Source of the DNA: Paracoccus sp. Z118
Lineage (GTDB): Bacteria; Pseudomonadota; Alphaproteobacteria; Rhodobacterales; Rhodobacteraceae
Direction: 5' to 3'
Assembly (NCBI RefSeq): GCF_019061185.1
Contig: NZ_JAHQZU010000003.1
Span: 124,001-188,000 of the forward strand
DNA: 64,000 bases
Every line of letters starts with the position of its first letter. Positions within the stretch are counted from its first letter, which is position 1. The position numbers were made by a program, and so were the translations under genes. Below are positions 1 through 64,000 of this stretch, piece by piece. The notes under the pieces are model-generated. The model made no database searches. It saw only the letters and a program-made list of their open reading frames with translations, and had not been told where the DNA came from.

Positions 1-1478
1 GTCAGCAGCAGGGCGATGGGCGACGGCTTGCGGGCGAGCAGGCCGGACACCCGCACTGCCGTCGCGCGCCGGTCGAAGCGCCGCACCCGCAGATCGTCGA
101 GGAAACCGCGCCACGTCGCCAGTGTCTCGACCTGAAGCCGGGCGAGGACGCCGGCGGATGACCCGGCATCCGTTCGCAGCCCGTCGCGATAGAGCCGCGC
201 GGCCACGGCCCGCGCGACCTCCACCGCCTGCGCCGCACCGCCGTCCCGCGCGTATGCCCAGCCTCGCGTCGTGTAAGCGCCGGGGATGGCGGCCGTCATC
301 GGCTTGCCCGAGCGCCGGACGGCGATTTCGGCAAGGCCCGGAACCTGCGACGGCCGCCACGGCGCAAGGGCGGTCATTTCCGGCGAGCGGATGAGTTCGA
401 TCCACGCCCGATCCGCCTCGGACGCCTCGGCGGCAAAGACGCGGGCTTGCGCGAGCAGCGCGGGATCAGGCGAAGGGGGCTGGGCGAAGGGCGGGCTCAG
501 CAGCGCGACATGAGGGGCCAGCGCCTGCAGATCGGGCAGCAGCTCGCGGCGGGCCGTCAACCAGCCCTGAAGATAAGCCGGATTCCACGCCCCGTCGCCC
601 GACAGGACGTCCCAGGCGCGAACGGTATCGTAAAGGGCCGGACTGTCGCCCTCGCTCGCCAGCGCCGTGTCGATGGCCCCCGCCAGCACTGGGGGCAGAT
701 GCTGGCGGACGGTCCGGGCCTGCACCTTGCGCGCCCGGCTCGCCGCGTCAAACCCCAGCGGGCCGGCAAAGACCCGGACGGGCGCCTTGGCGAGCGAACG
801 CTCGACCCCTGCCACCGCCGCCGCCATCCGGTCGAGCCGGGGGCCGAGATCGGCGATCTCTCCCGGCCGGTCGAGGCCGATGGACAGCGCCTCGGCGGCG
901 AAGGCCTGCGCCGTCTCCCGATGGAACGCCCATTCGGTATGGACGGCCCAGGCCAGCACGAGCGCCGCGAACCCCAGCACCGCCCCGGCCAGAAGCCGCC
1001 CCCAGCTTTCCGGCGCGCCGGCGTCGGTCCGGGCGCTGGCCGCTTCGACCCGCGTCAGGCAACGCCGCAGGAAAGCGGCCGTATCGGCGAAGGCCGGTCC
1101 CGCCTTGTCGGCTCGGTTGGCGAAATCGCGCAGGCGGGCCGGGGACATCTCCTCGCCCTCGAACAGCAGACGATAGGCGCCGGGCGACCACAGATGCAGG
1201 GGCAGCGCCTCGTTCGACCGCGCCGCCTGATCGAGGACCAGCCCCAGTGCGAGCCGCGCCGGTGCCAGCGTCGCGGCGGGCAGGCCCGCCCGGTGCAGGG
1301 TATCGCCGAAACGGTCGATCCGGGCGCGCGCCTCGCGCAGCAGCGCGGGAACATCGGCCCATGAACCCCGCTCGGCCAGATCGTCGGCCAGCGCCAGAAC
1401 CGGGGTCGCGGCGCGGTCATAGGCGTTCCCCGCCGTCCCCGCGTGCCGGTCAGAGCCTGCCGTCCGCCGCCCAGGCAC
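1..1478 (-). CDS. TssL-like/TssM-like hybrid T6SS membrane protein, 3' end outside window
   Basis: An uninterrupted leftward frame reads from 1478 to base 1 without a stop. I start it at GTG 1478, which has AGGAG seven bases upstream and overlaps the M15 peptidase gene by 29 bases. The first ~150 residues are soluble and helical and resemble the TssL/DotU cytoplasmic domain (a stretch like ARLALGLVLDQAARSNE). One membrane segment follows (LLAGAVLGFAALVLAWAV). The rest resembles the TssM/IcmF periplasmic region, including PALYDTVRAWDVLSGDG and the family-typical IPGAYTTRGW. Normal TssM has about 1,100 residues with an N-terminal GTPase-like domain, and no such domain is visible here. TssL and TssM are separate inner-membrane partners of the T6SS envelope complex, so a chimera would be unusual. 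The TssM-like assignment is firmer than the TssL-like one. Confidence 0.6.
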   Translation of the reverse strand, partial: MPGRRTAGSDRHAGTAGNAYDRAATPVLALADDLAERGSWADVPALLREARARIDRFGDTLHRAGLPAATLAPARLALGLVLDQAARSNEALPLHLWSPGAYRLLFEGEEMSPARLRDFANRADKAGPAFADTAAFLRRCLTRVEAASARTDAGAPESWGRLLAGAVLGFAALVLAWAVHTEWAFHRETAQAFAAEALSIGLDRPGEIADLGPRLDRMAAAVAGVERSLAKAPVRVFAGPLGFDAASRARKVQARTVRQHLPPVLAGAIDTALASEGDSPALYDTVRAWDVLSGDGAWNPAYLQGWLTARRELLPDLQALAPHVALLSPPFAQPPSPDPALLAQARVFAAEASEADRAWIELIRSPEMTALAPWRPSQVPGLAEIAVRRSGKPMTAAIPGAYTTRGWAYARDGGAAQAVEVARAVAARLYRDGLRTDAGSSAGVLARLQVETLATWRGFLDDLRVRRFDRRATAVRVSGLLARKPSPIALLL

Positions 1479-2364
1479 GCAGCGTCTCCTCGCCCACCTC
1501 GAAATGCATGGAATCCTCGCGCCCGTAGGTGGCGCCCCAGAACCAGCCCTCGTCGTTGAAATACTCCGCCAGGATGACCAGCCCCAGCTGCGTCCCGCCA
1601 TCGGCGAAACCGTCCAGCTGCCCCTCCAGCGTCAGGTCGATGGCCGTGCCCCAGGAATGGTTGGAAATGGCCGTCCGCGATCCGCGGATCAGCCGCGCGC
1701 AGAGCGCGCCAGCGGTGCCCAGCTTGGCGTGGATGTCGGGCTCGTTCTCGTTCAGGCGGGTCAGCACGCGGCCAAGGCTTTCGATCGCCGGGCGCAGCAT
1801 CGAGACGCGGATCGGTCCGACCTGCTGCGTCTCGATCAGGGCCTTCAGGCGCGGATTGGTGACGGCCTGACAATCGGTGCCATAGCTGTCCCGCGGCTGG
1901 CCGAGGATTTCCAGCATCACGCTGTTGCGCGGCTGGGTGATGCCGCGATTGAACCGCTGCTTGGCAAGCAGCATGATCTCGGTCGGCTGTTCCGTCGCGA
2001 TCACCTCCTCGAAGTTTTCGCCGGTTCCGGCGTCGGGGGCGATGATCTGTCCCTCGTCTGCCGTGCCCTGTCCCGCGTTCAGCGGCGCGGATTGCGGGGC
2101 CGGGACGCGGGCGCGGTTCGCCAGAAGGCTCAGATCCTCGCGCATCCGCGCCAGTTCGGCCTGCGCCTGCGCCAGCGCGTCCCTGAGTTCGGCGTTCCGT
2201 TCCTCGGCGGCGGCGACCGTCTCCTCCAGCCGGGACAGGCGCAGTTCGGTCGTGGCGTCGGCGCTGTCGAGCAGCGTGGTCACGACCGCAAAGGCGATCG
2301 CCGCGGCCACCAGCCCCATCGCGATGACAGTCGCGCCCGCAAGGCTGCCGCGCCGCAGGGTCAT
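1450..2364 (-). CDS. M15 family peptidoglycan peptidase, T6SS-associated (TagX-like)
   Basis: This 304-residue protein has a non-cleaved N-terminal membrane anchor (about residues 8-31), a coiled coil (about 35-85), a linker and a C-terminal VanY/M15-type zinc peptidase domain. The zinc signature is visible as NHSWGTAIDL (His236, Asp243) and SMHFEV (His287). M15_4 peptidases such as TagX are known in T6SS loci, where they cut cell-wall peptides to let the envelope complex pass. The ATG overlaps the stop of the phosphatase gene (ATGA), so translation is probably coupled. The periplasmic location is inferred from the anchor. The peptidase family is clear; the T6SS role rests on neighbours. Confidence 0.85.
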   Translation of the reverse strand: MTLRRGSLAGATVIAMGLVAAAIAFAVVTTLLDSADATTELRLSRLEETVAAAEERNAELRDALAQAQAELARMREDLSLLANRARVPAPQSAPLNAGQGTADEGQIIAPDAGTGENFEEVIATEQPTEIMLLAKQRFNRGITQPRNSVMLEILGQPRDSYGTDCQAVTNPRLKALIETQQVGPIRVSMLRPAIESLGRVLTRLNENEPDIHAKLGTAGALCARLIRGSRTAISNHSWGTAIDLTLEGQLDGFADGGTQLGLVILAEYFNDEGWFWGATYGREDSMHFEVGEETLRAWAADGRL

Positions 2365-3209
2365 GGCGCGGCCATTCGGACGGCGATCACCGATACGTTG
2401 TCCGGCGCGCCCGCCGCAAGCGTGGCCGTCAGCAGGCGGCGGCAGGCGTCGCGCGGATCGTCTGCGCCCTGCAACATCCGCGCGATCTGCGGGTCGTCGA
2501 GACAGGCCGTCAGCCCGTCGCTGCAAAGAAGCAGCCAGTCACCGGCGGCCAGGGGTACATGCAGGCTGTCCACATCGACCAGCGGCGTGCCGCCCACCGC
2601 GCGGGTGACGACATGGGACTGGGGATGGATGGCGGCCTCGGCGGGGCTGATCTCGCCGCGCTCCACGAGGTCCTGCACGAGCGTATGGTCGCGGGTCAGC
2701 AGCCGCAGCGTCCCGTGCCGGTGAAGATAGGCGCGGCTGTCGCCGACCCAGGCGAGATGCGCCATTCCCCGGCTCATGATCAGGGCGACCACGGTGGCGC
2801 CCATGGTTGAGCCGCCCATCCGCGCGGCGCGCTGGCGCACCATGGCGTTCGCATGTTCGATCCGGGCGACGAGGATCCCTTCGGGATCAGCGCCCGCGTC
2901 CTCGTCGGAGATGCCGGCAAGGCAGTCGATCACGATGTCCGAGGCGATGTCCCCGTGGCCGTGCCCGCCCATCCCGTCCGACACGGCCCAGAGCGTGCCG
3001 CCGGGATCCGTGAGGATCGCGTCCTCGTTCCGCGTGCGGACGCGGCCGCGATGGGTCAGGCCTGCCCCCTCCGGCAACAGCATTGCCGGTGGCGCCTTCG
3101 GCACGCGCGTCACCGGGGCGGCCATCGCCCCCGTCCGCTGCGTGTCACGTCCCTGGGGTCTGCCATCCGACGTCCCGCCCAAGTTGTGAATTGCCTCGAA
3201 TCCGAGCAT
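2361..3209 (-). CDS. PP2C-family Ser/Thr protein phosphatase, T6SS-associated (PppA/Stp-like)
   Basis: This protein of up to 282 residues carries the PP2C metal-binding motifs in order: RVRTRNEDA, VSDGMGGHGHG, WVGDSRAYL, LLCSDGL and GAPDNVSVIAV. PP2C enzymes are Mn/Mg-dependent and remove phosphate from Ser/Thr. In T6SS loci PppA reverses Fha phosphorylation by the PpkA kinase to control firing. No kinase or Fha gene is in this window; they may lie left of base 1. The family-conserved part begins near GLTHRGRVR, so ATG 3125 (253 residues) is an alternative start. It is the first gene of a leftward, overlapping trio with the peptidase and the TssL/TssM-like gene. Confidence 0.9.
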   Translation of the reverse strand: MLGFEAIHNLGGTSDGRPQGRDTQRTGAMAAPVTRVPKAPPAMLLPEGAGLTHRGRVRTRNEDAILTDPGGTLWAVSDGMGGHGHGDIASDIVIDCLAGISDEDAGADPEGILVARIEHANAMVRQRAARMGGSTMGATVVALIMSRGMAHLAWVGDSRAYLHRHGTLRLLTRDHTLVQDLVERGEISPAEAAIHPQSHVVTRAVGGTPLVDVDSLHVPLAAGDWLLLCSDGLTACLDDPQIARMLQGADDPRDACRRLLTATLAAGAPDNVSVIAVRMAAP

Positions 3210-3261
3210 AGCTTAACCTTGGGCCAAGGTAATGCGTTTCCTGCACATGGGCGGGTCTCAA

Positions 3262-4020
3262 ATGCGGTTGCCCTTCCTTCTTGGCCTTGTCCTGCTGGCC
3301 CCGCCGCTGGGTGCCCAGGAATTGTCCGACGATGCCCTGGCTGAACGCTTCCTGCGCCAGCGCGAAGCGTTCCGGGCCGCGGAACGGCCCGATCTCGGCG
3401 CCCCGCGCGGGTTGGAACTGATCACCGTCGATGACCTGACGACCGCGCCTGAAGTCGCGGCCGACGATTCTGCGGAAGAGGGCAGGCCGGCCGTCGCCGC
3501 CGCAGCGCCATTGGCGAGCCAGCCTGTCCGGGTCGAGCCGTCCGCCCCGCCGGGTGGGCTCGGCGGGGTAACGGTCCACGGTAGCGGGCGCGAAACGCCA
3601 CCTGCCGTTCCGGTTCTGCCGACCATCACCGCCGCAGCCGCGCCGCCGACCCCCGCTCCGGTCGTCTTCGGGCGCCTTGACCCCGAGCTGCAGGTCAATG
3701 TCCGGGTGAACTTTCCCTTCGATTCCGCGGTGCTGACGGACGAGCAGACGCCCCGGCTGGAACAGCTTTGCCGGGTGATGAAGGGCAGCGACATCGCGCT
3801 GTTCCGCATCGTGGGCCATACCGACGCGCTGGGGACGGACGCCTATAACGAGCGCCTCTCGCTGCTGCGCGCCGAAGAGGTCGAGCGCTACTTCGTCAGG
3901 GAATGCGGTATCCTGCCCGCCCGGCTCGAAGCCGTGGGCTTCGGAGAGCGCTTTCTGTTCGACCGCGACGACCCCGCCGCCGCGGGCAATCGCCGGGTGG
4001 AGTTCCAGGCGATCAGTTGA
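3262..4020 (+). CDS. OmpA-domain peptidoglycan-binding protein
   Basis: This 252-residue protein starts with a signal peptide (MRLPFLLGLVLLAPPLGA, cleaved before QE). A low-complexity Pro/Ala-rich linker follows, then a C-terminal OmpA-like domain containing NFPFDSAVLT, IVGHTDALGTDAYNERLS and GNRRVEFQ. OmpA domains bind peptidoglycan non-covalently. In T6SS loci such proteins anchor the envelope complex to the wall. I prefer ATG 3262 because it begins directly at the signal peptide; ATG 3232 and 3247 are possible. It is divergent from the phosphatase gene and alone on its strand here. The domain call is certain; the T6SS link is from context. Confidence 0.85.
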   Translation: MRLPFLLGLVLLAPPLGAQELSDDALAERFLRQREAFRAAERPDLGAPRGLELITVDDLTTAPEVAADDSAEEGRPAVAAAAPLASQPVRVEPSAPPGGLGGVTVHGSGRETPPAVPVLPTITAAAAPPTPAPVVFGRLDPELQVNVRVNFPFDSAVLTDEQTPRLEQLCRVMKGSDIALFRIVGHTDALGTDAYNERLSLLRAEEVERYFVRECGILPARLEAVGFGERFLFDRDDPAAAGNRRVEFQAIS

Positions 4021-4328
4021 GCGGGGGCGGTCCGGCGGCGCTTGGTTGCGCTGGCAGAGGACCCCCAGTCAGTTGGTTGAGTTCCGGCCATCACCCGCCG
4101 CTCGCTTGGCCTCGGCAAGCCGGACGCGGTGGCGGTCAGGCTGTTGACGGAGAGGAACTCGGTCCCAAGTTGCCGCAGCGGCCCGGAGGGATCGTCGTCC
4201 GGTCCGGGCATGGGAAACCCATCGGCGCAATGTGCTGCTGCCGGGGCCGGGCTCATCGGCATACCCGCCGCCGCGTTACCGCTGAACGACCATCATCCCC
4301 GTTCCCGCAAGCGGATCATCCGCCAAGT
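4021..4328. other. Intergenic gap with no recognised feature
   Basis: About 300 bases lie between the convergent OmpA-domain gene and the caspase-like gene. No frame gives a plausible protein, and no tRNA or clear rho-independent terminator is visible. Confidence 0.5.
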
Positions 4329-6362
4329 TCACCCGTTCACGCGCACCCATTCCTCTGCGCGGGCGCGGGCGGCGGCCTTCCGTTCTTCGGACAGGTCGAG
4401 CTCCTCCAGCCGCCGCTTCGCCTCGTCCCGATCCTTCAGCTCGCGGGGTCCCCCGCTGATGGCGCCGATGGCGAGGTTGAAGGCGGCCTCGTCCGAACTC
4501 CGCTCGACCCCGCGACCCTGCCGATACATGTCCGCGAGGGCGATCCGGGCGCCGACGAAGCCGTTGTCGATCGCCCGCTGGAACAGTTCGACGGCAAGCG
4601 CGTCATCCCGCGCGACCACCTCTCCATCGCGATAGAGCTTGCCGAGGTTGTAGGGCGCATAGGCGTTGCCAAGTTCGGCCGCGCGGCTGAGCCATTCTAT
4701 CCCCTGCTTGACATCCGGCGTTCCCGCCTCGCCCTTGAGGTAAAGCTGGCCGAGGTTGTTCATGGCGTTGGTGTTGCTGAGCTCCGCCGCGATCCGGTAG
4801 AGGCGGACCGCCTCGTCGATGTCGCGGTCGAGGCCCGTGCCATCCTCGGTCCGGCCGCGGCGATAGAGGTTTCCCAGCGTGTCCAGCGCGTTGGGCCATC
4901 CGTCCTGCGCGGCGAGCCGGTACCAGCGCACCGCCTCGTCCAGATCCTTCTCGACGCTCCAACCGCGTTCGTAGAAGTTGCCCACCCCCATGCGGCCCCT
5001 TAGGTTCCCCAGATCGGCGGCGCGGTGATAGAGCCGCATCGCCTCGGCATAGTCCTGATCGCGGCCCTTGCCGGTCATGTAGAGATAGGCGAGGTTCGAC
5101 ATCGACGCGCTGTAATCCATCGAGCCCGCGACGCGGTAGAACCCCTCGGCCTCATCGGTCCGGTCCAGTATGTCGAGGACGCGCCCCATCTGGTGCAGCA
5201 GGCGCGGGTTGGTCGGATCCTCGGCCAGCGCGGCCGAGCAGGCGCGCAGGGCGATGCGCGTGTTCACCAGACCCCAGCGCACGCCATCGGTGATCCGGCG
5301 CGGATCGTCAGGATCGCCCGCAGTCGCGTCGCATTCCGTCGCCAGCGCGCCGATGCTGCCCGCCTGCGGGGGGGCGGCATCGGGCCGGAACTGCACCAGC
5401 TCCAGCCCGCGCACCTGCGTGCCCTCGGCGGTCAGCGTTTCCGCAAGCGAGCGCGCGGCCTCGGCATGGTCCGACTCGGGGAAGTGGGTCAGGAAGACGT
5501 GGAAATCCTGCGGAACGCGGCTGTCCTCGATCGCCCCCCACCAGAGTTTCTCGACCGCCGGGCGCACCCCTTCCAGCGTGAGCTGGCCCAGATCGAGCTG
5601 CGCGGGCGGCTCGCCCGCGGGCGGGCGGAAGTAGAACTCGCGCTCGACCGAGGCGGAGATGAAGGGAAGCTGCCGACCGTCCGTCCAGATGCGCACCGAC
5701 CGCCGGACCGAGCGGAACACGTCGAGGATATCCTCGCCCGACTTGTCCAGCTCGCTGACCAGCGCGCCCGTATAGGGGCTGTTCGGCCCGCCGCCGTCGA
5801 AGGCGACCTCGCCCGCCTGGGTGGCGAAACCGATCAGCGTCTCGCCGGTCCTGCCTTCCATCGAGGCAAGGCCGCGCCCGGCCTCGGCCTCGGCGGCGTA
5901 GGGATTCTCGCGGCAGGCGTCGAGGATGAAGATCCCGAAGCCCACGCCTTTCTCATGGAGGCGGTCCAGCAGGTCGGACGCCGAGATGCTGGACGCCTCG
6001 ACCTGATCGAGCGATCCCGCCTCGATATCCACCGGCAGCAGATAGTTGCGCCCGTCCGCCTGAATCGCGTGGCCCGCATAGTAGAACAGCCCGACCGCGC
6101 CTTCGGGCAGCGTCGCAAGGAAGCTGTCGATGGCGGTGTCGAACTCGTTTTCGGTGACATTCTCGACCAGCGTCGTCTCGAACCCGGATTCGAGCAGGAC
6201 CGCCGCCATGGAACGGGCGTCGTTCAGCGGGTTGCGAAGAACGCCGAGGCGGTAGTCGGCATTGCCCACGACCAGCGCGTGACGCGGCTCGTCCTGCGCA
6301 TGGGCCGGGGGCGCAAGCAGAAGGGCTGCGCAGAACAGGGCGAGGCGCGGAAACCGGTGCAT
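4329..6362 (-). CDS. Secreted caspase-like (C14) protease with Sel1 repeats
   Basis: The protein has 677 residues. A signal peptide (residues 1-22, ending AHA) is followed by a caspase/metacaspase-type peptidase domain (about 25-250) with the catalytic pair visible as FYYAGHAIQ (His98) and ILDACRENP (Cys150). A linker leads to about seven Sel1-type repeats (about 370-650), with repeating units such as AVRWYRLAAQDG, AVRLYRIAAE and GIEWLSRAAELGNAYA. Sel1 repeats are protein-binding scaffolds. Bacterial caspase-like proteins cut after Arg/Lys or Asp in signalling, cell death or effector contexts. The signal peptide places this one in the periplasm or outside. It lies among T6SS accessory genes, but nothing in the sequence proves it is an effector. 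Confidence 0.85.
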   Translation of the reverse strand: MHRFPRLALFCAALLLAPPAHAQDEPRHALVVGNADYRLGVLRNPLNDARSMAAVLLESGFETTLVENVTENEFDTAIDSFLATLPEGAVGLFYYAGHAIQADGRNYLLPVDIEAGSLDQVEASSISASDLLDRLHEKGVGFGIFILDACRENPYAAEAEAGRGLASMEGRTGETLIGFATQAGEVAFDGGGPNSPYTGALVSELDKSGEDILDVFRSVRRSVRIWTDGRQLPFISASVEREFYFRPPAGEPPAQLDLGQLTLEGVRPAVEKLWWGAIEDSRVPQDFHVFLTHFPESDHAEAARSLAETLTAEGTQVRGLELVQFRPDAAPPQAGSIGALATECDATAGDPDDPRRITDGVRWGLVNTRIALRACSAALAEDPTNPRLLHQMGRVLDILDRTDEAEGFYRVAGSMDYSASMSNLAYLYMTGKGRDQDYAEAMRLYHRAADLGNLRGRMGVGNFYERGWSVEKDLDEAVRWYRLAAQDGWPNALDTLGNLYRRGRTEDGTGLDRDIDEAVRLYRIAAELSNTNAMNNLGQLYLKGEAGTPDVKQGIEWLSRAAELGNAYAPYNLGKLYRDGEVVARDDALAVELFQRAIDNGFVGARIALADMYRQGRGVERSSDEAAFNLAIGAISGGPRELKDRDEAKRRLEELDLSEERKAAARARAEEWVRVNG

Positions 6363-6432
6363 GGGCGAACGCTCCAGCAGGTCATGCGACGATCCCGATT
6401 ATCCGCCCGGCGCGGTGTTCTGGCAAGGATTT

Positions 6433-8601
6433 CTACAGCGGGTCGCGCAGGCGCAGCATCCGCCCGAGATATCCGAGAAGCCGCGCCGCTTCGGCCGCGC
6501 CGTCGCCCATTTCTAGGCGGGCCATGCGGCCGCGCATCGCCTCGCGCGTGGCCGGGTCCAGCATCCGGTCGATGACGCGCGGGGCGAGGATCGCGTCCGA
6601 CGCCCGCAGCAACTCGCCGCAGCCGGTGCTTCGCGCAAAGCGGGCGCGCTGGATCTGCAGGTCCATTTCGGGCGCTTCGTTCGGCACGAAGATGGTGGGG
6701 ACGCGGTGCAGCATCGCCTCGTGGAAGCTGTTGTATCCTGCGGCCGTCACCATCAGGTCGAAGGCCGCGCTGTAGCGGGCGGCGGGGTAAAGCGTCAGCC
6801 GACGCGGCCCTTCGGGCGGTGCAGGGCTGTCCGTGGCGGTGATCTCGACCAGTTCGACATCGGGCAGCCGCAGCAGGTGATCCAGAATGGCCCGCCGTAT
6901 TCCGGTGATGTCGAAGTTGCCGGCAGACCCCAGCATCAGCCCGACCGCCGTCGATGCGTCCTGCAGCCCGAGGGCGGCCCGTGCCTCGTCCCGCGTCATC
7001 CGGCGGTCCGGGGGCGTGGCGACGATCGGCGCCACGGTGACTGCGCCGGCCCGCACCTCGCGTCCCACCCGGTCGATCCGATGGGCGAGTTCGCCCGGCT
7101 CGATCACCAGATCGAACAGGGGCGCACGTTGCCGAACCGCCGGCAGCTCCACCCCCCACATCGCGCGGCGCACCCAGGCGCGGGGCAGGCCGCGCCGCTG
7201 GTCCAGCGCCGAAACCAGGCCGTCATACGGCAGGTTGCCGTCGAACACGACGAGGTCCGGTCCCACGAGGTCGAGGAAATCGCCCAGTTCCTCGGTCAGC
7301 GCGCGGTTCCACGCGCCGATATCCGCGCCGGTGCTGGCGTGAAAGGGGACGTATTGCGTCAGGTGGCCCGCCTCGACCGCAAGCCGGTAGCCGCGACTGA
7401 GGGTGAAGAACGCCGTCTCCGACCCGGCCGGCAGGTTCCGCGCCAGCGCCATCAGCCGCGTGAGGTGGCCCAGCCCCACGCCGTTGGACGTGACCATGAC
7501 ACTGCGCAGGGGCGGCAGCGGCCTTGCCGCGCGGAAGGGGGCGCCGCGCCAGCCGGGAACGAGCCGCTCCAGCCGCGGCAGAAACAGATCGGCCGAGAAA
7601 CGCGCCTCGGCCTCGGCGCGTGCCTGGGCGACATGGGCGTCACGGGTGGCAGGATCGGCCTCCATCCCGCGGATCAGGTCCTGCATGTTCGAGGGCTCGG
7701 CATAAAGCGCGGCGGTCCCGAAGGTCGCCCGGAACACCGGAGGCAGGATCACCGGCACGCCGACGGCGATGGCTTCGAGAATGCCATAGCCGAACGCCTC
7801 GACCCATTCCTCGCCATGGACGTAAACGTAGTAGTCGAGCGTTTCCAGAAAGCGCGGGACGGGCTCGGCATCGAAGGCCAGCAGCTCCCAGTTAGCGGGC
7901 TTGCGACCATAGCGCCGGGCAAGATCGTCCGGTGCGCCGAGCATCCTGACGGACACATCCGGAGCCTCGGGATAGGCCAGCAGAGCCTGCGCCAGATCGT
8001 CGGGGAACTTCAGCGGCGAGGGGCGCGAGTGTCGCCCGATGGTGATCCGCCCGTGCCGCTGGCGCAGAGCGCGGCGCGGCCATTCGTCGAAGTCGATCAG
8101 GTTCGTCCAGTCCTCGGCCAGCACCCCGCCCTCGGGCCACCCCATCCGGCGCAGCTGGTCGCGCACGACAGGTCCGACGGGGGCGAGCGTCATATCGGCG
8201 CCGAACACGTCGCGCAGGTTCGCCGCGCACCCCTCGAGGTCATAGGCGGGCCGCCCGAACCCGTCGAGCGGCGGATGGTGCAGGACCAGCACGACCCGGT
8301 CCGGCCTCAGACCCAGCGCCTCAGCCGGCAGGTGCCGGAAGATCGCGGGATGGTGGACGATCGCCAGCCGCGTCCGCGCCGCCTGCCGCGCATCGACGAG
8401 GCTCAGCGTGCCTGCGTCCACCAGTTCCGCGATGGCGGGCGGAAGTTGGGCGGCCCGGCCGAGTTCGCTGCCCAGCACCGGGCAGAACCCCACCTGCGCC
8501 CCGACCTTGTGCAGCGCCCGCGCCTCGGCGCAGAAGGCGCGGGTCGTTCCGCCCGGATAGCGCGGATCGGCGAACACGACTATTTCCGGGCCTGCCCGCA
8601 T
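6433..8601 (-). CDS. Two-domain glycosyltransferase (GT4-like plus MurG/GT28-like)
   Basis: This 722-residue protein appears to be two GT-B glycosyltransferases in one chain. The N-terminal half (about 1-355) resembles family 4 enzymes, with HHPPLDGFG, TIGRHSRPSPLKFP and the nucleotide-sugar-binding stretch EEWVEAFGYGILEAIAVGVPVI. The C-terminal half (about 365-722) begins with VMVTSNGVGLGHLTRLMALA and ends in a MurG-like donor site, VTAAGYNSFHEAMLHRVPTIFVPN. No signal peptide or membrane span is seen, so it is cytoplasmic or peripheral. Donor and acceptor are unknown; envelope or capsular sugar transfer is plausible. It is divergent from the gene at 8653. Confidence 0.75.
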   Translation of the reverse strand: MRAGPEIVVFADPRYPGGTTRAFCAEARALHKVGAQVGFCPVLGSELGRAAQLPPAIAELVDAGTLSLVDARQAARTRLAIVHHPAIFRHLPAEALGLRPDRVVLVLHHPPLDGFGRPAYDLEGCAANLRDVFGADMTLAPVGPVVRDQLRRMGWPEGGVLAEDWTNLIDFDEWPRRALRQRHGRITIGRHSRPSPLKFPDDLAQALLAYPEAPDVSVRMLGAPDDLARRYGRKPANWELLAFDAEPVPRFLETLDYYVYVHGEEWVEAFGYGILEAIAVGVPVILPPVFRATFGTAALYAEPSNMQDLIRGMEADPATRDAHVAQARAEAEARFSADLFLPRLERLVPGWRGAPFRAARPLPPLRSVMVTSNGVGLGHLTRLMALARNLPAGSETAFFTLSRGYRLAVEAGHLTQYVPFHASTGADIGAWNRALTEELGDFLDLVGPDLVVFDGNLPYDGLVSALDQRRGLPRAWVRRAMWGVELPAVRQRAPLFDLVIEPGELAHRIDRVGREVRAGAVTVAPIVATPPDRRMTRDEARAALGLQDASTAVGLMLGSAGNFDITGIRRAILDHLLRLPDVELVEITATDSPAPPEGPRRLTLYPAARYSAAFDLMVTAAGYNSFHEAMLHRVPTIFVPNEAPEMDLQIQRARFARSTGCGELLRASDAILAPRVIDRMLDPATREAMRGRMARLEMGDGAAEAARLLGYLGRMLRLRDPL

Positions 8602-8652
8602 CTGCTATCCTGAATGGCATCCGAGGACCAATTGCGGTTAACGGAGGGCAGG

Positions 8653-9255
8653 GTGTCAAGGATTTCGGATTTCTGGTCCGGCCTCGTCCCGCAGCGCGGA
8701 TCACCCCCGCGCAGGCCCGAGGACAACCCGCTTGCGCAGCGATCTTCCGACGACACGAGGCCGGTGGTCCTGACGACCCTGCTGATGGCCGGCGAGTCCG
8801 CGCGGTCGCGTGTCCTCACGCTCGCGCGCAGGCACCGGCGCCTGCGGATGGTCGTCGTCACCGATGCTGATCGGGTGGCGGCGTTCCTCGGCGAAGGCTG
8901 CGTGGTCGAGCATATGCCCGGCTCCACCCAGGTGGCGCGCCACGCCGTGCGCGGCGACTGGGATACCTATCTGCGCCGCCGCTGGCAGATCATCCTGACC
9001 AAATGGGAGCCGGCCCTCGTCCGCGAGGAAGGGGCCGCGCTGACCGACTATCTCCGCGCTTGCCATGTTTCGGAAACAGCCACAGTGGAGCGAAGCGATG
9101 GGTCATCACTTCCGGCGCCTCAGGGACGGCCTTTCGCTGGCCGGTCTTTCCATCCTCTCGGCCTGCGGAATGCACACGCCGCCGCAGACCCCGGTTTACC
9201 CGCGGACCGTGACACCCGCCCCGCAGACGCCAGCCGTCGCGGCGGCGCCTGCTAG
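8653..9255 (+). CDS. Uncharacterised protein, 3' end doubtful
   Basis: I start this at GTG 8653 because GGAGG lies five bases upstream; the frame is open from ATG 8614. About 140 residues look like a genuine alpha/beta protein (VVLTTLLMAGESARSRV, RMVVVTDADRVAAFLGEGC, a Trp-rich helix), perhaps a partner of the divergent glycosyltransferase. After about base 9064 the residue composition turns Arg/Ser/Ala-rich and the frame overlaps a convincing small lipoprotein gene in another frame. The true C terminus may therefore be earlier, with a frameshift near 9060. No family was recognised. Confidence 0.45.
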   Translation: MSRISDFWSGLVPQRGSPPRRPEDNPLAQRSSDDTRPVVLTTLLMAGESARSRVLTLARRHRRLRMVVVTDADRVAAFLGEGCVVEHMPGSTQVARHAVRGDWDTYLRRRWQIILTKWEPALVREEGAALTDYLRACHVSETATVERSDGSSLPAPQGRPFAGRSFHPLGLRNAHAAADPGLPADRDTRPADASRRGGAC

Positions 9256-9295
9256 CGCCCCGCGCGCCACGGCCCCCAGGCGGACCCAATACTAG
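9098..9295 (+). CDS. Small predicted lipoprotein
   Basis: A 65-residue frame begins at ATG 9098 with GGAG upstream. It encodes a short charged head, a hydrophobic stretch and a lipobox ending in a cysteine (GLSILSAC), followed by a Pro/Thr/Ala-rich tail typical of small outer-membrane lipoproteins. It overlaps the end of the preceding frame by 158 bases. It is too short to be TssJ, the usual T6SS lipoprotein. Its function is unknown. Confidence 0.5.
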   Translation: MGHHFRRLRDGLSLAGLSILSACGMHTPPQTPVYPRTVTPAPQTPAVAAAPASAPRATAPRRTQY

Positions 9296-9358
9296 CAGCC
9301 GCGCATGGACGCAGACGCCCATGCGCGCGATCCGGCCTCCCGTCATGGCGGAGGCGGG

Positions 9359-9904
9359 ATGAGCGCGGGGGGCAGCGTCATGGGCTTCGTCGGCCCCCTT
9401 GGCCGCCAGCGCGGGTTGGTGGATCGGGGTCTCGGGGCTGACACGCTGACCCGCTGGGACCGGTGGTTCGAGATCGTCTGGCGCAACCAGCCGCAAGGAA
9501 CCCTGCACCCCCACCGCCCAGCGTGGCGGATCATGGCCCGAGCCGGGCTGTTCGGGGCCGCCCCGCTCGCCGGGTGCTTCCGTCTCGGACAGGATCTCGA
9601 GGGGCGGGTCCGGCCCTTCGCGCTGCTGCGCCTCGGTCCGGTGCCCGATCCGGCCGATCCTTGGTATGACGCGGCCGAGGCGCTGGTGCAGTCCGCTACA
9701 CGTGGCGCGGCAGGGCCGCGCGAGCTTGCCGCGGCGATGGATCGCCTGCCTTCGCCGCAGCGCCCTGCGCCGGCCCTTGAAGATGCCGCTGTCCTCTGGC
9801 GCGACGACTGGGAGGTTCGCGTCTTTCACTGCGCCACCATCGCCGAACTGACGGCGTTCCCGGCGGCGGAACTCGCCGGCGCAGCCGCGGTGGAGGAAGC
9901 GTGA
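9359..9904 (+). CDS. tagF: T6SS-associated protein TagF
   Basis: From ATG 9359 (GGAGG upstream) the protein has 181 residues. It matches the TagF family in size and in its order of aromatic-rich blocks: MGFVGPLGRQRGLVDRG near the N terminus, FEIVWRNQPQG, AWRIMARAGLFG, PLAGCFRLGQDLEGRVRPF and a C-terminal block containing VLWRDDWEVRVF. TagF acts after translation to hold back T6SS firing, partly through the Fha protein, and is often near the PppA phosphatase, as here. It is probably cytoplasmic. It is the first gene of a rightward run that continues into the PAAR-like cassette. Confidence 0.75.
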   Translation: MSAGGSVMGFVGPLGRQRGLVDRGLGADTLTRWDRWFEIVWRNQPQGTLHPHRPAWRIMARAGLFGAAPLAGCFRLGQDLEGRVRPFALLRLGPVPDPADPWYDAAEALVQSATRGAAGPRELAAAMDRLPSPQRPAPALEDAAVLWRDDWEVRVFHCATIAELTAFPAAELAGAAAVEEA

Positions 9905-9950
9905 TGAGCGGCGTTCCGTTCCCGCCCCGCGCCCGCCGGAAGACGCTGCG

Positions 9951-10832
9951 ATGAGCTGCACCGTCTTCGCCACGACGATGGGGTTCTTTTCGCAGAACAG
10001 CGGCGGGCAGGGGGTGGCGCCGCTGGATACCTGCCTGACCGCGCCCACGCCACCGGCGGGGCCGGTCCCGGTGCCCTATGTCAACGTCACCTTCGCCAAG
10101 GACCTCGACACGGGAAGCGTCACCGTCAAGGCCGACAAGGGCATCGTCTCGATCGGCAGCAAGGGCAAGACCAGCAAGAGCACGGGCGACGAGCCGGGGA
10201 ACATCATGACCAAGGGCGTTGCCTCGCTGACCAACACGGGCGGGGCCAAGTTCCAGACATGGTCGTTCACGGTCCTCATCGAAGGCGATGGCGTGAACTG
10301 CATGGGCGACATGATGATCCAGAACACCGACACGAGCGGGACGCTGATGAACTGCCTCGATCCGGCGGCCATCGTGCAGTTCGCGGCGGCGCTTGCCCAG
10401 CTGGATATGCTCAAGCCGTGCCCGAAGCCTTACAGCAAGGCCTGCCGCCCCGACCGCGACCCCTCGCCCGAGCAGACCAAGGAGGTCGATGGCAAGCCCT
10501 GCTGGGAATGCGAGAAGCTGCCCGACCGTCAGGGCAAGCCGCCGCTCTGGAACACGATGTTCGACGAGAACGGCAAGATCGTCGAGAAGACCGACCGCGA
10601 CAAGCAGGTTCGCCAGAGGGACAAGCCCGGTTCCAAGGAAGCGATGACCCACGATCACCAGCCGCCGCTGGCCGTCGCCTGGGACATGGGCGGGTGCCAT
10701 CTGAAAGCCAGCCCCGACAAGTTCAAGGAACTGTTCGAGAAGAAGGAGATGGTCAAGCCGCACTGCCGGGCGCATTACATGGCGCAGGGACGGGCGATCC
10801 GGGGCGCCGCCAACCGCCTGACGCCGGCCTGA
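9951..10832 (+). CDS. DUF4150/PAAR-like T6SS tip protein with putative C-terminal nuclease-like toxin
   Basis: The protein has 293 residues. The first ~150 match PAAR-like DUF4150 proteins: N-terminal MSCTVFATTMGFF, then TPPAGPVPVPYVNVTFAKD and the block from GVNCMGDMMIQN to MNCLDPAAIVQ. These proteins cap the T6SS spike. The C-terminal ~130 residues form a separate, Cys/His-rich and highly charged part with CWEC (Cys184/Cys187), THDHQPPLAVAWDMGGCH (His234, His236, Cys249, His250) and HCRAH (His271, Cys272, His275). This spacing suggests a zinc-stabilised HNH/His-Me-finger-type nuclease, but I do not recognise the exact family. Two small genes follow immediately, where immunity proteins are usually found. 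The PAAR-like call is strong; the toxin call is inference. Confidence 0.75.
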   Translation: MSCTVFATTMGFFSQNSGGQGVAPLDTCLTAPTPPAGPVPVPYVNVTFAKDLDTGSVTVKADKGIVSIGSKGKTSKSTGDEPGNIMTKGVASLTNTGGAKFQTWSFTVLIEGDGVNCMGDMMIQNTDTSGTLMNCLDPAAIVQFAAALAQLDMLKPCPKPYSKACRPDRDPSPEQTKEVDGKPCWECEKLPDRQGKPPLWNTMFDENGKIVEKTDRDKQVRQRDKPGSKEAMTHDHQPPLAVAWDMGGCHLKASPDKFKELFEKKEMVKPHCRAHYMAQGRAIRGAANRLTPA

Positions 10833-10844
10833 GGGGAAGCGGCC

Positions 10845-11264
10845 ATGGACGAGGAACTCGAACAGGTCCGCGGCGTCTATATCGCCGAGCTTCGCGCGCT
10901 CGCCCCGCGGCTCGGCGCGTGGTGGGAGGCAGGCGTCGCCCGCGACGGCGAGGATGCGTTCGGACGGCGCTGGCCGACCGGCCTTGCGGGGCACCCGTCC
11001 GTCCTCGCCGCGTTCCGCCGCGCCTATCTGGCCATCGAGCGGCTGAACGACGAGCGGGCCGAGGACTGGTCCCCCCAACTCCCCGATCCGCTGTCGGAAG
11101 ACCCTTGGGGCAGCGATGCGGCGGACGAAAAGGGCCGTCCCTTCATCCGTCACGTCGAGGCGCTGGTGGACGATCTCGAGGAGCTTGCGCCGGACGTGTT
11201 CGACCTCGTCTCGGGGCTCGTCTTCGTGCCCATCGGCCTGGATGACGCGGAGGCGGTCGTCTGA
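10845..11264 (+). CDS. Uncharacterised small protein, candidate immunity or adaptor protein (copy 1 of a pair)
   Basis: This acidic 139-residue protein has no signal peptide or membrane span. It starts 12 bases after the PAAR-like gene, with GAGGGGAAG upstream of the ATG. It shares a clear pattern with the next gene: GAWWEAGVA, AGHPSVLAAFRRAYL and a C-terminal FVPIGLDD. A small acidic protein directly after a putative toxin is the usual setting for an immunity protein, but an effector-loading adaptor is also possible. The product belongs to no family I recognise. Confidence 0.65.
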   Translation: MDEELEQVRGVYIAELRALAPRLGAWWEAGVARDGEDAFGRRWPTGLAGHPSVLAAFRRAYLAIERLNDERAEDWSPQLPDPLSEDPWGSDAADEKGRPFIRHVEALVDDLEELAPDVFDLVSGLVFVPIGLDDAEAVV

Positions 11265-11752
11265 TGGCCGCGCTCACCACTTATTTCCGCCATGACGAGG
11301 GCCGGCAGAGGCTGCTTGAACAGCCGCATGACATCATGCCGCGCGACCCGGCAGGGCGGGGCCGCCGGCTTGCCGGGGCGGGGCAGCGCGCGCGCCGGAT
11401 TTTCGGCTATTACCGCGCCGACCTGCGGACCGCGTTCGACATCGCCGCTCCCTGGTGGGAAGCGACCATCGCCGCGCAGGAAAGTCTGGGCCTGTCCCGC
11501 GCCGATGCCGTGCGCGCGTCGTTCGAAAAGCGCGCCGCCGGTGCCGCCTCGCACCCCAAGCTGGTGTGGATCGTGCGCAGCTACTGGCTGAAATGCGGCG
11601 CCCTGACCGAAGGCCCCGCCGAGGATTTGGTCTATCCCGAGGAATTCCTGCTCCTCTGGTTGGAGGAGGCGGGCGAGGATGAACTCGTCCGGTTGATCTG
11701 CTGCATGCCCTACTGGCCCATCGGCCTCGACGCGCAGGGCAACTGGTGCTGA
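11264..11752 (+). CDS. Uncharacterised small protein, candidate immunity or adaptor protein (copy 2 of a pair)
   Basis: This 162-residue protein has an ATG overlapping the previous stop by one base (TGATG), so the two are probably translated together. It is homologous to the preceding protein: APWWEATIA corresponds to GAWWEAGVA, ASHPKLVWIVRSYWL to AGHPSVLAAFRRAYL, and YWPIGLDA to FVPIGLDD. It is longer at its N terminus and richer in aromatic residues. No signal peptide is seen. The pair looks like a tandem duplication that has diverged, as happens with immunity genes. The biochemical function is unknown. Confidence 0.65.
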   Translation: MAALTTYFRHDEGRQRLLEQPHDIMPRDPAGRGRRLAGAGQRARRIFGYYRADLRTAFDIAAPWWEATIAAQESLGLSRADAVRASFEKRAAGAASHPKLVWIVRSYWLKCGALTEGPAEDLVYPEEFLLLWLEEAGEDELVRLICCMPYWPIGLDAQGNWC

Positions 11753-11756
11753 GCCG

Positions 11757-12848
11757 ATGGGCATCGACACCCATATCGAGAACCGCACCCCCTTCGATCT
11801 GAAGCTGCATGTGCAGATGGACGCCGACGGGCAGGAAGTGACGGTGCTCATGCTGTCGGCAAGCTTCACCGCCGACCCCAGCGGGCGGCTGTCGGTGGCG
11901 GAAGCGCAACTGCCGGTGACTTACGCCGACATTCCCCGCGGCGATCCCGCGCGGTCATCGCTGTGCCATGATGCCGATATCGCGCCGCGCAAGCCCGTGC
12001 CCGAGGTGATCCTGAACGCGAGCGCCTACGCGCCGCAGGGACGCCCCGCGGGCCGGGTCGATGTCGGCCTGCAACTGGGCGGCGTCCGCAAGATGCTGGC
12101 CGTCACCGGGGACCGCCTGCGGGCCGCCGGGGGCCTCAGCGATCCGCAGCCCTTCGTCACCATGCCGCTGATCTGGGAACGGGCCTTTGGCGGGACCGCC
12201 GGGCAGGGGGCCGTGGTCGAGCAGCGCAATCCGGTCGGGGTGGGGCTCGCCGGCAGCCGCTCCGCCGACGCGGCGGTGCTGACCGAAGTGCCGAACATCA
12301 CCCGTCCGGCCGAGATCGCGACCCGCCCCGACCAGCGCCCCGAGCCGGTGGGCTTCGGCGTCGTGGCGCGGGGCTGGCGGCCGCGCCTCGACTTCGCGGG
12401 AACCCATGACGACGGCTGGCTTGCCAACCAGTGGCCGCTGCCGCCGCGTGATCTGGACCCCCGCCACCATCAGGCGGCGCCCGCTGACCAGCAATCGCCC
12501 AGCATCCGCCCCGGCGCGGTGGCCGTTCTGGTCAACATGACCCCCGAAGGCCGGTGGGAGTTCCGGCTGCCCCGCCTGACGGCACCCTTGCGGCTGCTGC
12601 ACGACGATCGCGCCGAGGAGGCGGGCTTCGCGCCCGATACCGTGGTGATCGAACCCGACCTGCGCCGGATCACGCTCAAGGCCCGCATGGCCTTCGTGAC
12701 GGACCTGCGCGCCCCCCGGCTGCGCGAGATCCTCTATGGCCATGTCTCGCCCGTGCTGCTGAGCGCGCGGCTGAAGCGCAAGGGCTATCTCGATCCGCTC
12801 GGCGGCGACGGCACCCGCCGCCTTCAGCCCGTCTGGGAGGAGGCGTGA
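11757..12848 (+). CDS. DUF2169 family T6SS accessory protein
   Basis: This 363-residue protein is typical in length and content for DUF2169 proteins, which lie beside PAAR/DUF4150 genes in T6SS loci and are thought to act as effector-loading adaptors. Recognisable blocks are the N-terminal NRTPFDLKLHVQMDADGQ, MPLIWERAFGGTAG, NPVGVGL and FGVVARGWRPRLDFAGTHDDGW. No signal peptide is present, which fits a cytoplasmic chaperone. It begins four bases after the second small gene and its stop overlaps the next start (GTGA), so it lies inside the same transcription unit as the putative effector. Confidence 0.85.
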   Translation: MGIDTHIENRTPFDLKLHVQMDADGQEVTVLMLSASFTADPSGRLSVAEAQLPVTYADIPRGDPARSSLCHDADIAPRKPVPEVILNASAYAPQGRPAGRVDVGLQLGGVRKMLAVTGDRLRAAGGLSDPQPFVTMPLIWERAFGGTAGQGAVVEQRNPVGVGLAGSRSADAAVLTEVPNITRPAEIATRPDQRPEPVGFGVVARGWRPRLDFAGTHDDGWLANQWPLPPRDLDPRHHQAAPADQQSPSIRPGAVAVLVNMTPEGRWEFRLPRLTAPLRLLHDDRAEEAGFAPDTVVIEPDLRRITLKARMAFVTDLRAPRLREILYGHVSPVLLSARLKRKGYLDPLGGDGTRRLQPVWEEA

Positions 12849-13879
12849 GGGTCTCGCTCGACATCGCCGGGGCGGGGGCCGTCACCGCCGCCGGGCTCAC
12901 CGCGCCGCAGACCTGCGCGGCGCACCGGGCCAGCCTGAACGGCTTTCGGCTGATGGTCCTGCCCGATCCGCTGGGTGCCGAGATCACGGTTGCGCGCGTT
13001 CACGGTCACTGGAGCCTTCGGAGCAGTCCCGCGGACTGGCTGGTCAACCTCGGCGTCCGCGCCCTGCGCGAGGCCATGGCGGGGGCGGGGCAGGCGGCCG
13101 CGCCGGGCCTCGCCCTGTTCCTCGTCCCGCCGGAATCGGCGCGCGGGCATCCGGCGCTTCAGGAACTGCCGCCCGAACGCATGCTCGGCCGGATCGCGCA
13201 GGCGGCGGGGATCGGCATCAACCCGGCATCCCGCGTGCTGGACGGGGGCGCTGCCGCGGCGCTGGGCGCGCTGGCCTTTGCCGCGCGCGCGCTGGAACAG
13301 GGACACGCGGCCGAGGTCGTCCTGCTGGCCGTGGACAGCCTGCTGGGGGCGGCTGATCTTGCCGCGCTGCGGGCCGCGCGGCGGCTGCTGGGGCCCGACA
13401 ACGCGCAGGGTCTTATCCCCGGCGAGGGCGCGGTCGCCATCCGCCTGACCCCGCGCGGGCAGGGCGGTGCTGGGGCGCCGTCGGTCCTGGGGGTGGCGAC
13501 CACGCGAGAGCCCGACACCGTGGCCGGATCGCGCTTCAGCCAGGGCCGCGCGCTGCTCACCGCACTGCGGGGCGCGACGGGGGACGGGGCGCTGGAGCCT
13601 CGGGTGGAGTGGGTGCTGACCAACGTGAACGGCGAGCGATATGCCCAGTGGGAATGGAGCCTTGCCCAGGCGCGGTTCTTCCGCTCCGCCCGGACGCGTC
13701 TGCCGGTCGTGCATCCGGCCATGGCGGTGGGCGAGATCGGCGCGGCGGGGGGCGCGCTGGGGCTGCTGATCGCGCGCGACGCTTTCCTGCGCGGCCATGC
13801 GCCGGGCCGGGTCGTCCTGTGCGCCGCCGGCTCGGATGGCGGCCTGCGCTCGGCCGCGCTCGTGGTGGGGGCCGGCTGA
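12845..13879 (+). CDS. Ketosynthase/thiolase-fold protein without catalytic cysteine, T6SS-associated
   Basis: GTG 12845 overlaps the DUF2169 stop and gives 344 residues. The fold is recognisable as beta-ketoacyl synthase-like from VLDGGAAAALGALAFAARAL (nucleophile region), IPGEGAVAIRL and HPAMAVGEIGAAGGALGL. In true ketosynthases the first block contains the active-site Cys; here the matching positions (about 134-138) read Gly-Gly-Ala-Ala-Ala. The first catalytic His is also not in its usual motif, replaced by NGERY (262-266). It is therefore probably a non-catalytic binding protein. Ketosynthase-like genes are known next to DUF2169 genes in T6SS loci, with no clear role. The domain call is good; the function is unknown. 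Confidence 0.75.
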   Translation: MRVSLDIAGAGAVTAAGLTAPQTCAAHRASLNGFRLMVLPDPLGAEITVARVHGHWSLRSSPADWLVNLGVRALREAMAGAGQAAAPGLALFLVPPESARGHPALQELPPERMLGRIAQAAGIGINPASRVLDGGAAAALGALAFAARALEQGHAAEVVLLAVDSLLGAADLAALRAARRLLGPDNAQGLIPGEGAVAIRLTPRGQGGAGAPSVLGVATTREPDTVAGSRFSQGRALLTALRGATGDGALEPRVEWVLTNVNGERYAQWEWSLAQARFFRSARTRLPVVHPAMAVGEIGAAGGALGLLIARDAFLRGHAPGRVVLCAAGSDGGLRSAALVVGAG

Positions 13880-13883
13880 TCCG

Positions 13884-15026
13884 TCAGACCCAGGCGGGGC
13901 CGGGTTGCCGATGCCGCCACGGCGCGAGCGGCCGCGCCGGGGCCGCCATGCCCGCGCGCAGGCTCGCCAGCATCCGCGCGCGTTGCGACACGAACGGGGG
14001 GGCGCCGGCGTCGGGGCCGGGCCAGTCCGCGATGCGGTCGGCGACGGGAAGGGGCAGGGTGTCCAGACCGGCGAAGCCCGGCCCGAGGCTGGCTGCGTCG
14101 TCGGTGAAAAGCGCGCTCGCCCTGATGTCGTTCGCGAACAGATCGCGGAAGGCGCAGCCGGCTGCATGGGCGGTTTCGGGCGAGCGCATCCGCTCGATCA
14201 GCCACGGCAGGATCGAGGCGTCGCCCGGAACTCCGGCGCGGGACAGGGCGAGGATCTGCGTCCCGGGTCGGCCGAGCAGCGTCGTCAGCTCACCAGCCGC
14301 CCTTGGACCGAGGGCGACGAGCGCCAGATCGAGGGCGAACCCCGCCTGCCGGTCATCCGGCCGCTGGCGCACGAACCGGAGCAGGGCGGCGAGCGCGTCT
14401 GCGTCAATCATCCGGGTTCCCGCCCATGCGGGCCAGAGGTGATCGCCTTCCTCCTCCAGCGCCGCGCGCAATCTCGGCAGCATGTCCGTCCGGCCGAGGT
14501 TTCCCGCCAGCCGGGCGGCGGCGCTTCGGGTGGCCGGGTCGGGATCGTCCAGCAGCGCCGCGAGCCCCTTTCCCGGATCGACCCGGTGATGGGAAAGCGC
14601 GGCCACGCCGAGCCTGCGACGGCGGGGATCGTCCGAGGCGAGCCAGCGGCGCACCGGCCCGGAAACTTTGAGGGGAAGGCTCCAGCCGGTCGCGCTGGAC
14701 AGACCCCGCGCGCCCGCCGGTCCGCTGTCCAGTGCCATTCCGGCGGCCTGCTCGACTTCCGTGGCATCACCGGTTTCGAGCGCCAGTGCGGTCAGGACGA
14801 ACCACTCGCCGGTCCCGCCCTGCGCTTGGGCCCCCTCGCGCGCGATCTCGCGGCCCTTGGGCCCCGCGGCCACGAGGCCGTCGATATTCGCGGCCAGCCG
14901 CTGATCGCGCCGCCCCACATCCTCGGCGCTGAAAAGCGGTCCGTCGATCTCGGCCATGCGCTGCGTCCACAGGAACGCCGCGTCCTGCGCGTGCTGGCGA
15001 ACCAGGGCTGGAATGGAGGCGATCAT
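13884..15026 (-). CDS. HEAT-repeat protein, T6SS-associated (TIGR02270-like)
   Basis: From ATG 15026 the protein has 380 residues. Its N terminus, IPALVRQHAQDAAFLWTQR, resembles a conserved family of HEAT-repeat proteins encoded in T6SS loci. The middle is built of alpha-helical HEAT-like units such as RRRRLGVAALSHHRVDPGKG and PDPATRSAAARLAGNLGRT, ending near residue 320. The frame is open up to 15218, but that would cross a strong terminator hairpin, so the internal start is preferred. It is convergent with the ketosynthase-like gene (gap of four bases). HEAT repeats mediate protein binding; the partner is unknown. Confidence 0.75.
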   Translation of the reverse strand: MIASIPALVRQHAQDAAFLWTQRMAEIDGPLFSAEDVGRRDQRLAANIDGLVAAGPKGREIAREGAQAQGGTGEWFVLTALALETGDATEVEQAAGMALDSGPAGARGLSSATGWSLPLKVSGPVRRWLASDDPRRRRLGVAALSHHRVDPGKGLAALLDDPDPATRSAAARLAGNLGRTDMLPRLRAALEEEGDHLWPAWAGTRMIDADALAALLRFVRQRPDDRQAGFALDLALVALGPRAAGELTTLLGRPGTQILALSRAGVPGDASILPWLIERMRSPETAHAAGCAFRDLFANDIRASALFTDDAASLGPGFAGLDTLPLPVADRIADWPGPDAGAPPFVSQRARMLASLRAGMAAPARPLAPWRHRQPGPAWV

Positions 15027-15190
15027 CGCGGCGGCCGGACCCGTTGTCCTTCGGCCAGAATGCCCGAGAAGCCGCGTTCCGGCAATGATCTCCCGCCGCA
15101 GACGAGGCTCTCGATAGTGCTGCTGGACCGCGCCGAAGCGGGCAGCGGTCTGTCTGCATGCGACCAATCGTGGCGCAAGCCGTATCTGAA

Positions 15191-15218
15191 ATGCCCGCCG
15201 CGTGGTCGCGGCGGGCAT
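15191..15218 (-). terminator. Rho-independent-like terminator of the aldehyde dehydrogenase gene
   Basis: A perfect 12-base inverted repeat (ATGCCCGCCGCG, loop of four, then its complement) lies 16-43 bases downstream of the dehydrogenase stop. Only a short T run follows in the leftward direction, so termination may be partial. Confidence 0.7.
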
Positions 15219-15233
15219 CGTCTCACGCGCCCC

Positions 15234-16760
15234 TCAGAAGAAGCCCAGCTTCGAGGCCGAGTAGCTCACCAGCATGTTCTTGGTCTGCTGATAGTGGTCC
15301 AGCATCATCTTGTGCGTCTCGCGCCCGATGCCCGACTGCTTGTAGCCGCCGAAGGCCGAATGGGCCGGATAGGCGTGGTAGTTGTTCACCCACACGCGCC
15401 CGGCCTTGATGCCGCGCCCCATGCGATAGCAGGTGTTCGCGTCGCGGCTCCACACCCCCGCGCCGAGGCCGTAGAGCGTGTCGTTGGCGATCTCCAGCGC
15501 CTCGGCCTCGTCCTTGAAGGTCGTGACCGACACCACCGGGCCGAAGATTTCCTCCTGGAAGACCCGCATCTTGTTGTGGCCGGCGAAGATCGTCGGCTGG
15601 ATGTAGTAGCCGGAGGACAGCTCGCCCCCGAGGTCGGCCACGTCGCCGCCGGTCAGGATCTCGGCGCCCTCGTCCCGGCCGATGTCGAAATAGGACCGGA
15701 TCTTGTCGTGCTGCTCCTTGCTGGCCTGCGCGCCGATCATGGTATCGGACTCGCGCGGGTCGCCCTGCTTGATCGCCTCGACCCGTTTCACGGCCTTTTC
15801 CATGAACCGGTCGTAGATCGATTCCTGCACCAGCACGCGCGACGGGCAGGTGCAGACCTCGCCCTGGTTCAGCGCGAACATGGCGAAGCCTTCCAGCGCC
15901 TTGTCGAGGAAATCGTCATCCTCGCGCGCGACATCGGCGAAGAAGACGTTGGGCGACTTGCCGCCCAGTTCCAGCGTCACCGGGATCAGGTTCTCGGCCG
16001 CGTATTGCATGATGAGCCGGCCGGTCGAGGTTTCGCCGGTGAAGGCGATCTTGGCGATCCGCTTCGACGAGGCCAGCGGCTTGCCCGCTTCCAGCCCGAA
16101 GCCGTTGACGATGTTCAGCACCCCGTCGGGCAGCAGGTCGCCGATGGTGTCGATCCAGACCATGATCGAGGCCGGCGTCTGTTCGGCCGGCTTCAGCACC
16201 ACGCAGTTGCCTGCCGCCAGCGCCGGGGCCAGCTTCCAGCAGGCCATCAGCAGCGGGAAGTTCCACGGGATGATCTGGCCGACGACGCCCAGCGGCTCGT
16301 GGAAGTGATAGGCGACCGTGTTGTCGTCGATCTGGCTGAGGCTGCCTTCCTGCGAGCGCAGCACGCCCGCGAAATAGCGGAAATGGTCGATGGCCAGCGG
16401 CACGTCGGCGGCCATCGTCTCGCGGATCGGCTTGCCGTTGTCCCAGGTCTCGGCGGTGGCGAGCAGTTGCAGGTTCGCCTCCATCCGGTCGGCGATCTTC
16501 AGCAGGATGTTCGACCGCTCCTGCGCGCTGGTGCGGCCCCAGGCGTCGGCGGCGGCATGGGCGGCGTCCAGCGCCAGGTCGATGTCGGATTCGTCCGAGC
16601 GGGCGATCTCGCTCATCTTCGCGCCGGTGATCGGGGTGGTGTTGTCGAAATAGCGCCCGGCCTTCGGCGCGACCCATTTGCCGCCGATGTAGTTGTCGTA
16701 GCGCCCGGTGAAGGGCATGGCGCTGACGCCCTTGAAATCATGCGTCTGGTCGTTGGGCAT
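15234..16760 (-). CDS. NAD(P)-dependent aldehyde dehydrogenase (AcoD/ExaC-like)
   Basis: This is a full-length, 508-residue class aldehyde dehydrogenase. The ATG at 16760 has GGAGG upstream. The cofactor region ([30 protein letters not shown]), the general base ([10 protein letters not shown], Glu264) and the nucleophile ([11 protein letters not shown], Cys303) are all present. It oxidises aldehydes to acids with NAD(P)+; closest in feel to the acetaldehyde dehydrogenases used in ethanol or acetoin breakdown. It lies 113 bases downstream of an AcoR-like activator gene on the same strand, which suggests it is the regulator's target. The exact substrate cannot be read from the sequence. Confidence 0.9.
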
Positions 16761-16873
16761 GGTGTCTCCTCCCAGAGAAATGGCCCGGCTCCTCGGTTCC
16801 GGGCGGGACGATGGTGCCGGGGCGGGCGGCCTCGGGTCAACCGCCGGGCGCGATATCGCCCCCGACGACTGTC

Positions 16874-17845
16874 TCAATTCCGGGACGCAGCCTGCGCGGG
16901 CGAGATCCCCAGCCGGGCCATGCGGCGATAGAGCGTGGCGCGGCCGATGCCGAGCGCGCGGGCGGCGGCGGTGACGTTCCCCTCGGCGCGGGCGAGGGCG
17001 CGGATGACGGCGGCCCGCTCGGCCCGGTCGAAGCCGCCGGGCTCCGCGTCGCGCCCCTGCGCCTCGGCCAGAAGGTCGGACAGCGGCCGCGGCTTCAGCG
17101 CGCCGGTCCGGGGCAGGCCGAGCATCCGGCGGGCCGCGCGGGTCGCGCCGATGGCGAGGTCGTCGCGGTCCACGGCGACCAGCGCCTCGACCCCGTCGCC
17201 CGCCATGACGATGCGGGCGCCGGGGAAGGCGGCGCGGAACCAGGCGGCCTCGATGGCGCGGGCGGACTGGCCGACCATCGCCGCGATCAGGGCGTTCATC
17301 GCCTCGGTCGCGTCGGCGCGGGCGCTGGAGACGTCGAGCGCCGCGATGATCTGCCCGTCGGGGCCGTGGATCGGCGCGTCGATGCAGCTCATGCCCGTGT
17401 TGGCCGACAGGAAATGCTGGTCGCGGTGGATGATGACCCCGCGCCCTTCGGCAAGACAGGTGCCGACGCCGTTGGTGCCCTGCGCGGCCTCGGACCAGTC
17501 GGCGCCGGGCGCGAGCGCCCAACCGTCGAAGACCCCTGCATCAGCCGCCGAGGCGCGGCGGTCCAGCAGGATGCCGTCCGCATCCGTCAGCAGGACCGCG
17601 CAGCCCGAGCCGCTGACAAGGCGGTAAAGCTCGTCCACCGGTTTTGCGGCGACGGTCAGGAAATGCCCCATCGCCTCGCGCCGCGCGGCGAGTTCCGGCC
17701 CGGTCAGGCGGCAGTCGCGGACCCCTGCGGCGGGATCGAGCCCGTGCCGCAGCGCCGAGCGCCGCCAGCTTGCCGTCAGCGGCGACAGGTCGTTGGACGC
17801 GTGGGTCCGCTCGATCACGCGGTCGGCGTGATGGCGTGTCTCCAT
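16874..17845 (-). CDS. AcoR-like transcriptional regulator (GAF + Fis-type HTH, no AAA+ domain)
   Basis: This 323-residue protein has an N-terminal region like that of AcoR ([13 protein letters not shown]), a GAF sensory domain (about 65-200, with [19 protein letters not shown] and the [21 protein letters not shown] block) and a C-terminal Fis-type helix-turn-helix ([23 protein letters not shown]). The sigma-54 AAA+ ATPase domain and its GAFTGA motif, normally between these, are missing, so it cannot drive sigma-54 promoters in the usual way. Short forms of this kind are known in alphaproteobacteria. It likely senses an aldehyde, alcohol or acetoin-type signal and controls the downstream dehydrogenase. 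Confidence 0.85.
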
Positions 17846-17944
17846 GATTCGGCCTCTCCCTGCGTCCGACTATAGGGGCGGGGCGGGGGTGCGTGTCATG
17901 CAAAATGTCCTCGGGGCGCCCCCGTCCGGTCAGGGTCCGGGGCT

Positions 17945-17972
17945 TTGACACGCGGGCGCAACGGTTTAAGAG
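17945..17972 (+). promoter_or_regulatory. Possible sigma-70 promoter of the mla operon
   Basis: A perfect -35 hexamer TTGACA is at 17945-17950. A weak -10 (TAAGAG) follows after 16 bases. If real, transcription would begin near 17979, which would favour ATG 17988 rather than 17973 as the MlaE start. Confidence 0.35.
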
Positions 17973-19076
17973 ATGCGGGGCACAGGAATGGACAGGACCT
18001 TGCCCGGCGCCCAGCCCCCCGCATCTGATGAAAGCGTCGCGATTGCCGGGGATCTCACGATCCGGCAGTTGGGCGCGCTGCCGGACCGGGCGCGGCAGGC
18101 GCGGCGGCTGGATCTGTCGCGGCTCGGGCGGCTGGACACCGCCGGGGCGTGGTTCCTCGCAGGGCGTGAAGGCGATGGCGTCCGGCTCGAGGCTGTCTCG
18201 CCCGAGCACCGGGGGCTGATCGACCTCGTCGCTGCGCGGGTGCCCGAGCCGAAGGCCCCCCCGCCCGAACCGCCCGGCATCATCCGGCTGCTCTCCGCGC
18301 TCGGGCTCTGGACGGTGAAGATCCTGCGGCAGTCGCGCGAGCTTCTGGGCTATCTGGGGCGCTTCCTTGTCGCGCTTGGACGCAGCCTGCGGCACCCGTC
18401 CAGCTTTCCGCTGACCGCGCTGGTCCACCACGCGCAGGAAACCGGCATGAAGGCGGTGCCGATCGCCGCGCTGATGGCGTTCCTGATCGCGGTGGTGATC
18501 GCCTTTCAGGGCGCGACGCTGCTGACCCAGTTCGGGGCGGAAATCTATGTCGTGGACCTGATCGCCATTTCCATCCTGCGCGAACTCGGCGTCCTGCTGA
18601 CGGCGATCATCGTCGCGGGACGCACGGCCTCGGCGCTGACCGCCTCGATCGGGTCGATGAAGATGCGCGAGGAGATCGACGCCATGCGCACGCTCGGCAT
18701 CGACCCGGAGCGGGCGCTGTTCGTGCCGCGCATCCTCGCGCTTGTGATCACGCTGCCGATCCTCACGCTGATCGCCGATCTTTCCGGGATCATCGGCGGG
18801 GCGGCGATGGCGTGGATCACGCTGGGCATCTCGCCCCCGCTGTTCCTGAGCCGGATGATCGAGGAGACCGGCATCTGGCACGCCTTCGTCGGACTGGTGA
18901 AGGCGCCGGTCTTCGCCGTCATCATCGGCGTCATCGGCTGCCATGCGGGGATGAGCGTCGGCAAGGACGCCGAGTCGCTGGGGCGCATGACCTCGGAAGC
19001 CGTGGTGCAGGCGATCTTCATGGTGATCCTGACCGACGCGCTGTTCTCGATCTTCTTCGCGCAGGTGGGGATATGA
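17973..19076 (+). CDS. mlaE: MlaE-type lipid ABC transporter permease with N-terminal STAS-like domain
   Basis: The protein has up to 367 residues. The first ~95 form a STAS-like domain (LDLSRLGRLDTAGAWFL). The remainder is the MlaE permease, with several membrane spans and the conserved blocks LRELGVLLTAIIVAGRTASALTASIGSMKMREEIDAMRTLGI (EIDA core) and FGVIIG-like hydrophobic helices. With MlaF and MlaD it forms an inner-membrane complex that moves phospholipids between membranes and keeps the outer membrane asymmetric. In E. coli the STAS protein MlaB is separate; here it is fused, as in many alphaproteobacteria. The stop overlaps the mlaF start (ATGA). ATG 17988 is an alternative start. Confidence 0.9.
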   Translation: MRGTGMDRTLPGAQPPASDESVAIAGDLTIRQLGALPDRARQARRLDLSRLGRLDTAGAWFLAGREGDGVRLEAVSPEHRGLIDLVAARVPEPKAPPPEPPGIIRLLSALGLWTVKILRQSRELLGYLGRFLVALGRSLRHPSSFPLTALVHHAQETGMKAVPIAALMAFLIAVVIAFQGATLLTQFGAEIYVVDLIAISILRELGVLLTAIIVAGRTASALTASIGSMKMREEIDAMRTLGIDPERALFVPRILALVITLPILTLIADLSGIIGGAAMAWITLGISPPLFLSRMIEETGIWHAFVGLVKAPVFAVIIGVIGCHAGMSVGKDAESLGRMTSEAVVQAIFMVILTDALFSIFFAQVGI

Positions 19077-19846
19077 CGGACAACGTCATCGAGGTGCGCG
19101 GGCTGGTCACGCGCTTCGGATCGAACGTCATCCATGACGGCTTGGATCTGGACCTGCGCCGGGGCGAGATCCTGGGCGTCGTCGGCGGGTCCGGCACCGG
19201 CAAGTCGGTGCTGCTGCGCACCATCGTCGGGCTGATCCGCCCGGCCGAGGGTCACATCCGGGTGCTGGGCGTCGATGTCGGCGATGCGGGCGAGGCCGAA
19301 CGCCGCGCACTGGAGCAGCGATGGGGCGTCATGTTTCAGGATGGCGCGCTGTTCTCCGCCCTGACGGTGCGCGAGAACGTGCAGGTGCCGATGCGCGCAC
19401 TGCGGCTGGATCAGGCGGTGATGGACGGCCTCGCCGACCTCAAGATCGCCATGTCTGGCCTGCCCTGGGACGCGGGCGACAAGTATCCGGCGGAACTGTC
19501 GGGCGGGATGCGCAAGCGGGCCGGCATCGCCCGCGCCCTCGCGCTGGACCCCGAGATCGTCTTCCTGGACGAGCCCACCGCCGGGCTGGACCCGATCGGC
19601 GCCGATGCGTTCGACCGGCTGATCGTGGAACTGCGCGACGCGCTCGGCCTGTCGGTCTTTCTCGTCACGCATGATCTGGATACGCTCAACGCCTGCTGCG
19701 ACCGGGTCGCGGTGCTGGCGGAAAAGCACGTGCTCGCCACCGGCACCATCGAGGAACTGACCCGGTTGGATCACCCCTGGGTGCATGATTATTTCAACGG
19801 ACCGCGCGCCCATGCCGCGATGGCCGCAGACCGCAGGCAAGGATAG
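19073..19846 (+). CDS. mlaF: MlaF-type ABC transporter ATPase
   Basis: This 257-residue ABC ATPase contains Walker A GGSGTGKS (38-45), the Q-loop near MFQDGALFSALTV, the signature LSGGMRKRAGIARAL, Walker B IVFLDEPTAGLD and the switch His in LVTHDLDT. The methionine/arginine-rich signature (SGGMRKR) is typical of the MlaF family. It powers lipid movement through MlaE. ATG 19073 overlaps the mlaE stop, and mlaD begins three bases after its own stop, so the three genes are one transcription unit. Confidence 0.92.
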   Translation: MTDNVIEVRGLVTRFGSNVIHDGLDLDLRRGEILGVVGGSGTGKSVLLRTIVGLIRPAEGHIRVLGVDVGDAGEAERRALEQRWGVMFQDGALFSALTVRENVQVPMRALRLDQAVMDGLADLKIAMSGLPWDAGDKYPAELSGGMRKRAGIARALALDPEIVFLDEPTAGLDPIGADAFDRLIVELRDALGLSVFLVTHDLDTLNACCDRVAVLAEKHVLATGTIEELTRLDHPWVHDYFNGPRAHAAMAADRRQG

Positions 19847-19849
19847 CGA

Positions 19850-21094
19850 ATGGAAACGCGGGCCAATTACGTTCTCGTCGGCGTCTTCACGGTGGCCGGT
19901 TTCCTCGGGATCCTCGGCTTCCTGCTGTGGTTCGCCGATTACCGGGTGGACCGGACCTTCGCCTATTACGACGTGTATTTCGCGGAAGTCTCGGGCGTCG
20001 GGATCGGCGCCGATGTGCGTTTCGCGGGGCTCAAGGTCGGGCAGGTGGTGGACATGCGGATCGCCCCCGAACAGGGCGGCGTGCGGGTCAGGTTGGAGGT
20101 TTCGGCGGGCACCCCGGTCAAGACCGACTCCACCGCGTCGATCGAGCCGCAGGGCGTGACGGGCCTGTCCTTCGTCGGCATCACGGCGGGTAGCCCCGCG
20201 GCCGAGCTGCTTCTGGACGCGGATGGCGGGATTCCGGTGATCCGCCCCGGCCAGTCGGTCCTTCAGACGCTCGGCGCGCAGGGGCCGGAGATCATCGAGA
20301 ACCTGAACACCGTCACCGTTCAGTTGACCGAGCTATTGGGCAACGAGAACCAGCAGCGGGTGCACCGGATACTGGAAAACCTCGAACGCTCATCGTCAAA
20401 TCTGGACCAGATGATGGCGGATGTGTCCACGGCCACCCAGACCATCGCGGACGTGGCCGGGCAGGTGGCGGAGTTCGGCGGCAGCGTCGAGGGGCTGTCG
20501 CAGGCCGCGCAGATGACGCTTGCCAATGCCGATGTGACTTTGGACAAGTTCACCGAGACGGCGACGCGCGCCGACGAGGCGCTGCAATCGGGCACGGCGG
20601 CGCTGGACGAGTTCCGGGGCTATATCTCAGGCGGGCTGGTCGAAGCGACCGCCTCGATCGGCGAGACCGCCGAAAGGGTGACGGTGCTGGCGGACCGCGC
20701 GGGCGGGACGCTCGACGGCGTGGACCGGGCGATCGAGACGGGGCAGCGCGCGCTGACCGCCGCCGAAAGCGCGTTTCAGGGCGCCGACCGGGCGATCAAC
20801 GAGGAGCTCGGGCCGGTCGTCACCGACCTGCGCGATGCGTTGCAGGGCGTGACCGATGTTGCGGCCGGGCTGCGGACCGATCTTCCGGCGATCATGGCGC
20901 GGATCGAAGCCGCCGCGGAATCCGGCCGCGTCGCCTTCGCCCAGCTTGCCGCGCTGGCAAGCGAGACCCGCGCGCCGGTGGCCCAGTTCGCCTCATCGGG
21001 CCTCGTCGATATCTCCCGCGCGGCCCGCGCGGTGTCCGAGGCGGCCCGGTCCATCGATCAGGCGGTGACGGTGCTGCAACGGCGGTTGAGATAA
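19850..21094 (+). CDS. mlaD: MlaD-type MCE-domain lipid-binding protein
   Basis: This 414-residue protein has one N-terminal membrane anchor (about 8-30), an MCE domain (about 38-120, with AEVSGVGIGADVRFAGLKVGQV and IEPQGVTGLSFVGIT), and a long alpha-helical C-terminal part (about 150-410) with heptad-like spacing. MCE domains form rings that carry lipids across the periplasm. The helical tail is much longer than in E. coli MlaD and more like the tube-forming MCE proteins. No lipoprotein subunit gene follows; the operon ends at the terminator at 21130. Confidence 0.88.
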   Translation: METRANYVLVGVFTVAGFLGILGFLLWFADYRVDRTFAYYDVYFAEVSGVGIGADVRFAGLKVGQVVDMRIAPEQGGVRVRLEVSAGTPVKTDSTASIEPQGVTGLSFVGITAGSPAAELLLDADGGIPVIRPGQSVLQTLGAQGPEIIENLNTVTVQLTELLGNENQQRVHRILENLERSSSNLDQMMADVSTATQTIADVAGQVAEFGGSVEGLSQAAQMTLANADVTLDKFTETATRADEALQSGTAALDEFRGYISGGLVEATASIGETAERVTVLADRAGGTLDGVDRAIETGQRALTAAESAFQGADRAINEELGPVVTDLRDALQGVTDVAAGLRTDLPAIMARIEAAAESGRVAFAQLAALASETRAPVAQFASSGLVDISRAARAVSEAARSIDQAVTVLQRRLR

Positions 21095-21129
21095 CCCGCC
21101 CGGATCGGACAACCCCCGCGGAAAAGAAG

Positions 21130-21153
21130 AAAGGCGCCGCGGCGGGCGCCTTT
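21130..21153. terminator. Bidirectional terminator between mlaD and the sugar-binding protein gene
   Basis: The nine-base perfect inverted repeat AAAGGCGCC / GGCGCCTTT has a six-base loop. It lies between the convergent stops at 21094 and 21171, with A and T ends that serve both directions. Confidence 0.8.
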
Positions 21154-21170
21154 CCAGAGCGTGAAGTTCC

Positions 21171-22133
21171 TCAGAACGGGCTGTCGGGGAAGTAGAACTG
21201 CTCGGCGTTTTCCGGCGTGATCAGCTGGCTGCCGATGATGTAGCGGCCGGCCATCGGCGCGTTCGACACGAAGTTCAGCGCGGTCATCTCGATGGCCGAG
21301 GAAATCAGTGCCGGCGGGTAGGTCACGTTCACCGGAAGCTGCGGATCGCCGTCCATGATGCGCTTGACGATATCCTTCATGCCCGCGCCGCCGACGACGA
21401 TCATCTGATCCTCGCGGCCCGCCTGGGCGATGGCTTCCAGCACGCCCACGGCCATGTCGTCGTCGGCCGCCCAGACGGCGTCGATCTCGGGGTATTTGGC
21501 CAGATAGTCCTGCATCACGTTGAAGGCGTCGTCGCGGTTCCAGTTGCCGTGCTGCATGTCGAGGATTTCCTTGTCGGACCCCTCCAGCGCGGCCTGAAAC
21601 GCCTCGACCCGCTCGTTGTCCAGCGTCGTGGGAATGCCGCGCAGCACGACGATCTTGGCGTCCGCATCGAGGTTGTCGCGGAAATACTCGCCCGCCACCC
21701 GGCCGAAGGCGGTGTTGTCGCCGGCGACATACAGATCCTCGATCCCTTCCTCGGACAGGCCCCGGTCAACGACGGTGACGAACTTGCCGGCAGCCTTCAC
21801 CTGCTTGACCGGATCGGTCAGCGGCTCGGATTCGAAGGGCAGCACGACCAGCCCGTCAATGTTGCGGGTCGCCATCATGTCCTCGATGTCGGACACCTGC
21901 TTGGCGGCATCGCCCGCCGTCGCCAGCACAAACTCGACATTGGGATAGACCCCGCCCAGCCGCTCGATGGTGTCCTGCGCATGCCAGTTCAGCCCGCCCA
22001 TGAAGCCGTGGGTGGCGGACGGGATCGACACGCCGATCACGACCGGCTCGGCGTCCTGCGCGAAGGCCGCGCCCGAGGCGAGCGACAGCGCGGCGGCCGC
22101 CAGCGGCAGTTTCAGCAGATTGCGACGTTTCAT
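21171..22133 (-). CDS. Sugar ABC transporter periplasmic substrate-binding protein
   Basis: The protein has 320 residues from ATG 22133 and begins with a signal peptide (twin Arg-like MKRRNLLKLPLAAAALS, cleaved after AFA). The mature part is a type I periplasmic binding fold of the RbsB group, with IGVSIPSATHGFMGG, NIDGLVVLPFES, TVVDRGLSE and DAVWAADDDMAVGVLEA. It binds the substrate in the periplasm and delivers it to the permease encoded just upstream. It is the last gene of the five-gene leftward operon. Ligand not identifiable; a polyol or monosaccharide is likely given the two metabolic enzymes in the operon. Confidence 0.9.
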   Translation of the reverse strand: MKRRNLLKLPLAAAALSLASGAAFAQDAEPVVIGVSIPSATHGFMGGLNWHAQDTIERLGGVYPNVEFVLATAGDAAKQVSDIEDMMATRNIDGLVVLPFESEPLTDPVKQVKAAGKFVTVVDRGLSEEGIEDLYVAGDNTAFGRVAGEYFRDNLDADAKIVVLRGIPTTLDNERVEAFQAALEGSDKEILDMQHGNWNRDDAFNVMQDYLAKYPEIDAVWAADDDMAVGVLEAIAQAGREDQMIVVGGAGMKDIVKRIMDGDPQLPVNVTYPPALISSAIEMTALNFVSNAPMAGRYIIGSQLITPENAEQFYFPDSPF

Positions 22134-22153
22134 GTTTCTTTCTTCCTCCCCGA

Positions 22154-23121
22154 TCACCGCTCGTCGGCGGTGCGTTTCTCTCGCTGCAAGACGACAGCGA
22201 GCACGATGATGACGCCCTGTATCGCCCCGTTCAGGTAAGGGCTGACCAGGTCCGTCAGATTCAGGATGTTGTCGATGAGGCTGAGGATCAGCACGCCGAC
22301 CACGGTGCCCCAGACCCGTCCCCGGCCGCCCTTCAGCGCGGTGCCGCCGATGATGACGGCGGCGATCGCCTCCAGTTCCCACAGGACGCCGGTGGAGCCG
22401 GAGGCGCTGCCGAGGCGCGGGACGTAGAGGATCGTCGCCAGCCCGACCAGCGCGCCCAGCAGGGCATAGGTCAGCAGCCGCACGCGTTCGACATCCACCG
22501 CCGAATAGCGGGCCACGCGGTCGTTCGAGCCGATCGCCTCGACATGGCGGCCGAAGCGGGTGTGGCGCATGGTCCATTCGCCGATGACCGCGACGATGGC
22601 GAAGACGATGATCGGCCAGGTGATCCAGCCGATGCCGCCGAAATAGACCGGCCGGTACAGCGCGCGCAGGCCGGAATCGAGGCTCAGCGTCCCCCCATCG
22701 GCGAGCCACGTCACGAGGCTGCGGAAGATCCCCATCGTGCCCAGCGTGACGATGAACGGCTCGATCCGGGCCTTCGTCACCAGCGCGCCGTTGACGGCGC
22801 CCGCCAGCAGCCCGCCCACCAGCGCGACCCCCATGCCCAGAAGGACCGTGCCCCAGTTGACGCCGGTGATCGGCGCCAGCGCGTTCATCGCCATGATGGC
22901 GATCCCGGCAAGGAAGGCGGCCATCGAGCCGACCGACAGGTCCAGTCCGCCCTGGGTGATGACGAAGGTCATGCCGACCGCGATCAGCCCGATGAAGGCC
23001 GAGCGGGCAAGCACGTTCGACAGGTTCGCCGGCGCGAGGAAGGCCGGGTTCAGCAGCGCGCCGAGGATGAACAGCCCGACCAGCGCGATCAGCGGGCCGA
23101 GAAGATGCAGGTCGATGCGCT

Positions 23122-23125
<4 letters not shown>
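22154..23125 (-). CDS. Sugar ABC transporter permease (RbsC-like)
   Basis: This 323-residue, strongly hydrophobic protein has about eight to ten predicted membrane spans. It carries RbsC-family landmarks: GMTFVITQGGLDLSVGSMAAF near the first third and LEAIAAVIIGGTALKGGRGRVWGTVVG as the ATPase-contact loop. It forms the membrane channel of the importer. ATG 23125 overlaps the ATPase stop (ATGA). The binding-protein gene starts 20 bases further on. Confidence 0.92.
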
Positions 23126-24611
<1,486 letters not shown>

Positions 24612-24615
<4 letters not shown>

Positions 24616-25712
24616 GGGCGCACCGGGGTCCATGCGCCGCCGCGGACGGATGAGTCCTGCGCCGCCGCGATGAAGGCCATGCCGGACAGCCCCTCCGCCA
24701 GCCCCGGCAGGCGCGACAGCGGCGCTTCATCGCCCCGGATCACGGCGGCGATGTCGGTGTAGAGATTGGCGAACCCCTCCAGATACCCCTCGGGGTGGCC
24801 GGGCGGGGTGCGGAACGAGGCCGAACGATCCTGCGCCCGCGTCAGGATTCGCGGTGGCTGGCCTTTCGGGGTGAAGAGCAGCCGCTCGGCGTCCTCCAGC
24901 CGCCATTCCAGCGCGCCGTCGGTGCCGAACAGGCGCAGCGACAGCCCGTTTTCGCACCCCATGGCGACCTGGCTGGCCCAGATCCCGCCCCGCGCGCCCG
25001 AGGTATAGCGCAGCGCGGCGCGCACATCATCATCCACCCGCCGGCCCGCGACCATGCTGGACAGATCCGCCGAAATCGCGGTCGGCGTCTGGCCGGTCAC
25101 GAAAGCGGCAAGCTGCCACGCATGGGTGCCGATATCGCCGATGGCCCCCGCGCCCGCCTGCGCCGGATCGGTGCGCCAGTCGGCCTGCTTGCTACGCACG
25201 TCCTCGGCCAGCCAGCCTTGCAGATATTCCGCCTGCACCAGCCGCAGATCGCCGATACCGCCCTCGGCCACGATGGCGCGGGCCTCGCGGATCATCGGCA
25301 GGGCGCAGTAATTGTGGGTGAGGAAGAACCGCGCCGAACTGCGCGCGGCGGCGTCGGCGATCTGCCGCGCCTGCTCCTGCGTCGCGGCCAGCGGCTTGTC
25401 GCAGATGACGTGGATGCCCGCGTCGAGGAAGGCGACCGCCACCGGCGCGTGCAGGTGGTTCGGGGTGACGATGGACACCGCGCGGATGCCGTCCGGGCGC
25501 TCGGCCTCGGCCTGCGCCATCTGCCGGAAATCGCCGTAGCTGCGCTCCAGCCCCAACGCCTGCGCAGAGGCCGCTGCCCGCTCCGCGTCCGAGGACAGCG
25601 CACCGGCGACCAGCCGGAACTGCCCGTCCATCCTTGCGGCGATGCGGTGGACGGCGCCGATGAAGGCGCCCTCGCCGCCGCCGACCATGCCGAGAGGGAT
25701 GGGGGCGCTCAT
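24612..25712 (-). CDS. Gfo/Idh/MocA family NAD(P)-dependent sugar dehydrogenase
   Basis: This 366-residue oxidoreductase has an N-terminal Rossmann fold (GMVGGGEGAFIGAVHR), the family motif CDKPLA with the conserved Lys, and GAIGDIGTHAWQLA, which supplies the active-site Asp/His pair. Family members oxidise hydroxyls of sugars or inositols with NAD(P)+. Starts and stops on both sides overlap by four bases. Together with the isomerase-like gene it suggests oxidation then rearrangement of an imported polyol, for example an inositol-type compound, but the substrate is unproven. Confidence 0.9.
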
Positions 25713-26764
25713 GCCAGCCCCAGCGCGCGGCGGTTGGCCGCCGCGTCGGCCCCTTGCGCGGCGAAGTCGTCGAAGGCGTGCGGGGTCGTGCGGATGATGT
25801 GGCGGCGGACGAACTCGGCCCCCTCGCGCGCGCCGTCCTCGGGGTGCTTCAGGGCGCATTCCCATTCGACCACCGCCCAGCCGGAAAAGTCGTACTGCGC
25901 CAGTTTGGAGAATACCTGCGCAAAATCCACCTGCCCGTCGCCGAGGCTGCGGAAGCGGCCCGCGCGGTCCACCCAGGGCTGATAGCCACCATAGACGCCC
26001 TGCCGCCCGGTCGGCCGGAACTCGGCATCCTTGACGTGGAACATGCGGATGCGGTCGTGGTAGATGTCGATATTCGCCAGATAATCAAGCTGTTGGAGCA
26101 GGTAGTGCGAGGGATCGTAGAGCATGTTCGCGCGCGGATGCTGGTCCACGCGGTCGAGGAACATCTCGAACGTCACGCCGTCATGCAGATCCTCGCCGGG
26201 GTGGATCTCGTAGCAGACATCGACGCCGTTCTCCTCGGCCAGATCCAGCAGGGGCCGCCAGCGGGCGGCGAGCGTGTCGAAGGCGGTCTCCACCAGCCCC
26301 GGCGCGCGCTGCGGCCACGGGTAGAGATAGGGCCAGGCCAGCGCGCCCGAGAACGTCGCCATCGCGTCAAGCCCCAGCAGGCGGCTGGCGCGGATCGTCC
26401 TGGCGACCTGATCGACCGCCCATTCCTGCCGCGCCTTCGGTTTGCCGCGAACCGCCGCCGGGGCAAAGGCGTCAAACGCCGCGTCATAAGCGGGATGCAC
26501 GGCGACCAGCTGGCCTTGCAGATGCGCGGAAAGCTCGGTCACGGAGATGCCGTTCTGCGCGGCGATGCCGAGGAACTCGTCACGGTAGGTCTGCGAATCC
26601 ACCGCCCGGTCCAGATCGAACAGCCGCCTGTCGCCCGAGGGCACCTGCACGCCCTCATAGCCCAGCGAGGCCGCCCAGGCCGTGATCGCGTTCCAGTCGT
26701 CGAACGGCGCGGAGTCCGAGGCGAACTGCGCGAGGAACAGGCCGGGGCCCTTGATGGTCTTCAT
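25709..26764 (-). CDS. TIM-barrel sugar isomerase/epimerase-like protein
   Basis: This 351-residue protein belongs to the AP-endonuclease-2-type TIM barrel superfamily that includes IolE/IolI and xylose isomerase. Likely metal ligands are in VCYEIHPGEDLHD, ANMLYDPSHYLLQQ, MFHVKDAEFRP and VVEWECALKHPEDG. It opens the leftward operon; GGGAGAGGA precedes the ATG. It probably isomerises or dehydrates a sugar or inositol derivative produced by the dehydrogenase next to it. Expression is likely repressed by the divergent LacI protein through the palindrome at 26800. Confidence 0.85.
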   Translation of the reverse strand: MKTIKGPGLFLAQFASDSAPFDDWNAITAWAASLGYEGVQVPSGDRRLFDLDRAVDSQTYRDEFLGIAAQNGISVTELSAHLQGQLVAVHPAYDAAFDAFAPAAVRGKPKARQEWAVDQVARTIRASRLLGLDAMATFSGALAWPYLYPWPQRAPGLVETAFDTLAARWRPLLDLAEENGVDVCYEIHPGEDLHDGVTFEMFLDRVDQHPRANMLYDPSHYLLQQLDYLANIDIYHDRIRMFHVKDAEFRPTGRQGVYGGYQPWVDRAGRFRSLGDGQVDFAQVFSKLAQYDFSGWAVVEWECALKHPEDGAREGAEFVRRHIIRTTPHAFDDFAAQGADAAANRRALGLA

Positions 26765-26799
26765 GCGTGTCCTCTCCCTTCCGGCAGGACAACCGATCC

Positions 26800-26813
26800 T
26801 GCAATCGTTTGCA
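26800..26813. promoter_or_regulatory. Putative LacI-family operator
   Basis: The 14-base near-palindrome TGCAATCGTTTGCA has a central CG, as LacI/GalR-family operators do (12 of 14 positions symmetric). It lies in the divergent region, 36 bases upstream of the isomerase-like start and 66 bases from the LacI gene, where it could control both. Confidence 0.65.
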
Positions 26814-26878
26814 ATACGGAAAATTGCGGAAGCAGTCGGTGGTTGCGCACGGCCCGGCGGCGGGATTAGCGTCGCGCG

Positions 26879-27913
26879 ATGACCGGCGACGCACCCCCCG
26901 ATCCGCTGACCGAAGCGCCCGCCGTCCCGGCGCGGCTGGCCGATGTGGCCCGTCACGCGGGGGTGTCGGTGGCGACGGTCAGCCGCGTGTTGTCGCGGCC
27001 CGAGATGGTGTCAGCCGCCACCCGCGATCTGGTGGGTGCGGCCATTGCGGCGACCGGCTACCGCGTCAACCTCGCCGCCCGCAACCTGCGCAAGCAGCGC
27101 ACCGGGGCCGTGGTGGCGCTGGTGCCCAATCTCGGCAACCCGTTCTTCGCGAAAATCCTCGCCGGGATGGGGGCCGAACTCGGCGCGGCGGGCTATGACC
27201 TGCTGGTCGGCGACACGATGGAGGAGGGGGGGCGGCACCGGGCGCTGGCCCGTTTCCTCGACCCCTCGCGCGCGGACGGGATCATCCTGCTGGACGGGCA
27301 GGTGACGGCGGCCGACTTGGCGGCGCTGCCGGGCGCGCCGCCGGTCATCATGGCTTGCGAATGGATCGAGGGGGCGGACCTGCCGCGCGTGGTGCTGGAC
27401 AATGCCCGCGGCACCGAACTTGCGGTGCGCCACCTGACCGGGCTGGGCCACCGCCGCATCGGCTGGATCGGCGGCCCCGAGGACAACGTGCTGCACCGCG
27501 CCCGCCTGGACGGGATCGCCCGCGCGCTCGGCGGGCTGCCGCCCGGCTATGCCGGAGATTTCTCGCTGGCGGCGGGGGCGGCGGCGGCGCGGCGTTGGCT
27601 GGCCGAGCCCGCCGCCGCCCGCCCGACCGGCATCGTGGCCTTCAGCGACGAGATGGCGGCGGGTTTCATGGGCGAGCTGGCCCGCGCCGGGGTGGCGGTC
27701 CCGGCCGGGGTCTCGATCGTGGGTTTCGACGGCATCGACTGGGCCGCCCATCTGCCCACCCCGCTGACCACCATCCACCAACCCAAGCGCGAGCTTGGAC
27801 GCCGCGCGGCCCGGTTCCTCGTGGACCGCATCGCCGGCCGGCCGATCCCAAAACTGACGGTGCTGGAGCCTGAACTGGTCGTGCGGGGCTCGACGGGTCC
27901 GGCAGCGGGGTAG
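26879..27913 (+). CDS. LacI-family transcriptional repressor
   Basis: This 344-residue regulator has an N-terminal helix-turn-helix and hinge (RLADVARHAGVSVATVSRVLSRP, about 19-42) followed by a periplasmic-binding-protein-like ligand domain (VALVPNLGNPFFAKILAGM, HLTGLGHRRIGWIGGPE, VSIVGFDGIDWAAHLPTPLTTI). It is divergent from the sugar operon and probably represses it until the imported sugar or a product binds. No strong ribosome site precedes the ATG. A decayed copy of its last ~100 bases lies immediately downstream. Confidence 0.93.
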   Translation: MTGDAPPDPLTEAPAVPARLADVARHAGVSVATVSRVLSRPEMVSAATRDLVGAAIAATGYRVNLAARNLRKQRTGAVVALVPNLGNPFFAKILAGMGAELGAAGYDLLVGDTMEEGGRHRALARFLDPSRADGIILLDGQVTAADLAALPGAPPVIMACEWIEGADLPRVVLDNARGTELAVRHLTGLGHRRIGWIGGPEDNVLHRARLDGIARALGGLPPGYAGDFSLAAGAAAARRWLAEPAAARPTGIVAFSDEMAAGFMGELARAGVAVPAGVSIVGFDGIDWAAHLPTPLTTIHQPKRELGRRAARFLVDRIAGRPIPKLTVLEPELVVRGSTGPAAG

Positions 27914-27914
27914 G

Positions 27915-28008
27915 GCGTAGCGCGCTCCGGTTCCTCGCGGATCGCATCGGGCGGCAAGCCGATCCCGGAACTGGTCATGCGCGGCCCGACTCAACCGGCT
28001 GCGGGTAA
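27915..28008 (+). repeat. Decayed partial duplicate of the LacI gene 3' end
   Basis: This stretch aligns with bases 27801-27913, the end of the LacI gene. Matching runs include CCGGTTCCTCG(C/T)GGA, CGCATCG, CCGATCCC and GAACTGGTC(A/G)TGCG. It has an internal deletion of about 20 bases and a frame change. One frame still reads KPIPELVMRGPTQPAAG against RPIPKL...ELVVRGSTGPAAG in the intact gene. It is a remnant of a tandem duplication or of a second LacI gene. Confidence 0.7.
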
Positions 28009-28011
28009 GGC

Positions 28012-28953
28012 TCACGCCGCGCTGCTTCCCCATTTCTCGAACTCGTCCAGGATCGTGCTGCGGAAGATCGACCCGCCGAGGCCCAGCGGCCGGGCGCGGC
28101 GGTGGATCAGGTAGCAGGTGTTCGCGCCCCGGCTGCCCGGAACGGCGATCTCGCGCACGTCGCCGCGCTCCACCCACGGCGCCGCAAAGGCCAGCGGCAT
28201 CGAGCCGAGATAGCGCGAGGACAGGATCAGCAGCATCCGCGACAGGATCGTGGGCGCGGTCGCCGCCACCGTCAGCGCGCCGACGAAATCGGAAAACGCG
28301 GCCTCCTGGGCGACCTCGGCGGCGACGAAGCTGTGGCGGCGCAGCTCCTCCATCGTCAGCTCGCGGTCGTCGCGGGGAAACAGCGGGTGGTCCTTGCCGC
28401 AGAAGATGCCCATCCGCTCCTTGCAGACGGGCGCTGCCACCAGCGCGTCGCTGGGCCGGATCAGCGCCGTGAACCCCAGATCGGCGGAACCTTCCAGCAC
28501 CGAGGCGAGGATATGGTCGGGCGAGCTCATCCGCAGGTTCAGTTTGAGGCCGGGATAACGGTCGTTGATCCGCGCGATGGCGCGCGACAGCGGGTCCGCG
28601 AACTCGAACAGGAAGCTGTCGTCGGCGGACATGGAGACCTCGCCTTCCAGCTTGCGGGTCGCCGCGCCGACGAAATCGCTGAAGCGGCCGATTTCGTTCA
28701 TCAACTGGACGGCGGCGGAATGGACCATCCGCCCCTGCTCGGTCAGGCGGAATCCCGACCGGCCCCGTTCGCACAGCCGCATCGAAAGGCGCGATTCCAG
28801 CCGCGACAGGGTCAGGCTGATCGCGGACTTGCCCTTGCCCAGCCGGGCCTGCGCGGCGGTGATGCCGCCCGCCTCGACGATCTCGATGAAATCGCGCAGG
28901 GCGGCGATGTCGGTGTCCGACAGGTTCCCCCGGAATTGCCTCGGCTGCACCAT
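28012..28953 (-). CDS. LysR-family transcriptional regulator
   Basis: From ATG 28953 (GGGAGGGG directly upstream) the protein has 313 residues. It has an N-terminal winged helix-turn-helix (LRDFIEIVEAGGITAAQARLGKGKSAISLTLSRLESRL) and an effector-binding domain of usual LysR size. The helix-turn-helix starts a little further in than usual. It is divergent from the aminotransferase gene, with a perfect inverted repeat between them, so it probably controls that gene and itself. The ligand is not identifiable. Confidence 0.9.
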   Translation of the reverse strand: MVQPRQFRGNLSDTDIAALRDFIEIVEAGGITAAQARLGKGKSAISLTLSRLESRLSMRLCERGRSGFRLTEQGRMVHSAAVQLMNEIGRFSDFVGAATRKLEGEVSMSADDSFLFEFADPLSRAIARINDRYPGLKLNLRMSSPDHILASVLEGSADLGFTALIRPSDALVAAPVCKERMGIFCGKDHPLFPRDDRELTMEELRRHSFVAAEVAQEAAFSDFVGALTVAATAPTILSRMLLILSSRYLGSMPLAFAAPWVERGDVREIAVPGSRGANTCYLIHRRARPLGLGGSIFRSTILDEFEKWGSSAA

Positions 28954-28978
28954 CCCCTCCCGCTTTGCGGCCGAACAT

Positions 28979-28998
28979 GGTTTGCACCGGATCAAACC
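28979..28998. promoter_or_regulatory. Inverted repeat, putative LysR operator
   Basis: The perfect inverted repeat GGTTTG-N8-CAAACC lies in the 127-base divergent gap between the LysR gene and the aminotransferase gene. Its size and position suit a LysR binding site. Confidence 0.5.
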
Positions 28999-29080
28999 TT
29001 GGTCAAGCACCCGGCCATCGACAATGGCGCGCCGCACGGGCACTCTGCCACGGACCCATTCCCACCGCAGGACCCCTTCC

Positions 29081-30457
29081 ATGGACGACATGACCAATTT
29101 CGGTGCGACGCCCGAGGCGCGCGACATCGCGCATCACTTCCACGGCTACACCAACGCCCGCCGGCATCAGGATGTCGGGCCGATGATCATCGAGGATGGC
29201 GAGGGGATCTATGTCCGCGACAACACCGGCAAGCGCTACATCGAGGGGCTCGCGGGCCTCTGGAGCGTCGGCGTCGGTTTCAAGGAGCGGCGGCTGATCG
29301 AGGCCGCGACCCGGCAGATGGAGAAGCTGCCCTTCTATCACAATTTCGGCCACAAGAGCCACGGCCCCGCCATCGACCTGGCCGAAAAGCTGGTCTCCAT
29401 CGCGCCCGTGCCGATGAGCAAGGTGTTCTTCACCAACTCCGGCTCGGAAGCGAACGACACCGTGCTGAAGATGGTGTGGTATCGCTCGAACGCGCTCGGC
29501 CAGCCGCAGCGCAAGAAGGTGATCGCCCGCACCCGCGGCTATCACGGCGTCACCATCGCAGCCGCCAGCCTGACCGGGCTGCCGTTCAACCACCGCTCGT
29601 TCGACCTGCCGCTGCCGGGCGTGCTGCACACCACCTGTCCGCATTACTGGCGCGAAGGCCGGGACGGCGAGACCGAGGAGCAGTTCGCCACCCGCTGCGC
29701 CGAGGATCTGGAGGCGCTGATCCAGGCCGAGGGCCCGGACACCATCGCCGCCTTCTGGGCCGAGCCGGTGATGGGCGCGGGCGGCGTGGTCGTCCCGCCC
29801 AAGGGCTATTTCCAGAAGATCCAGGCGGTGCTTGACAAACACGACATCCTGTTCGTCGCCGACGAGGTGATCTGCGGCTTCGGGCGCACCGGCGAGATGT
29901 TCGGCTCGACCACCTGCGGCATCCGGCCCGACGTGATGGTGATGTCCAAGCAGATCACGTCCAGCTATGTGCCGTTCTCGGCCATCATGATGAACGACCG
30001 GTTCTTCGATCCGATCGCGGATGAGAGCGACAGGATCAGCACCTTCGGCCACGGCTACACCGCCGGCGGCCACCCGCTTGGCGCGGCGGTCGCACTGGAG
30101 AACCTGGCGGTCATCGAGGAGAACGATCTGGTCGGCAACGCCCGCGACGTGGGCGCGCATTTCCGCGCCCGGCTGGAGACGCTGGCGGGCCGTCCGCTGG
30201 TCGGCGAGGTGCGCGGCGTCGGGCTGATCGCGGCGCTGGAACTGGTGGACGAAAAGGCCGCGAAGTCGGTCCAGACGGTGGGCCGCCTCGGCGGTCTGAT
30301 GAACGCGGCGATGCAGCGGAATGGCCTCATCTCGCGCAACATGGGCGACACGGTGGCGTTCTGCCCGCCGATGATCATCACCCGCGAGCAGGCGGACGAC
30401 ATGTTCGAGATCGTCGAGAAATCGCTCGGCGAGGTCGAGGCAGAGGTGGGCGTCTGA
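29081..30457 (+). CDS. Class III PLP-dependent aminotransferase (omega-aminotransferase type)
   Basis: This 458-residue enzyme carries the class III features: VFFTNSGSEANDTVLKM (phosphate-binding), RTRGYHGVTIAAASLTG, FVADEVICGFGRTGEMFG with the PLP-ring Asp, and the Schiff-base Lys in DVMVMSKQITSSY (Lys290). These enzymes move an amino group from an omega-amino acid or amine to pyruvate or a keto acid. It resembles the taurine-, beta-alanine- and putrescine-type pyruvate aminotransferases; the exact donor cannot be told. It is cytoplasmic, a single-gene unit ending at a strong terminator, and probably controlled by the divergent LysR protein. Confidence 0.93.
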   Translation: MDDMTNFGATPEARDIAHHFHGYTNARRHQDVGPMIIEDGEGIYVRDNTGKRYIEGLAGLWSVGVGFKERRLIEAATRQMEKLPFYHNFGHKSHGPAIDLAEKLVSIAPVPMSKVFFTNSGSEANDTVLKMVWYRSNALGQPQRKKVIARTRGYHGVTIAAASLTGLPFNHRSFDLPLPGVLHTTCPHYWREGRDGETEEQFATRCAEDLEALIQAEGPDTIAAFWAEPVMGAGGVVVPPKGYFQKIQAVLDKHDILFVADEVICGFGRTGEMFGSTTCGIRPDVMVMSKQITSSYVPFSAIMMNDRFFDPIADESDRISTFGHGYTAGGHPLGAAVALENLAVIEENDLVGNARDVGAHFRARLETLAGRPLVGEVRGVGLIAALELVDEKAAKSVQTVGRLGGLMNAAMQRNGLISRNMGDTVAFCPPMIITREQADDMFEIVEKSLGEVEAEVGV

Positions 30458-30465
30458 TCCATTTT

Positions 30466-30494
30466 GCGGGCGGCCTCGCTGGCCGCCTGCTTTT
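30466..30494 (+). terminator. Rho-independent terminator after the aminotransferase gene
   Basis: A ten-base stem (GCGGGCGGCC with GGCCGCCTGC, one G-T pair), a five-base loop and TTTT follow the stop codon by eight bases. Confidence 0.85.
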
Positions 30495-30778
30495 CGTTGG
30501 GCTGTCAGGCGATTTCGAGTAGCCACGCAAGAGATTCCGTCGCCTCGTCGAGAGCCAAGAGCGGCGCAATTGGTGATGCACCGCCCCGGTGGCGCTCATG
30601 CACGGGATTGTTGTCTTGGCTGGCAGCTGCCCGGTGACGCGCCGTGGTCGCGTGGACGGCCGCGACCAGACAGGCGTGCCGCAGCTTCCTTTACGCTTCG
30701 TCAGGCCGCTTGGAAAGCGGTTGCACCGGGCGCTCCCAGCGGTGAAGACTCGCGTCCGATCCCGCGCCGGAGCCTGCC
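30495..30778. other. Intergenic gap with possible gene remnant
   Basis: No intact gene is seen in these 284 bases. On the minus strand a frame of about 60 codons ending at 30505 reads protein-like near its end (LLALDEATESLAWLLEIA) but has no plausible start, so it may be a relic. The promoter of the LysR gene at 30779 must lie at the right end. Confidence 0.4.
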
Positions 30779-31684
30779 ATGACGCCGCTCAACTGGAACC
30801 ATCTTCGCATCTTCGGCGCCATCGTCGAGCAGGGCGGCGTCACCCGCGCCGCGCAGGTGCTGGGGATGAGCCAGCCCGCCGTCAGCCAGACGCTGCAACG
30901 GCTGGAGGCGGCGATGGACCAGCCGCTGGTGCGGCGCGACGGGCGCGGCTTCGGGCTGACCCCGCTGGGCGAGGCGGTCCATGCCAATGTCCGCGACATG
31001 CAGGGCGCGGCCGAGCGGATCGGCCTTCGCATCGGGCAGCAGCGGCCCGAGCTGCGGGTGATGATCGTCTCCAACCTCATCTCGCCGCTGCTGGACGAGG
31101 CGTTCCGGCTGTTCCACCAGCGCCATCCCGAAACGCTGCTGCGGGTCGAGGTCAGCAACAGCCACGACATCCTCGCCGGGCTGCGCGAGCAGGGGCACGG
31201 GATCGGCATCTGCCTGCTGACCGATCCTGCCCCGGACCTCGATTGCCGCCTGCTGTTCGAGGATGACTGGGCGGTCTTCTGCGGGGTCGAGCATCCCTTC
31301 TTCGGCCGCGACGAGGTCACGCTGGAGGAGCTGCGCGGCGAGCCCTTCGTCGCCTTCGCCTGCGCCCGCGAAGGGGCGGGGCTGGAGCCGATGGGCCCGC
31401 TCAGCACCCGTCTCGGGCTCGGCCGCAGCACCAGCGGCATCAGTTCCAACGTCGAGGAGGTGCGGCGGATGATCGTGACCGGCGTCGGGCTGGGCCTTCT
31501 GCCCTGGACCTCGGCGCGGGCCGAGGTCGATGCCGGGCTGCTCTGGCCGATCCGTGTCACCGGCGAGCGGCTGGGAACGCATGTCTATATGGTGCGCCGT
31601 GCCCGCGCCAGCGCGACCGCCGAGGGGCAGTTCGCCGCGGTGATCGACGAACTGCTGCCGCTGGTGACGAGGAACCCCGGCTGA
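30779..31684 (+). CDS. LysR-family transcriptional regulator
   Basis: This 301-residue regulator has the standard helix-turn-helix (LRIFGAIVEQGGVTRAAQVLGMSQPAVSQTLQRLE, about 9-43) and a LysR substrate domain. GGAG lies seven bases before the ATG. It converges, with a three-base gap, on the end of the eight-gene amidohydrolase/ABC operon, which is a likely target, although its binding site would have to be far away at that operon's promoter. The effector is unknown. Confidence 0.92.
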   Translation: MTPLNWNHLRIFGAIVEQGGVTRAAQVLGMSQPAVSQTLQRLEAAMDQPLVRRDGRGFGLTPLGEAVHANVRDMQGAAERIGLRIGQQRPELRVMIVSNLISPLLDEAFRLFHQRHPETLLRVEVSNSHDILAGLREQGHGIGICLLTDPAPDLDCRLLFEDDWAVFCGVEHPFFGRDEVTLEELRGEPFVAFACAREGAGLEPMGPLSTRLGLGRSTSGISSNVEEVRRMIVTGVGLGLLPWTSARAEVDAGLLWPIRVTGERLGTHVYMVRRARASATAEGQFAAVIDELLPLVTRNPG

Positions 31685-31687
31685 GGG

Positions 31688-33226
31688 TCAGACCAGCATC
31701 GCCTCGATCAGCATCGGACCCGGCTCATGCACCGACGCGGCGATGGCGCGGTGCAGTTCGGCCGCGTCCTCGACCCGCTGCGCCGGAACGCCCATGCCGC
31801 GGGCGAGGGCGCAGAAATCCAGATCGGGGCGGCGCAGGTCCAGCATGTCCAGCGCGGTCGGGCCGGGATTGGCGCCGACGCGCAGAAGCTCGCCCTTGAG
31901 GATCTCGTAGCTGCGATTGGCGAGGATGACGGTGGTGACGTTCAGCCCCTCGCGCGCCTGCGTCCACAGGCCCTGCAGCGTGTACATGGCCGATCCGTCC
32001 GCCTGCAGATCGATGACCGGGCGGTCCGGGCAGGCGATGGCGGCGCCGGTCGCCAGCGGGATGCCGATGCCGATGGAGCCGCCGGTGATCGCGAGCCATG
32101 ACAAGGGCGGCGCCCCCGCGGCAAATGTGCCGACATCGCGCCCACGGGTCAGGCGCTCGTCCACCACAATGGCGCCCTCGGGCAGGGCGGCGGCGATGGC
32201 CTGCGACAGCGCGGCATCGTTCAGCGGCCCGACCTGCGGCGCCGTGGGGCGCGGCGCGTCGGCGGCTCGGGCGGGCGTGGCGCCCACCAGATCGGCCAGC
32301 GCGGCGAGCGCGGCCTTGCCGTCCTGCGTCCGTTCGGCCAGCGTCACCACGCGGCAGCCTTCGGGCAGCAGGACGCTCGGCCGGTCGGGATAGGCGAAGA
32401 AGGCCACCGGCTCGACCGCCTCGACCAGCACCGCGCGGTCGAAGCGCGAGAGGGCTTCCAGCGCCATGTCGATCGGATAGGGGACGCGGGCGATGGCGGG
32501 ACGGCCCGCGCCCATCTCGATGCGCCGGTTCGCGCCGGGGGCCATCACCGCCGCGCCGGTCTTTTCGGCGATGCCTGCGGCCAGCGCCAGCGCCGCCGGG
32601 TCCTCCAGCACCGTGCCGCCGACCAGCAGCACCGCGCCCGGCCCCAGCGCCTCTGCCGCGCGGCTCACGGCCTCGTCCGCAACCGCCGCCGCCGGCGTCG
32701 GCGCGACAGGCGGGGCGATCACCCCGCCCTCGTTCCAGCCGAGATCGGCGGGCAGGATCAGGGTCGCCACCCCGCCGGGATGCGAGGACGCCGCCGCCCA
32801 CCCCTCCATCGCGTCGCGGGCGAGCGTCGCGGCCGAGGTGCCGGTCTTCACCCAGTTCGAGAACGGCGCGACCGTCGCTTCCAGATCGGCGGACAGCGGC
32901 GCGTCATATTGCAGATGCCGCACGGAATGTTCGCCGACGAGGTTCAGCACCGGCACCCGGCCCTTGCGGGCGTTGTGCAGGTTCGCCGCGCCATTGGCGA
33001 AGCCGGGCGCCAGATGCAGCAGCGTCGCGGCGGGCTTGCCGGCCATGCGGGCATAGCCGTCGGCGGCGCCGGTCACGACGCCCTCGAACAGCCCCAGCAC
33101 GCAGCGCATCAGCCGGGTGCGGTCCAGCGCGTCCACGAACTGCATCTCCGAGGTGCCGGGATTGGCGAAACAGACCTCGGTTCCCGCAGCGTGAAGGCTG
33201 CGGACGACGCTTTCGGCACCGTTCAT
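31688..33226 (-). CDS. Thiamine-diphosphate-dependent enzyme, acetolactate synthase large-subunit-like
   Basis: This 512-residue protein has the three-domain layout of the acetolactate synthase/benzoylformate decarboxylase family. The catalytic Glu is in LGLFEGVVTGAADGYAR (Glu48), and the thiamine-diphosphate motif reads DLQADGSAMYTLQGLWTQAREGLNVTTVILANRSY. It is shorter than anabolic IlvB (about 570 residues), and no small subunit gene is near, which favours a catabolic role. It is the last gene of the amidohydrolase/ABC operon, its start overlapping the previous stop (ATGA). It probably decarboxylates or condenses a 2-keto acid derived from the imported compound. Confidence 0.85.
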   Translation of the reverse strand: MNGAESVVRSLHAAGTEVCFANPGTSEMQFVDALDRTRLMRCVLGLFEGVVTGAADGYARMAGKPAATLLHLAPGFANGAANLHNARKGRVPVLNLVGEHSVRHLQYDAPLSADLEATVAPFSNWVKTGTSAATLARDAMEGWAAASSHPGGVATLILPADLGWNEGGVIAPPVAPTPAAAVADEAVSRAAEALGPGAVLLVGGTVLEDPAALALAAGIAEKTGAAVMAPGANRRIEMGAGRPAIARVPYPIDMALEALSRFDRAVLVEAVEPVAFFAYPDRPSVLLPEGCRVVTLAERTQDGKAALAALADLVGATPARAADAPRPTAPQVGPLNDAALSQAIAAALPEGAIVVDERLTRGRDVGTFAAGAPPLSWLAITGGSIGIGIPLATGAAIACPDRPVIDLQADGSAMYTLQGLWTQAREGLNVTTVILANRSYEILKGELLRVGANPGPTALDMLDLRRPDLDFCALARGMGVPAQRVEDAAELHRAIAASVHEPGPMLIEAMLV

Positions 33227-34284
33227 GCGGCGTCCTTTCGTGCTTGGGCAAGGATGTCGAGCCGCCGGGCCAGCACCGGGCTTTCGGCTTCGGCAGTTTC
33301 GCGAGGCATGGGCGGCAGGGTTTCGGCGAAATGGCAGGCGACCAGATCGCCGCCGACCGGGCGCAGTTCGGGCCGGTCGATCCGGCAGCGTTCCTGCGCG
33401 AAGGGGCAGCGCGGATGAAACGCGCAGCCGGGCGGCGGGGCCATGGCGCTGGCGGTTTCCCCCTTCAGCGGCACATGGGCCACCCGGTCCGAGGGCACCG
33501 GGCGCGGGGCGGCGGCGATCAGCGAGCGGGTATAGGGATGGCGCGGGTCGGCGAACAGCCGGCCTGCATCCGCCTGCTCCACGATCCGGCCCAGATACAT
33601 CACCGCGACCCGCGTCGCGATATGGCGCACCACCGCCAGATCGTGGCTGATGAACACATAGGAGACGCCGGTTTCCGTCTGCAGATCCTGCAACAGGTTG
33701 ACGATCTGCGCCTGAACGGACACGTCAAGCGCGCTGACCGGCTCGTCGCAGACGATCAGCCGGGGATTGGTGGCAAGCGCGCGGGCGATGCCGACCCGTT
33801 GCCGCTGGCCGCCCGAGAATTCATGCGGATAGCGCCCCGCATGCCAGGACGACAGCCCCGCCTTGGCCAGAACCTCGTCGATGCGGCGGTCGAGATCGGC
33901 GCCGCTTGCCATCCCGTGCAGGCGCAGCGGCTCGGCGATGACCTCGCGCACCGTCATGCGGGGGTTGAGCGAGCCGAAGGGGTCCTGAAAAATCATCTGC
34001 ATCTCGCGCCGCGCCGCCCGCAGTTCGGCGGGCGACAGCGAATAGATGTCGCGCCCGTTCAGCAGCGCCCGGCCAGCGGTCGGCTCCTGAAGGCGCAGGA
34101 TCGTGCGGCCGGCGGTGGACTTGCCGCAGCCGGATTCGCCGACGATGGCCAGCGTCTCGCCCGCGCCGAGCGAGAAGCTGATGTCGGTCACCGCCTGCAC
34201 CGCGCCGGTGACGCGCCGCAGCAGCCCGCGCCGGACGGGGAAATGCTTGGTCAGATGCTCGACCTGAAGCAGTGGCGCGGTCAT
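33223..34284 (-). CDS. Dipeptide/oligopeptide-type ABC transporter ATPase (DppF/OppF-like)
   Basis: This 353-residue ATPase has Walker [10 protein letters not shown], signature [15 protein letters not shown], Walker B LIVCDEPVSALDVS and the C-terminal oligopeptide-transporter extension with the Cys cluster CAFHPRCPFAQERC, which fits the iron-sulfur or metal site known in OppD/OppF. It pairs with the ATPase encoded just before it. Both start and stop overlap neighbours by four bases. Confidence 0.93.
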   Translation of the reverse strand: MTAPLLQVEHLTKHFPVRRGLLRRVTGAVQAVTDISFSLGAGETLAIVGESGCGKSTAGRTILRLQEPTAGRALLNGRDIYSLSPAELRAARREMQMIFQDPFGSLNPRMTVREVIAEPLRLHGMASGADLDRRIDEVLAKAGLSSWHAGRYPHEFSGGQRQRVGIARALATNPRLIVCDEPVSALDVSVQAQIVNLLQDLQTETGVSYVFISHDLAVVRHIATRVAVMYLGRIVEQADAGRLFADPRHPYTRSLIAAAPRPVPSDRVAHVPLKGETASAMAPPPGCAFHPRCPFAQERCRIDRPELRPVGGDLVACHFAETLPPMPRETAEAESPVLARRLDILAQARKDAA

Positions 34285-35267
34285 GCCGCGACCTCCTCGA
34301 TGGGGGCGCGCCAGCAGGCGACGGTGTGGCCTTCCCGGGCGGGAAGCAGGGCGGGCTGCTCGGCCCGGCAGATGTCGATGGCGAGCGGGCAGCGCGAGGC
34401 GAAGCGGCAGCCCTTGCGGTTCGCCCAGGGCGGCGGGACCGAGCCGGGGATCGTCGCCAGCCGGTCGGCGGGCGCATCCAGCCGCGGCACGGCGGCCATC
34501 AGGCCGATCGTGTAGGGGTGCTGCGGGTCCGCGAACAGCGCGCGGGTCGGCGCGCGCTCCACCACCACGCCCGCATACATCACCGCCACCTCGTCGCAGG
34601 TTTCCGCCACGACGCCCAGATCGTGGGTGATCAGCAGGATCGCCGTGCCGGTGCGGTCCTGAAGGTTCTGGAGCAGTTCGAGGATCTGCGCCTGAATGGT
34701 CACGTCCAGCGCCGTCGTCGGCTCGTCCGCGATCAGCAGCACCGGATCGTTCGCCAGCGCCATGGCGATCATCACCCGCTGTCGCTGCCCGCCCGAAAGC
34801 TGGTGCGGGTAATCATCGATCCGCTTGGCGGGCGAGGGCAGGCCGACCATGTCCAGAAGCTCGACCGCCCGCTCGCGCGCCGCGCGGCCCGAAAGGTCGG
34901 AGTGGGCCTGCAGCATCTCGCGCAGCTGCATCCCCAGCGTATAGACGGGGTTGAGCGAGGTCATCGGCTCCTGGAACACCATGCCGATGCGGCCGCCGCG
35001 CAGCTTGCGCATCTCGGATTCCGGCAGGGTAAGCAGGTCGCGCCCCTCGAACATGATGCGCCCGCCGGCGTAATGGCCAGGGGGCTGCGGGACCAGCCGC
35101 ATGACGGCGAGCGAGGTCACCGACTTGCCGCAGCCGGATTCCCCCACCAGCCCCAGCGTGCGGCCGCGGTCCAGCGTCAGGTCGATCCCGTTGACGGCGG
35201 GAAAGCGGCTTTTCGGGCTGCCGAACTCGACGACGAGACCCTCGACGGACAGAAGCGGCTCGGTCAT
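34281..35267 (-). CDS. Dipeptide/oligopeptide-type ABC transporter ATPase (DppD/OppD-like)
   Basis: This 328-residue ATPase has Walker [10 protein letters not shown], the Q-loop [17 protein letters not shown], signature [15 protein letters not shown] and Walker [15 protein letters not shown]. The extension contains [14 protein letters not shown]. It is the partner of the DppF-like protein in powering the importer. Its ATG overlaps the amidohydrolase stop. Confidence 0.93.
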
Positions 35268-36703
35268 GGCGTCCTTTCATAGACGAAGGGCGAAGCCTCG
35301 TCGTGGCTGCGCCCGGCGTAGTCGCGGGTCGTGAAGTCGGCTTCCGCCTGACGCTGCGCGGCCTCCAGCCGGTCGAGCGCGGCTGGCATGTCGAAGGCGG
35401 TCGCACGGCCATCCTCGACCACCTGCCGACCATCGACGAAGACCTGCCGGATCGGCCGCTCGCCCGCGACATAGATCAGCGAGCGCAGCGGATCGCGCAC
35501 GGGCCGCATCGCCGGATGGTCCAGATCGGCCATGAACAGATCCGCCTTGGCGCCCGGTGCCAGCCGGCCGATGTCGTCCCGACCGAGGATCGCGGCCCCG
35601 CCGACGGTCGCGGCATCGAACACGTCCGAGGTGCGCAGGTCGAACACGTCGCCCGACATCAGCCGCGCGTTGATGAGGGCGTGGCGCATCTCCTCAATCA
35701 TGTTGTGGGGGTAGGTGTCGGTCCCGAGGCCCAGCGGGACGCCCGCGCGGCGATAGCGGCCGAAGCTGCGCAGCGCGATGCCCCGACGCTGGAACACGGT
35801 CGGGCAATGCGCCACCGCCGCGCCGCTGGCCGCCAGCCGTTCAAGGTCGCGGCCGTGCGGCCAGTGGACCCACGGGTGATCGTTCAGGAAGATGCCGTGG
35901 CCGATGATCGTGCCGTCGTCCAGCACGCCCAGATCGTCCAGCCACTCGACCGGGGTGCGACCGTGGCGGCGGGTGATCTCGTGGAACTCGACGACCGACT
36001 GGGCCGCGTGGATCTGCATCGGGACGCCCCGGCGCTTCGCCTCGGCGTGGCTGTCGCGGATCAGTTCCGCCGTGCAGGTGTCAATCTGCGAGGGCGCGAC
36101 CATGCCGGAGATGCGGCCGCTGTCATGCGCGCTGGCGCGGTCGATGAAATCCATCGCCTCGGCCATCGCCTTCTCGCCGCCGTCCGCGCCCCAGTCGTAG
36201 CTGACGACATGGCCATCGTTCGTGCGCCAGCTGGCCGAGCGATACATCGGCGCGACCACGCCGCGCAGCCCGGACTGCGCCAGCAGCTCCAGCCAGCCGT
36301 CATAGACGACCGACAGGTCCACCAGCGTGGTGACGCCCGATTGCAGCAGTTCGGAATAGGCGACCTGCGTGCAGGCGCGGGTGCCGCCGCCGCTGGTGCC
36401 GAACAGCGGCATGTATTCGTAGAGCGAGCTCATATACAGCGCCGGGCTGCCAAGCTCGTCGAGGAAGCCCTTGTTCAGCGGCTCGGACAGGGGATGCGAA
36501 TGTATGTTCACCAGCCCCGGCGAGACCATGCTGCGGCTACCGTCGATCTCGCGCGCGGCGGCACCGTCATAGCGTCCGCCGACATGGACCAGCCGGTCCC
36601 CGGCAAAGGCGACGTCGCCCGATGCGAAGCGGTGGCTGCCTGCGGTCTCATCCCAGGCGACGATCCACGGGCAATCGCGGATGACGGTGACGTTCGGTTC
36701 CAT
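35264..36703 (-). CDS. Amidohydrolase/deaminase (chlorohydrolase, AtzB/SsnA-like)
   Basis: This 479-residue enzyme is a metal-dependent amidohydrolase. Metal-binding and catalytic motifs are visible: NIHSHPLSEP (His68, His70), MQIHAAQS, GHGIFL and GLGTDTYPHN with the catalytic Asp. It falls with the deaminases/chlorohydrolases that act on guanine-, triazine- or cytosine-like rings, which remove an amino or halogen group by water. It sits in the same operon as the importer genes, with GGGGG before the ATG, so it probably acts on the imported compound. No signal peptide is present. Confidence 0.85.
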   Translation of the reverse strand: MEPNVTVIRDCPWIVAWDETAGSHRFASGDVAFAGDRLVHVGGRYDGAAAREIDGSRSMVSPGLVNIHSHPLSEPLNKGFLDELGSPALYMSSLYEYMPLFGTSGGGTRACTQVAYSELLQSGVTTLVDLSVVYDGWLELLAQSGLRGVVAPMYRSASWRTNDGHVVSYDWGADGGEKAMAEAMDFIDRASAHDSGRISGMVAPSQIDTCTAELIRDSHAEAKRRGVPMQIHAAQSVVEFHEITRRHGRTPVEWLDDLGVLDDGTIIGHGIFLNDHPWVHWPHGRDLERLAASGAAVAHCPTVFQRRGIALRSFGRYRRAGVPLGLGTDTYPHNMIEEMRHALINARLMSGDVFDLRTSDVFDAATVGGAAILGRDDIGRLAPGAKADLFMADLDHPAMRPVRDPLRSLIYVAGERPIRQVFVDGRQVVEDGRATAFDMPAALDRLEAAQRQAEADFTTRDYAGRSHDEASPFVYERTP

Positions 36704-36723
36704 GTTTCCCCCTAAGGTAAAGA

Positions 36724-36747
36724 GGCGGGGCCGCGGACGGCCCCGCC
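36724..36747 (-). terminator. Hairpin between binding-protein and amidohydrolase genes
   Basis: A perfect ten-base stem (GGCGGGGCCG / CGGCCCCGCC) with loop CGGA follows the binding-protein stop (36756). The tail has only TCTTT. This suits partial termination or protection of the upstream mRNA, leaving the binding protein more abundant than downstream products. Confidence 0.6.
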
Positions 36748-36755
36748 CGCCTCGG

Positions 36756-38336
36756 TCACTCGACCAGTTTCAGGTCCAGGCCCTTGTAGAGCGCGGCGCC
36801 GTAGTTGCTGTGCGGCACGATCGGCGCGAGGCGCGTGGACGACACGATCGTCCGCGGCTCGTGGATCAGCGGCAGCCAGACGTTGGCGTCGTGGACCTTG
36901 TGCAACACCTTGCTGTAGGCGCCGGCGCGGGTCGCGTCGTCCAGCGCGGCCTTGCCCTCGTCCAGCCACTGGTCGGTTTCCGCGTCATCCCAGTTCATCC
37001 GGTTCGGAGTCGGGATGTTGGTCGAGGGGAAATACAGGTTCAGCGCATCGCCCGCCGAGACGTAGGGATAGCTCATCCCGAAGGCGTCGAACTCCTGCGT
37101 GGCCATCTTCCCCCAGGCGACCGTGGCGTCGAAGACCTCGATCTGAAGGTCCACGCCGATCTTGCGAAGCTCGGCTTGGGTGTATTCCGACAGCTTCTGC
37201 CAGGTCGAGCCGGTGAAGAAATAGCCGACCGGCGCGAGCCTCACCCCGTCCTTGACGCGGATGCCGTCCGATCCGGGCACCCAGCCCGCCTCGTCCAGCA
37301 GCGCGTTGGCGGCGGCGGGGTCGTAGGGCGGCAGCTCGGCTTCCAGCGCCGGGTCCCAGTCCTTCGTTTCCGGGCTGATATAGCTGTGGGCACCCAGCAC
37401 GCCGCCGAAGAACTGCCCCTGCGCCAGCGCGTCCTGATCGACGGCCATGTTGATCGCCCGCCGCACGGCCGGGTCGGCGACCGTGTCCTTGTCGATCTTG
37501 AAGCCGATGAAATAGGTCCAGAAGGCGCTGTCGGACTGCACCACATTCACGTTCGGCGCGGATTTGAGCTGTTCCAGCGCGATATAGGGCACATACTGGG
37601 TGATCTGCGTCTGGTCGGTCATCAGCGCGATGGTGCGGGTGTTCTCCTCGGGGACCACCTGCCAGACCAGCCGGTCGATCTGCGCCTCGCCCTTGTTCTC
37701 GTAGAAGTCGGGGCCCCAAGCGTAGCCGGCGTGCTTGGTCATCGTCAACTGGTCGCGCGGGTTCCAGCTTTCCCAGCAATAGGGGCCGGTGCCGTTCATC
37801 CCCTGGATGCCGAAATCGGCGCCCATTGCCTCGACCTGGTTCTTGTCGATGATCGTCGCGAAGCTCTGCGTCAACTGGTAGAGCAGCTCCGAGAACGGCG
37901 ATTTGAGCTTGTAGACGACCGTGGTGGCGTCCGGCGCGGTGATCGATTCTACCTCGCCCGCACGCCAGTTGACCGGCGAGTTCGTCGCCGGGTCCAGCCA
38001 GCGGCTGAAGCTGTAGACCACGTCATCGGCGGTCATCGCGCGGCCGTCGCAGAACTTCACGTCGTCGCGCAGCTTGAAGGTGTAGGTCAGCCCATCCTCG
38101 GACATTTCCCAGCTGGTGGCGAGGCCGGGGGTGATCGTCTGCATGTCCGGCTCGATCGCGATCAGCGTGTCGCCCAGCATGAACAGGATCTCGGCCGCGG
38201 CCAGCGCGGTGGTCTTGTGCGGGTCGTAGTTGTTGGCGTCCATCTCGCGGGCGATGTTGATCTCGCTCGCCCAGGCGCCGGACAGCGCGGTGATGGAGGC
38301 CGCTGCGGCCAGGCCGAGCGTCTTCTTGGTCTTCAT
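36756..38336 (-). CDS. Peptide-type ABC transporter substrate-binding protein (SBP family 5)
   Basis: This 526-residue protein has a signal peptide (cleaved after AWA, about residue 23) and the family 5 binding-protein fold seen in DppA/OppA, with NIAREMDANNYDPHKTTALAAAEI, GLATSWEMSEDGLTYTFKLRDDVKF and AVRRAINMAVDQDAL. It captures the substrate in the periplasm. Family 5 proteins bind peptides but also many other amide, sugar or metal ligands, so substrate remains open. It stands between the two permease genes and the amidohydrolase gene. Confidence 0.93.
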   Translation of the reverse strand: MKTKKTLGLAAAASITALSGAWASEINIAREMDANNYDPHKTTALAAAEILFMLGDTLIAIEPDMQTITPGLATSWEMSEDGLTYTFKLRDDVKFCDGRAMTADDVVYSFSRWLDPATNSPVNWRAGEVESITAPDATTVVYKLKSPFSELLYQLTQSFATIIDKNQVEAMGADFGIQGMNGTGPYCWESWNPRDQLTMTKHAGYAWGPDFYENKGEAQIDRLVWQVVPEENTRTIALMTDQTQITQYVPYIALEQLKSAPNVNVVQSDSAFWTYFIGFKIDKDTVADPAVRRAINMAVDQDALAQGQFFGGVLGAHSYISPETKDWDPALEAELPPYDPAAANALLDEAGWVPGSDGIRVKDGVRLAPVGYFFTGSTWQKLSEYTQAELRKIGVDLQIEVFDATVAWGKMATQEFDAFGMSYPYVSAGDALNLYFPSTNIPTPNRMNWDDAETDQWLDEGKAALDDATRAGAYSKVLHKVHDANVWLPLIHEPRTIVSSTRLAPIVPHSNYGAALYKGLDLKLVE

Positions 38337-38362
38337 GGTCGTTTACCTTCCCCGTTTTGTTG

Positions 38363-39250
38363 TCAGCTTCTCATGCGCGGATCGAGCACGTCGCGCAGCG
38401 CGTCCCCGGCCACGTTGGCGGTCAGCACGATCACGAAGATCGCCAGGGACGGGATGATCGCGATATGCGGCGCGAACAGCATGAAATCCCGCCCCTGCGA
38501 GGCCATCATCCCCAGCTCGGACGCCGGCGGCCGCGCGCCGAGGCCCAGAAAGCTCAGCGCCGAGCCGAGCAGGATCACCTGCCCGAAGCGCAGCGACATG
38601 AAGATCATGATGGACGAGATGCAGTTGCGCAGCAGATAGCGGGTGAACAGCGTCCGGTCCGACAGCCCGACCGCGCGGCCCGCCTCGACGAATTCCTGCT
38701 TCATCACGCCGACCGCGACGGATCGCGCGATGCGGGCGCTGTCCGGGACCGTGGCGATGGCCAGCGCGAGGATCACCGGCATGATGCCGGCGCCCATCAC
38801 CGCGACCAGCGCGAGGCCCAGCAGGATCGCCGGGAAGGACAGCATCACGTCGGCCGAGCGCATGATCCACGGGTCGAGCCGGGAATAGAACGCCGCCAGC
38901 AGCCCCAGCAGCGAGCCGATCCCGCCGCCCGCGACGACCGCGATCAGCCCGATCAGCAGCGTCATCCGGGTGCCGTAGAGCAGCCGCGAAAGGATGTCGC
39001 GCCCCTGTCCATCGGTGCCCAGCAGATGCTCGGGGATGCCGCGCTCGGCCCAGACCGGGGGCAGCATCATGTTGCGGGTGCTTTCGGTCGGATCATAGGG
39101 GGCGAGCCACGGGGCCAGCGCCGCCGCGACCGCGATCAGGACGAAGACGATGATGGCGATGGCCGCGGCCGGATCGCGCATCAGCGCGACGAACCAGTGG
39201 CGGCGGGCGGGCGCGGCCTCGACCGCGGCGGCAGCGTCCACCGCGCTCAT
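38363..39250 (-). CDS. Dipeptide-type ABC transporter permease (DppC-like)
   Basis: This 295-residue protein has about six membrane spans. The N-terminal anchor is followed by the DppC-typical stretch HLLGTDGQGRDILSRLLYGTRMTL and the ATPase-contact loop EAGRAVGLSDRTLFTRYLLRN. It forms the channel with the DppB-like protein, whose stop it overlaps (ATGA). Confidence 0.93.
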   Translation of the reverse strand: MSAVDAAAAVEAAPARRHWFVALMRDPAAAIAIIVFVLIAVAAALAPWLAPYDPTESTRNMMLPPVWAERGIPEHLLGTDGQGRDILSRLLYGTRMTLLIGLIAVVAGGGIGSLLGLLAAFYSRLDPWIMRSADVMLSFPAILLGLALVAVMGAGIMPVILALAIATVPDSARIARSVAVGVMKQEFVEAGRAVGLSDRTLFTRYLLRNCISSIMIFMSLRFGQVILLGSALSFLGLGARPPASELGMMASQGRDFMLFAPHIAIIPSLAIFVIVLTANVAGDALRDVLDPRMRS

Positions 39251-40188
39251 GATTTCTGCGCCCGCGGGTCAAGAATGGCGTACAGCATGTCCACGATCAT
39301 GTTGATGATGATGAAACCCAGCGCCAGCACCAGCAGCGTGCCCTGCGCCAGCGGGAAGTCCGAGGACAGGATCGCCCCCACGGCCAGCCGGCCGATGCCG
39401 GGATAGGAGAAGATCGTCTCGGTCACGACGGCCCCGCCCAGCAGATAGCCGGCCTGAAGGCCGATCAGCGTGACGACCGGGATCAGCGCGTTGCGCAGCG
39501 CGTGGCGCAGGATCACCCGCCGCTCGGTCAGGCCCTTGGCGCGGGCGGTGCGGACATGGTCGAGCCGCAGCACCTCGAGCACGCTCGACCGGGTCATCCG
39601 CGCGACCGGGCCGACGAAGATCAGCCCCAGCGACAGCGCCGGAATGGCGACGTGGCGCAGGCCGTCCACGGTCCACAGCGGTCCGCCCCGGCCCATGAAG
39701 GGCAGGATCTGCAGCGTGACGCCCAGGAACTGCATCAGCACCAGCGCGATGAAGAAGATCGGCAGCGACACGCCCGCCACCGACACCGCCATGATCGCCC
39801 GGTCGACCCATGAGCCGCGCTTGACCGCGGCGATGGTGCCCATCCCGATCCCCAGCGGCACCGCCCAGATCAGCGAGGCGATCATCAGCTCGACCGTCGG
39901 GCCGATGGCCGCGCCAAGCTCGCTCGCGACGCTGCGGTTCGAGATCAGCGACCGGCCCAGATCGCCCTGGATCAGCCGCTCGGCATAGCGGCCAAGCTGC
40001 ACGATCAGCGGCTGGTCCAGCCCCATCTGCTCGCGGATGCGGGCGATGATTTCCGGCGTGGCCGCCGGTCCGGCCATGATCTGCGCCGGGTCGCCCGGCG
40101 CCATCTTGATGAGCAGGAAGCCGAAGATCACCACCCCGATCAGAACCGGGATCGACAGCAGCAGACGGTTGACCAGCGCGTTTATCAT
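39247..40188 (-). CDS. Dipeptide-type ABC transporter permease (DppB-like)
   Basis: From ATG 40188 the protein has 313 residues with about six membrane spans. It shows DppB-type blocks: LLIKMAPGDPAQIM near the N terminus, and the ATPase-contact region HVRTARAKGLTERRVILRHALRNALIPVVTLIGLQAG in part. The ATG overlaps the upstream amidohydrolase stop, which decides against the longer frame starting at 40242. Confidence 0.93.
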   Translation of the reverse strand: MINALVNRLLLSIPVLIGVVIFGFLLIKMAPGDPAQIMAGPAATPEIIARIREQMGLDQPLIVQLGRYAERLIQGDLGRSLISNRSVASELGAAIGPTVELMIASLIWAVPLGIGMGTIAAVKRGSWVDRAIMAVSVAGVSLPIFFIALVLMQFLGVTLQILPFMGRGGPLWTVDGLRHVAIPALSLGLIFVGPVARMTRSSVLEVLRLDHVRTARAKGLTERRVILRHALRNALIPVVTLIGLQAGYLLGGAVVTETIFSYPGIGRLAVGAILSSDFPLAQGTLLVLALGFIIINMIVDMLYAILDPRAQKS

Positions 40189-41810
40189 GCGGGGCCGCGG
40201 GCTTCGTGGACGACCTCGCCGCCGCGCAGCGTCATCTCGCATACGGCGTCCAGCAGCGCGTCGGGCTCGACGGCGGTCAGGTCGCGGTCGAACACGGCGA
40301 TATCGGCCAGATGGCCGGGCACCAGCCGCCCCTTGATGTCCTCCTCGCCCGAGGCAAAGGCCGAGGCCGAGGTATAGGCGTGCAGCGCCTCGTCGATGGT
40401 CAGGCGCTGCTCGGGGCCGAATACCTTGCCGTCCTTCGTCTTGCGGGTCACGAGGTTGTAGATCACCGGGCGCGGGTCGATCTCGGTCACCGGGCAGTCG
40501 GTCGAGGCCGAAGGGTTCATCCCCCGCTCGGTCCAGGTGCGGAAGGGGTGCGAGGCGGCGATGCGGTCTGCCTCCAGCACGGTGTCATAGTTGTCGCCGA
40601 ACCAGTAGAGGAACGAGGCCTGCGAGGCGGGCAGGACGCCCAGCCGCTGCATCCGGTCCATCTGGTCGGGGCGCAGCCAGCCGCAATGCTCGATCCGGTG
40701 GCGGCGGTCCTTCGCTGGATTCGCGGCCTGCGCGGCCTCGATGGCGTTCAGCACCTCCTCGATGGCGGCGTCGCCGATGGCGTGAATGCCCATCTGCCAG
40801 CCGGCGTCATGCGCCTCCTTCACCATCGCGTCGAGTTCCGACTGGTCGGGGATGCAGAGCAGCCCCTTGTTGCCGGGATCGCCCATGTAGTCCTGCGTCA
40901 TCGCGGCCGTCTTGGACCCGGCGCTGCCATCGGTGAACATCTTGACCGGGCCGATGCGGAACATCTCGCAGCCCTGGCCGGTCGCCAGCCCCTCGGCCAT
41001 CGCCTGCGGCAGGATCGACTTGGTCTTGTCGGCCATCACGCAGCCATAGACGCGCAGCGGCAGGCGGCCTTCGTCGCGGGCGCGGCGATAGGCGACCATC
41101 TCGTCCCAGCCGTCATGCAGCCCGATCGCCGCCTCCATCACCGAGGTGATGCCGTAGCCGAGCAGCGTCTTCCCCGCGGCCTCGATCGCCTCCACCATCT
41201 CGTCCACCGAGGAATGGGGCATGACCGCCTCGAACGGCTCGCGCCCGGTTTCGGCGACCATGCCGGTCAGGCGGCCGTCCTTCATCTCGATCAGCCCGCC
41301 TTCGGGCTGCGGGGTGCTTTCATCGACACCGGCCAGCGCCAGCGCGCGGCTGTTGGCGACCGCCGAATGGCCGTCGGTGCGGACGATGTAGCAGGGATGG
41401 TCGGGGCAGGCCGCGTCAAGCTCGTCGCGATGCGGGAAACGGCCGACATCCAGCAGGAAGTGGTTGAAGCCGCGCCCGCGCACCCATTCGCCCTTGGGGG
41501 TGACCGCCGCCTTGGCCCGCAACGCGTCCAGCAGCGATTGCAGCGTCGGTGCGACGTCGGGGCGCAGATCGACGCGGGCCATCTCCAGCCCGAGCGGCAG
41601 CAGATGCATGTGGGCGTCGTTGATGCCCGGCATGGCGAAACGGCCCTTCAGGTCGATGCGCTGGGTCTGCGGCCCGGCCATCGCCTCGATCTCGGCGGTG
41701 GTGCCGGTGGCGACGACGCGCCCGTCGCGGATCGCCACGGCCTCGGCCTGCGGCAGGTCCAGCCCGCACCAGACGACCCCGCCGGTCAGAACCACATCGG
41801 CTGCTTCCAT
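40185..41810 (-). CDS. Amidohydrolase family 3 protein (YtcJ-like)
   Basis: From ATG 41810 (GGGGGAGAG upstream) the protein has 541 residues and belongs to the YtcJ/NfdA group of metal-dependent amidohydrolases. Visible motifs are GINDAHMHLLPLG (His67, His69), FTDGSAGSKTAAM, MGIHAIGDAAIEEVL, HRIEHCGW and STDCPVTEIDP. NfdA of this group hydrolyses N-substituted formamides; most members have unknown substrates. It is the first gene of the eight-gene leftward operon, so its substrate is probably the imported compound. No signal peptide is seen. Confidence 0.88.
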   Translation of the reverse strand: MEAADVVLTGGVVWCGLDLPQAEAVAIRDGRVVATGTTAEIEAMAGPQTQRIDLKGRFAMPGINDAHMHLLPLGLEMARVDLRPDVAPTLQSLLDALRAKAAVTPKGEWVRGRGFNHFLLDVGRFPHRDELDAACPDHPCYIVRTDGHSAVANSRALALAGVDESTPQPEGGLIEMKDGRLTGMVAETGREPFEAVMPHSSVDEMVEAIEAAGKTLLGYGITSVMEAAIGLHDGWDEMVAYRRARDEGRLPLRVYGCVMADKTKSILPQAMAEGLATGQGCEMFRIGPVKMFTDGSAGSKTAAMTQDYMGDPGNKGLLCIPDQSELDAMVKEAHDAGWQMGIHAIGDAAIEEVLNAIEAAQAANPAKDRRHRIEHCGWLRPDQMDRMQRLGVLPASQASFLYWFGDNYDTVLEADRIAASHPFRTWTERGMNPSASTDCPVTEIDPRPVIYNLVTRKTKDGKVFGPEQRLTIDEALHAYTSASAFASGEEDIKGRLVPGHLADIAVFDRDLTAVEPDALLDAVCEMTLRGGEVVHEARGPA

Positions 41811-41893
41811 CGTCCCACTCTCCCCCAAGTGATCTTGCCAACGCAGTGGACCCGTTCGGTTCCGTTCCCGTCAAGTGCGCGATACATTTTTGC

Positions 41894-41910
41894 CATAATC
41901 TGTCGTTATG
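41894..41910. promoter_or_regulatory. Inverted repeat, possible operator in the amidohydrolase/ynfA divergent region
   Basis: CATAA-N7-TTATG is a perfect five-base inverted repeat in the only AT-rich patch of the 258-base gap upstream of the amidohydrolase/ABC operon. Its spacing suits a LysR- or GntR-type site. Confidence 0.35.
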
Positions 41911-42027
41911 CGCAGATAGACTGGGCCTGTCGCCGCGCAGGCGACTGCAACCTGCCTCCCGCCGCTGGCCCTTCGCGCCGTGCTGCCCTAGCTGATGGGC
42001 TTGGCGTAGCGGGATGAAGGATCGGCG

Positions 42028-42072
42028 ATGACCCAGGACAGCTGCCTCACCTGCGCGGCGGACGGCCGATGA
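42028..42072 (+). CDS. 14-residue upstream ORF coupled to ynfA
   Basis: ATG 42028 is preceded by AAGG at a normal distance. The frame encodes [14 protein letters not shown], with a CxxC pair, and its TGA overlaps the ynfA ATG (ATGA). ynfA itself has no good ribosome site, so this short frame may deliver ribosomes to it. Whether the peptide has a role is unknown. Confidence 0.4.
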
Positions 42073-42389
42073 GCTTCGCCCTCTATGCCGCTGCGGCGCT
42101 GGCGGAAATCGCCGGGTGCTTCGCCTTCTGGGCGTGGTTGCGGCTGGGGCGGGACTGGCCGTGGGCGGTGGCGGGAACGGCCAGCCTGATCCTGTTCGCG
42201 GTGCTGCTGACGCGGGTCGATTCGGATGCCGCGGGCCGCGCCTTCGCCGGTTACGGCGGGATCTATATCGTCGCTTCGCTCGGCTGGATGTGGCTGGTCG
42301 AGGGGGCGCGGCCCGACGGCTATGACCTGGCCGGGGCGGCGCTGTGCCTGATGGGCGCGGCGGTCATTCTGCTTGGTCCTCGGGGCTGA
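42069..42389 (+). CDS. ynfA: YnfA family small membrane protein
   Basis: This 106-residue protein has four predicted membrane spans and typical YnfA blocks: [19 protein letters not shown] at the N terminus, then [24 protein letters not shown] and a last span, [18 protein letters not shown]. The length equals the family norm. YnfA is related to small multidrug resistance transporters and may export cationic compounds. Its 3' end overlaps the 3' end of mrpG on the other strand by 26 bases. Confidence 0.92.
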
Positions 42390-42741
42390 CCGCGTCGGGC
42401 GGCGAGGTGTTCGGCGGGGGCCGGCCCTCGGCGCGGTCGCGGTGCAGGGCGGCGCGGCCCAGCACCATCAGCGTCACCGGCGTCGTGACCGTCACCATCA
42501 GGGCGATGAACAACTCGTGGATGATGAGCCGGTCGCCGACCGTCGAATACATGACGATCGAGCCCAGCAGGATGCCCGCCGCGCCCCAGCTGGTTCCCAG
42601 CGTCGGCGCGTGCAGCCGCTCGTAGAAGCTGCCCAGACGGACCAGCCCGACCGTGCCCAGCAGCACGAGGACCGTCCCGAGCGTCACCAGCGCGGCGATC
42701 AGGATCGCGACGGCGGGGGGAAGCTGTTCGAGATGGCTCAT
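42364..42741 (-). CDS. mrpG: Mrp antiporter subunit G (PhaG-like)
   Basis: This 125-residue protein has three membrane spans and matches MrpG/Mnh[31 protein letters not shown] is the family hallmark region in part. The tail is hydrophilic and Pro-rich. It is the last gene of the Mrp operon and one of the small subunits needed for the multi-subunit cation/proton antiporter. Its ATG overlaps the mrpF stop. Confidence 0.92.
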
Positions 42742-43022
42742 TCGATCACCTCGCCCCGCATCAGGAACTTGGCCATCGCCATCGTCGCGACGAAGCCGAG
42801 CGCGCTGGCGACCAGCGCGGCCTCGAAGAAATAGGCGGAGCCCTCTCGCATGCCGGTGACGATCATCAGCAGCATGGCGCAGACATACATGGTGTCCAGC
42901 CCCAGCACGCGGTCCTGGGCGCGCGGCCCGCGCAGCCCGCGCAGCGCCGCAAGAACCAGACTGATGGCAAGCAGGACCTGGGATGCCGTCAGCACGAAGG
43001 CGAGGAACGTCGTGGCGGTCAT
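42738..43022 (-). CDS. mrpF: Mrp antiporter subunit F (PhaF-like)
   Basis: This 94-residue protein has three membrane spans and the MrpF block [21 protein letters not shown]. The length is normal for the subunit. It lies between mrpE and mrpG with four-base overlaps on both sides. It is an essential small membrane subunit of the antiporter. Confidence 0.92.
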
Positions 43023-43504
43023 TGAAAGATCTCCAGCAGCAAGGCTTCGTAGCGGGACTTGATGATATGGATCCAGTCGTCGTCCTCGAGCAGGTCGAAG
43101 ACATGCAGCAGCAGGTGATTGTCGGCCGGGTCATGCTCGACCCAGGCGGTGCCGGGCGTCGAGGTGACGATGATCGCCAGGATGGCGAGCGCGTTCGGCT
43201 CTGTCAGGTCCAGCGGGATGCGGACGAAGCCCGAGCGGCGGCGGCCATCCCGGCCCTCGCTCAGGATCAGCCGGGCGACGGCGTAGTTGGAGCGGATGAT
43301 GTCCAGCACGACCCGCCCGAACAGCAGCCCGATCAGGTCGGGCCGGCGCAGCCGGACCCGGTCCGGCGTCAGCCGGGAATACCCGAAGCCGCCCGCGATC
43401 CCCACCGCGATGGCAAGGACGAACTGGCCGGCGGAAAGCCCTGTCAGCACCAGAAAAAGGACCGCGATGATGACCGTGAGCAGCGGATGCGGAAACAGGG
43501 TCAT
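43019..43504 (-). CDS. mrpE: Mrp antiporter subunit E (PhaE-like)
   Basis: This 161-residue protein has two to three N-terminal membrane spans and a soluble C-terminal domain. MrpE features are [21 protein letters not shown] and the well-conserved [19 protein letters not shown]. It supports assembly of the complex at the inner membrane. Starts and stops overlap those of mrpD and mrpF. Confidence 0.92.
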
Positions 43505-45126
43505 GGCTGGTCCGCCCCCACCGGCGCGGTGGTCATCACCTTGCCGATATAGACCGCGTTCTGCGTCAGCGCCTCGGCGGTGTTTTCCAGATAGCGCATC
43601 GCCGGCTCGGCCTTGATCGTCAGCAGCAGGATCGCCGCGACCAGGACGAGGATGCCGCCGATCTCCATCGCCGGCAGATGCGGCTCCTCGTCGTTGGCCC
43701 AGAGGCTCTGGATGCCCCAGCGCGCCATGGCGATCAGCGTGGCGAGGCCCGAGACGATCAGCAGCACGACCAGCGCCCAGTGCCCCCAGAGCGCCGGCAT
43801 GCCAGATGCGAAATGGACCGCGCTGGCCAGCATCGTCAGCTTGCCGACGAACCCGGCCAGCGGCGGCAGCCCGGCGACCACCAGCGTGCACAGCACGAAG
43901 GAGATCCCCAGCAGGGTGGTGGCGCCGGGAATGGCGGGGCCGGCGTCCTCCTCCTGCTCGTCGAAATCCTCGGGATCGCCGCCATAGGCCTCGGCGGTGA
44001 CGGCCAGCAGGCCGGCGATGCCGCCTTCCTTGCGGCCGATCGGCTCGGCCAGCAGGAACAGCGCGGCGATGGCGAGGGTCGAGGCGAGCATGTAATACAG
44101 CGCCCCCGACAGCATCTCGGGGTTGTCGTATTCCATGGCGAGGCCGACGACCGCCAGCACCGTGCCCGACGATACCAGCACCATGTTGCCCGTCATCCGG
44201 CTGAGATCCTGCGCGGCCAGCACCCCGAACATGCCGAAGGCGATGGTGGCGAGGCCGCCTACCGCAAGGATGTCCGCGCCGAAGCCCGCCGAGGCGCCCG
44301 CATCCGGGCCGAACACCAGCAGGCCGAAGCGGATCACCGTATAGGCGCCGACCTTGGTGAGAATGGCGAACACCGCCGCGACCGGCGGGGCCGCCGCGCC
44401 ATAGGCGTTCGGCAGCCAGAAGCACAGCGGCCAGATCGCTGCCTTGATGAGGAACGCGCCCGACAGCATCACCGCCGCCGTATGGATCAGCGGCCGGTCG
44501 GCATCCGACAGCCGCGGGACGCGCGTGGCGAGATCGGCCATGTTCAGCGTTCCGGTCACGCCATAGACCAGCGCCGCGCCCAGCAGGAACAGCATCGCCG
44601 CCATCAGGTTCACGGCGATGTAATGCAGGCCCGAGCCGACCCGCGCCCGGCCCGATCCGTGCAGCAGCAGCCCGTAGGAGGCGGCCAGCATGACCTCGAA
44701 GAAGACGAACAGGTTGAACAGGTCGCCGGTCAGGAAGGCGCCGTTCACCCCCATCAGCAGGAACTGGAACAGCGGCGCGAAATGCTGCCCGTTCCGGTGC
44801 CAGACCGCGCCCGCATAGATCAGCGCCGGCAGCGCCACCAGCGAAGCCATCAGCAGCATGACCGCCGCCAGCCGGTCCAGCACCAGCACGATCCCGAAGG
44901 GCGAGGGCCAGTCCCCGAGCAGATAGAGGCTGACCGCGTTGCCGGTGCCGTTCGCGTCCTTGGCCTGAATGATCAGCGCGACGGCGACCAGCAGTTGCAG
45001 CGCGCAGGACAGAAGCCCGATGCCGAGCTTCAGCCGCCGCTGCCGCTCGTCGTAGAGCAGCATGAACGCGGCCGCGACCAGCGGGATCAGGATCGGCGCG
45101 ACGATGAGATGCGAGGGGCCGTTCAC
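43501..45126 (-). CDS. mrpD: Mrp antiporter subunit D (PhaD-like)
   Basis: This 541-residue protein has about 14 membrane spans and is homologous to the proton-pumping NuoL/M/N subunits of complex I. Diagnostic blocks include LFVFFEVMLAASYGLL (essential Glu), IKAAIWPLCFWLPNAYGAAAPPVAAVFA (key Lys and trans-membrane proton path) and MTGNMVLVSSGTVLAVVG. The start is GTG 45126, overlapping the mrpC stop (GTGA). It supplies one of the two large proton-handling units. The soluble loop EDFDEQEEDAGP is unusually acidic. Confidence 0.93.
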   Translation of the reverse strand: MNGPSHLIVAPILIPLVAAAFMLLYDERQRRLKLGIGLLSCALQLLVAVALIIQAKDANGTGNAVSLYLLGDWPSPFGIVLVLDRLAAVMLLMASLVALPALIYAGAVWHRNGQHFAPLFQFLLMGVNGAFLTGDLFNLFVFFEVMLAASYGLLLHGSGRARVGSGLHYIAVNLMAAMLFLLGAALVYGVTGTLNMADLATRVPRLSDADRPLIHTAAVMLSGAFLIKAAIWPLCFWLPNAYGAAAPPVAAVFAILTKVGAYTVIRFGLLVFGPDAGASAGFGADILAVGGLATIAFGMFGVLAAQDLSRMTGNMVLVSSGTVLAVVGLAMEYDNPEMLSGALYYMLASTLAIAALFLLAEPIGRKEGGIAGLLAVTAEAYGGDPEDFDEQEEDAGPAIPGATTLLGISFVLCTLVVAGLPPLAGFVGKLTMLASAVHFASGMPALWGHWALVVLLIVSGLATLIAMARWGIQSLWANDEEPHLPAMEIGGILVLVAAILLLTIKAEPAMRYLENTAEALTQNAVYIGKVMTTAPVGADQP

Positions 45127-45467
45127 GAGTCCCGCTCCTTCCCGTCCACGTGGTCGGTGCCGGTGAAGCCGCGCGAGGCCATGATGACGACGAGGAACAG
45201 GGCCGTGGTGGCGAAGCTGATGACGATGGCGGTCAGCACCAGCGCCTGCGGGACGGGATCGGCGAAGTTGTCGGGATCGACGAAGCCCCCCTTGGGCATG
45301 ATCGGCGCCGCCCCCGTGACCAGCCGGCCCATCGCGAAGATGAACAGGTTGACGCCATAGGACAGCAGGCACAGCCCGATGATGACCTGGAAGGTGCGCG
45401 GACGCAGCGTCAGCCAGACCCCCGAGGCGACCAGCACGCCGATGCTCAGCGACAGGATCATTTCCAT
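45123..45467 (-). CDS. mrpC: Mrp antiporter subunit C (PhaC-like, NuoK homologue)
   Basis: This 114-residue protein with three membrane spans is homologous to complex I subunit NuoK. Visible blocks are VASGVWLTLRPRTFQVIIGLCLLSYGVNLFIF in part and DPVPQALVLTAIVISFATTALFL, which holds the conserved QALVLTAIVI. It sits between the fused mrpAB and mrpD genes, its ATG overlapping the mrpAB stop by one base. Confidence 0.93.
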   Translation of the reverse strand: MEMILSLSIGVLVASGVWLTLRPRTFQVIIGLCLLSYGVNLFIFAMGRLVTGAAPIMPKGGFVDPDNFADPVPQALVLTAIVISFATTALFLVVIMASRGFTGTDHVDGKERDS

Positions 45468-48463
45468 CAGCGGGCCTCCTGCGGGGTTATGGGCGGGGGT
45501 GCCGGCGGGGTGGTCGGCAGGATCGGTTGCGGCGCTTCGCGGGCTTCTTCCTCGCGCGCCTCTTCGCGGGCGCGCAGGCGGGCCGAGCGCAGCGACTGGT
45601 GGGCGATGGCGATCTGGATCAGCACGACAGAGCCGACCACCACCGCGAAGACGCCGAGGTCGAACAGCAGCGCTGTCGCGGCGGGCACCTGGCCGATGAA
45701 GGGCAGGTGGACGTATTGCGCATGAGCGGTTAGGAACGGATAGCCGAACAGGGCCGAGCCCATCCCGACCAGCGCCGCGAACAGCAGCCCCAGACCCATC
45801 CAGCGGATCGGCAGGATGATGATGCGGCTTTCGATCCAGCGCACGTTGGTCGCCAGATACTGCAGCAGCAGCCCGATGGCGAAGGCGACCCCGCCCGCGA
45901 AGCCGCCGCCCGGCAAATCATGTCCGCGCAGGAACAGATAGGCCGAGATGGCGATCGTCACCGGGAACATCCACTGCATGATGACCGACGGCACATGCAT
46001 CATCACGTCGTGGCGGGTCGGCTCGTCCACGGCCTCGCGGTCGGCCTTGCGGCTGATCGGCGGCAGCTCGTTGAACGTCTGCTGAGAGGGCAGGGCGACG
46101 CTTTCAGGGGCCGGGCGGAAGCGGCGCAGCAGCGAATAGCAGGTCAGCGCCACGATCGCGAGAACGGTGATCTCGCCGAAGGTGTCGAAGGCGCGGAAAT
46201 CCACAAGGATCACGTTGACCGCGTTGGTGCCGCCCCCTTCGGAATAGGCGTTGCGGCGGAACCAGTCGCCGATCGTCAGCCCCGGCGGGACCGACATCAC
46301 CGCGAAGGCGATGGCCGCGACGCCCGCGCCGCAGATCGAGGCGATGACCATGTCCTGCAGGCGGCGCGCCCGCGCCTGCGGCCGCTGGTCGCCGGGAATT
46401 TCCCGCATCCGCTTGGGCAGCCAGCGCAGCCCCAGCAGCAGAAGGACGGTGGTCACGATCTCGACCAGAAGCTGCGTCACGGCGAGGTCGGGGGCCGAGA
46501 AACAGGCGAAGGTCACGGCCGTGACCAGCCCCGCGCCGCCCAGCAGCGCCAGCGCGGCGAAGCGGTGATACTTGGCCTGGATGGCGGCGCCGATCGCGCA
46601 GGCGCAGCCGGCGAACCAGAGCAGCGCAAAGCTCCACTGGAAATTGTCGAACGCATTCAGCGGCAGCAGCCGGGTCGCGCCCCACAGGCTCCAGATCGCG
46701 CCGCAGGCCACCAGCACCACGATCAGCCGCATCTGCACCTGCAACCGCCTGCTGCCCAGCCGGCCATAAGCCGCCAGCGGCAATCTGCGGGTGCCGATCA
46801 GCATCACCCGGTCGAATACCGACTGCGCCGAAACCCGCGACAGGAAGGCGGGCGCCTCGTTCGCGCGCGACAGGCGCGGCGCGGCGGCGAGATAGAGCGC
46901 GGCGCCCAGCACCATCGCCGTCAGGCTCATCATCAGCGCGATGTTGAAGCCGTGCCACAGGGCGAGGCTGTATTCCGGCGCGTTTTCGCCCAGCACCGAC
47001 AGCACGCCCGATTGCAGGACCGTGCCGATCAGCGCCTGCGGGAAAAGCCCGACCAGCAGCACGATCAGGACCAGAAGCTCCACCGGCCGGCGCATCCAGG
47101 TGGGCGGCTCGTGCGGCTCTTTCGGAAGGTCGGTCGCGGGCGGGCCGAAGAACACGGTCAGGATGAAGCGCAGCGAATAGGCGACCGTGAACATGCTGGC
47201 GAAGGTCGCGAGATACGGCAGGGCCACGTCCAGCCAGGTGCCGTTATGCCACTCGGCGGCCTCGGCGAAGAACATCTCCTTGGACAGGAACCCGTTGAGC
47301 AGCGGAACGCCCCCCATCGCCGCGGCCGCCACGATGGCCAGCGCCGCGGTGCGCGGCATCGAATGGCGCAGCCCGCTCAGCCGGCGCATGTCGCGGGTGC
47401 CGGTCTCGTGGTCGATGATCCCGGCGGCCATGAACAGAGAGGCCTTGAAGACCGCATGGTTCATGATGTGAAAGATCGCGGCGACGATGGCGCCGCCGCT
47501 GCCGATCCCGGCCAGCGCCGTGATGAGGCCCAGATGGCTGATGGTGGAATAGGCCAGCAGCCCCTTGAGATCGTTGCGGTAGAGCGCGATGACCGCGCCG
47601 ACGATCAGCGTGGCCATGCCGGTGCCGGCGACGATCCAGAACCACGCAGCCGTGCCGCTCAGGACTGGCGAGAAGCGCACCAGCAGGAAGACCCCCGCCT
47701 TCACCATCGTGGCCGAGTGCAGATAGGCCGAAACCGGCGTCGGCGCCGCCATCGCGTTGGGCAACCAGAAGTGGAACGGGAACTGCGCCGACTTGGTGAA
47801 CGCGCCGATCAGGAACAGGCCGAGGATCCACGGATAGAAGCCATGCGCCCGCACGATGTCGCCGGCTGCCAGCACCTCGTCCAGATCATAGCTGCCGACC
47901 ACTTGCCCCAGCAGGATCATCGCCCCCAGCAGCGCCATCCCGCCCGCGCCGGTGACGATCAGCGCCGTGCGCGCGCCGTCGCGGGCGGCGGCGTTCTGGT
48001 GCCAGTAGCCGATCAGCAGGAACGAGAAGATGCTCGTCAGCTCCCAGAACACCACGAGCAGTATGATGTTGCCGGCCATCAGCATCCCGACCATCGCCCC
48101 GGCGAAGGCCAGCAGCAGCCCGTAGAAGCGCGGCACCGGATCGCTGGGCGACAGGTAGTAGCGGGCGTAGATCACCACCAGCAGCCCGATCCCGTAGACC
48201 AGCACCAGCATCAGCCAGGCGAACCCGTCCAGCCGCAGCGCGATGTCGAGGCTCGCCGAAGGCACCCATTCCACCGTGCGGCGGATGACGCCGCCATCGC
48301 TCACCTCGGGAAACAGCAGGAACAGCGCGATCAGCCCGGCGATCATCACCCCGCCTGCCAGCGCGACCTCGGCGTTGCGCGCCGTCACCGGCATGGTGGT
48401 GGCGAGGATGGCCCCGGCGAAGGGCAGGACGGACAGGATGAGGATCAGGTTGTGGGCAAGCAT
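45467..48463 (-). CDS. phaAB: Fused Mrp antiporter subunits A and B (PhaAB-like)
   Basis: This 998-residue protein combines MrpA and MrpB. Residues about 1-560 form the NuoL-like antiporter core, with ELTSIFSFLLIGYW (essential Glu), SAQFPFHFWLPNAMAAPTPVSAYLHSATMVKAGVFLL and TISHLGLITALAGIGS. A NuoJ-like region (about 600-780) follows with APDLAVTQLLVEIVTTVLLLLGLR. The C-terminal ~150 residues are MrpB, including DLPGGGFAGGVAFAIGLLLQYLA. The fusion is typical of alphaproteobacterial Pha systems. It exports Na+ or K+ in exchange for protons in the inner membrane, giving salt and alkali tolerance. It is the first gene of the six-gene operon. Confidence 0.93.
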   Translation of the reverse strand: MLAHNLILILSVLPFAGAILATTMPVTARNAEVALAGGVMIAGLIALFLLFPEVSDGGVIRRTVEWVPSASLDIALRLDGFAWLMLVLVYGIGLLVVIYARYYLSPSDPVPRFYGLLLAFAGAMVGMLMAGNIILLVVFWELTSIFSFLLIGYWHQNAAARDGARTALIVTGAGGMALLGAMILLGQVVGSYDLDEVLAAGDIVRAHGFYPWILGLFLIGAFTKSAQFPFHFWLPNAMAAPTPVSAYLHSATMVKAGVFLLVRFSPVLSGTAAWFWIVAGTGMATLIVGAVIALYRNDLKGLLAYSTISHLGLITALAGIGSGGAIVAAIFHIMNHAVFKASLFMAAGIIDHETGTRDMRRLSGLRHSMPRTAALAIVAAAAMGGVPLLNGFLSKEMFFAEAAEWHNGTWLDVALPYLATFASMFTVAYSLRFILTVFFGPPATDLPKEPHEPPTWMRRPVELLVLIVLLVGLFPQALIGTVLQSGVLSVLGENAPEYSLALWHGFNIALMMSLTAMVLGAALYLAAAPRLSRANEAPAFLSRVSAQSVFDRVMLIGTRRLPLAAYGRLGSRRLQVQMRLIVVLVACGAIWSLWGATRLLPLNAFDNFQWSFALLWFAGCACAIGAAIQAKYHRFAALALLGGAGLVTAVTFACFSAPDLAVTQLLVEIVTTVLLLLGLRWLPKRMREIPGDQRPQARARRLQDMVIASICGAGVAAIAFAVMSVPPGLTIGDWFRRNAYSEGGGTNAVNVILVDFRAFDTFGEITVLAIVALTCYSLLRRFRPAPESVALPSQQTFNELPPISRKADREAVDEPTRHDVMMHVPSVIMQWMFPVTIAISAYLFLRGHDLPGGGFAGGVAFAIGLLLQYLATNVRWIESRIIILPIRWMGLGLLFAALVGMGSALFGYPFLTAHAQYVHLPFIGQVPAATALLFDLGVFAVVVGSVVLIQIAIAHQSLRSARLRAREEAREEEAREAPQPILPTTPPAPPPITPQEAR

Positions 48464-49002
48464 GTGGCCGGTGTGTCGCCTCTCATCGGTGCATGCCAAC
48501 GCGGGTCGCGCAGGTCGGTTCAACTCTGCTGCAAATCGTCCCGCCGGACCCGCGGGCCCGGCACGCCCGCCCATGCGCCGCCCTGCAACCGGGCGACCCG
48601 CGCCCTTGCAGATGCGTGCGCGAGGAGGCCGCCGCCCCGCCCGCAACGGGCGCGGAGCCTTGCCGGGGAGGGAGGGGTCAGCCGTGCCGAACGATTGCCG
48701 CTTTCCCGGTTGGCTATACTTCCCCTGCTGCGAAGGTCAACGCCCGAAGACCCGGAACAACACGGCTTTCGCGGGCAATGACGGCCCCGCCGAAAGCCAG
48801 CCGGCGCTGGCCGCAGCCGTCCCGCGGGGCGGCCTGGGGCAGGCGGCGGCAATTGCCTGAACAAACCTGACAAACGCGTGAGTCGCGCCCCAGCCCGGCG
48901 GCCAACCTTGCGCGGCGATGTGCAGGGTCGGCGAGGAGTCCCATCTTCTGTCCCCAAATATCCCCGCCGGAGGCTCCGGCAGCGAATGACAGCCGCCGCT
49001 GC
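48464..49002. other. Long intergenic region upstream of the mrp operon
   Basis: These ~540 bases lie between the mrp operon and the GntR gene, both leftward. I see no protein-like frame and no RNA gene. The only site I can support is the promoter-like pair at 48713-48740. Confidence 0.5.
48713..48740 (-). promoter_or_regulatory. Putative sigma-70 promoter of the mrp operon
   Basis: Read leftward, TTGACC (48740-48735) and TATAGC (48718-48713) are separated by 16 bases. They point at phaAB, leaving a leader of about 240 bases. Confidence 0.45.
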
Positions 49003-49782
49003 TCACCCCTTGGCTCCCCCCAGCCCCCCGCTCTCCAGCCGTCGGCGCGACAGGTCCAGCCGCGCCTCGGCCTTCCTGATCTCACGCGTGGTGCGGCGCA
49101 CATAGCTCAGATGCGCCTCGGCGGCGGCCTTTGCATCGCCTTCGCGGCGGTCCAGGATCGCCCGGACGATGGCCAGGTGCTGGTCCCTGAACACCTCGCG
49201 GACGTCCGGGATGGTGAACAGCCGCTGCCGGTTCTGCAGCACGTCCGTCCGCAGCATCGGCGACAGCGCCTGCATGATATGCAGCAGCACCAGATTGTGG
49301 CTGGCTTCGTGGATGGCGAGGTGCAGTTCGGTGTCCGCCTCGGCCTCCTCGGCGGGATCGGCGGCGGCGTAGGCCTGCTCGATGCGCGCGGCGCAGGCGC
49401 GCAGACGCTCAAGATCGACGGCGTTCGCGCGGCTTGCCGCCATCGCCGCCGACGCGCCCTCGATGATCTCGCGGAACTCGAGGTAATCGTCGGCGGCCTC
49501 GCCGCGCTCGGCCAGCAGGCGCAGAAGCGGATCGGTGATCGCCGCCGCGCCGAGCCGCGACACCTCAAGCCCGCGCCCTTCGCGCCCGGTCAGCAGGCCG
49601 CGCCGCTCCAGCGCCTTGAGCGCGGTGCGCAGCGTCGGGCGGGACACGTTCAGCCGCTCGGCCAGTTCCCGCTCGGGCAGCAGCGGCTCGCCGGGGCGCA
49701 GCGATCCTTCGAGAATCAGCGTCTCGATGTGAAGGGCCACGGTTTCGGCCTTGGAGGGGGTGGTCGGTCCGGGTTCGTTCAT
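49003..49782 (-). CDS. GntR-family regulator, FCD subgroup (LldR/GlcC-like)
   Basis: This 259-residue regulator has an N-terminal winged helix-turn-helix (LLPERELAERLNVSRPTLRTALKALERRGLL) and a C-terminal all-helical FCD ligand domain (about 85-235) with the metal-ligand pattern including DTELHLAIHEASHN and RDQHLAIVRAI. FCD regulators of this type respond to lactate, glycolate or pyruvate. It is divergent from the permease gene, and a perfect inverted repeat in the gap is its likely operator. It probably controls the permease and glycolate oxidase genes. Confidence 0.9.
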   Translation of the reverse strand: MNEPGPTTPSKAETVALHIETLILEGSLRPGEPLLPERELAERLNVSRPTLRTALKALERRGLLTGREGRGLEVSRLGAAAITDPLLRLLAERGEAADDYLEFREIIEGASAAMAASRANAVDLERLRACAARIEQAYAAADPAEEAEADTELHLAIHEASHNLVLLHIMQALSPMLRTDVLQNRQRLFTIPDVREVFRDQHLAIVRAILDRREGDAKAAAEAHLSYVRRTTREIRKAEARLDLSRRRLESGGLGGAKG

Positions 49783-49859
49783 CGGGGCCTATCATGTGGA
49801 ACTGTCACGCAAATCGTCAGGGTGGCGGCGAAGTGCCGCATCGACAATCCATGACGCAC

Positions 49860-49888
49860 TTGACCGGCGTGGTAAATTGATTTTACCA
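49860..49888. promoter_or_regulatory. GntR operator overlapping the lactate/glycolate permease promoter
   Basis: TGGTAAA-N5-TTTACCA (49870-49888) is a perfect seven-base inverted repeat of the TGGT...ACCA kind bound by FCD-type GntR proteins. A -35-like TTGACC is at 49860-49865, so bound protein would cover the -10 region of a rightward promoter. Confidence 0.7.
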
Positions 49889-49994
49889 GACCCTCGTCCG
49901 GTCCTCGGAGGAGGAGCCGGGAACGCCACACGCGCCGACACGAAACGAGCGCACCCGGACGTGCCGAAGGCACACAGGGAGGGAGATCCAAGAG

Positions 49995-51671
49995 ATGACC
50001 TGGTCCCAGGTATATGACCCAATGAACAGCATGGTCCTTTCGACCCTGCTGGCCGCCATCCCGGTGGTCGTCCTTCTGGGCGGCATCGGCGTGCTGGGCA
50101 TGAAGGCCCATGTCGCCGCGCTGCTCGGCCTGCTCGCCGCGCTGCTGGTGGCGATCCTCGGCGTCGGGATGCCGACCGACATGGCGGTGACCACCGCCCT
50201 TTATGGCGCGGCCTATGGCCTGCTGCCGATCGGCTGGATCATCCTGAGCGTGATCTTCCTCTATCGGCTCACGGAAAAGACCGGCCAGTTCAACATCCTG
50301 CGCGACAGCATCGCCGGGCTGACCCCTGACCGCCGTCTGCAACTGCTGTTCATCGCCTTCTCGTTCGGCGCCTTCTTCGAGGGCGCGGCGGGCTTCGGCA
50401 CCCCCGTCGCCGTAACGGCGGCGATGCTGATGGGCCTCGGCTTCGCACCGCTGGCCGCCGCCGGCCTGTCGCTGATCGCCAACACCGCGCCGGTCGCCTA
50501 TGGCGCGCTGGGAACGCCGGTGATCGCGCTGTCGGCCGTGACCGGGCTCGACCTGTTCGAGCTGTCGGGCATGATCGGCCGCCAGTTGCCGTTCTTCTCG
50601 GTCATCGTGCCGTTCTGGCTGGTCTGGGCCTTCGCCGGACGCCGGGGCATGATGGAGGTCTGGCCGGCGCTGCTGGTCGCCGGCGTGGCCTTCGCCGTCC
50701 CGCAATACCTGGTGTCGAACTTCCACGGCCCCTGGCTGGTGGACATCATCGCGGCGCTGGTCTCGATGATCTGCCTTGCCGGTTTCCTGCAGATCTGGAA
50801 ACCCCGCCGCATCTGGACCTCGACCGGGATCGGCGACGAATCCGTCGCGCCGGTGATGCCCAGGCACAGCCATTCCAACGCCACCGTGTTCCGCGCCTGG
50901 CTGCCGTGGCTGATCCTGTCGGTCTTCGTGTTCGCCTGGGGCACGCCGCAGTTCAAGGCGTTCCTCGACAGCATCTGGATCGCCCGCTTCCCGGTTCCCG
51001 GCCTGCACGAGATGGTGCTGAAGGTTCCGCCGGTTGTGGCCGAACCCCATGCCGAGGCGGCGGTCTATTCGCTGAACCTGCTGTCGGCGACCGGCACCGG
51101 CATCCTGCTGGCCGCGATCGTGTCTGGGCTGGTCCTCAGGTTCTCGCCCATCGGCCTTGTGCGCGAATGGCTGCGGACCATCTGGGTGGTGCGGTTCTCG
51201 CTCATCACCATCGCGGCGATGCTCGCGCTCGGCTATGTGTCCCGCTATTCGGGCACCGACGCCACGCTGGGCCTCGCCTTTGCGCAGACGGGCTGGATCT
51301 ATCCGTTCTTCGGAACGCTGCTCGGCTGGATGGGCGTGGCGCTGACCGGATCGGACACGGCGTCGAACGTGCTGTTCGGGGGGCTGCAGAAGATCACGGC
51401 GGAACAGATCGGCGTCTCGCCGGTCCTCATGTCCGCCGCCAACTCGTCGGGGGGTGTCATGGGCAAGATGATCGACGCGCAGTCCATCGTCGTCGCCTCG
51501 ACTGCCACCAACTGGTATGGTCATGAAAGCAGCATCCTGCGCTACGTGTTCGTCCACTCGATCGTGCTGGCCTCGCTGGTCGGGCTGCTGGTGATGGCGC
51601 AGGCCTATGTGTGGCCGTTCACCGAGCTGGTGCCGCCCTATACGCCGGTCGCGCCGGCGGCTGGCGGGTAA
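49995..51671 (+). CDS. L-lactate/glycolate permease (LctP/LldP/GlcA family)
   Basis: This 558-residue protein has 12-14 membrane spans. Family landmarks are FGAFFEGAAGFGTPVAVTAAML, NTAPVAYGALGTPVIALSAVTG, FFGTLLGWMGVALTGSDTASNVLFGGLQ and SANSSGGVMGKMIDAQSIVVAS. It brings lactate or glycolate in with protons across the inner membrane. GAGGGAGATCC precedes the ATG. As it stands before glcDEF and malate synthase, glycolate is the more likely substrate in this setting (GlcA role), but lactate cannot be ruled out. Confidence 0.93.
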   Translation: MTWSQVYDPMNSMVLSTLLAAIPVVVLLGGIGVLGMKAHVAALLGLLAALLVAILGVGMPTDMAVTTALYGAAYGLLPIGWIILSVIFLYRLTEKTGQFNILRDSIAGLTPDRRLQLLFIAFSFGAFFEGAAGFGTPVAVTAAMLMGLGFAPLAAAGLSLIANTAPVAYGALGTPVIALSAVTGLDLFELSGMIGRQLPFFSVIVPFWLVWAFAGRRGMMEVWPALLVAGVAFAVPQYLVSNFHGPWLVDIIAALVSMICLAGFLQIWKPRRIWTSTGIGDESVAPVMPRHSHSNATVFRAWLPWLILSVFVFAWGTPQFKAFLDSIWIARFPVPGLHEMVLKVPPVVAEPHAEAAVYSLNLLSATGTGILLAAIVSGLVLRFSPIGLVREWLRTIWVVRFSLITIAAMLALGYVSRYSGTDATLGLAFAQTGWIYPFFGTLLGWMGVALTGSDTASNVLFGGLQKITAEQIGVSPVLMSAANSSGGVMGKMIDAQSIVVASTATNWYGHESSILRYVFVHSIVLASLVGLLVMAQAYVWPFTELVPPYTPVAPAAGG

Positions 51672-51683
51672 CACCGAACCGGG

Positions 51684-51708
51684 CGAGGGGGGCCGAGCGC
51701 CCCCCTCG
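51684..51708 (+). terminator. Intergenic hairpin between permease and glcD genes
   Basis: A perfect ten-base stem (CGAGGGGGGC / GCCCCCCTCG, loop CGAGC) lies between the permease stop and the glcD ribosome site. There is no T run, so it more likely sets mRNA stability or partial read-through than full termination. Confidence 0.6.
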
Positions 51709-51733
51709 CCTCATCGAAAAGGAGCCATGACCC

Positions 51734-53194
51734 ATGTCCACCATCGTCATGCCGGAACCCGACGCCGCCATCCTCGTCCGCAAGGACGAGATCGTCGCCG
51801 CCCTGTCCGCCGCGCTGCCGGGCGATGCGGTCATCTCCGACCCCGACGAGACGAAGGCCTATGAGTGCGACGCGCTGACGGCCTATCGCTGCCCGCCGCT
51901 GGCCGTGGTGCTGCCGCGCACGACCGAGGAGGTCGCCGCCGCCATGCGCATCTGCCACGAGATGGGTGTGAAGGTCGTGCCGCGCGGTGCCGGCACCTCG
52001 CTGGCGGGCGGGGCGCTGCCCACCGCGGACAGCGTGATCCTCGCCACCCTGCGCCTGCGCGACGTGCTGGAGATCGACACCGCCAACCGCTTCATCCGCG
52101 TGCAGTCGGGCGTCACGAACCTGTCCGTCAGCGCCGAGCTTGAGCCGGAGGGCTTCTTCTACGCCCCCGACCCGTCATCGCAACTCGCCTGCACCATTGC
52201 GGGCAACATCGCGATGAACTCGGGCGGGGCGCATTGTCTGAAATACGGCGTGACCACCAACAACCTGATGGGCGTCCGCATGGTGCTGGCCACCGGCGAG
52301 ATCGTGGAACTGGGCGGCCCTGTGTTGGGGATGCCGGGGCTGGACCTGCTGGGCCTCATCTGCGGATCCGAAGGCCAGCTTGCCATCGTGACCGAAGCGA
52401 CGCTGCGTATCCTGCCGCGCCCGCAAGGTGCCCGCCCGATGCTGATCGGCTTCGACAGCGCCGAGGTCGCGGGCGAGTGCGTCGCGCGCATCATCCGCTC
52501 GGGCCTGCTGCCGGTCGCCATCGAATACATGGACGATGTGTGCCTGCGCGCGGTCGAGGACTTCGCCAAGGCGGGCTATCCCGACTGCACCGCCGTCCTG
52601 ATCGTCGAGGTCGAAGGCTCGGAGGAGGAGATCGCCGATCAGGTCGCCCGGATCAAGGCGATCGCGGACCAGCTCAACCCCGTCGAGTTCCGCATCAGCC
52701 GCAACGCCGATGAATCGCTTGCCATCTGGAAGGGGCGCAAGTCGGCCTTCGGCGCGATGGGGCGGATCGGGGATTACCTCTGCCTCGACGGCACGGTGCC
52801 GGTGTCGAAGCTGCCCTATACGCTGAAGCGGATCGGCGAGCTGTCGAAGGAATACGGGCTGGAGGTCGCCAACGTCTTCCACGCCGGCGACGGCAACATG
52901 CACCCGCTGATCCTGTTCAACGCCAACAAGCCCGGCGATCTGGAACGGGCCGAGGCGTTCGGCGCCGAAATCCTGCGCGTCTGCGTCGATGTGGGCGGCT
53001 GCCTGACCGGCGAGCATGGTGTGGGGATCGAGAAGCGCGATCTGATGACCAGCCAGTATGCCCCCGATGACATGGCGATCCAGATGGAGGTGAAGAATAC
53101 CTTCGACCCCGGCTGGCTGCTGAACCCCGCCAAGGTGTTCCCGCTGGACTCGAGCCGCCCGTATCGGGACGCGGCGGCGAGGGGGGCTGCGTGA
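51734..53194 (+). CDS. glcD: Glycolate oxidase FAD-binding subunit GlcD
   Basis: This 486-residue FAD protein is the catalytic subunit of glycolate oxidase. The FAD-binding PCMH domain shows VPRGAGTSLAGGALPTADSV and CTIAGNIAMNSGGAHCLKYG; the C-terminal FAD-oxidase domain shows NVFHAGDGNMHPLILF and GCLTGEHGVGIEKRDLM. With GlcE and GlcF it oxidises glycolate to glyoxylate, passing electrons to the respiratory chain. AAAGGAG lies nine bases before ATG 51734. The closely spaced glcE and glcF genes follow. Confidence 0.95.
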   Translation: MSTIVMPEPDAAILVRKDEIVAALSAALPGDAVISDPDETKAYECDALTAYRCPPLAVVLPRTTEEVAAAMRICHEMGVKVVPRGAGTSLAGGALPTADSVILATLRLRDVLEIDTANRFIRVQSGVTNLSVSAELEPEGFFYAPDPSSQLACTIAGNIAMNSGGAHCLKYGVTTNNLMGVRMVLATGEIVELGGPVLGMPGLDLLGLICGSEGQLAIVTEATLRILPRPQGARPMLIGFDSAEVAGECVARIIRSGLLPVAIEYMDDVCLRAVEDFAKAGYPDCTAVLIVEVEGSEEEIADQVARIKAIADQLNPVEFRISRNADESLAIWKGRKSAFGAMGRIGDYLCLDGTVPVSKLPYTLKRIGELSKEYGLEVANVFHAGDGNMHPLILFNANKPGDLERAEAFGAEILRVCVDVGGCLTGEHGVGIEKRDLMTSQYAPDDMAIQMEVKNTFDPGWLLNPAKVFPLDSSRPYRDAAARGAA

Positions 53195-54324
53195 TGGAAG
53201 CTGTGCTGGAGCAGGTCGCCCCGAAGGACGAGGCCGAACTCGCAGCCTTCGTAACTGACAGCCGCGCTGCTGGACGCAGGCTGCGGATCGAGGGAGGCGG
53301 CACGCGCCTGCCCTCGGGCGCGGTCGCCGCCGACACCCGGCTGACGACCCGCGACATGGCCGGGATCGTGACCTACGAGCCGGGCGAGCTGACCCTGATC
53401 GCCCGCGTCGGCACCCCGGTCGAGGAGATCGAGGCGACGCTGGCCGCCGAAGGCCAGGCGCTCGCCTTCGAGCCGATGGACCATCGCGTCCTGCTGGGAA
53501 CCAACGGCACGCCCACGATCGGCGGGATGGTGGCGGCGAACGTCTCGGGCCCGCGCCGGGTGCAGGCGGGGGCCTGCCGCGACCACCTGCTGGGGGTGCG
53601 CTTCGTGGACGGGCAGGGGCGCATCATCAAGAACGGCGGGCGGGTGATGAAGAACGTCACCGGGCTGGATCTCGGCAAGCTGCTCGCGGGGTCGTTCGGG
53701 ACGTTCGGCGTTCTGACCGAGGTGGCGCTGAAGACCCTGCCGATGGGCGAGACCCAGCAGACGCTGGCCTTTCCCGGCGTGTCCGTGCGGCAGGCGGTGG
53801 AGATCTTCTCGACCGCCCTCGGCACCCCGTTCGAGGTCTCGGGCGCCGCGTTCCATGACGGCACCGCATGGCTGCGTGTGGAAGGGCTGGCAAAGCAGGT
53901 CGGCTATCGCCGCACCCGCCTGACAGCGCTGTTCGGCAGCCGCCCGATCGACCTGCTGGACGAGGCCGAAAGCCGCCGCCTGTGGCGCGCCCTGCGCTAC
54001 GTGCAGCATTTCGCCGGCACGCCCGATCCGGTCTGGCGCATCCTCGTCAAGCCGACCGACGCGCCCGCCGTTGTGGCGGCGCTGCTGGAAATGGGCGGGC
54101 AAGCGTCGCTCGACTGGGGCGGAGGGCTGATCTGGTATGGCGGACCCGCCGATCCTTCCGCCCTGCGGCGGGCGGCGCATCCGGGCCATGCCTTCCTCGT
54201 GCGCGGCCCTGCCGACGCGCCGATCTTCCCGCCCGAGCCAAGGGCGGTTTCCGATCTCTCGAACGCCCTGCGCCGGACGTTCGACCCTGCCGGGATATTC
54301 AACCCCGGCCTGATGGGGGCCTGA
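53194..54324 (+). CDS. glcE: Glycolate oxidase FAD-binding subunit GlcE
   Basis: This 376-residue protein resembles GlcE: an FAD-binding PCMH domain shorter than that of GlcD, with RIEGGGTRLPSG, TNGTPTIGGMVAANVSGPRRVQAGACRD in part and NVTGLDLGKLLAGSFGTFGVLTEVALKTLP. The C-terminal oxidase domain is much reduced, as usual. The ATG overlaps the glcD stop (TGATG); a GTG three bases earlier is also possible. It forms the oxidase with GlcD and GlcF. Confidence 0.94.
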   Translation: MEAVLEQVAPKDEAELAAFVTDSRAAGRRLRIEGGGTRLPSGAVAADTRLTTRDMAGIVTYEPGELTLIARVGTPVEEIEATLAAEGQALAFEPMDHRVLLGTNGTPTIGGMVAANVSGPRRVQAGACRDHLLGVRFVDGQGRIIKNGGRVMKNVTGLDLGKLLAGSFGTFGVLTEVALKTLPMGETQQTLAFPGVSVRQAVEIFSTALGTPFEVSGAAFHDGTAWLRVEGLAKQVGYRRTRLTALFGSRPIDLLDEAESRRLWRALRYVQHFAGTPDPVWRILVKPTDAPAVVAALLEMGGQASLDWGGGLIWYGGPADPSALRRAAHPGHAFLVRGPADAPIFPPEPRAVSDLSNALRRTFDPAGIFNPGLMGA

Positions 54325-54325
54325 C

Positions 54326-55648
54326 ATGCAGACGACCTTCACCGACCAGCAACTCGCCGATCCGCTGATGCGGCGCTCGAACGAGATCCTGCGCTCCTGC
54401 GTCCATTGCGGGTTCTGCACGGCGACCTGCCCGACCTACAAGGTGCTGGGCGACGAACTGGACAGCCCGCGCGGCCGCATCTACCTCATCAAGGACATGC
54501 TGGAAAACAACCGGGTGCCGGACGACAAGACCGTCCTGCACATCGACCGCTGTCTGTCCTGCCTCAGCTGCATGACCACCTGCCCGTCGGGGGTGCATTA
54601 CATGCATCTGGTGGACCACGCGCGCGAATATATCGAGCAGAACTACAAGCGCCCTTGGCACGAACGCGCGCTGCGTGCGGCGCTCGCGCGCATCCTGCCC
54701 TATCCGGCCCGGTTCCGGGCGGTGCTGGCGGGGGCCAGGGTGGCGCGCCCGCTGCGGCGGATGATCCCGGACGACCGGCTGAAGGCGATGCTGGAGATGG
54801 CGCCGCCCAAGCTGCCCAAGGCCAGCCCGAACGACCGCCCGCAGGTCTTCCCGGCGCAGGGGCCGCGCCGCAAGCGGGTCGCGCTGCTGGTCGGCTGCGC
54901 GCAGCGGGTGCTGAACACCGACATCAACGACGCCACGATCCGCCTGCTGCGCCGCCACGGCTGCGAGGTGGTGGTGCCGAAGGGCCTCGGCTGCTGCGGG
55001 GCGCTGACGCACCACATGGGCAAGACGACCGAGAGCCACGCGATGGCCGCCGCCAACATCCGCGCGCTGGCGGCCGAGATGGACGGCGAGGGGCTGGACG
55101 CGCTGGTCATCAACACCTCGGGCTGCGGCACGACGGTCAAGGACTACGGCCACATGTTCGCCGGCGATCCGCTGGAAGCGGACGCGGCGCGGGTCGCGGC
55201 CATCGCGAAGGACATCACCGAGGTGATGGGCGATCTGGGCCTGACCGAGCCGACCCATGCCGAGCCGCTGCGCGTCGCCTATCACTCCGCCTGCTCGCTG
55301 CAGCACGGCCAGCAGATCAGGGCGCTGCCCAAGGATCTTCTGAAGGCGGCCGGTTTCGACGTGGTCGAGCCGCGCGATCCGCATATCTGCTGCGGCTCGG
55401 CGGGCACCTACAACCTGCTGCAACCCGCGATTTCGGCCGAGCTGAAGACCCTCAAGGTCGCCAATCTGGAAGCGACGCAGCCGCAGGTCATCAGCGCGGG
55501 CAATATCGGCTGCATGATGCAGATCGGCTCAGGGACCGGGGTTCCGGTGGTCCACACGGCGGAGCTGCTGGACTGGGCGACCGGCGGACCCAAGCCGCGG
55601 GGGCTGAGCGAGCGGGTGGAGCCGGAGATTCCGCGGCTGCGGGCCTGA
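54326..55648 (+). CDS. glcF: Glycolate oxidase iron-sulfur subunit GlcF
   Basis: This 440-residue protein has two [4Fe-4S] ferredoxin-like motifs, CVHCGFCTATCPTY (Cys25, 28, 31, 35) and CLSCLSCMTTCP (Cys76, 79, 82, 86), and two CCG domains with GCCGALTHHMG and HICCGSAGTYNLLQ. It carries electrons from the FAD subunits to the respiratory chain at the membrane. The start follows the glcE stop by one base. It converges on the IclR gene with a three-base gap. Confidence 0.95.
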   Translation: MQTTFTDQQLADPLMRRSNEILRSCVHCGFCTATCPTYKVLGDELDSPRGRIYLIKDMLENNRVPDDKTVLHIDRCLSCLSCMTTCPSGVHYMHLVDHAREYIEQNYKRPWHERALRAALARILPYPARFRAVLAGARVARPLRRMIPDDRLKAMLEMAPPKLPKASPNDRPQVFPAQGPRRKRVALLVGCAQRVLNTDINDATIRLLRRHGCEVVVPKGLGCCGALTHHMGKTTESHAMAAANIRALAAEMDGEGLDALVINTSGCGTTVKDYGHMFAGDPLEADAARVAAIAKDITEVMGDLGLTEPTHAEPLRVAYHSACSLQHGQQIRALPKDLLKAAGFDVVEPRDPHICCGSAGTYNLLQPAISAELKTLKVANLEATQPQVISAGNIGCMMQIGSGTGVPVVHTAELLDWATGGPKPRGLSERVEPEIPRLRA

Positions 55649-55651
55649 GGC

Positions 55652-56437
55652 TCAATCCTCCGCTGCGGCAGGCCGCTTGCCGCCCATGACGTCGGTCAGC
55701 TCGTCCGCCGCGCGGCGCACATTCTCGCCCATCGCCGCCAGATCCTTCGGCGGCAGCCGCGCGGCCAGCGCCGAGATCGAGATCGCGCCGACCGGATCGC
55801 CCGTGGGCGACCAGACCACGGCGGCGACGCAGCGCATCCCCGGCGTGAATTCCTCGTCGTCGATGGCGTAGCCGCGGGCGCGGATCAGGTCGATCTCGGC
55901 CCGCACGGCCTCCATCGTGACAAGGCTGCGGCTGGTCGCGGGGCGCAGGCCGTGGCGCTCCACCAGTTCCGCAATGGCGTCGTCGGGCCAAGTGGCGACG
56001 ATCGCCTTGCCCATGCCGGAGTTCATCACCGGCGCCCGTCCGCCGGGGGGCGCGATGGCGCGGATGATCTCGCGGCTTTCGACCTGGGCGACGGTGATGA
56101 CCTCGCCATCCTCCAGCACGCCGAGATTGGCGGTCTCACGGCTAAGGTCGCGCAGCCTGCGCAGGAAGGGCGTCGCGGCGGCGATGAAGCTCTGCCAACG
56201 GGTATAGGCGACGCCGACCGCGAACGCCTTGCGCCCGATATGCCAGCGCGAGGCCACCCCGTCGAACTGCGCGAAGCCGCGCCTCTCCAGCGTGGTCAGC
56301 AGGCGGTGCGCGGTCGAGGGCGCAAGGCCGACCTGCTTTGCCAGCGCGGTCAGCCGCGCGCCTTCGGTATGGGTCGCCAGCGCCTCGAGCAAAGCGAGGG
56401 CGCGATCGACGGATTGAACGGTGCCGGTGCTTTCCAT
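55652..56437 (-). CDS. IclR-family transcriptional regulator
   Basis: This 261-residue regulator has an N-terminal winged helix-turn-helix (RLTALAKQVGLAPSTAHRLLTTLERRGF) and a C-terminal IclR ligand domain (MNSGMGKAIVATWP, RARGYAIDDEEFTPGMRCVAAVV). It is divergent from the malate synthase gene. The classical IclR controls glyoxylate metabolism and responds to glyoxylate and pyruvate, which fits this position. Its likely operator is at 56452. Confidence 0.92.
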   Translation of the reverse strand: MESTGTVQSVDRALALLEALATHTEGARLTALAKQVGLAPSTAHRLLTTLERRGFAQFDGVASRWHIGRKAFAVGVAYTRWQSFIAAATPFLRRLRDLSRETANLGVLEDGEVITVAQVESREIIRAIAPPGGRAPVMNSGMGKAIVATWPDDAIAELVERHGLRPATSRSLVTMEAVRAEIDLIRARGYAIDDEEFTPGMRCVAAVVWSPTGDPVGAISISALAARLPPKDLAAMGENVRRAADELTDVMGGKRPAAAED

Positions 56438-56451
56438 TTTGATGATGTATG

Positions 56452-56484
56452 TTCCGCATCGTGGAAAATGTCCAGATGTATACT
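56452..56484. promoter_or_regulatory. Putative IclR operator and malate synthase promoter
   Basis: TTCCGCATCGTGGAA (56452-56466) is an imperfect palindrome with TTCC...GGAA ends. It is followed by TATACT (56479-56484), a good -10 element for the rightward malate synthase gene; the palindrome covers where the -35 would be. Confidence 0.5.
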
Positions 56485-56547
56485 GGCTTTGTTCCGCGCA
56501 GCGGCTATCTCGTAGTCAACCCTATGACGTGCCGAGGAGAGATGATG

Positions 56548-58695
56548 ATGACCGATCATGTTGAACGCGCTGGCCTTCAGGTCGCCCCCGTGCTGGCCGA
56601 CTTCGTCGAGAACCGCCTGCTGCCCGGACTGCCGGTGAAGGCCGAAGATTTCTGGGCCGGCTACGCTGCCCTGCTGCGCGACCTCGCGCCGGAAAACCGC
56701 AGGCTGCTGGACGTCCGGGGCGAGATGCAGGGCAAGATCGACGCCTGGCTGACCGAGCGGCGCGAGAAGGAATGGGACAACGCTGCCTGGCAGGACTTCC
56801 TGCGCGAGATCGGCTACATCCTGCCCGAAGGCCCCGACTTCAAGGTCGGCACCGGCCCGACCGATCCCGAGATGTCGAAGGTCGCCGGCCCGCAGCTGGT
56901 CGTTCCGGTGATGAACGCCCGCTTCGCGCTGAACGCGGCGAATGCGCGCTGGGGCTCGCTGTATGACGCGCTCTACGGCACCGACGCGCTGCCGGGCCAG
57001 CCCGAGGGCAAGGGCTACGACGCGAAGCGCGGCGCGCTGGCCGTGGCCCGTGCGGCGACGTTCCTCGATGAGGCGCTGCCGCTGGCCGAGGGCAGTCATG
57101 CCGACGTGACCGCGTGGAAGGTCGAGAACGGCAAGGCCGTTGCCACCGTGAACGGCCGGGACGTGGGCCTTGCCCATCCCGAGGCGTTCGTGGGCCATTC
57201 GGGCGAGGGCGACAAGCGCTCCATCCTGCTGCGCCACAACGGCCTGCATGTAGAACTGGTGTTCGACCCGTCGCACCCGGTCGGCGCCGCCAGCCCCTCG
57301 GGCCTGCGCGACGTGGTGCTGGAATCGGCGCTGACGGCCATTCAGGACTTCGAGGATTCGATCGCCGCGGTCGATGCCCAGGACAAGGTGGCCGCCTACG
57401 CCAACTGGCTCGGCCTGATGAAGGGCGACCTGGAGGAGACGTTCGAGAAGGCCGGCAAGTCGATGACCCGCCGCCTGAACCCCGACCGCGAGTTCACGGC
57501 CCCGGACGGTTCCACCCTGACCCTGCCGGGCCGCTCGGTCCAGCTGGCCCGGAACGTGGGTCACCTGATGACCACCAACGCCGTGATGCAGGACGGGCAG
57601 GAAACGCCGGAAGGCATGATGGACGCCATGGTGACGTCGGCGGCGGGGATGCACGACCTGCTGAAGACGGACGGGCCGCGCAACTCGCGCACCGGCTCGA
57701 TCTATATCGTGAAACCCAAGATGCACGGCCCCGAGGAAGCGGCCTTCGCCGACCGCACCTATGCGCGGGTCGAGGAAATCCTCGGGCTGGATATGGGCAC
57801 GATCAAGCTGGGCCTGATGGACGAGGAGCGCCGCACTTCGGCCAACCTGCGCGAGTCGATCCGGGCGCTGAAGGACCGGATCGTGTTCATCAACACCGGC
57901 TTCCTCGACCGCACCGGCGACGAGATCCACACCGTCATGCAGGCCGGACCCGTGCTGCCGAAGGCCGAGATGAAGGACGCAAGCTGGCTGTCCGCCTATG
58001 AGAACGGCAACGTAGATGCCGGGCTTGCGACCGGGCTGAACGGCAAGGGCCAGATCGGCAAGGGCATGTGGGCCAAGCCCGACGACATGGCCGACATGCT
58101 GGCGACCAAGGCGGGCCATCCGAATGCGGGCGCGACGACCGCCTGGGTGCCCTCGCCCACCGCCGCGACGCTGCACGCGATCCATTATCACCAGGTGGAC
58201 GTGGCCGCGCGTCAGAAGGACCTTGCGGATCGCGAGCGGGCCAGCCTCGACGCGCTGATGACGCCCCCGCTGATGGGAAAGCGCAACCTCTCCGAGGGCC
58301 AGATCGCCCGCGAGATCGACCTGAACACGCAGTCGATCCTCGGCTATGTGGTGCGCTGGGTCGATCAGGGCGTCGGCTGCTCGAAGGTGCCGGACATCGA
58401 CGACGTGGCGCTGATGGAGGACCGGGCGACGCTGCGGATCTCGGCCCAGTTCCTCGCCAACTGGCTGATGCACGGGATCATCACCGAGGAGCAGGTGGAT
58501 GAAAGCCTGCGCCGCATGGCCGTCGCGGTGGACCGCCAGAACGCCGGGGACGCGGGCTATCGCCCCATGGCCCCGTCCTTCGACGGCCCGGCCTTCAAGG
58601 CCGCGCGCGATCTGATCGTGAAGGGGGCCGCGCAGCCCTCGGGCTATACCGAGCCGCTGCTGCACGAATGGCGCCGCGTCGCCAAGGCATCGTAA
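56548..58695 (+). CDS. glcB: Malate synthase G
   Basis: This 715-residue protein is the long, monomeric G form of malate synthase, well above the ~530 residues of the A form. Recognisable parts are DFKVGTGPTDPEMSKVAGPQLVVPVMNARFALNAAN, GLRDVVLESALTAIQDFEDSIAAVDAQDK, RNSRTGSIYIVKPKMHGPEE (each cited in part) and LGLMDEERRTS with the metal ligands. It joins glyoxylate and acetyl-CoA to give malate, completing glycolate use. Three consecutive ATG codons (56542, 56545, 56548) follow GAGGAGA; any may serve. It is probably controlled by the divergent IclR protein. Confidence 0.95.
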   Translation: MTDHVERAGLQVAPVLADFVENRLLPGLPVKAEDFWAGYAALLRDLAPENRRLLDVRGEMQGKIDAWLTERREKEWDNAAWQDFLREIGYILPEGPDFKVGTGPTDPEMSKVAGPQLVVPVMNARFALNAANARWGSLYDALYGTDALPGQPEGKGYDAKRGALAVARAATFLDEALPLAEGSHADVTAWKVENGKAVATVNGRDVGLAHPEAFVGHSGEGDKRSILLRHNGLHVELVFDPSHPVGAASPSGLRDVVLESALTAIQDFEDSIAAVDAQDKVAAYANWLGLMKGDLEETFEKAGKSMTRRLNPDREFTAPDGSTLTLPGRSVQLARNVGHLMTTNAVMQDGQETPEGMMDAMVTSAAGMHDLLKTDGPRNSRTGSIYIVKPKMHGPEEAAFADRTYARVEEILGLDMGTIKLGLMDEERRTSANLRESIRALKDRIVFINTGFLDRTGDEIHTVMQAGPVLPKAEMKDASWLSAYENGNVDAGLATGLNGKGQIGKGMWAKPDDMADMLATKAGHPNAGATTAWVPSPTAATLHAIHYHQVDVAARQKDLADRERASLDALMTPPLMGKRNLSEGQIAREIDLNTQSILGYVVRWVDQGVGCSKVPDIDDVALMEDRATLRISAQFLANWLMHGIITEEQVDESLRRMAVAVDRQNAGDAGYRPMAPSFDGPAFKAARDLIVKGAAQPSGYTEPLLHEWRRVAKAS

Positions 58696-58708
58696 GAAAG
58701 GAACGACG

Positions 58709-59137
58709 ATGAAGACCGTGACGAGACTGGACCTCGACGACGCCCGCGCGCTGATCGCGGGGGCGGCCGCCCATGCCGGGGAAATCGGCGTGCCGATGTG
58801 CATCGCCATCACCGACGAAAGCGGCCAGCTGATCGCGTTCGAGCGGATGGAGGGGGGCAAGGTCACCTCGACCACCATCGCCATCGACAAGGCGTTCACC
58901 GCGGCCGCGGCGAAGAAGGCGACGCATGAGTATGGGGCGTCCAGCCAGCCGGGCTCGCCGGCCTTCGGCATCAACTCGGCCATCGGCGGCCGGTTGATGG
59001 TCGTCGGCGGCGGGCTGCCGGTGATCTTCGACGGTGAGGTCGTCGGCGGGATCGGCATCTCCTCGGGCACCCCCGCGCAGGATCAGGCGGTGGCGCAGGC
59101 CGGCATCGACCGCTGGCTTGAAGGCCAGAAGGCGTAA
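58709..59137 (+). CDS. glcG: GlcG/HbpS-family heme-binding-like protein (DUF336)
   Basis: This 142-residue protein has the GlcG/HbpS fold, with LDDARALIAGAAAHAGEIGVPMCIAITDESG, the Arg-Met block FERMEGGKVTSTTIAIDKAFTAA in part, and a glycine-rich GGGLPVIFDGEVVGGIGISSG. GlcG is commonly encoded with glycolate oxidase genes, with no firmly known role; HbpS relatives bind heme and sense redox. It is cytoplasmic here, as no signal peptide is present. It follows malate synthase by 13 bases with AAAGGA before the ATG, then a terminator. Confidence 0.88.
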   Translation: MKTVTRLDLDDARALIAGAAAHAGEIGVPMCIAITDESGQLIAFERMEGGKVTSTTIAIDKAFTAAAAKKATHEYGASSQPGSPAFGINSAIGGRLMVVGGGLPVIFDGEVVGGIGISSGTPAQDQAVAQAGIDRWLEGQKA

Positions 59138-59163
59138 GCCTTTCCATGCTGCCCGGATGATCG

Positions 59164-59195
59164 TCGCGGCCTCCTATCGGGGGCCGCGATTTTTT
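59164..59195 (+). terminator. Rho-independent terminator after glcG
   Basis: An eight-base stem (TCGCGGCC / GGCCGCGA) with a ten-base loop is followed directly by six T residues, 26 bases after the glcG stop. Confidence 0.85.
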
Positions 59196-59277
59196 CATGC
59201 CGGGTCTGTCGCTGGCCCCGTGGCGCTTGCCGCGCGGCGGGCTTATGACGCCGTGGATTCTGGCGAAAGGAGCCGCG

Positions 59278-60729
59278 ATGCAGGCGATGATGGAAGAACT
59301 GGACACGCAGCGCGGCCCGTCGCGCAGGCGCGCGCTGCCGGTGCTGGGGGCGATTGGGCTGGTCTATCTTGGCTCGCTCGCGGTCGGCTATCACATCAAC
59401 GCCGTCGTGCTGGCCATCGTGCTGATGATCGCGCTGTGCCTGCTGCGGGTGCCGGTCGCGGTGGCGATGATCTCGCCCGCGCTGCTGGGGGCGCTGCATG
59501 CCGGGCTGACGATGCAGGACTCCATCGCCGCGCTGAACGACAACCTGCTGGTCGGGGCGCAGGTCGGGATGACCTATGTCATGGTCGGCGCCTTCGCCGT
59601 GGCGCTGGCCCGCAGCGGGCTGCTGGAATTGCTGGCGGCGTGGATTTCGGCCCGGCTCGGCACCGATGCGGGGGCGACGGCGGGCGGCGTCAGATGGACC
59701 ATGTTTGGGCTGTTCATCGCCGCCTCCGTCATGTCGCAGAACGTCATTCCGGTGCATATCGCCTTCATCCCGGTGCTGATCCCACCGCTGCTGGCGGTGA
59801 TGAACCGGCTGCATATCGACCGCCGGGCGGTGGCCTGCATCCTCGCCTGCTCGATCAGCTCCAGCTATCTGCTGCTGCCCACGGGCTTCGGGGCGATCTT
59901 CCTGAACGAGATCCTGCTGGCGAACCTCAATGAGGTCGGCGGCCCTCTGGGGCTGACCGTGACGGCGGACATGACCTGGCGGGCGATGTTCCTGCCCGTG
60001 CTGGGAATCTTGGCCGGGATGCTGGTCGCCGTTTTCGTCAGCTACCGCCGCCCGCGCGACTATGCCGCCGTGTCGGCGGTCGAGGCGCCCGTCGCCCCCG
60101 CCCCGCGCCTTCGCCCCGGCCAGCTAGCCGCGACCATCGTGGCGATGGCGGCGGCGCTGGTCTGCCAGCTTGCCTTCGATTCGCTGCTGGTCGGCGCGAT
60201 GATCGGCTTCCTGATCCTCGGCGCGTCCGGCGTCTTCCGCTGGAACGAGCAGGACGACGTCTTCACCGAAGGGCTGCGGATGATGGCGCAGGTGGCGGTC
60301 ATCATCACCATCGCCTCGGGCTTCGCGGGCGTTCTGTCGGCGACGGGAGAGGTCGCGCCGCTGGTCGAGGCCTCGGCCCGGATGATCGGCGACAACCGGG
60401 CGCTGGGGGCGGCGATCATGCTGATCCTCGGGCTGTTCATCACCATCGGCTTCGGGGATTCGTTCGCCTCGGTCCCGATCCTCGCGCCGATCTACGTGCC
60501 GCTGGCGCTGGCGCTGGGATTCTCGCCGCTGGCCACGGTGGCGCTGCTGGGCGCGTCGGCGGCGCTGGGGGATGCGGGTTCGCCCGCCTCGACGATCACG
60601 CTGGGCGCGACCGCCGGGCTGAACGCGGACGGGCAGCACGACCACATCAAGGACAGCGTCGTCCCGACCTTCATCCACGCCAATCTCGGCATGGTCGTCA
60701 CCGCCTGGATCGCGGCGATGATCCTTTAA
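59278..60729 (+). CDS. Na+/H+ antiporter-family permease (YuiF/NhaC-like)
   Basis: ATG 59278, eight bases after AAAGGAG, gives 483 residues with about 12 membrane spans. Conserved blocks are GAQVGMTYVMVGAFAVALARSGLLELLA, SQNVIPVHIAFIPVLIPPLLAVMN, GFGDSFASVPILAPIYVPLALALGFSP and GDAGSPASTITLGATAGLNADGQHDHIKDSVVPTFIHAN (all in part). The family includes proton- or sodium-coupled carriers for organic acids and amino acids. It follows the glcG terminator, so it has its own promoter. It may export sodium or take up an organic acid; neither is proven. Confidence 0.8.
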   Translation: MQAMMEELDTQRGPSRRRALPVLGAIGLVYLGSLAVGYHINAVVLAIVLMIALCLLRVPVAVAMISPALLGALHAGLTMQDSIAALNDNLLVGAQVGMTYVMVGAFAVALARSGLLELLAAWISARLGTDAGATAGGVRWTMFGLFIAASVMSQNVIPVHIAFIPVLIPPLLAVMNRLHIDRRAVACILACSISSSYLLLPTGFGAIFLNEILLANLNEVGGPLGLTVTADMTWRAMFLPVLGILAGMLVAVFVSYRRPRDYAAVSAVEAPVAPAPRLRPGQLAATIVAMAAALVCQLAFDSLLVGAMIGFLILGASGVFRWNEQDDVFTEGLRMMAQVAVIITIASGFAGVLSATGEVAPLVEASARMIGDNRALGAAIMLILGLFITIGFGDSFASVPILAPIYVPLALALGFSPLATVALLGASAALGDAGSPASTITLGATAGLNADGQHDHIKDSVVPTFIHANLGMVVTAWIAAMIL

Positions 60730-61761
60730 CCGCGCCGGTCGATGGCCCGCACCAGCGGGCGCGCCACCGGCATCAGCAGGAAGATGCGGACCACATGCGC
60801 GGCGGTGACGAACGACACGCTCTGCTGTAGATAGCGGGCGGTCAGCGCCATCTCGGTCACGCCGCCGGGCGCGGTGGCGAGGATCAGCGTCTCCCACGGA
60901 AGGCCGGTCAGGCGGGCCACGGCCACCGCCCCGGCGGTGGACAGCGCCAGCAGCAGCAGCGTGCCGGCGATGGAGACGAGCATCTCGCGCCCCGCGCCCT
61001 CGAACAGCTTGCGCTGGAAGGTCGAGCCGAGCCACGCCCCCAGCACGATCTGCCCGGCTGACAGCACCGCGTCGGGAAAGGGCGTCAGCGGGACACCGGC
61101 GGCGGTCAGCGCCGATGAGGCCGCGAGCGGGCCGAGGAAGAACGGGTTGACCCAGTTCAGCGCCCGGAACACCGCGCCCCCCGCCAAGGCGGCGAGCGCG
61201 AGCAGCAGGATGCCGACCGGCCCGCCGCCCGTCCCCGCGAACTCGACCGGGGCGGGGCGGCCGTCGATGGCGTAAAGCAGCAGCGGCAGGATCACGACGA
61301 TGGCCGAGATCCGCAGCGTCTGCGCCATGATGATCGGCGCGGGCGCGATCCCCCAGGCTTTCGGCGATGATCGCGGATTCCACCGGGCTGACCGGAAAGG
61401 TCGCCAGCACCATCCGGGACAGCTTCACCCGCGCCACCCGCGCCTGGATCACCGAGACGAGCAGCGCAAAGGCCGCCGTCATCAGCGCCAGCCCGATGAG
61501 CAGCGGCAGCCGGTGGAGCGCCATCCCCAGCGCCTCGCCGGTGAAGGCGAGCCCCACCTGCGAGGCGACGACCGCCTGCCCGAAGGGCCGCGTCACGACC
61601 GGCAGCGCCCCGACCATCTTCCCGCTGAGATACAGCGCGGCGACCGCGACCAGCGGCCCGATCATCCATGGCAGCGGCACGCCGACCTGCGCGAACAGCC
61701 AGCCCGCGACGACCGTCAGCGCGTAGACCAGCACGAGTTGCCCTGCGCCGCCCTTCAGCAT
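60726..61761 (-). pseudogene. AbrB-family membrane protein gene disrupted by a frameshift
   Basis: Two adjoining leftward frames together encode one AbrB/ammonia-monooxygenase-like membrane protein of about 345 residues. The first (from ATG 61761) holds WLFAQVGVPLPWMIGPLVAVAALYL, SQVGLAFTGEALG and VSPVESAIIAESLG. The second, in another frame, continues with GIAPAPIIMAQTLRISAIVVILPLLLY and holds LGAWLGSTFQRKL and APGGVTEMALTARYL. The shift occurs in a run of five C (61350-61354); one base fewer restores the frame. It may be a true mutation or an error in the sequence. The family comprises membrane proteins of two duplicated halves, thought to regulate or transport. The last bases overlap the antiporter gene's stop. 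Confidence 0.8.
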
Positions 61762-62003
61762 GGTTCCGGCATGTGCGGGATGCTCCGCACGTGCCCAGCT
61801 CCTGCCGTGAACCGGCGCGGGCAGGCCCGAGGCGGACGCCGCGTTCTGAGACTGTGGGGTGGATTCATCTCGCGTTCTCCGTTGGCACCGGGATGCCAGA
61901 CGCGGGCAGCGGGGCACAAGGTTGCGAGGGCTGGAAAACGGCATGTCAGCGTGATCATGGGGGAAAGATGGCGTCGCGAAAGGCGGCCAGCGGGACGCGT
62001 CTG

Positions 62004-62960
62004 CTACCGTTTGGACGCGGCCTGATCCACGAACCTCTGTGCATCCGCGGTGACGGCGTCCCGCACGGCGACGGCCTCCCTGATGACCCCGTCGATATAT
62101 TCACGCGCGCTCGGCAGCGGCACGTCGTTCGACGGCAGGACGGCGGTGAACGAGAAGGGGATCGCGGGCAGCAGCGGCCGGATCACCAGCCGGCTGCTGG
62201 GGTGCGCGTAGGCGGTGTAGGGGTCCACGATGGCGATGCCGAGGCCCGATTCGACCATGCCGCAGATGATCTCGGACAGGGGGCTTTCCGCGCGCGAGCG
62301 GACCTCGACCCCATGCGCATCCAGCACCGCCTGGACCTGCCGCCTGCCGACCGTCTCGACCGGCAGGGAGATGAAGTCCTGTTCGTGAAGGTCGGTGACG
62401 TGAAGCGCCTCCTTCGCGGCCAGCGGATGCTCGGGATAGAGCGCAGCAACCCGCGGCACGGCGGGCATCGGCACCGTGCGCAGGGAAAACGTGGGCATGC
62501 TCGACTCGACGAAACCCACATCGCACTGGTTGTTCACTACCCAGTCCATGACCAGCGGGCTGATGACGCCGAAAAGCGAGATATGCAGCTCCTCGTGTTC
62601 CTTGAGGAACCGGCCGGTGAAACGCGGCAGGAAGGCGTTGGTGAGCGCCGGCATCGCCGCGACCCGCAGCACCCGCGCCCGCTTTTCGCGCAGCCCCGCC
62701 GCGACCGAGGCGATGCGCTGAAGGCCGCTGAACGAGCGCTCGACCTCGGCATAGAGCGTGTAGGCCGCCGGGGTCGGATGAAGGCGATTGCCGCTGCGCT
62801 CGAACAGGTCCAGCCGCAGGTTGTGCTGAAGATCGCGCAGAAGGCGGCTTGCGGCGGGCTGGCTGATCCCCAGCCGCACGGCCGCGTCGCTGACCGATCC
62901 CGCCTGCATGACGGCCTGGAATGCCTCGATCTGACGATGGTTGATCCGGGTTGTCAGCAT
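62004..62960 (-). CDS. LysR-family transcriptional regulator
   Basis: From ATG 62960 the protein has 318 residues. It has a typical helix-turn-helix (QIEAFQAVMQAGSVSDAAVRLGISQPAASRLLRDLQ, in part near residues 10-45) and a LysR ligand domain resembling OccR/NocR-type regulators (SLRTVPMPAVPRVAALYPEHPLA, MVESGLGIAIVDPYTAYA). It is divergent from the binding-protein gene at 63090 and probably controls that transport operon. The ~240-base stretch to its right-hand neighbour AbrB holds nothing I recognise. Confidence 0.92.
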   Translation of the reverse strand: MLTTRINHRQIEAFQAVMQAGSVSDAAVRLGISQPAASRLLRDLQHNLRLDLFERSGNRLHPTPAAYTLYAEVERSFSGLQRIASVAAGLREKRARVLRVAAMPALTNAFLPRFTGRFLKEHEELHISLFGVISPLVMDWVVNNQCDVGFVESSMPTFSLRTVPMPAVPRVAALYPEHPLAAKEALHVTDLHEQDFISLPVETVGRRQVQAVLDAHGVEVRSRAESPLSEIICGMVESGLGIAIVDPYTAYAHPSSRLVIRPLLPAIPFSFTAVLPSNDVPLPSAREYIDGVIREAVAVRDAVTADAQRFVDQAASKR

Positions 62961-63089
62961 AACATTCCTGCATGTCAGTCGCTTGATTATGCATTTGACG
63001 CGCTTTGCCTCGCAAGTCCATCCTGCCCCGCAGGCAGCAGGGAGACTGCCGCGCGATAACCGCATCCATTTCTCAGGGAGAGAGAACCC

Positions 63090-64000
63090 ATGCGCTATGC
63101 CATCTGCTCTGTATCCTTCGCCGCGCTCATGCTGTCCGCTGGCGGTGCGATGGCCCAGAGCCAGACCCTTTACGTCGCGGGCTACGGCGGCACGTTCGAA
63201 AAGATGATGCGCGACAGCGTCATTCCGCCGTTCGAGCAGCAGCACGACGTCCGGGTCGAATATGTCGCCGGCAACTCGACCGACACGCTGGCGAAGCTTC
63301 AGGCCCAGCAGGGCAACCAGCAGATCGACGTCGCCATCCTGGATGACGGCCCGATGTATCAGGCGATCGAGCTGGGCTTCTGCGCCCCGATCGAGGGGCT
63401 GGACGACGCCGACCTGTTCGACCTCGCCCGTTTCCCGGAAGACAAGGCCGTCGCCATGGGCGTCGTCGCCACCGGCCTGTTCTACAACGCTGACTATTTC
63501 GAGCAGCAGGGCTGGGAGCCGCCGACCTCGTGGAACGACCTGAAGGACCCGAAGTTCGAGGGCAAGGTCGTCATTCCGCCGATCAACAACACCTACGGCC
63601 TTTACACGCTGGTGCAGTTCGCGCGCCTGAACGGTGGCGGCGAGAAGGACATCGAGTCCGGCTTCACCACCATGATCGACGATGTGAACCAGAACGTGCT
63701 GGCCTATGAGCCCTCGCCGGGCAAGATGACCGAGCTGTTCCAGTCGGAGCAGGCGGTGCTGGGCGTCTGGGGCTCGTCGCGCGTCGGCGCGCTGGCGGAT
63801 ACCGGCTTCCCGGCGAAGTTCGTCTATCCCGAGGAAGGTGCCGTCACGCTGCTGACCGTGGCCTGCCCGATCGCCAAGGAAGAGGTCTCGCCGCTCGCCG
63901 GTGAATTCATCCGCTACATGGTGACGCCGGAGGTGCAGAACTACATGGTGAACGACTACGGCCTCGGCCCGGTCAACTCCACCGTGGAAGTCAGCCCCGA
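63090..64000 (+). CDS. ABC transporter substrate-binding protein, polyamine/PotD-type, 3' end outside window
   Basis: The frame opens at ATG 63090 (AGGGAGAGAG upstream) and runs to the window edge without a stop, giving 303 residues. A signal peptide (cleaved after AMA, about residue 23) is followed by the family 1 binding-protein fold typical of PotD/polyamine or opine-type proteins: LYVAGYGGTFEKMMRDSVIPPFEQ, VDVAILDDGPM-like VAILDDGPMYQAIELG, GVVATGLFYNADYFEQQGWEPPTSWNDL and SPLAGEFIRYMVTPEVQNYM. Such proteins are about 340-350 residues, so 40 or so are missing. Permease and ATPase genes are expected beyond base 64000. Confidence 0.9.
   Translation, partial: MRYAICSVSFAALMLSAGGAMAQSQTLYVAGYGGTFEKMMRDSVIPPFEQQHDVRVEYVAGNSTDTLAKLQAQQGNQQIDVAILDDGPMYQAIELGFCAPIEGLDDADLFDLARFPEDKAVAMGVVATGLFYNADYFEQQGWEPPTSWNDLKDPKFEGKVVIPPINNTYGLYTLVQFARLNGGGEKDIESGFTTMIDDVNQNVLAYEPSPGKMTELFQSEQAVLGVWGSSRVGALADTGFPAKFVYPEEGAVTLLTVACPIAKEEVSPLAGEFIRYMVTPEVQNYMVNDYGLGPVNSTVEVSP

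Follow-up and report, generated by a model that had tools for sequence, protein, structure and literature searches.

A TssL-TssM chimera encoded beside a predicted M15 peptidase in alphaproteobacterial type VI secretion clusters

Some alphaproteobacteria bear, beside complete type VI secretion system (T6SS) genes, an extra membrane protein in which a TssL-type N-terminal part is joined to a TssM-type periplasmic region. The inner-membrane core of the T6SS has two subunits, TssL and TssM, which to our knowledge have been described solely as separate partners. Here the hybrid is confirmed as a real protein, with both halves in one chain, and the position of its gene directly after that of a probable wall-cutting enzyme points to a part dedicated to taking the T6SS through the wall. 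The window, by which we mean the whole 64,000-nucleotide stretch of DNA analysed (C95:124001-188000, from a 3.6 Mb genome), carries the N-terminal 492 of the 822 codons of the chimera gene; the other 330 residues fall outside it because the gene extends to -990. On the contig the open reading frame occupies C95:123010-125478, starts with GTG at window position 1478 and has no internal stop. The genome is probably that of a Paracoccus, since the chimera of another genome of its genus (G006) is identical in alignment A1 to the one from P. zhejiangensis. The features considered are collected in Table 1.

Table 1. Window coordinates of the chimera gene, its parts and the neighbouring cassette genes
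Feature	Window position	Strand	Basis
TssL-TssM chimera gene	1..1478, onward to -990	minus	ORF, translation, Pfam, AlphaFold, fold searches
TssL/DotU-like domain, predicted cytoplasmic, residues 15-153	1020..1436	minus	DotU profile, VIA fold matches
Single predicted membrane span, residues 162-180	939..995	minus	Hydropathy scan; model helix 158-184
TssM-type region, predicted periplasmic, in-window part	1..842	minus	Pfam, profile-profile comparison, fold search
M15 family (PF13539) predicted peptidase, 304 aa	1450..2364	minus	Pfam 4.9e-11; SNHSWGTAID + MHFE
PP2C Ser/Thr phosphatase	2361..3125	minus	PF00481 1e-13; homolog alignment
OmpA-family protein, divergent from PP2C-M15-chimera operon	3262..4020	plus	PF00691 8.1e-16

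Chimera residues ~196-820 match the TssM periplasmic region, and the TssM GTPase domain is absent. Pfam places the IcmF-related family PF06761 at residues 213-499 (3.4e-30), which extends slightly beyond the window's left end, and IcmF_C PF06744 at 730-800 (1.7e-11); the helical and C-terminal IcmF domains are encoded to the left of the window. PF06761 and PF06744 recur in 14/14 chimera family members tested. PF14331, the GTPase/nucleotide-binding domain, was not found in the chimera by Pfam, whereas the cluster's own TssM scores 5.5e-88, and it is absent among the families matched by these 14 members. A Walker A pattern, present in 1/62 chimeras, was taken as chance. Against TIGR03348 the chimera scores 228.6 bits, below the curated TssM equivalog cut-off of 388.15. 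BLASTP aligned it with the cluster's TssM at 31% identity over 277 residues (4e-28), and a profile-profile comparison of 62 chimeras with 7 TssM proteins (own included) set residues 196-816 on TssM residues 491-1182 (99.9%, E 3.6e-37). The full-length AlphaFold model examined, m324dfb920a46, is that of a relative in locus L136 (817 aa, mean pLDDT 90.1, pTM 0.68). Foldseek matched it to TssM of enteroaggregative E. coli (EAEC) at 1.1e-13 (6ixh) and 8.2e-10 (4y7m), and its VIA Z against the TssM C-terminal domain 4y7o was 21.2 (rmsd 3.0 over 228 residues). For the TssM core 6ixh the VIA Z was 19.4 over 430 residues with an rmsd of 23.6, which means that the domains match one by one, not in their mutual placing.

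For the N-terminal part, each single sign of kinship to TssL is weaker, and the question was approached from several sides. The DotU family PF09850 aligns with residues 22-97 (3e-4, 20.9 bits), and residues 1-185 alone score 23.5 bits; both values lie under the curated cut-off of 27. Across the family, 62/63 N-termini, own included, hit DotU at E<=0.1 (best 7.5e-9), as do 14/14 family members searched separately; the next-best family matches 3/63. No BLASTP match was found between the chimera and the cluster's own TssL, and hhalign of the 63 N-termini with 15 TssL proteins was in register with an E of 0.055 and ~1% probability. In BLASTP, the chimera stretch 5-142 shares 25% identity with TssL from a related genome (L155; E 3.4e-5, one-locus database), and a profile search of PDB sequences returned the TssM C-terminal domain first (1.3e-11), then TssL at 0.15 and 0.64.

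Predicted structures point the same way. An AlphaFold model of residues 1-185 of the window's chimera (mean pLDDT 90.7) matches three TssL structures with VIA Z of 13.8 (rmsd 3.3, 135 residues), 13.6 (3.1, 130) and 13.4 (4.4, 140), bearing in mind that predominantly helical models may score 13-14 by chance. Behind them stands Yersinia YPO0514 (Z 11.7), whose structure is titled an OmpA-family membrane protein and which we take to be a long-form TssL; the next unrelated row scores 7.4. With the L136 model, TssL follows TssM at 13.7, 13.6 and 13.4, the four TssL-type rows span 13.7-12.2, and the next unrelated row is at 7.7. In Foldseek, the N-terminal model finds TssL at E 0.21-1.7 among the matches listed, with three unrelated helical rows ranking above, and the TssL and YPO0514 chains have probabilities of 0.94-1.00 and TM-scores (target) of 0.51-0.66. 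At the residue level, an Asp (58/63 chimeras) aligns with the first D of the TssL DD motif and a Trp (63/63) with a conserved TssL Trp. The PWG motif, within DD...NTPWG, is present in 15/15 cluster TssL proteins aligned and 0/63 chimeras, and the N-terminal motif GRT(R/K)xRP in 14/15 TssL and 0/62 chimeras. All signs combined, a TssL origin of the N-terminal part is very probable. The first-pass annotation had proposed a TssL-like head, one membrane span and a TssM-like periplasmic region lacking the GTPase domain. Profile, predicted structure and the conserved family bear out that architecture, with the head matching TssL both by the DotU profile across the family and by its predicted fold, and the loss of the GTPase domain agrees with the missing PF14331.

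By a hydropathy scan, the chimera and the cluster's TssL each have one predicted membrane span, and the cluster's TssM has three. Five Arg residues lie in the 30 residues preceding the chimera span and two in the 30 following. From this charge distribution and the domain order, the chimera would sit in the inner membrane with its TssL-like head in the cytoplasm and its TssM-like body in the periplasm.

The chimera belongs to a T6SS cluster headed by tssH on the minus strand. In contig order there follow, on the plus strand, the ppkA kinase gene, tssA, B, C, hcp, tssE, F, G, tagH, tssJ, tssK, tssL, tssM and tagF, then vgrG, the chimera, M15 and PP2C (minus), and finally the OmpA-family gene (plus); cluster genes were named against annotated relatives, Pseudosulfitobacter for most. 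The core genes, tssJ, tssL and tssM included, sit just left of the window. The cluster's TssL (455 aa) has an OmpA domain, and its TssM is complete, with 1183 aa and 1149 bits to TIGR03348. The M15 gene overlaps the chimera start by 29 bases; its product has one N-terminal hydrophobic stretch, by eye, and a PDB sequence search with it found nothing relevant. Of the two roles offered by the first-pass annotation, a reduced envelope complex fails because TssJ, TssL and TssM are all encoded in this cluster, and their genes are also clustered in seven annotated chimera-bearing relatives; a specialised second copy fits the separate full-length TssM and TssL genes that it had asked about, both of which lie in the same cluster. 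The longer TssM that a sequencing error might have hidden does not appear: M15 overlaps the start, and the 1183-aa TssM is separate. Replacement by the chimera of a missing TssJ, TssL or TssM is ruled out, all three being present.

Further genes near the cassette were noted in passing. A caspase-domain protein with Sel1 repeats is encoded at 4329-6362 (minus), and four other carriers likewise have annotated caspase-family genes, no more than ~10 kb from the chimera. A second TagF-type domain lies at 9305-9904 (plus; PF09867 at 26.4 bits, cut-off 27), far from the tagF adjacent to tssM. The stretch at 9951-12848 (plus) is a likely T6SS effector module, with a PAAR-like Toxin protein (PF13665, 5.9e-23), a DUF2169 protein (5.8e-83) and two small genes without Pfam match, possibly for immunity. 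Adjoining the DUF2169 gene, 12845-13879 (plus) encodes a beta-ketoacyl-synthase-like protein (PF00109 at 0.0011, below cut-off); the accessible text of PMC10564176 likens a structure model of Acinetobacter TsmK to ketoacyl synthase. A glycosyltransferase-like protein (PF04101; 6433-8601, minus) and a HEAT-repeat protein (13884-15218, minus) each have a relative in the corresponding region in Rhodobacter sp. CZR27.

Relatives of the chimera were found at 76 distinct loci among genome contigs (from the best 80 of 81 confirmed); a first scan of genome contigs with the single chimera protein as query had confirmed none. Seventeen loci are rhizobial by title (Rhizobiaceae), the other 59 are Rhodobacterales or unplaced alphaproteobacterial bins, and one is in Paracoccus denitrificans DSM 413 (L147). 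Chimera frames are uninterrupted at the 62 loci of alignment A3, which has 65 invariant columns. Among plasmid records, 43 have a match, 32 of them at a coverage of at least 80%; three are Azospirillum, and the two of these among the matches listed are ordinary TssM. Public annotation of the plasmid proteins is mostly 'ImcF-related family protein', and otherwise 'hypothetical conserved protein' or 'type VI secretion system IcmF family protein'. In taxonomic samples the chimera is a rare, lineage-bound part: it occurs in 5/61 sampled relatives, all five among the 37 genomes of the same genus, and in 10/394 genomes of the family, where 99 had any match (two candidates scored per genome) and two of the ten chimeras are split between frames (G069, G082). 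At E<=1e-60 the class sample yielded 1/385, the window's own genome, and the phylum sample 2/398, its own and one of the same class. In a tree of author-chosen rows three groups emerge (100/100, 100/100, 99/91): the 14 chimeras, the TssM of carrier clusters (13) and those of other clusters (8). The simplest interpretation is therefore that the chimera arose once. M15 proteins, in a tree likewise built on chosen rows, also split by carrier status, 17 versus 6.

Linkage is tightest with the cassette genes. Since 3/76 loci start inside the chimera at a contig end, the cassette was scored on 73, and OmpA (minus), PP2C (plus), M15 (plus) and chimera (plus) stand together in 73/73 loci having upstream DNA. 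The distance from M15 end to chimera start in relatives is -25 to +47 bases (starts by the author's rule). All 73 M15 proteins retain the His and Asp of SxHxxGxAxD (the motif itself in 68, SNHSWATAID in 5) as well as HFE; we take these to be metal-site residues. An author-made loose PP2C pattern fits 21/73 PP2C proteins. In the flanking DNA examined, vgrG accompanies 55/59 and tssM 50/59 non-rhizobial loci, whereas rhizobial loci have tssH in 17/17 and vgrG and tssM in 0/17, and three loci (L128, L131, L145) have no other T6SS gene. Rhizobial tssM lies ~19 kb from the chimera in annotated plasmids and is not within ~10 kb in 17/17 loci. Because the cassette is kept in 73/73 loci and tssM is not always near, the chimera is tied more tightly to M15, PP2C and OmpA than to tssM. 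The cassette moves as a block, linked to vgrG in non-rhizobial and to tssH in rhizobial loci.

The peptidase module is nonetheless wider in occurrence than the chimera. M15 matches were found in 62/80 tested family genomes with a TssM-type match (of 99), at 58-100% identity in the 10 chimera carriers and 36-52% in the 52 genomes without a chimera hit. In three chimera-less loci (L151, L152, L155) tssM is followed at 4-5 kb by an M15 gene, and the reading frames listed between or near include PP2C in 2/3 and OmpA in 2/3. In one of them, L152 (G067), the stretch 9141-16048 unites TagF, PP2C, OmpA, M15, a caspase-like gene and a frame that resembles a kinase by eye; the accessory set thus occurs where no chimera is encoded. 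M15 in chimera-less T6SS genomes implies that the peptidase as such has no need of the chimera, and as a general rule the proposition that the M15 peptidase needs it is ruled out. Over the N-terminal 125 residues, M15 identity to the window's own is 36-57% in 10 chimera-positive Rhodobacterales, 20-29% in 6 positive rhizobia and 11-21% in 6 chimera-negative relatives, a comparison covering 16 of 73 chimera-positive loci chosen by the author; over the remainder it is 63-78, 56-61 and 49-52%, respectively. The N-terminal pattern is a faint hint at most and may reflect overall divergence only.

The reading that we put foremost, at about an even balance, is that the chimera serves the T6SS membrane complex as a dedicated accessory subunit, most likely recruiting, placing or activating its M15 operon partner. 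The gene order, a PF13539 peptidase followed at once by a protein with a TssM-type periplasmic body, points to a dedicated enzyme holder or switch. A single event, apparently, would have joined a TssL-type cytoplasmic domain to a TssM-type span and periplasmic region, leaving out the GTPase domain, and the product would join or neighbour the TssJLM complex via its TssM-like body. There it could recruit, place or switch on the M15 peptidoglycan peptidase, opening the wall solely at the machine's assembly site, and PP2C together with the cluster's kinase-FHA-TssL pathway could set the timing. Membership of the complex and coupling to the peptidase are both proposed, the latter on the strength of gene order and a published parallel. 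The head, without PWG and GRT(R/K)xRP, may bind TssM or TssL and not Fha or the baseplate; the GRT(R/K)xRP motif of the aligned TssL proteins is probably the same site as Thr14 of Agrobacterium TssL, a target of PpkA phosphorylation and of Fha binding in the part of PMC3953482 consulted. More tentatively, two TssM-type proteins would enter the envelope complex in one T6SS lineage, the usual TssM and a chimera that takes a wall peptidase of its own to where the machine is assembled. If so, wall opening would be a built-in, switchable step of the machine and not one borrowed from housekeeping enzymes.

Other accounts were weighed against this one. The chimera might fill some TssM (and TssL) positions in a mixed ring and alter stability or gating without a special tie to the peptidase, a possibility to which we give about half the weight of the accessory-subunit reading. 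Its TssM-like part covers the TssM periplasmic region through to the C-terminus, the best studied complex has ten TssM and ten TssL, which makes mixed rings conceivable (PMC10433429, available sections), and in one tree chimeras and carrier TssM share broad groups, rhizobial and Roseobacteraceae. Such a subunit sits poorly, however, with the 73/73 linkage to M15, PP2C and OmpA where tssM is not within ~10 kb in 17/17 rhizobial loci, and with the PWG motif missing from the head (0/63 against 15/15 TssL). A regulatory brake or decoy, in which the head, devoid of the phosphothreonine motif, would draw partners away from TssL and have a link to the operon's PP2C, is unlikely. It would explain why GRT(R/K)xRP occurs in 14/15 TssL and 0/62 chimeras, given that Thr14 phosphorylation of Agrobacterium TssL and Fha binding activate the T6SS (PMC3953482, same portion), and why a PP2C gene stands in the operon. 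But PP2C is also present in the chimera-less clusters L151 and L152, so its presence fails to single out the chimera, and a decoy has no obvious need for a TssM-type periplasmic region.

The remaining accounts concern what the protein is. A TssM whose cytoplasmic part was swapped for a generic helical bundle unrelated to TssL would accommodate the weak BLASTP and hhalign scores against TssL, the missed DotU cut-off and the non-significant Foldseek E-values; we hold it improbable, since DotU is matched in 62/63 members and any other family in at most 3, three TssL structures lead VIA at Z 13.4-13.8 with YPO0514 at 11.7 and the next at 7.4, the L155 TssL aligns at E 3.4e-5, and the PDB profile search puts TssL right after TssM. 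Two relatives split between frames (G069, G082) might hint at a relic, a frameshifted TssM or an assembly artefact, but the probability is negligible in view of the 62 uninterrupted loci with 65 invariant columns, the start overlapped by M15 and the complete TssM of the cluster. A truncated or frameshifted TssM is ruled out by the separate complete TssM, the chimera's own start and the conserved family; with a full-length TssM separately encoded in the same cluster, the chimera is not a broken one.

The favoured reading, a dedicated accessory subunit, touches a question raised in the available portion of one review, namely how an ~18 nm wide complex passes the wall; wall enzymes, it adds, are rarely encoded in T6SS clusters (PMC10433429). 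With a conserved fusion firmly linked to a peptidase gene, that question becomes testable, for instance in P. denitrificans DSM 413, which is easily handled. In the literature searched (fusions, hybrids, ImcF-related proteins, wall peptidases, alphaproteobacterial T6SS; subscription papers mostly beyond reach, so that absence is unproven), we found no description of a TssL-TssM fusion, and the architecture, as a T6SS membrane-complex accessory subunit, is unreported there. A term search of the accessible text of two plasmid T6SS surveys returned 'ImcF' 0 times (PMC9113992, PMC13098142), and the R. etli Mim1 T6SS paper leaves a chimera-type gene unmentioned in the parts examined; the gene order given there, with hcp and vgrG beside tssH, differs from that of rhizobial chimera clusters.

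Among known proteins, the chimera resembles TssM (IcmF/VasK, TIGR03348) in having a span followed by PF06761 and helical and C2-like C-terminal domains with the EAEC TssM fold. Unlike TssM, it lacks the PF14331/GTPase domain, has a single span where TssM has three and bears a TssL-type head; in the tree, the 14 chimeras are set off from the 21 TssM (100/100). With TssL (DotU/IcmH, PF09850) it shares the modelled fold of the cytoplasmic domain and the aligned Asp and Trp, but PWG and GRT(R/K)xRP are absent, and a TssM-type periplasmic region replaces the OmpA domain. The neighbouring M15 protein is, at the level of domain family, like Acinetobacter TagX: both are encoded within T6SS clusters and combine PF13539 with hydrophobic sequence at the N-terminus, although here one stretch is seen by eye, whereas the TagX paper predicts two membrane spans. 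TagX is an L,D-endopeptidase that cleaves peptidoglycan and is essential for the Acinetobacter T6SS, according to the accessible part of PMC5061870. It co-purified with TssM, TssL and TsmK in PMC10564176, as far as that text was available, where the introduction terms its activity lytic transglycosylase. The TsmK/TslA/TagX complex described there is comparable by role, with accessory membrane-complex proteins alongside a wall enzyme; it differs in that TssJ is missing in Acinetobacter and present in the chimera's cluster.
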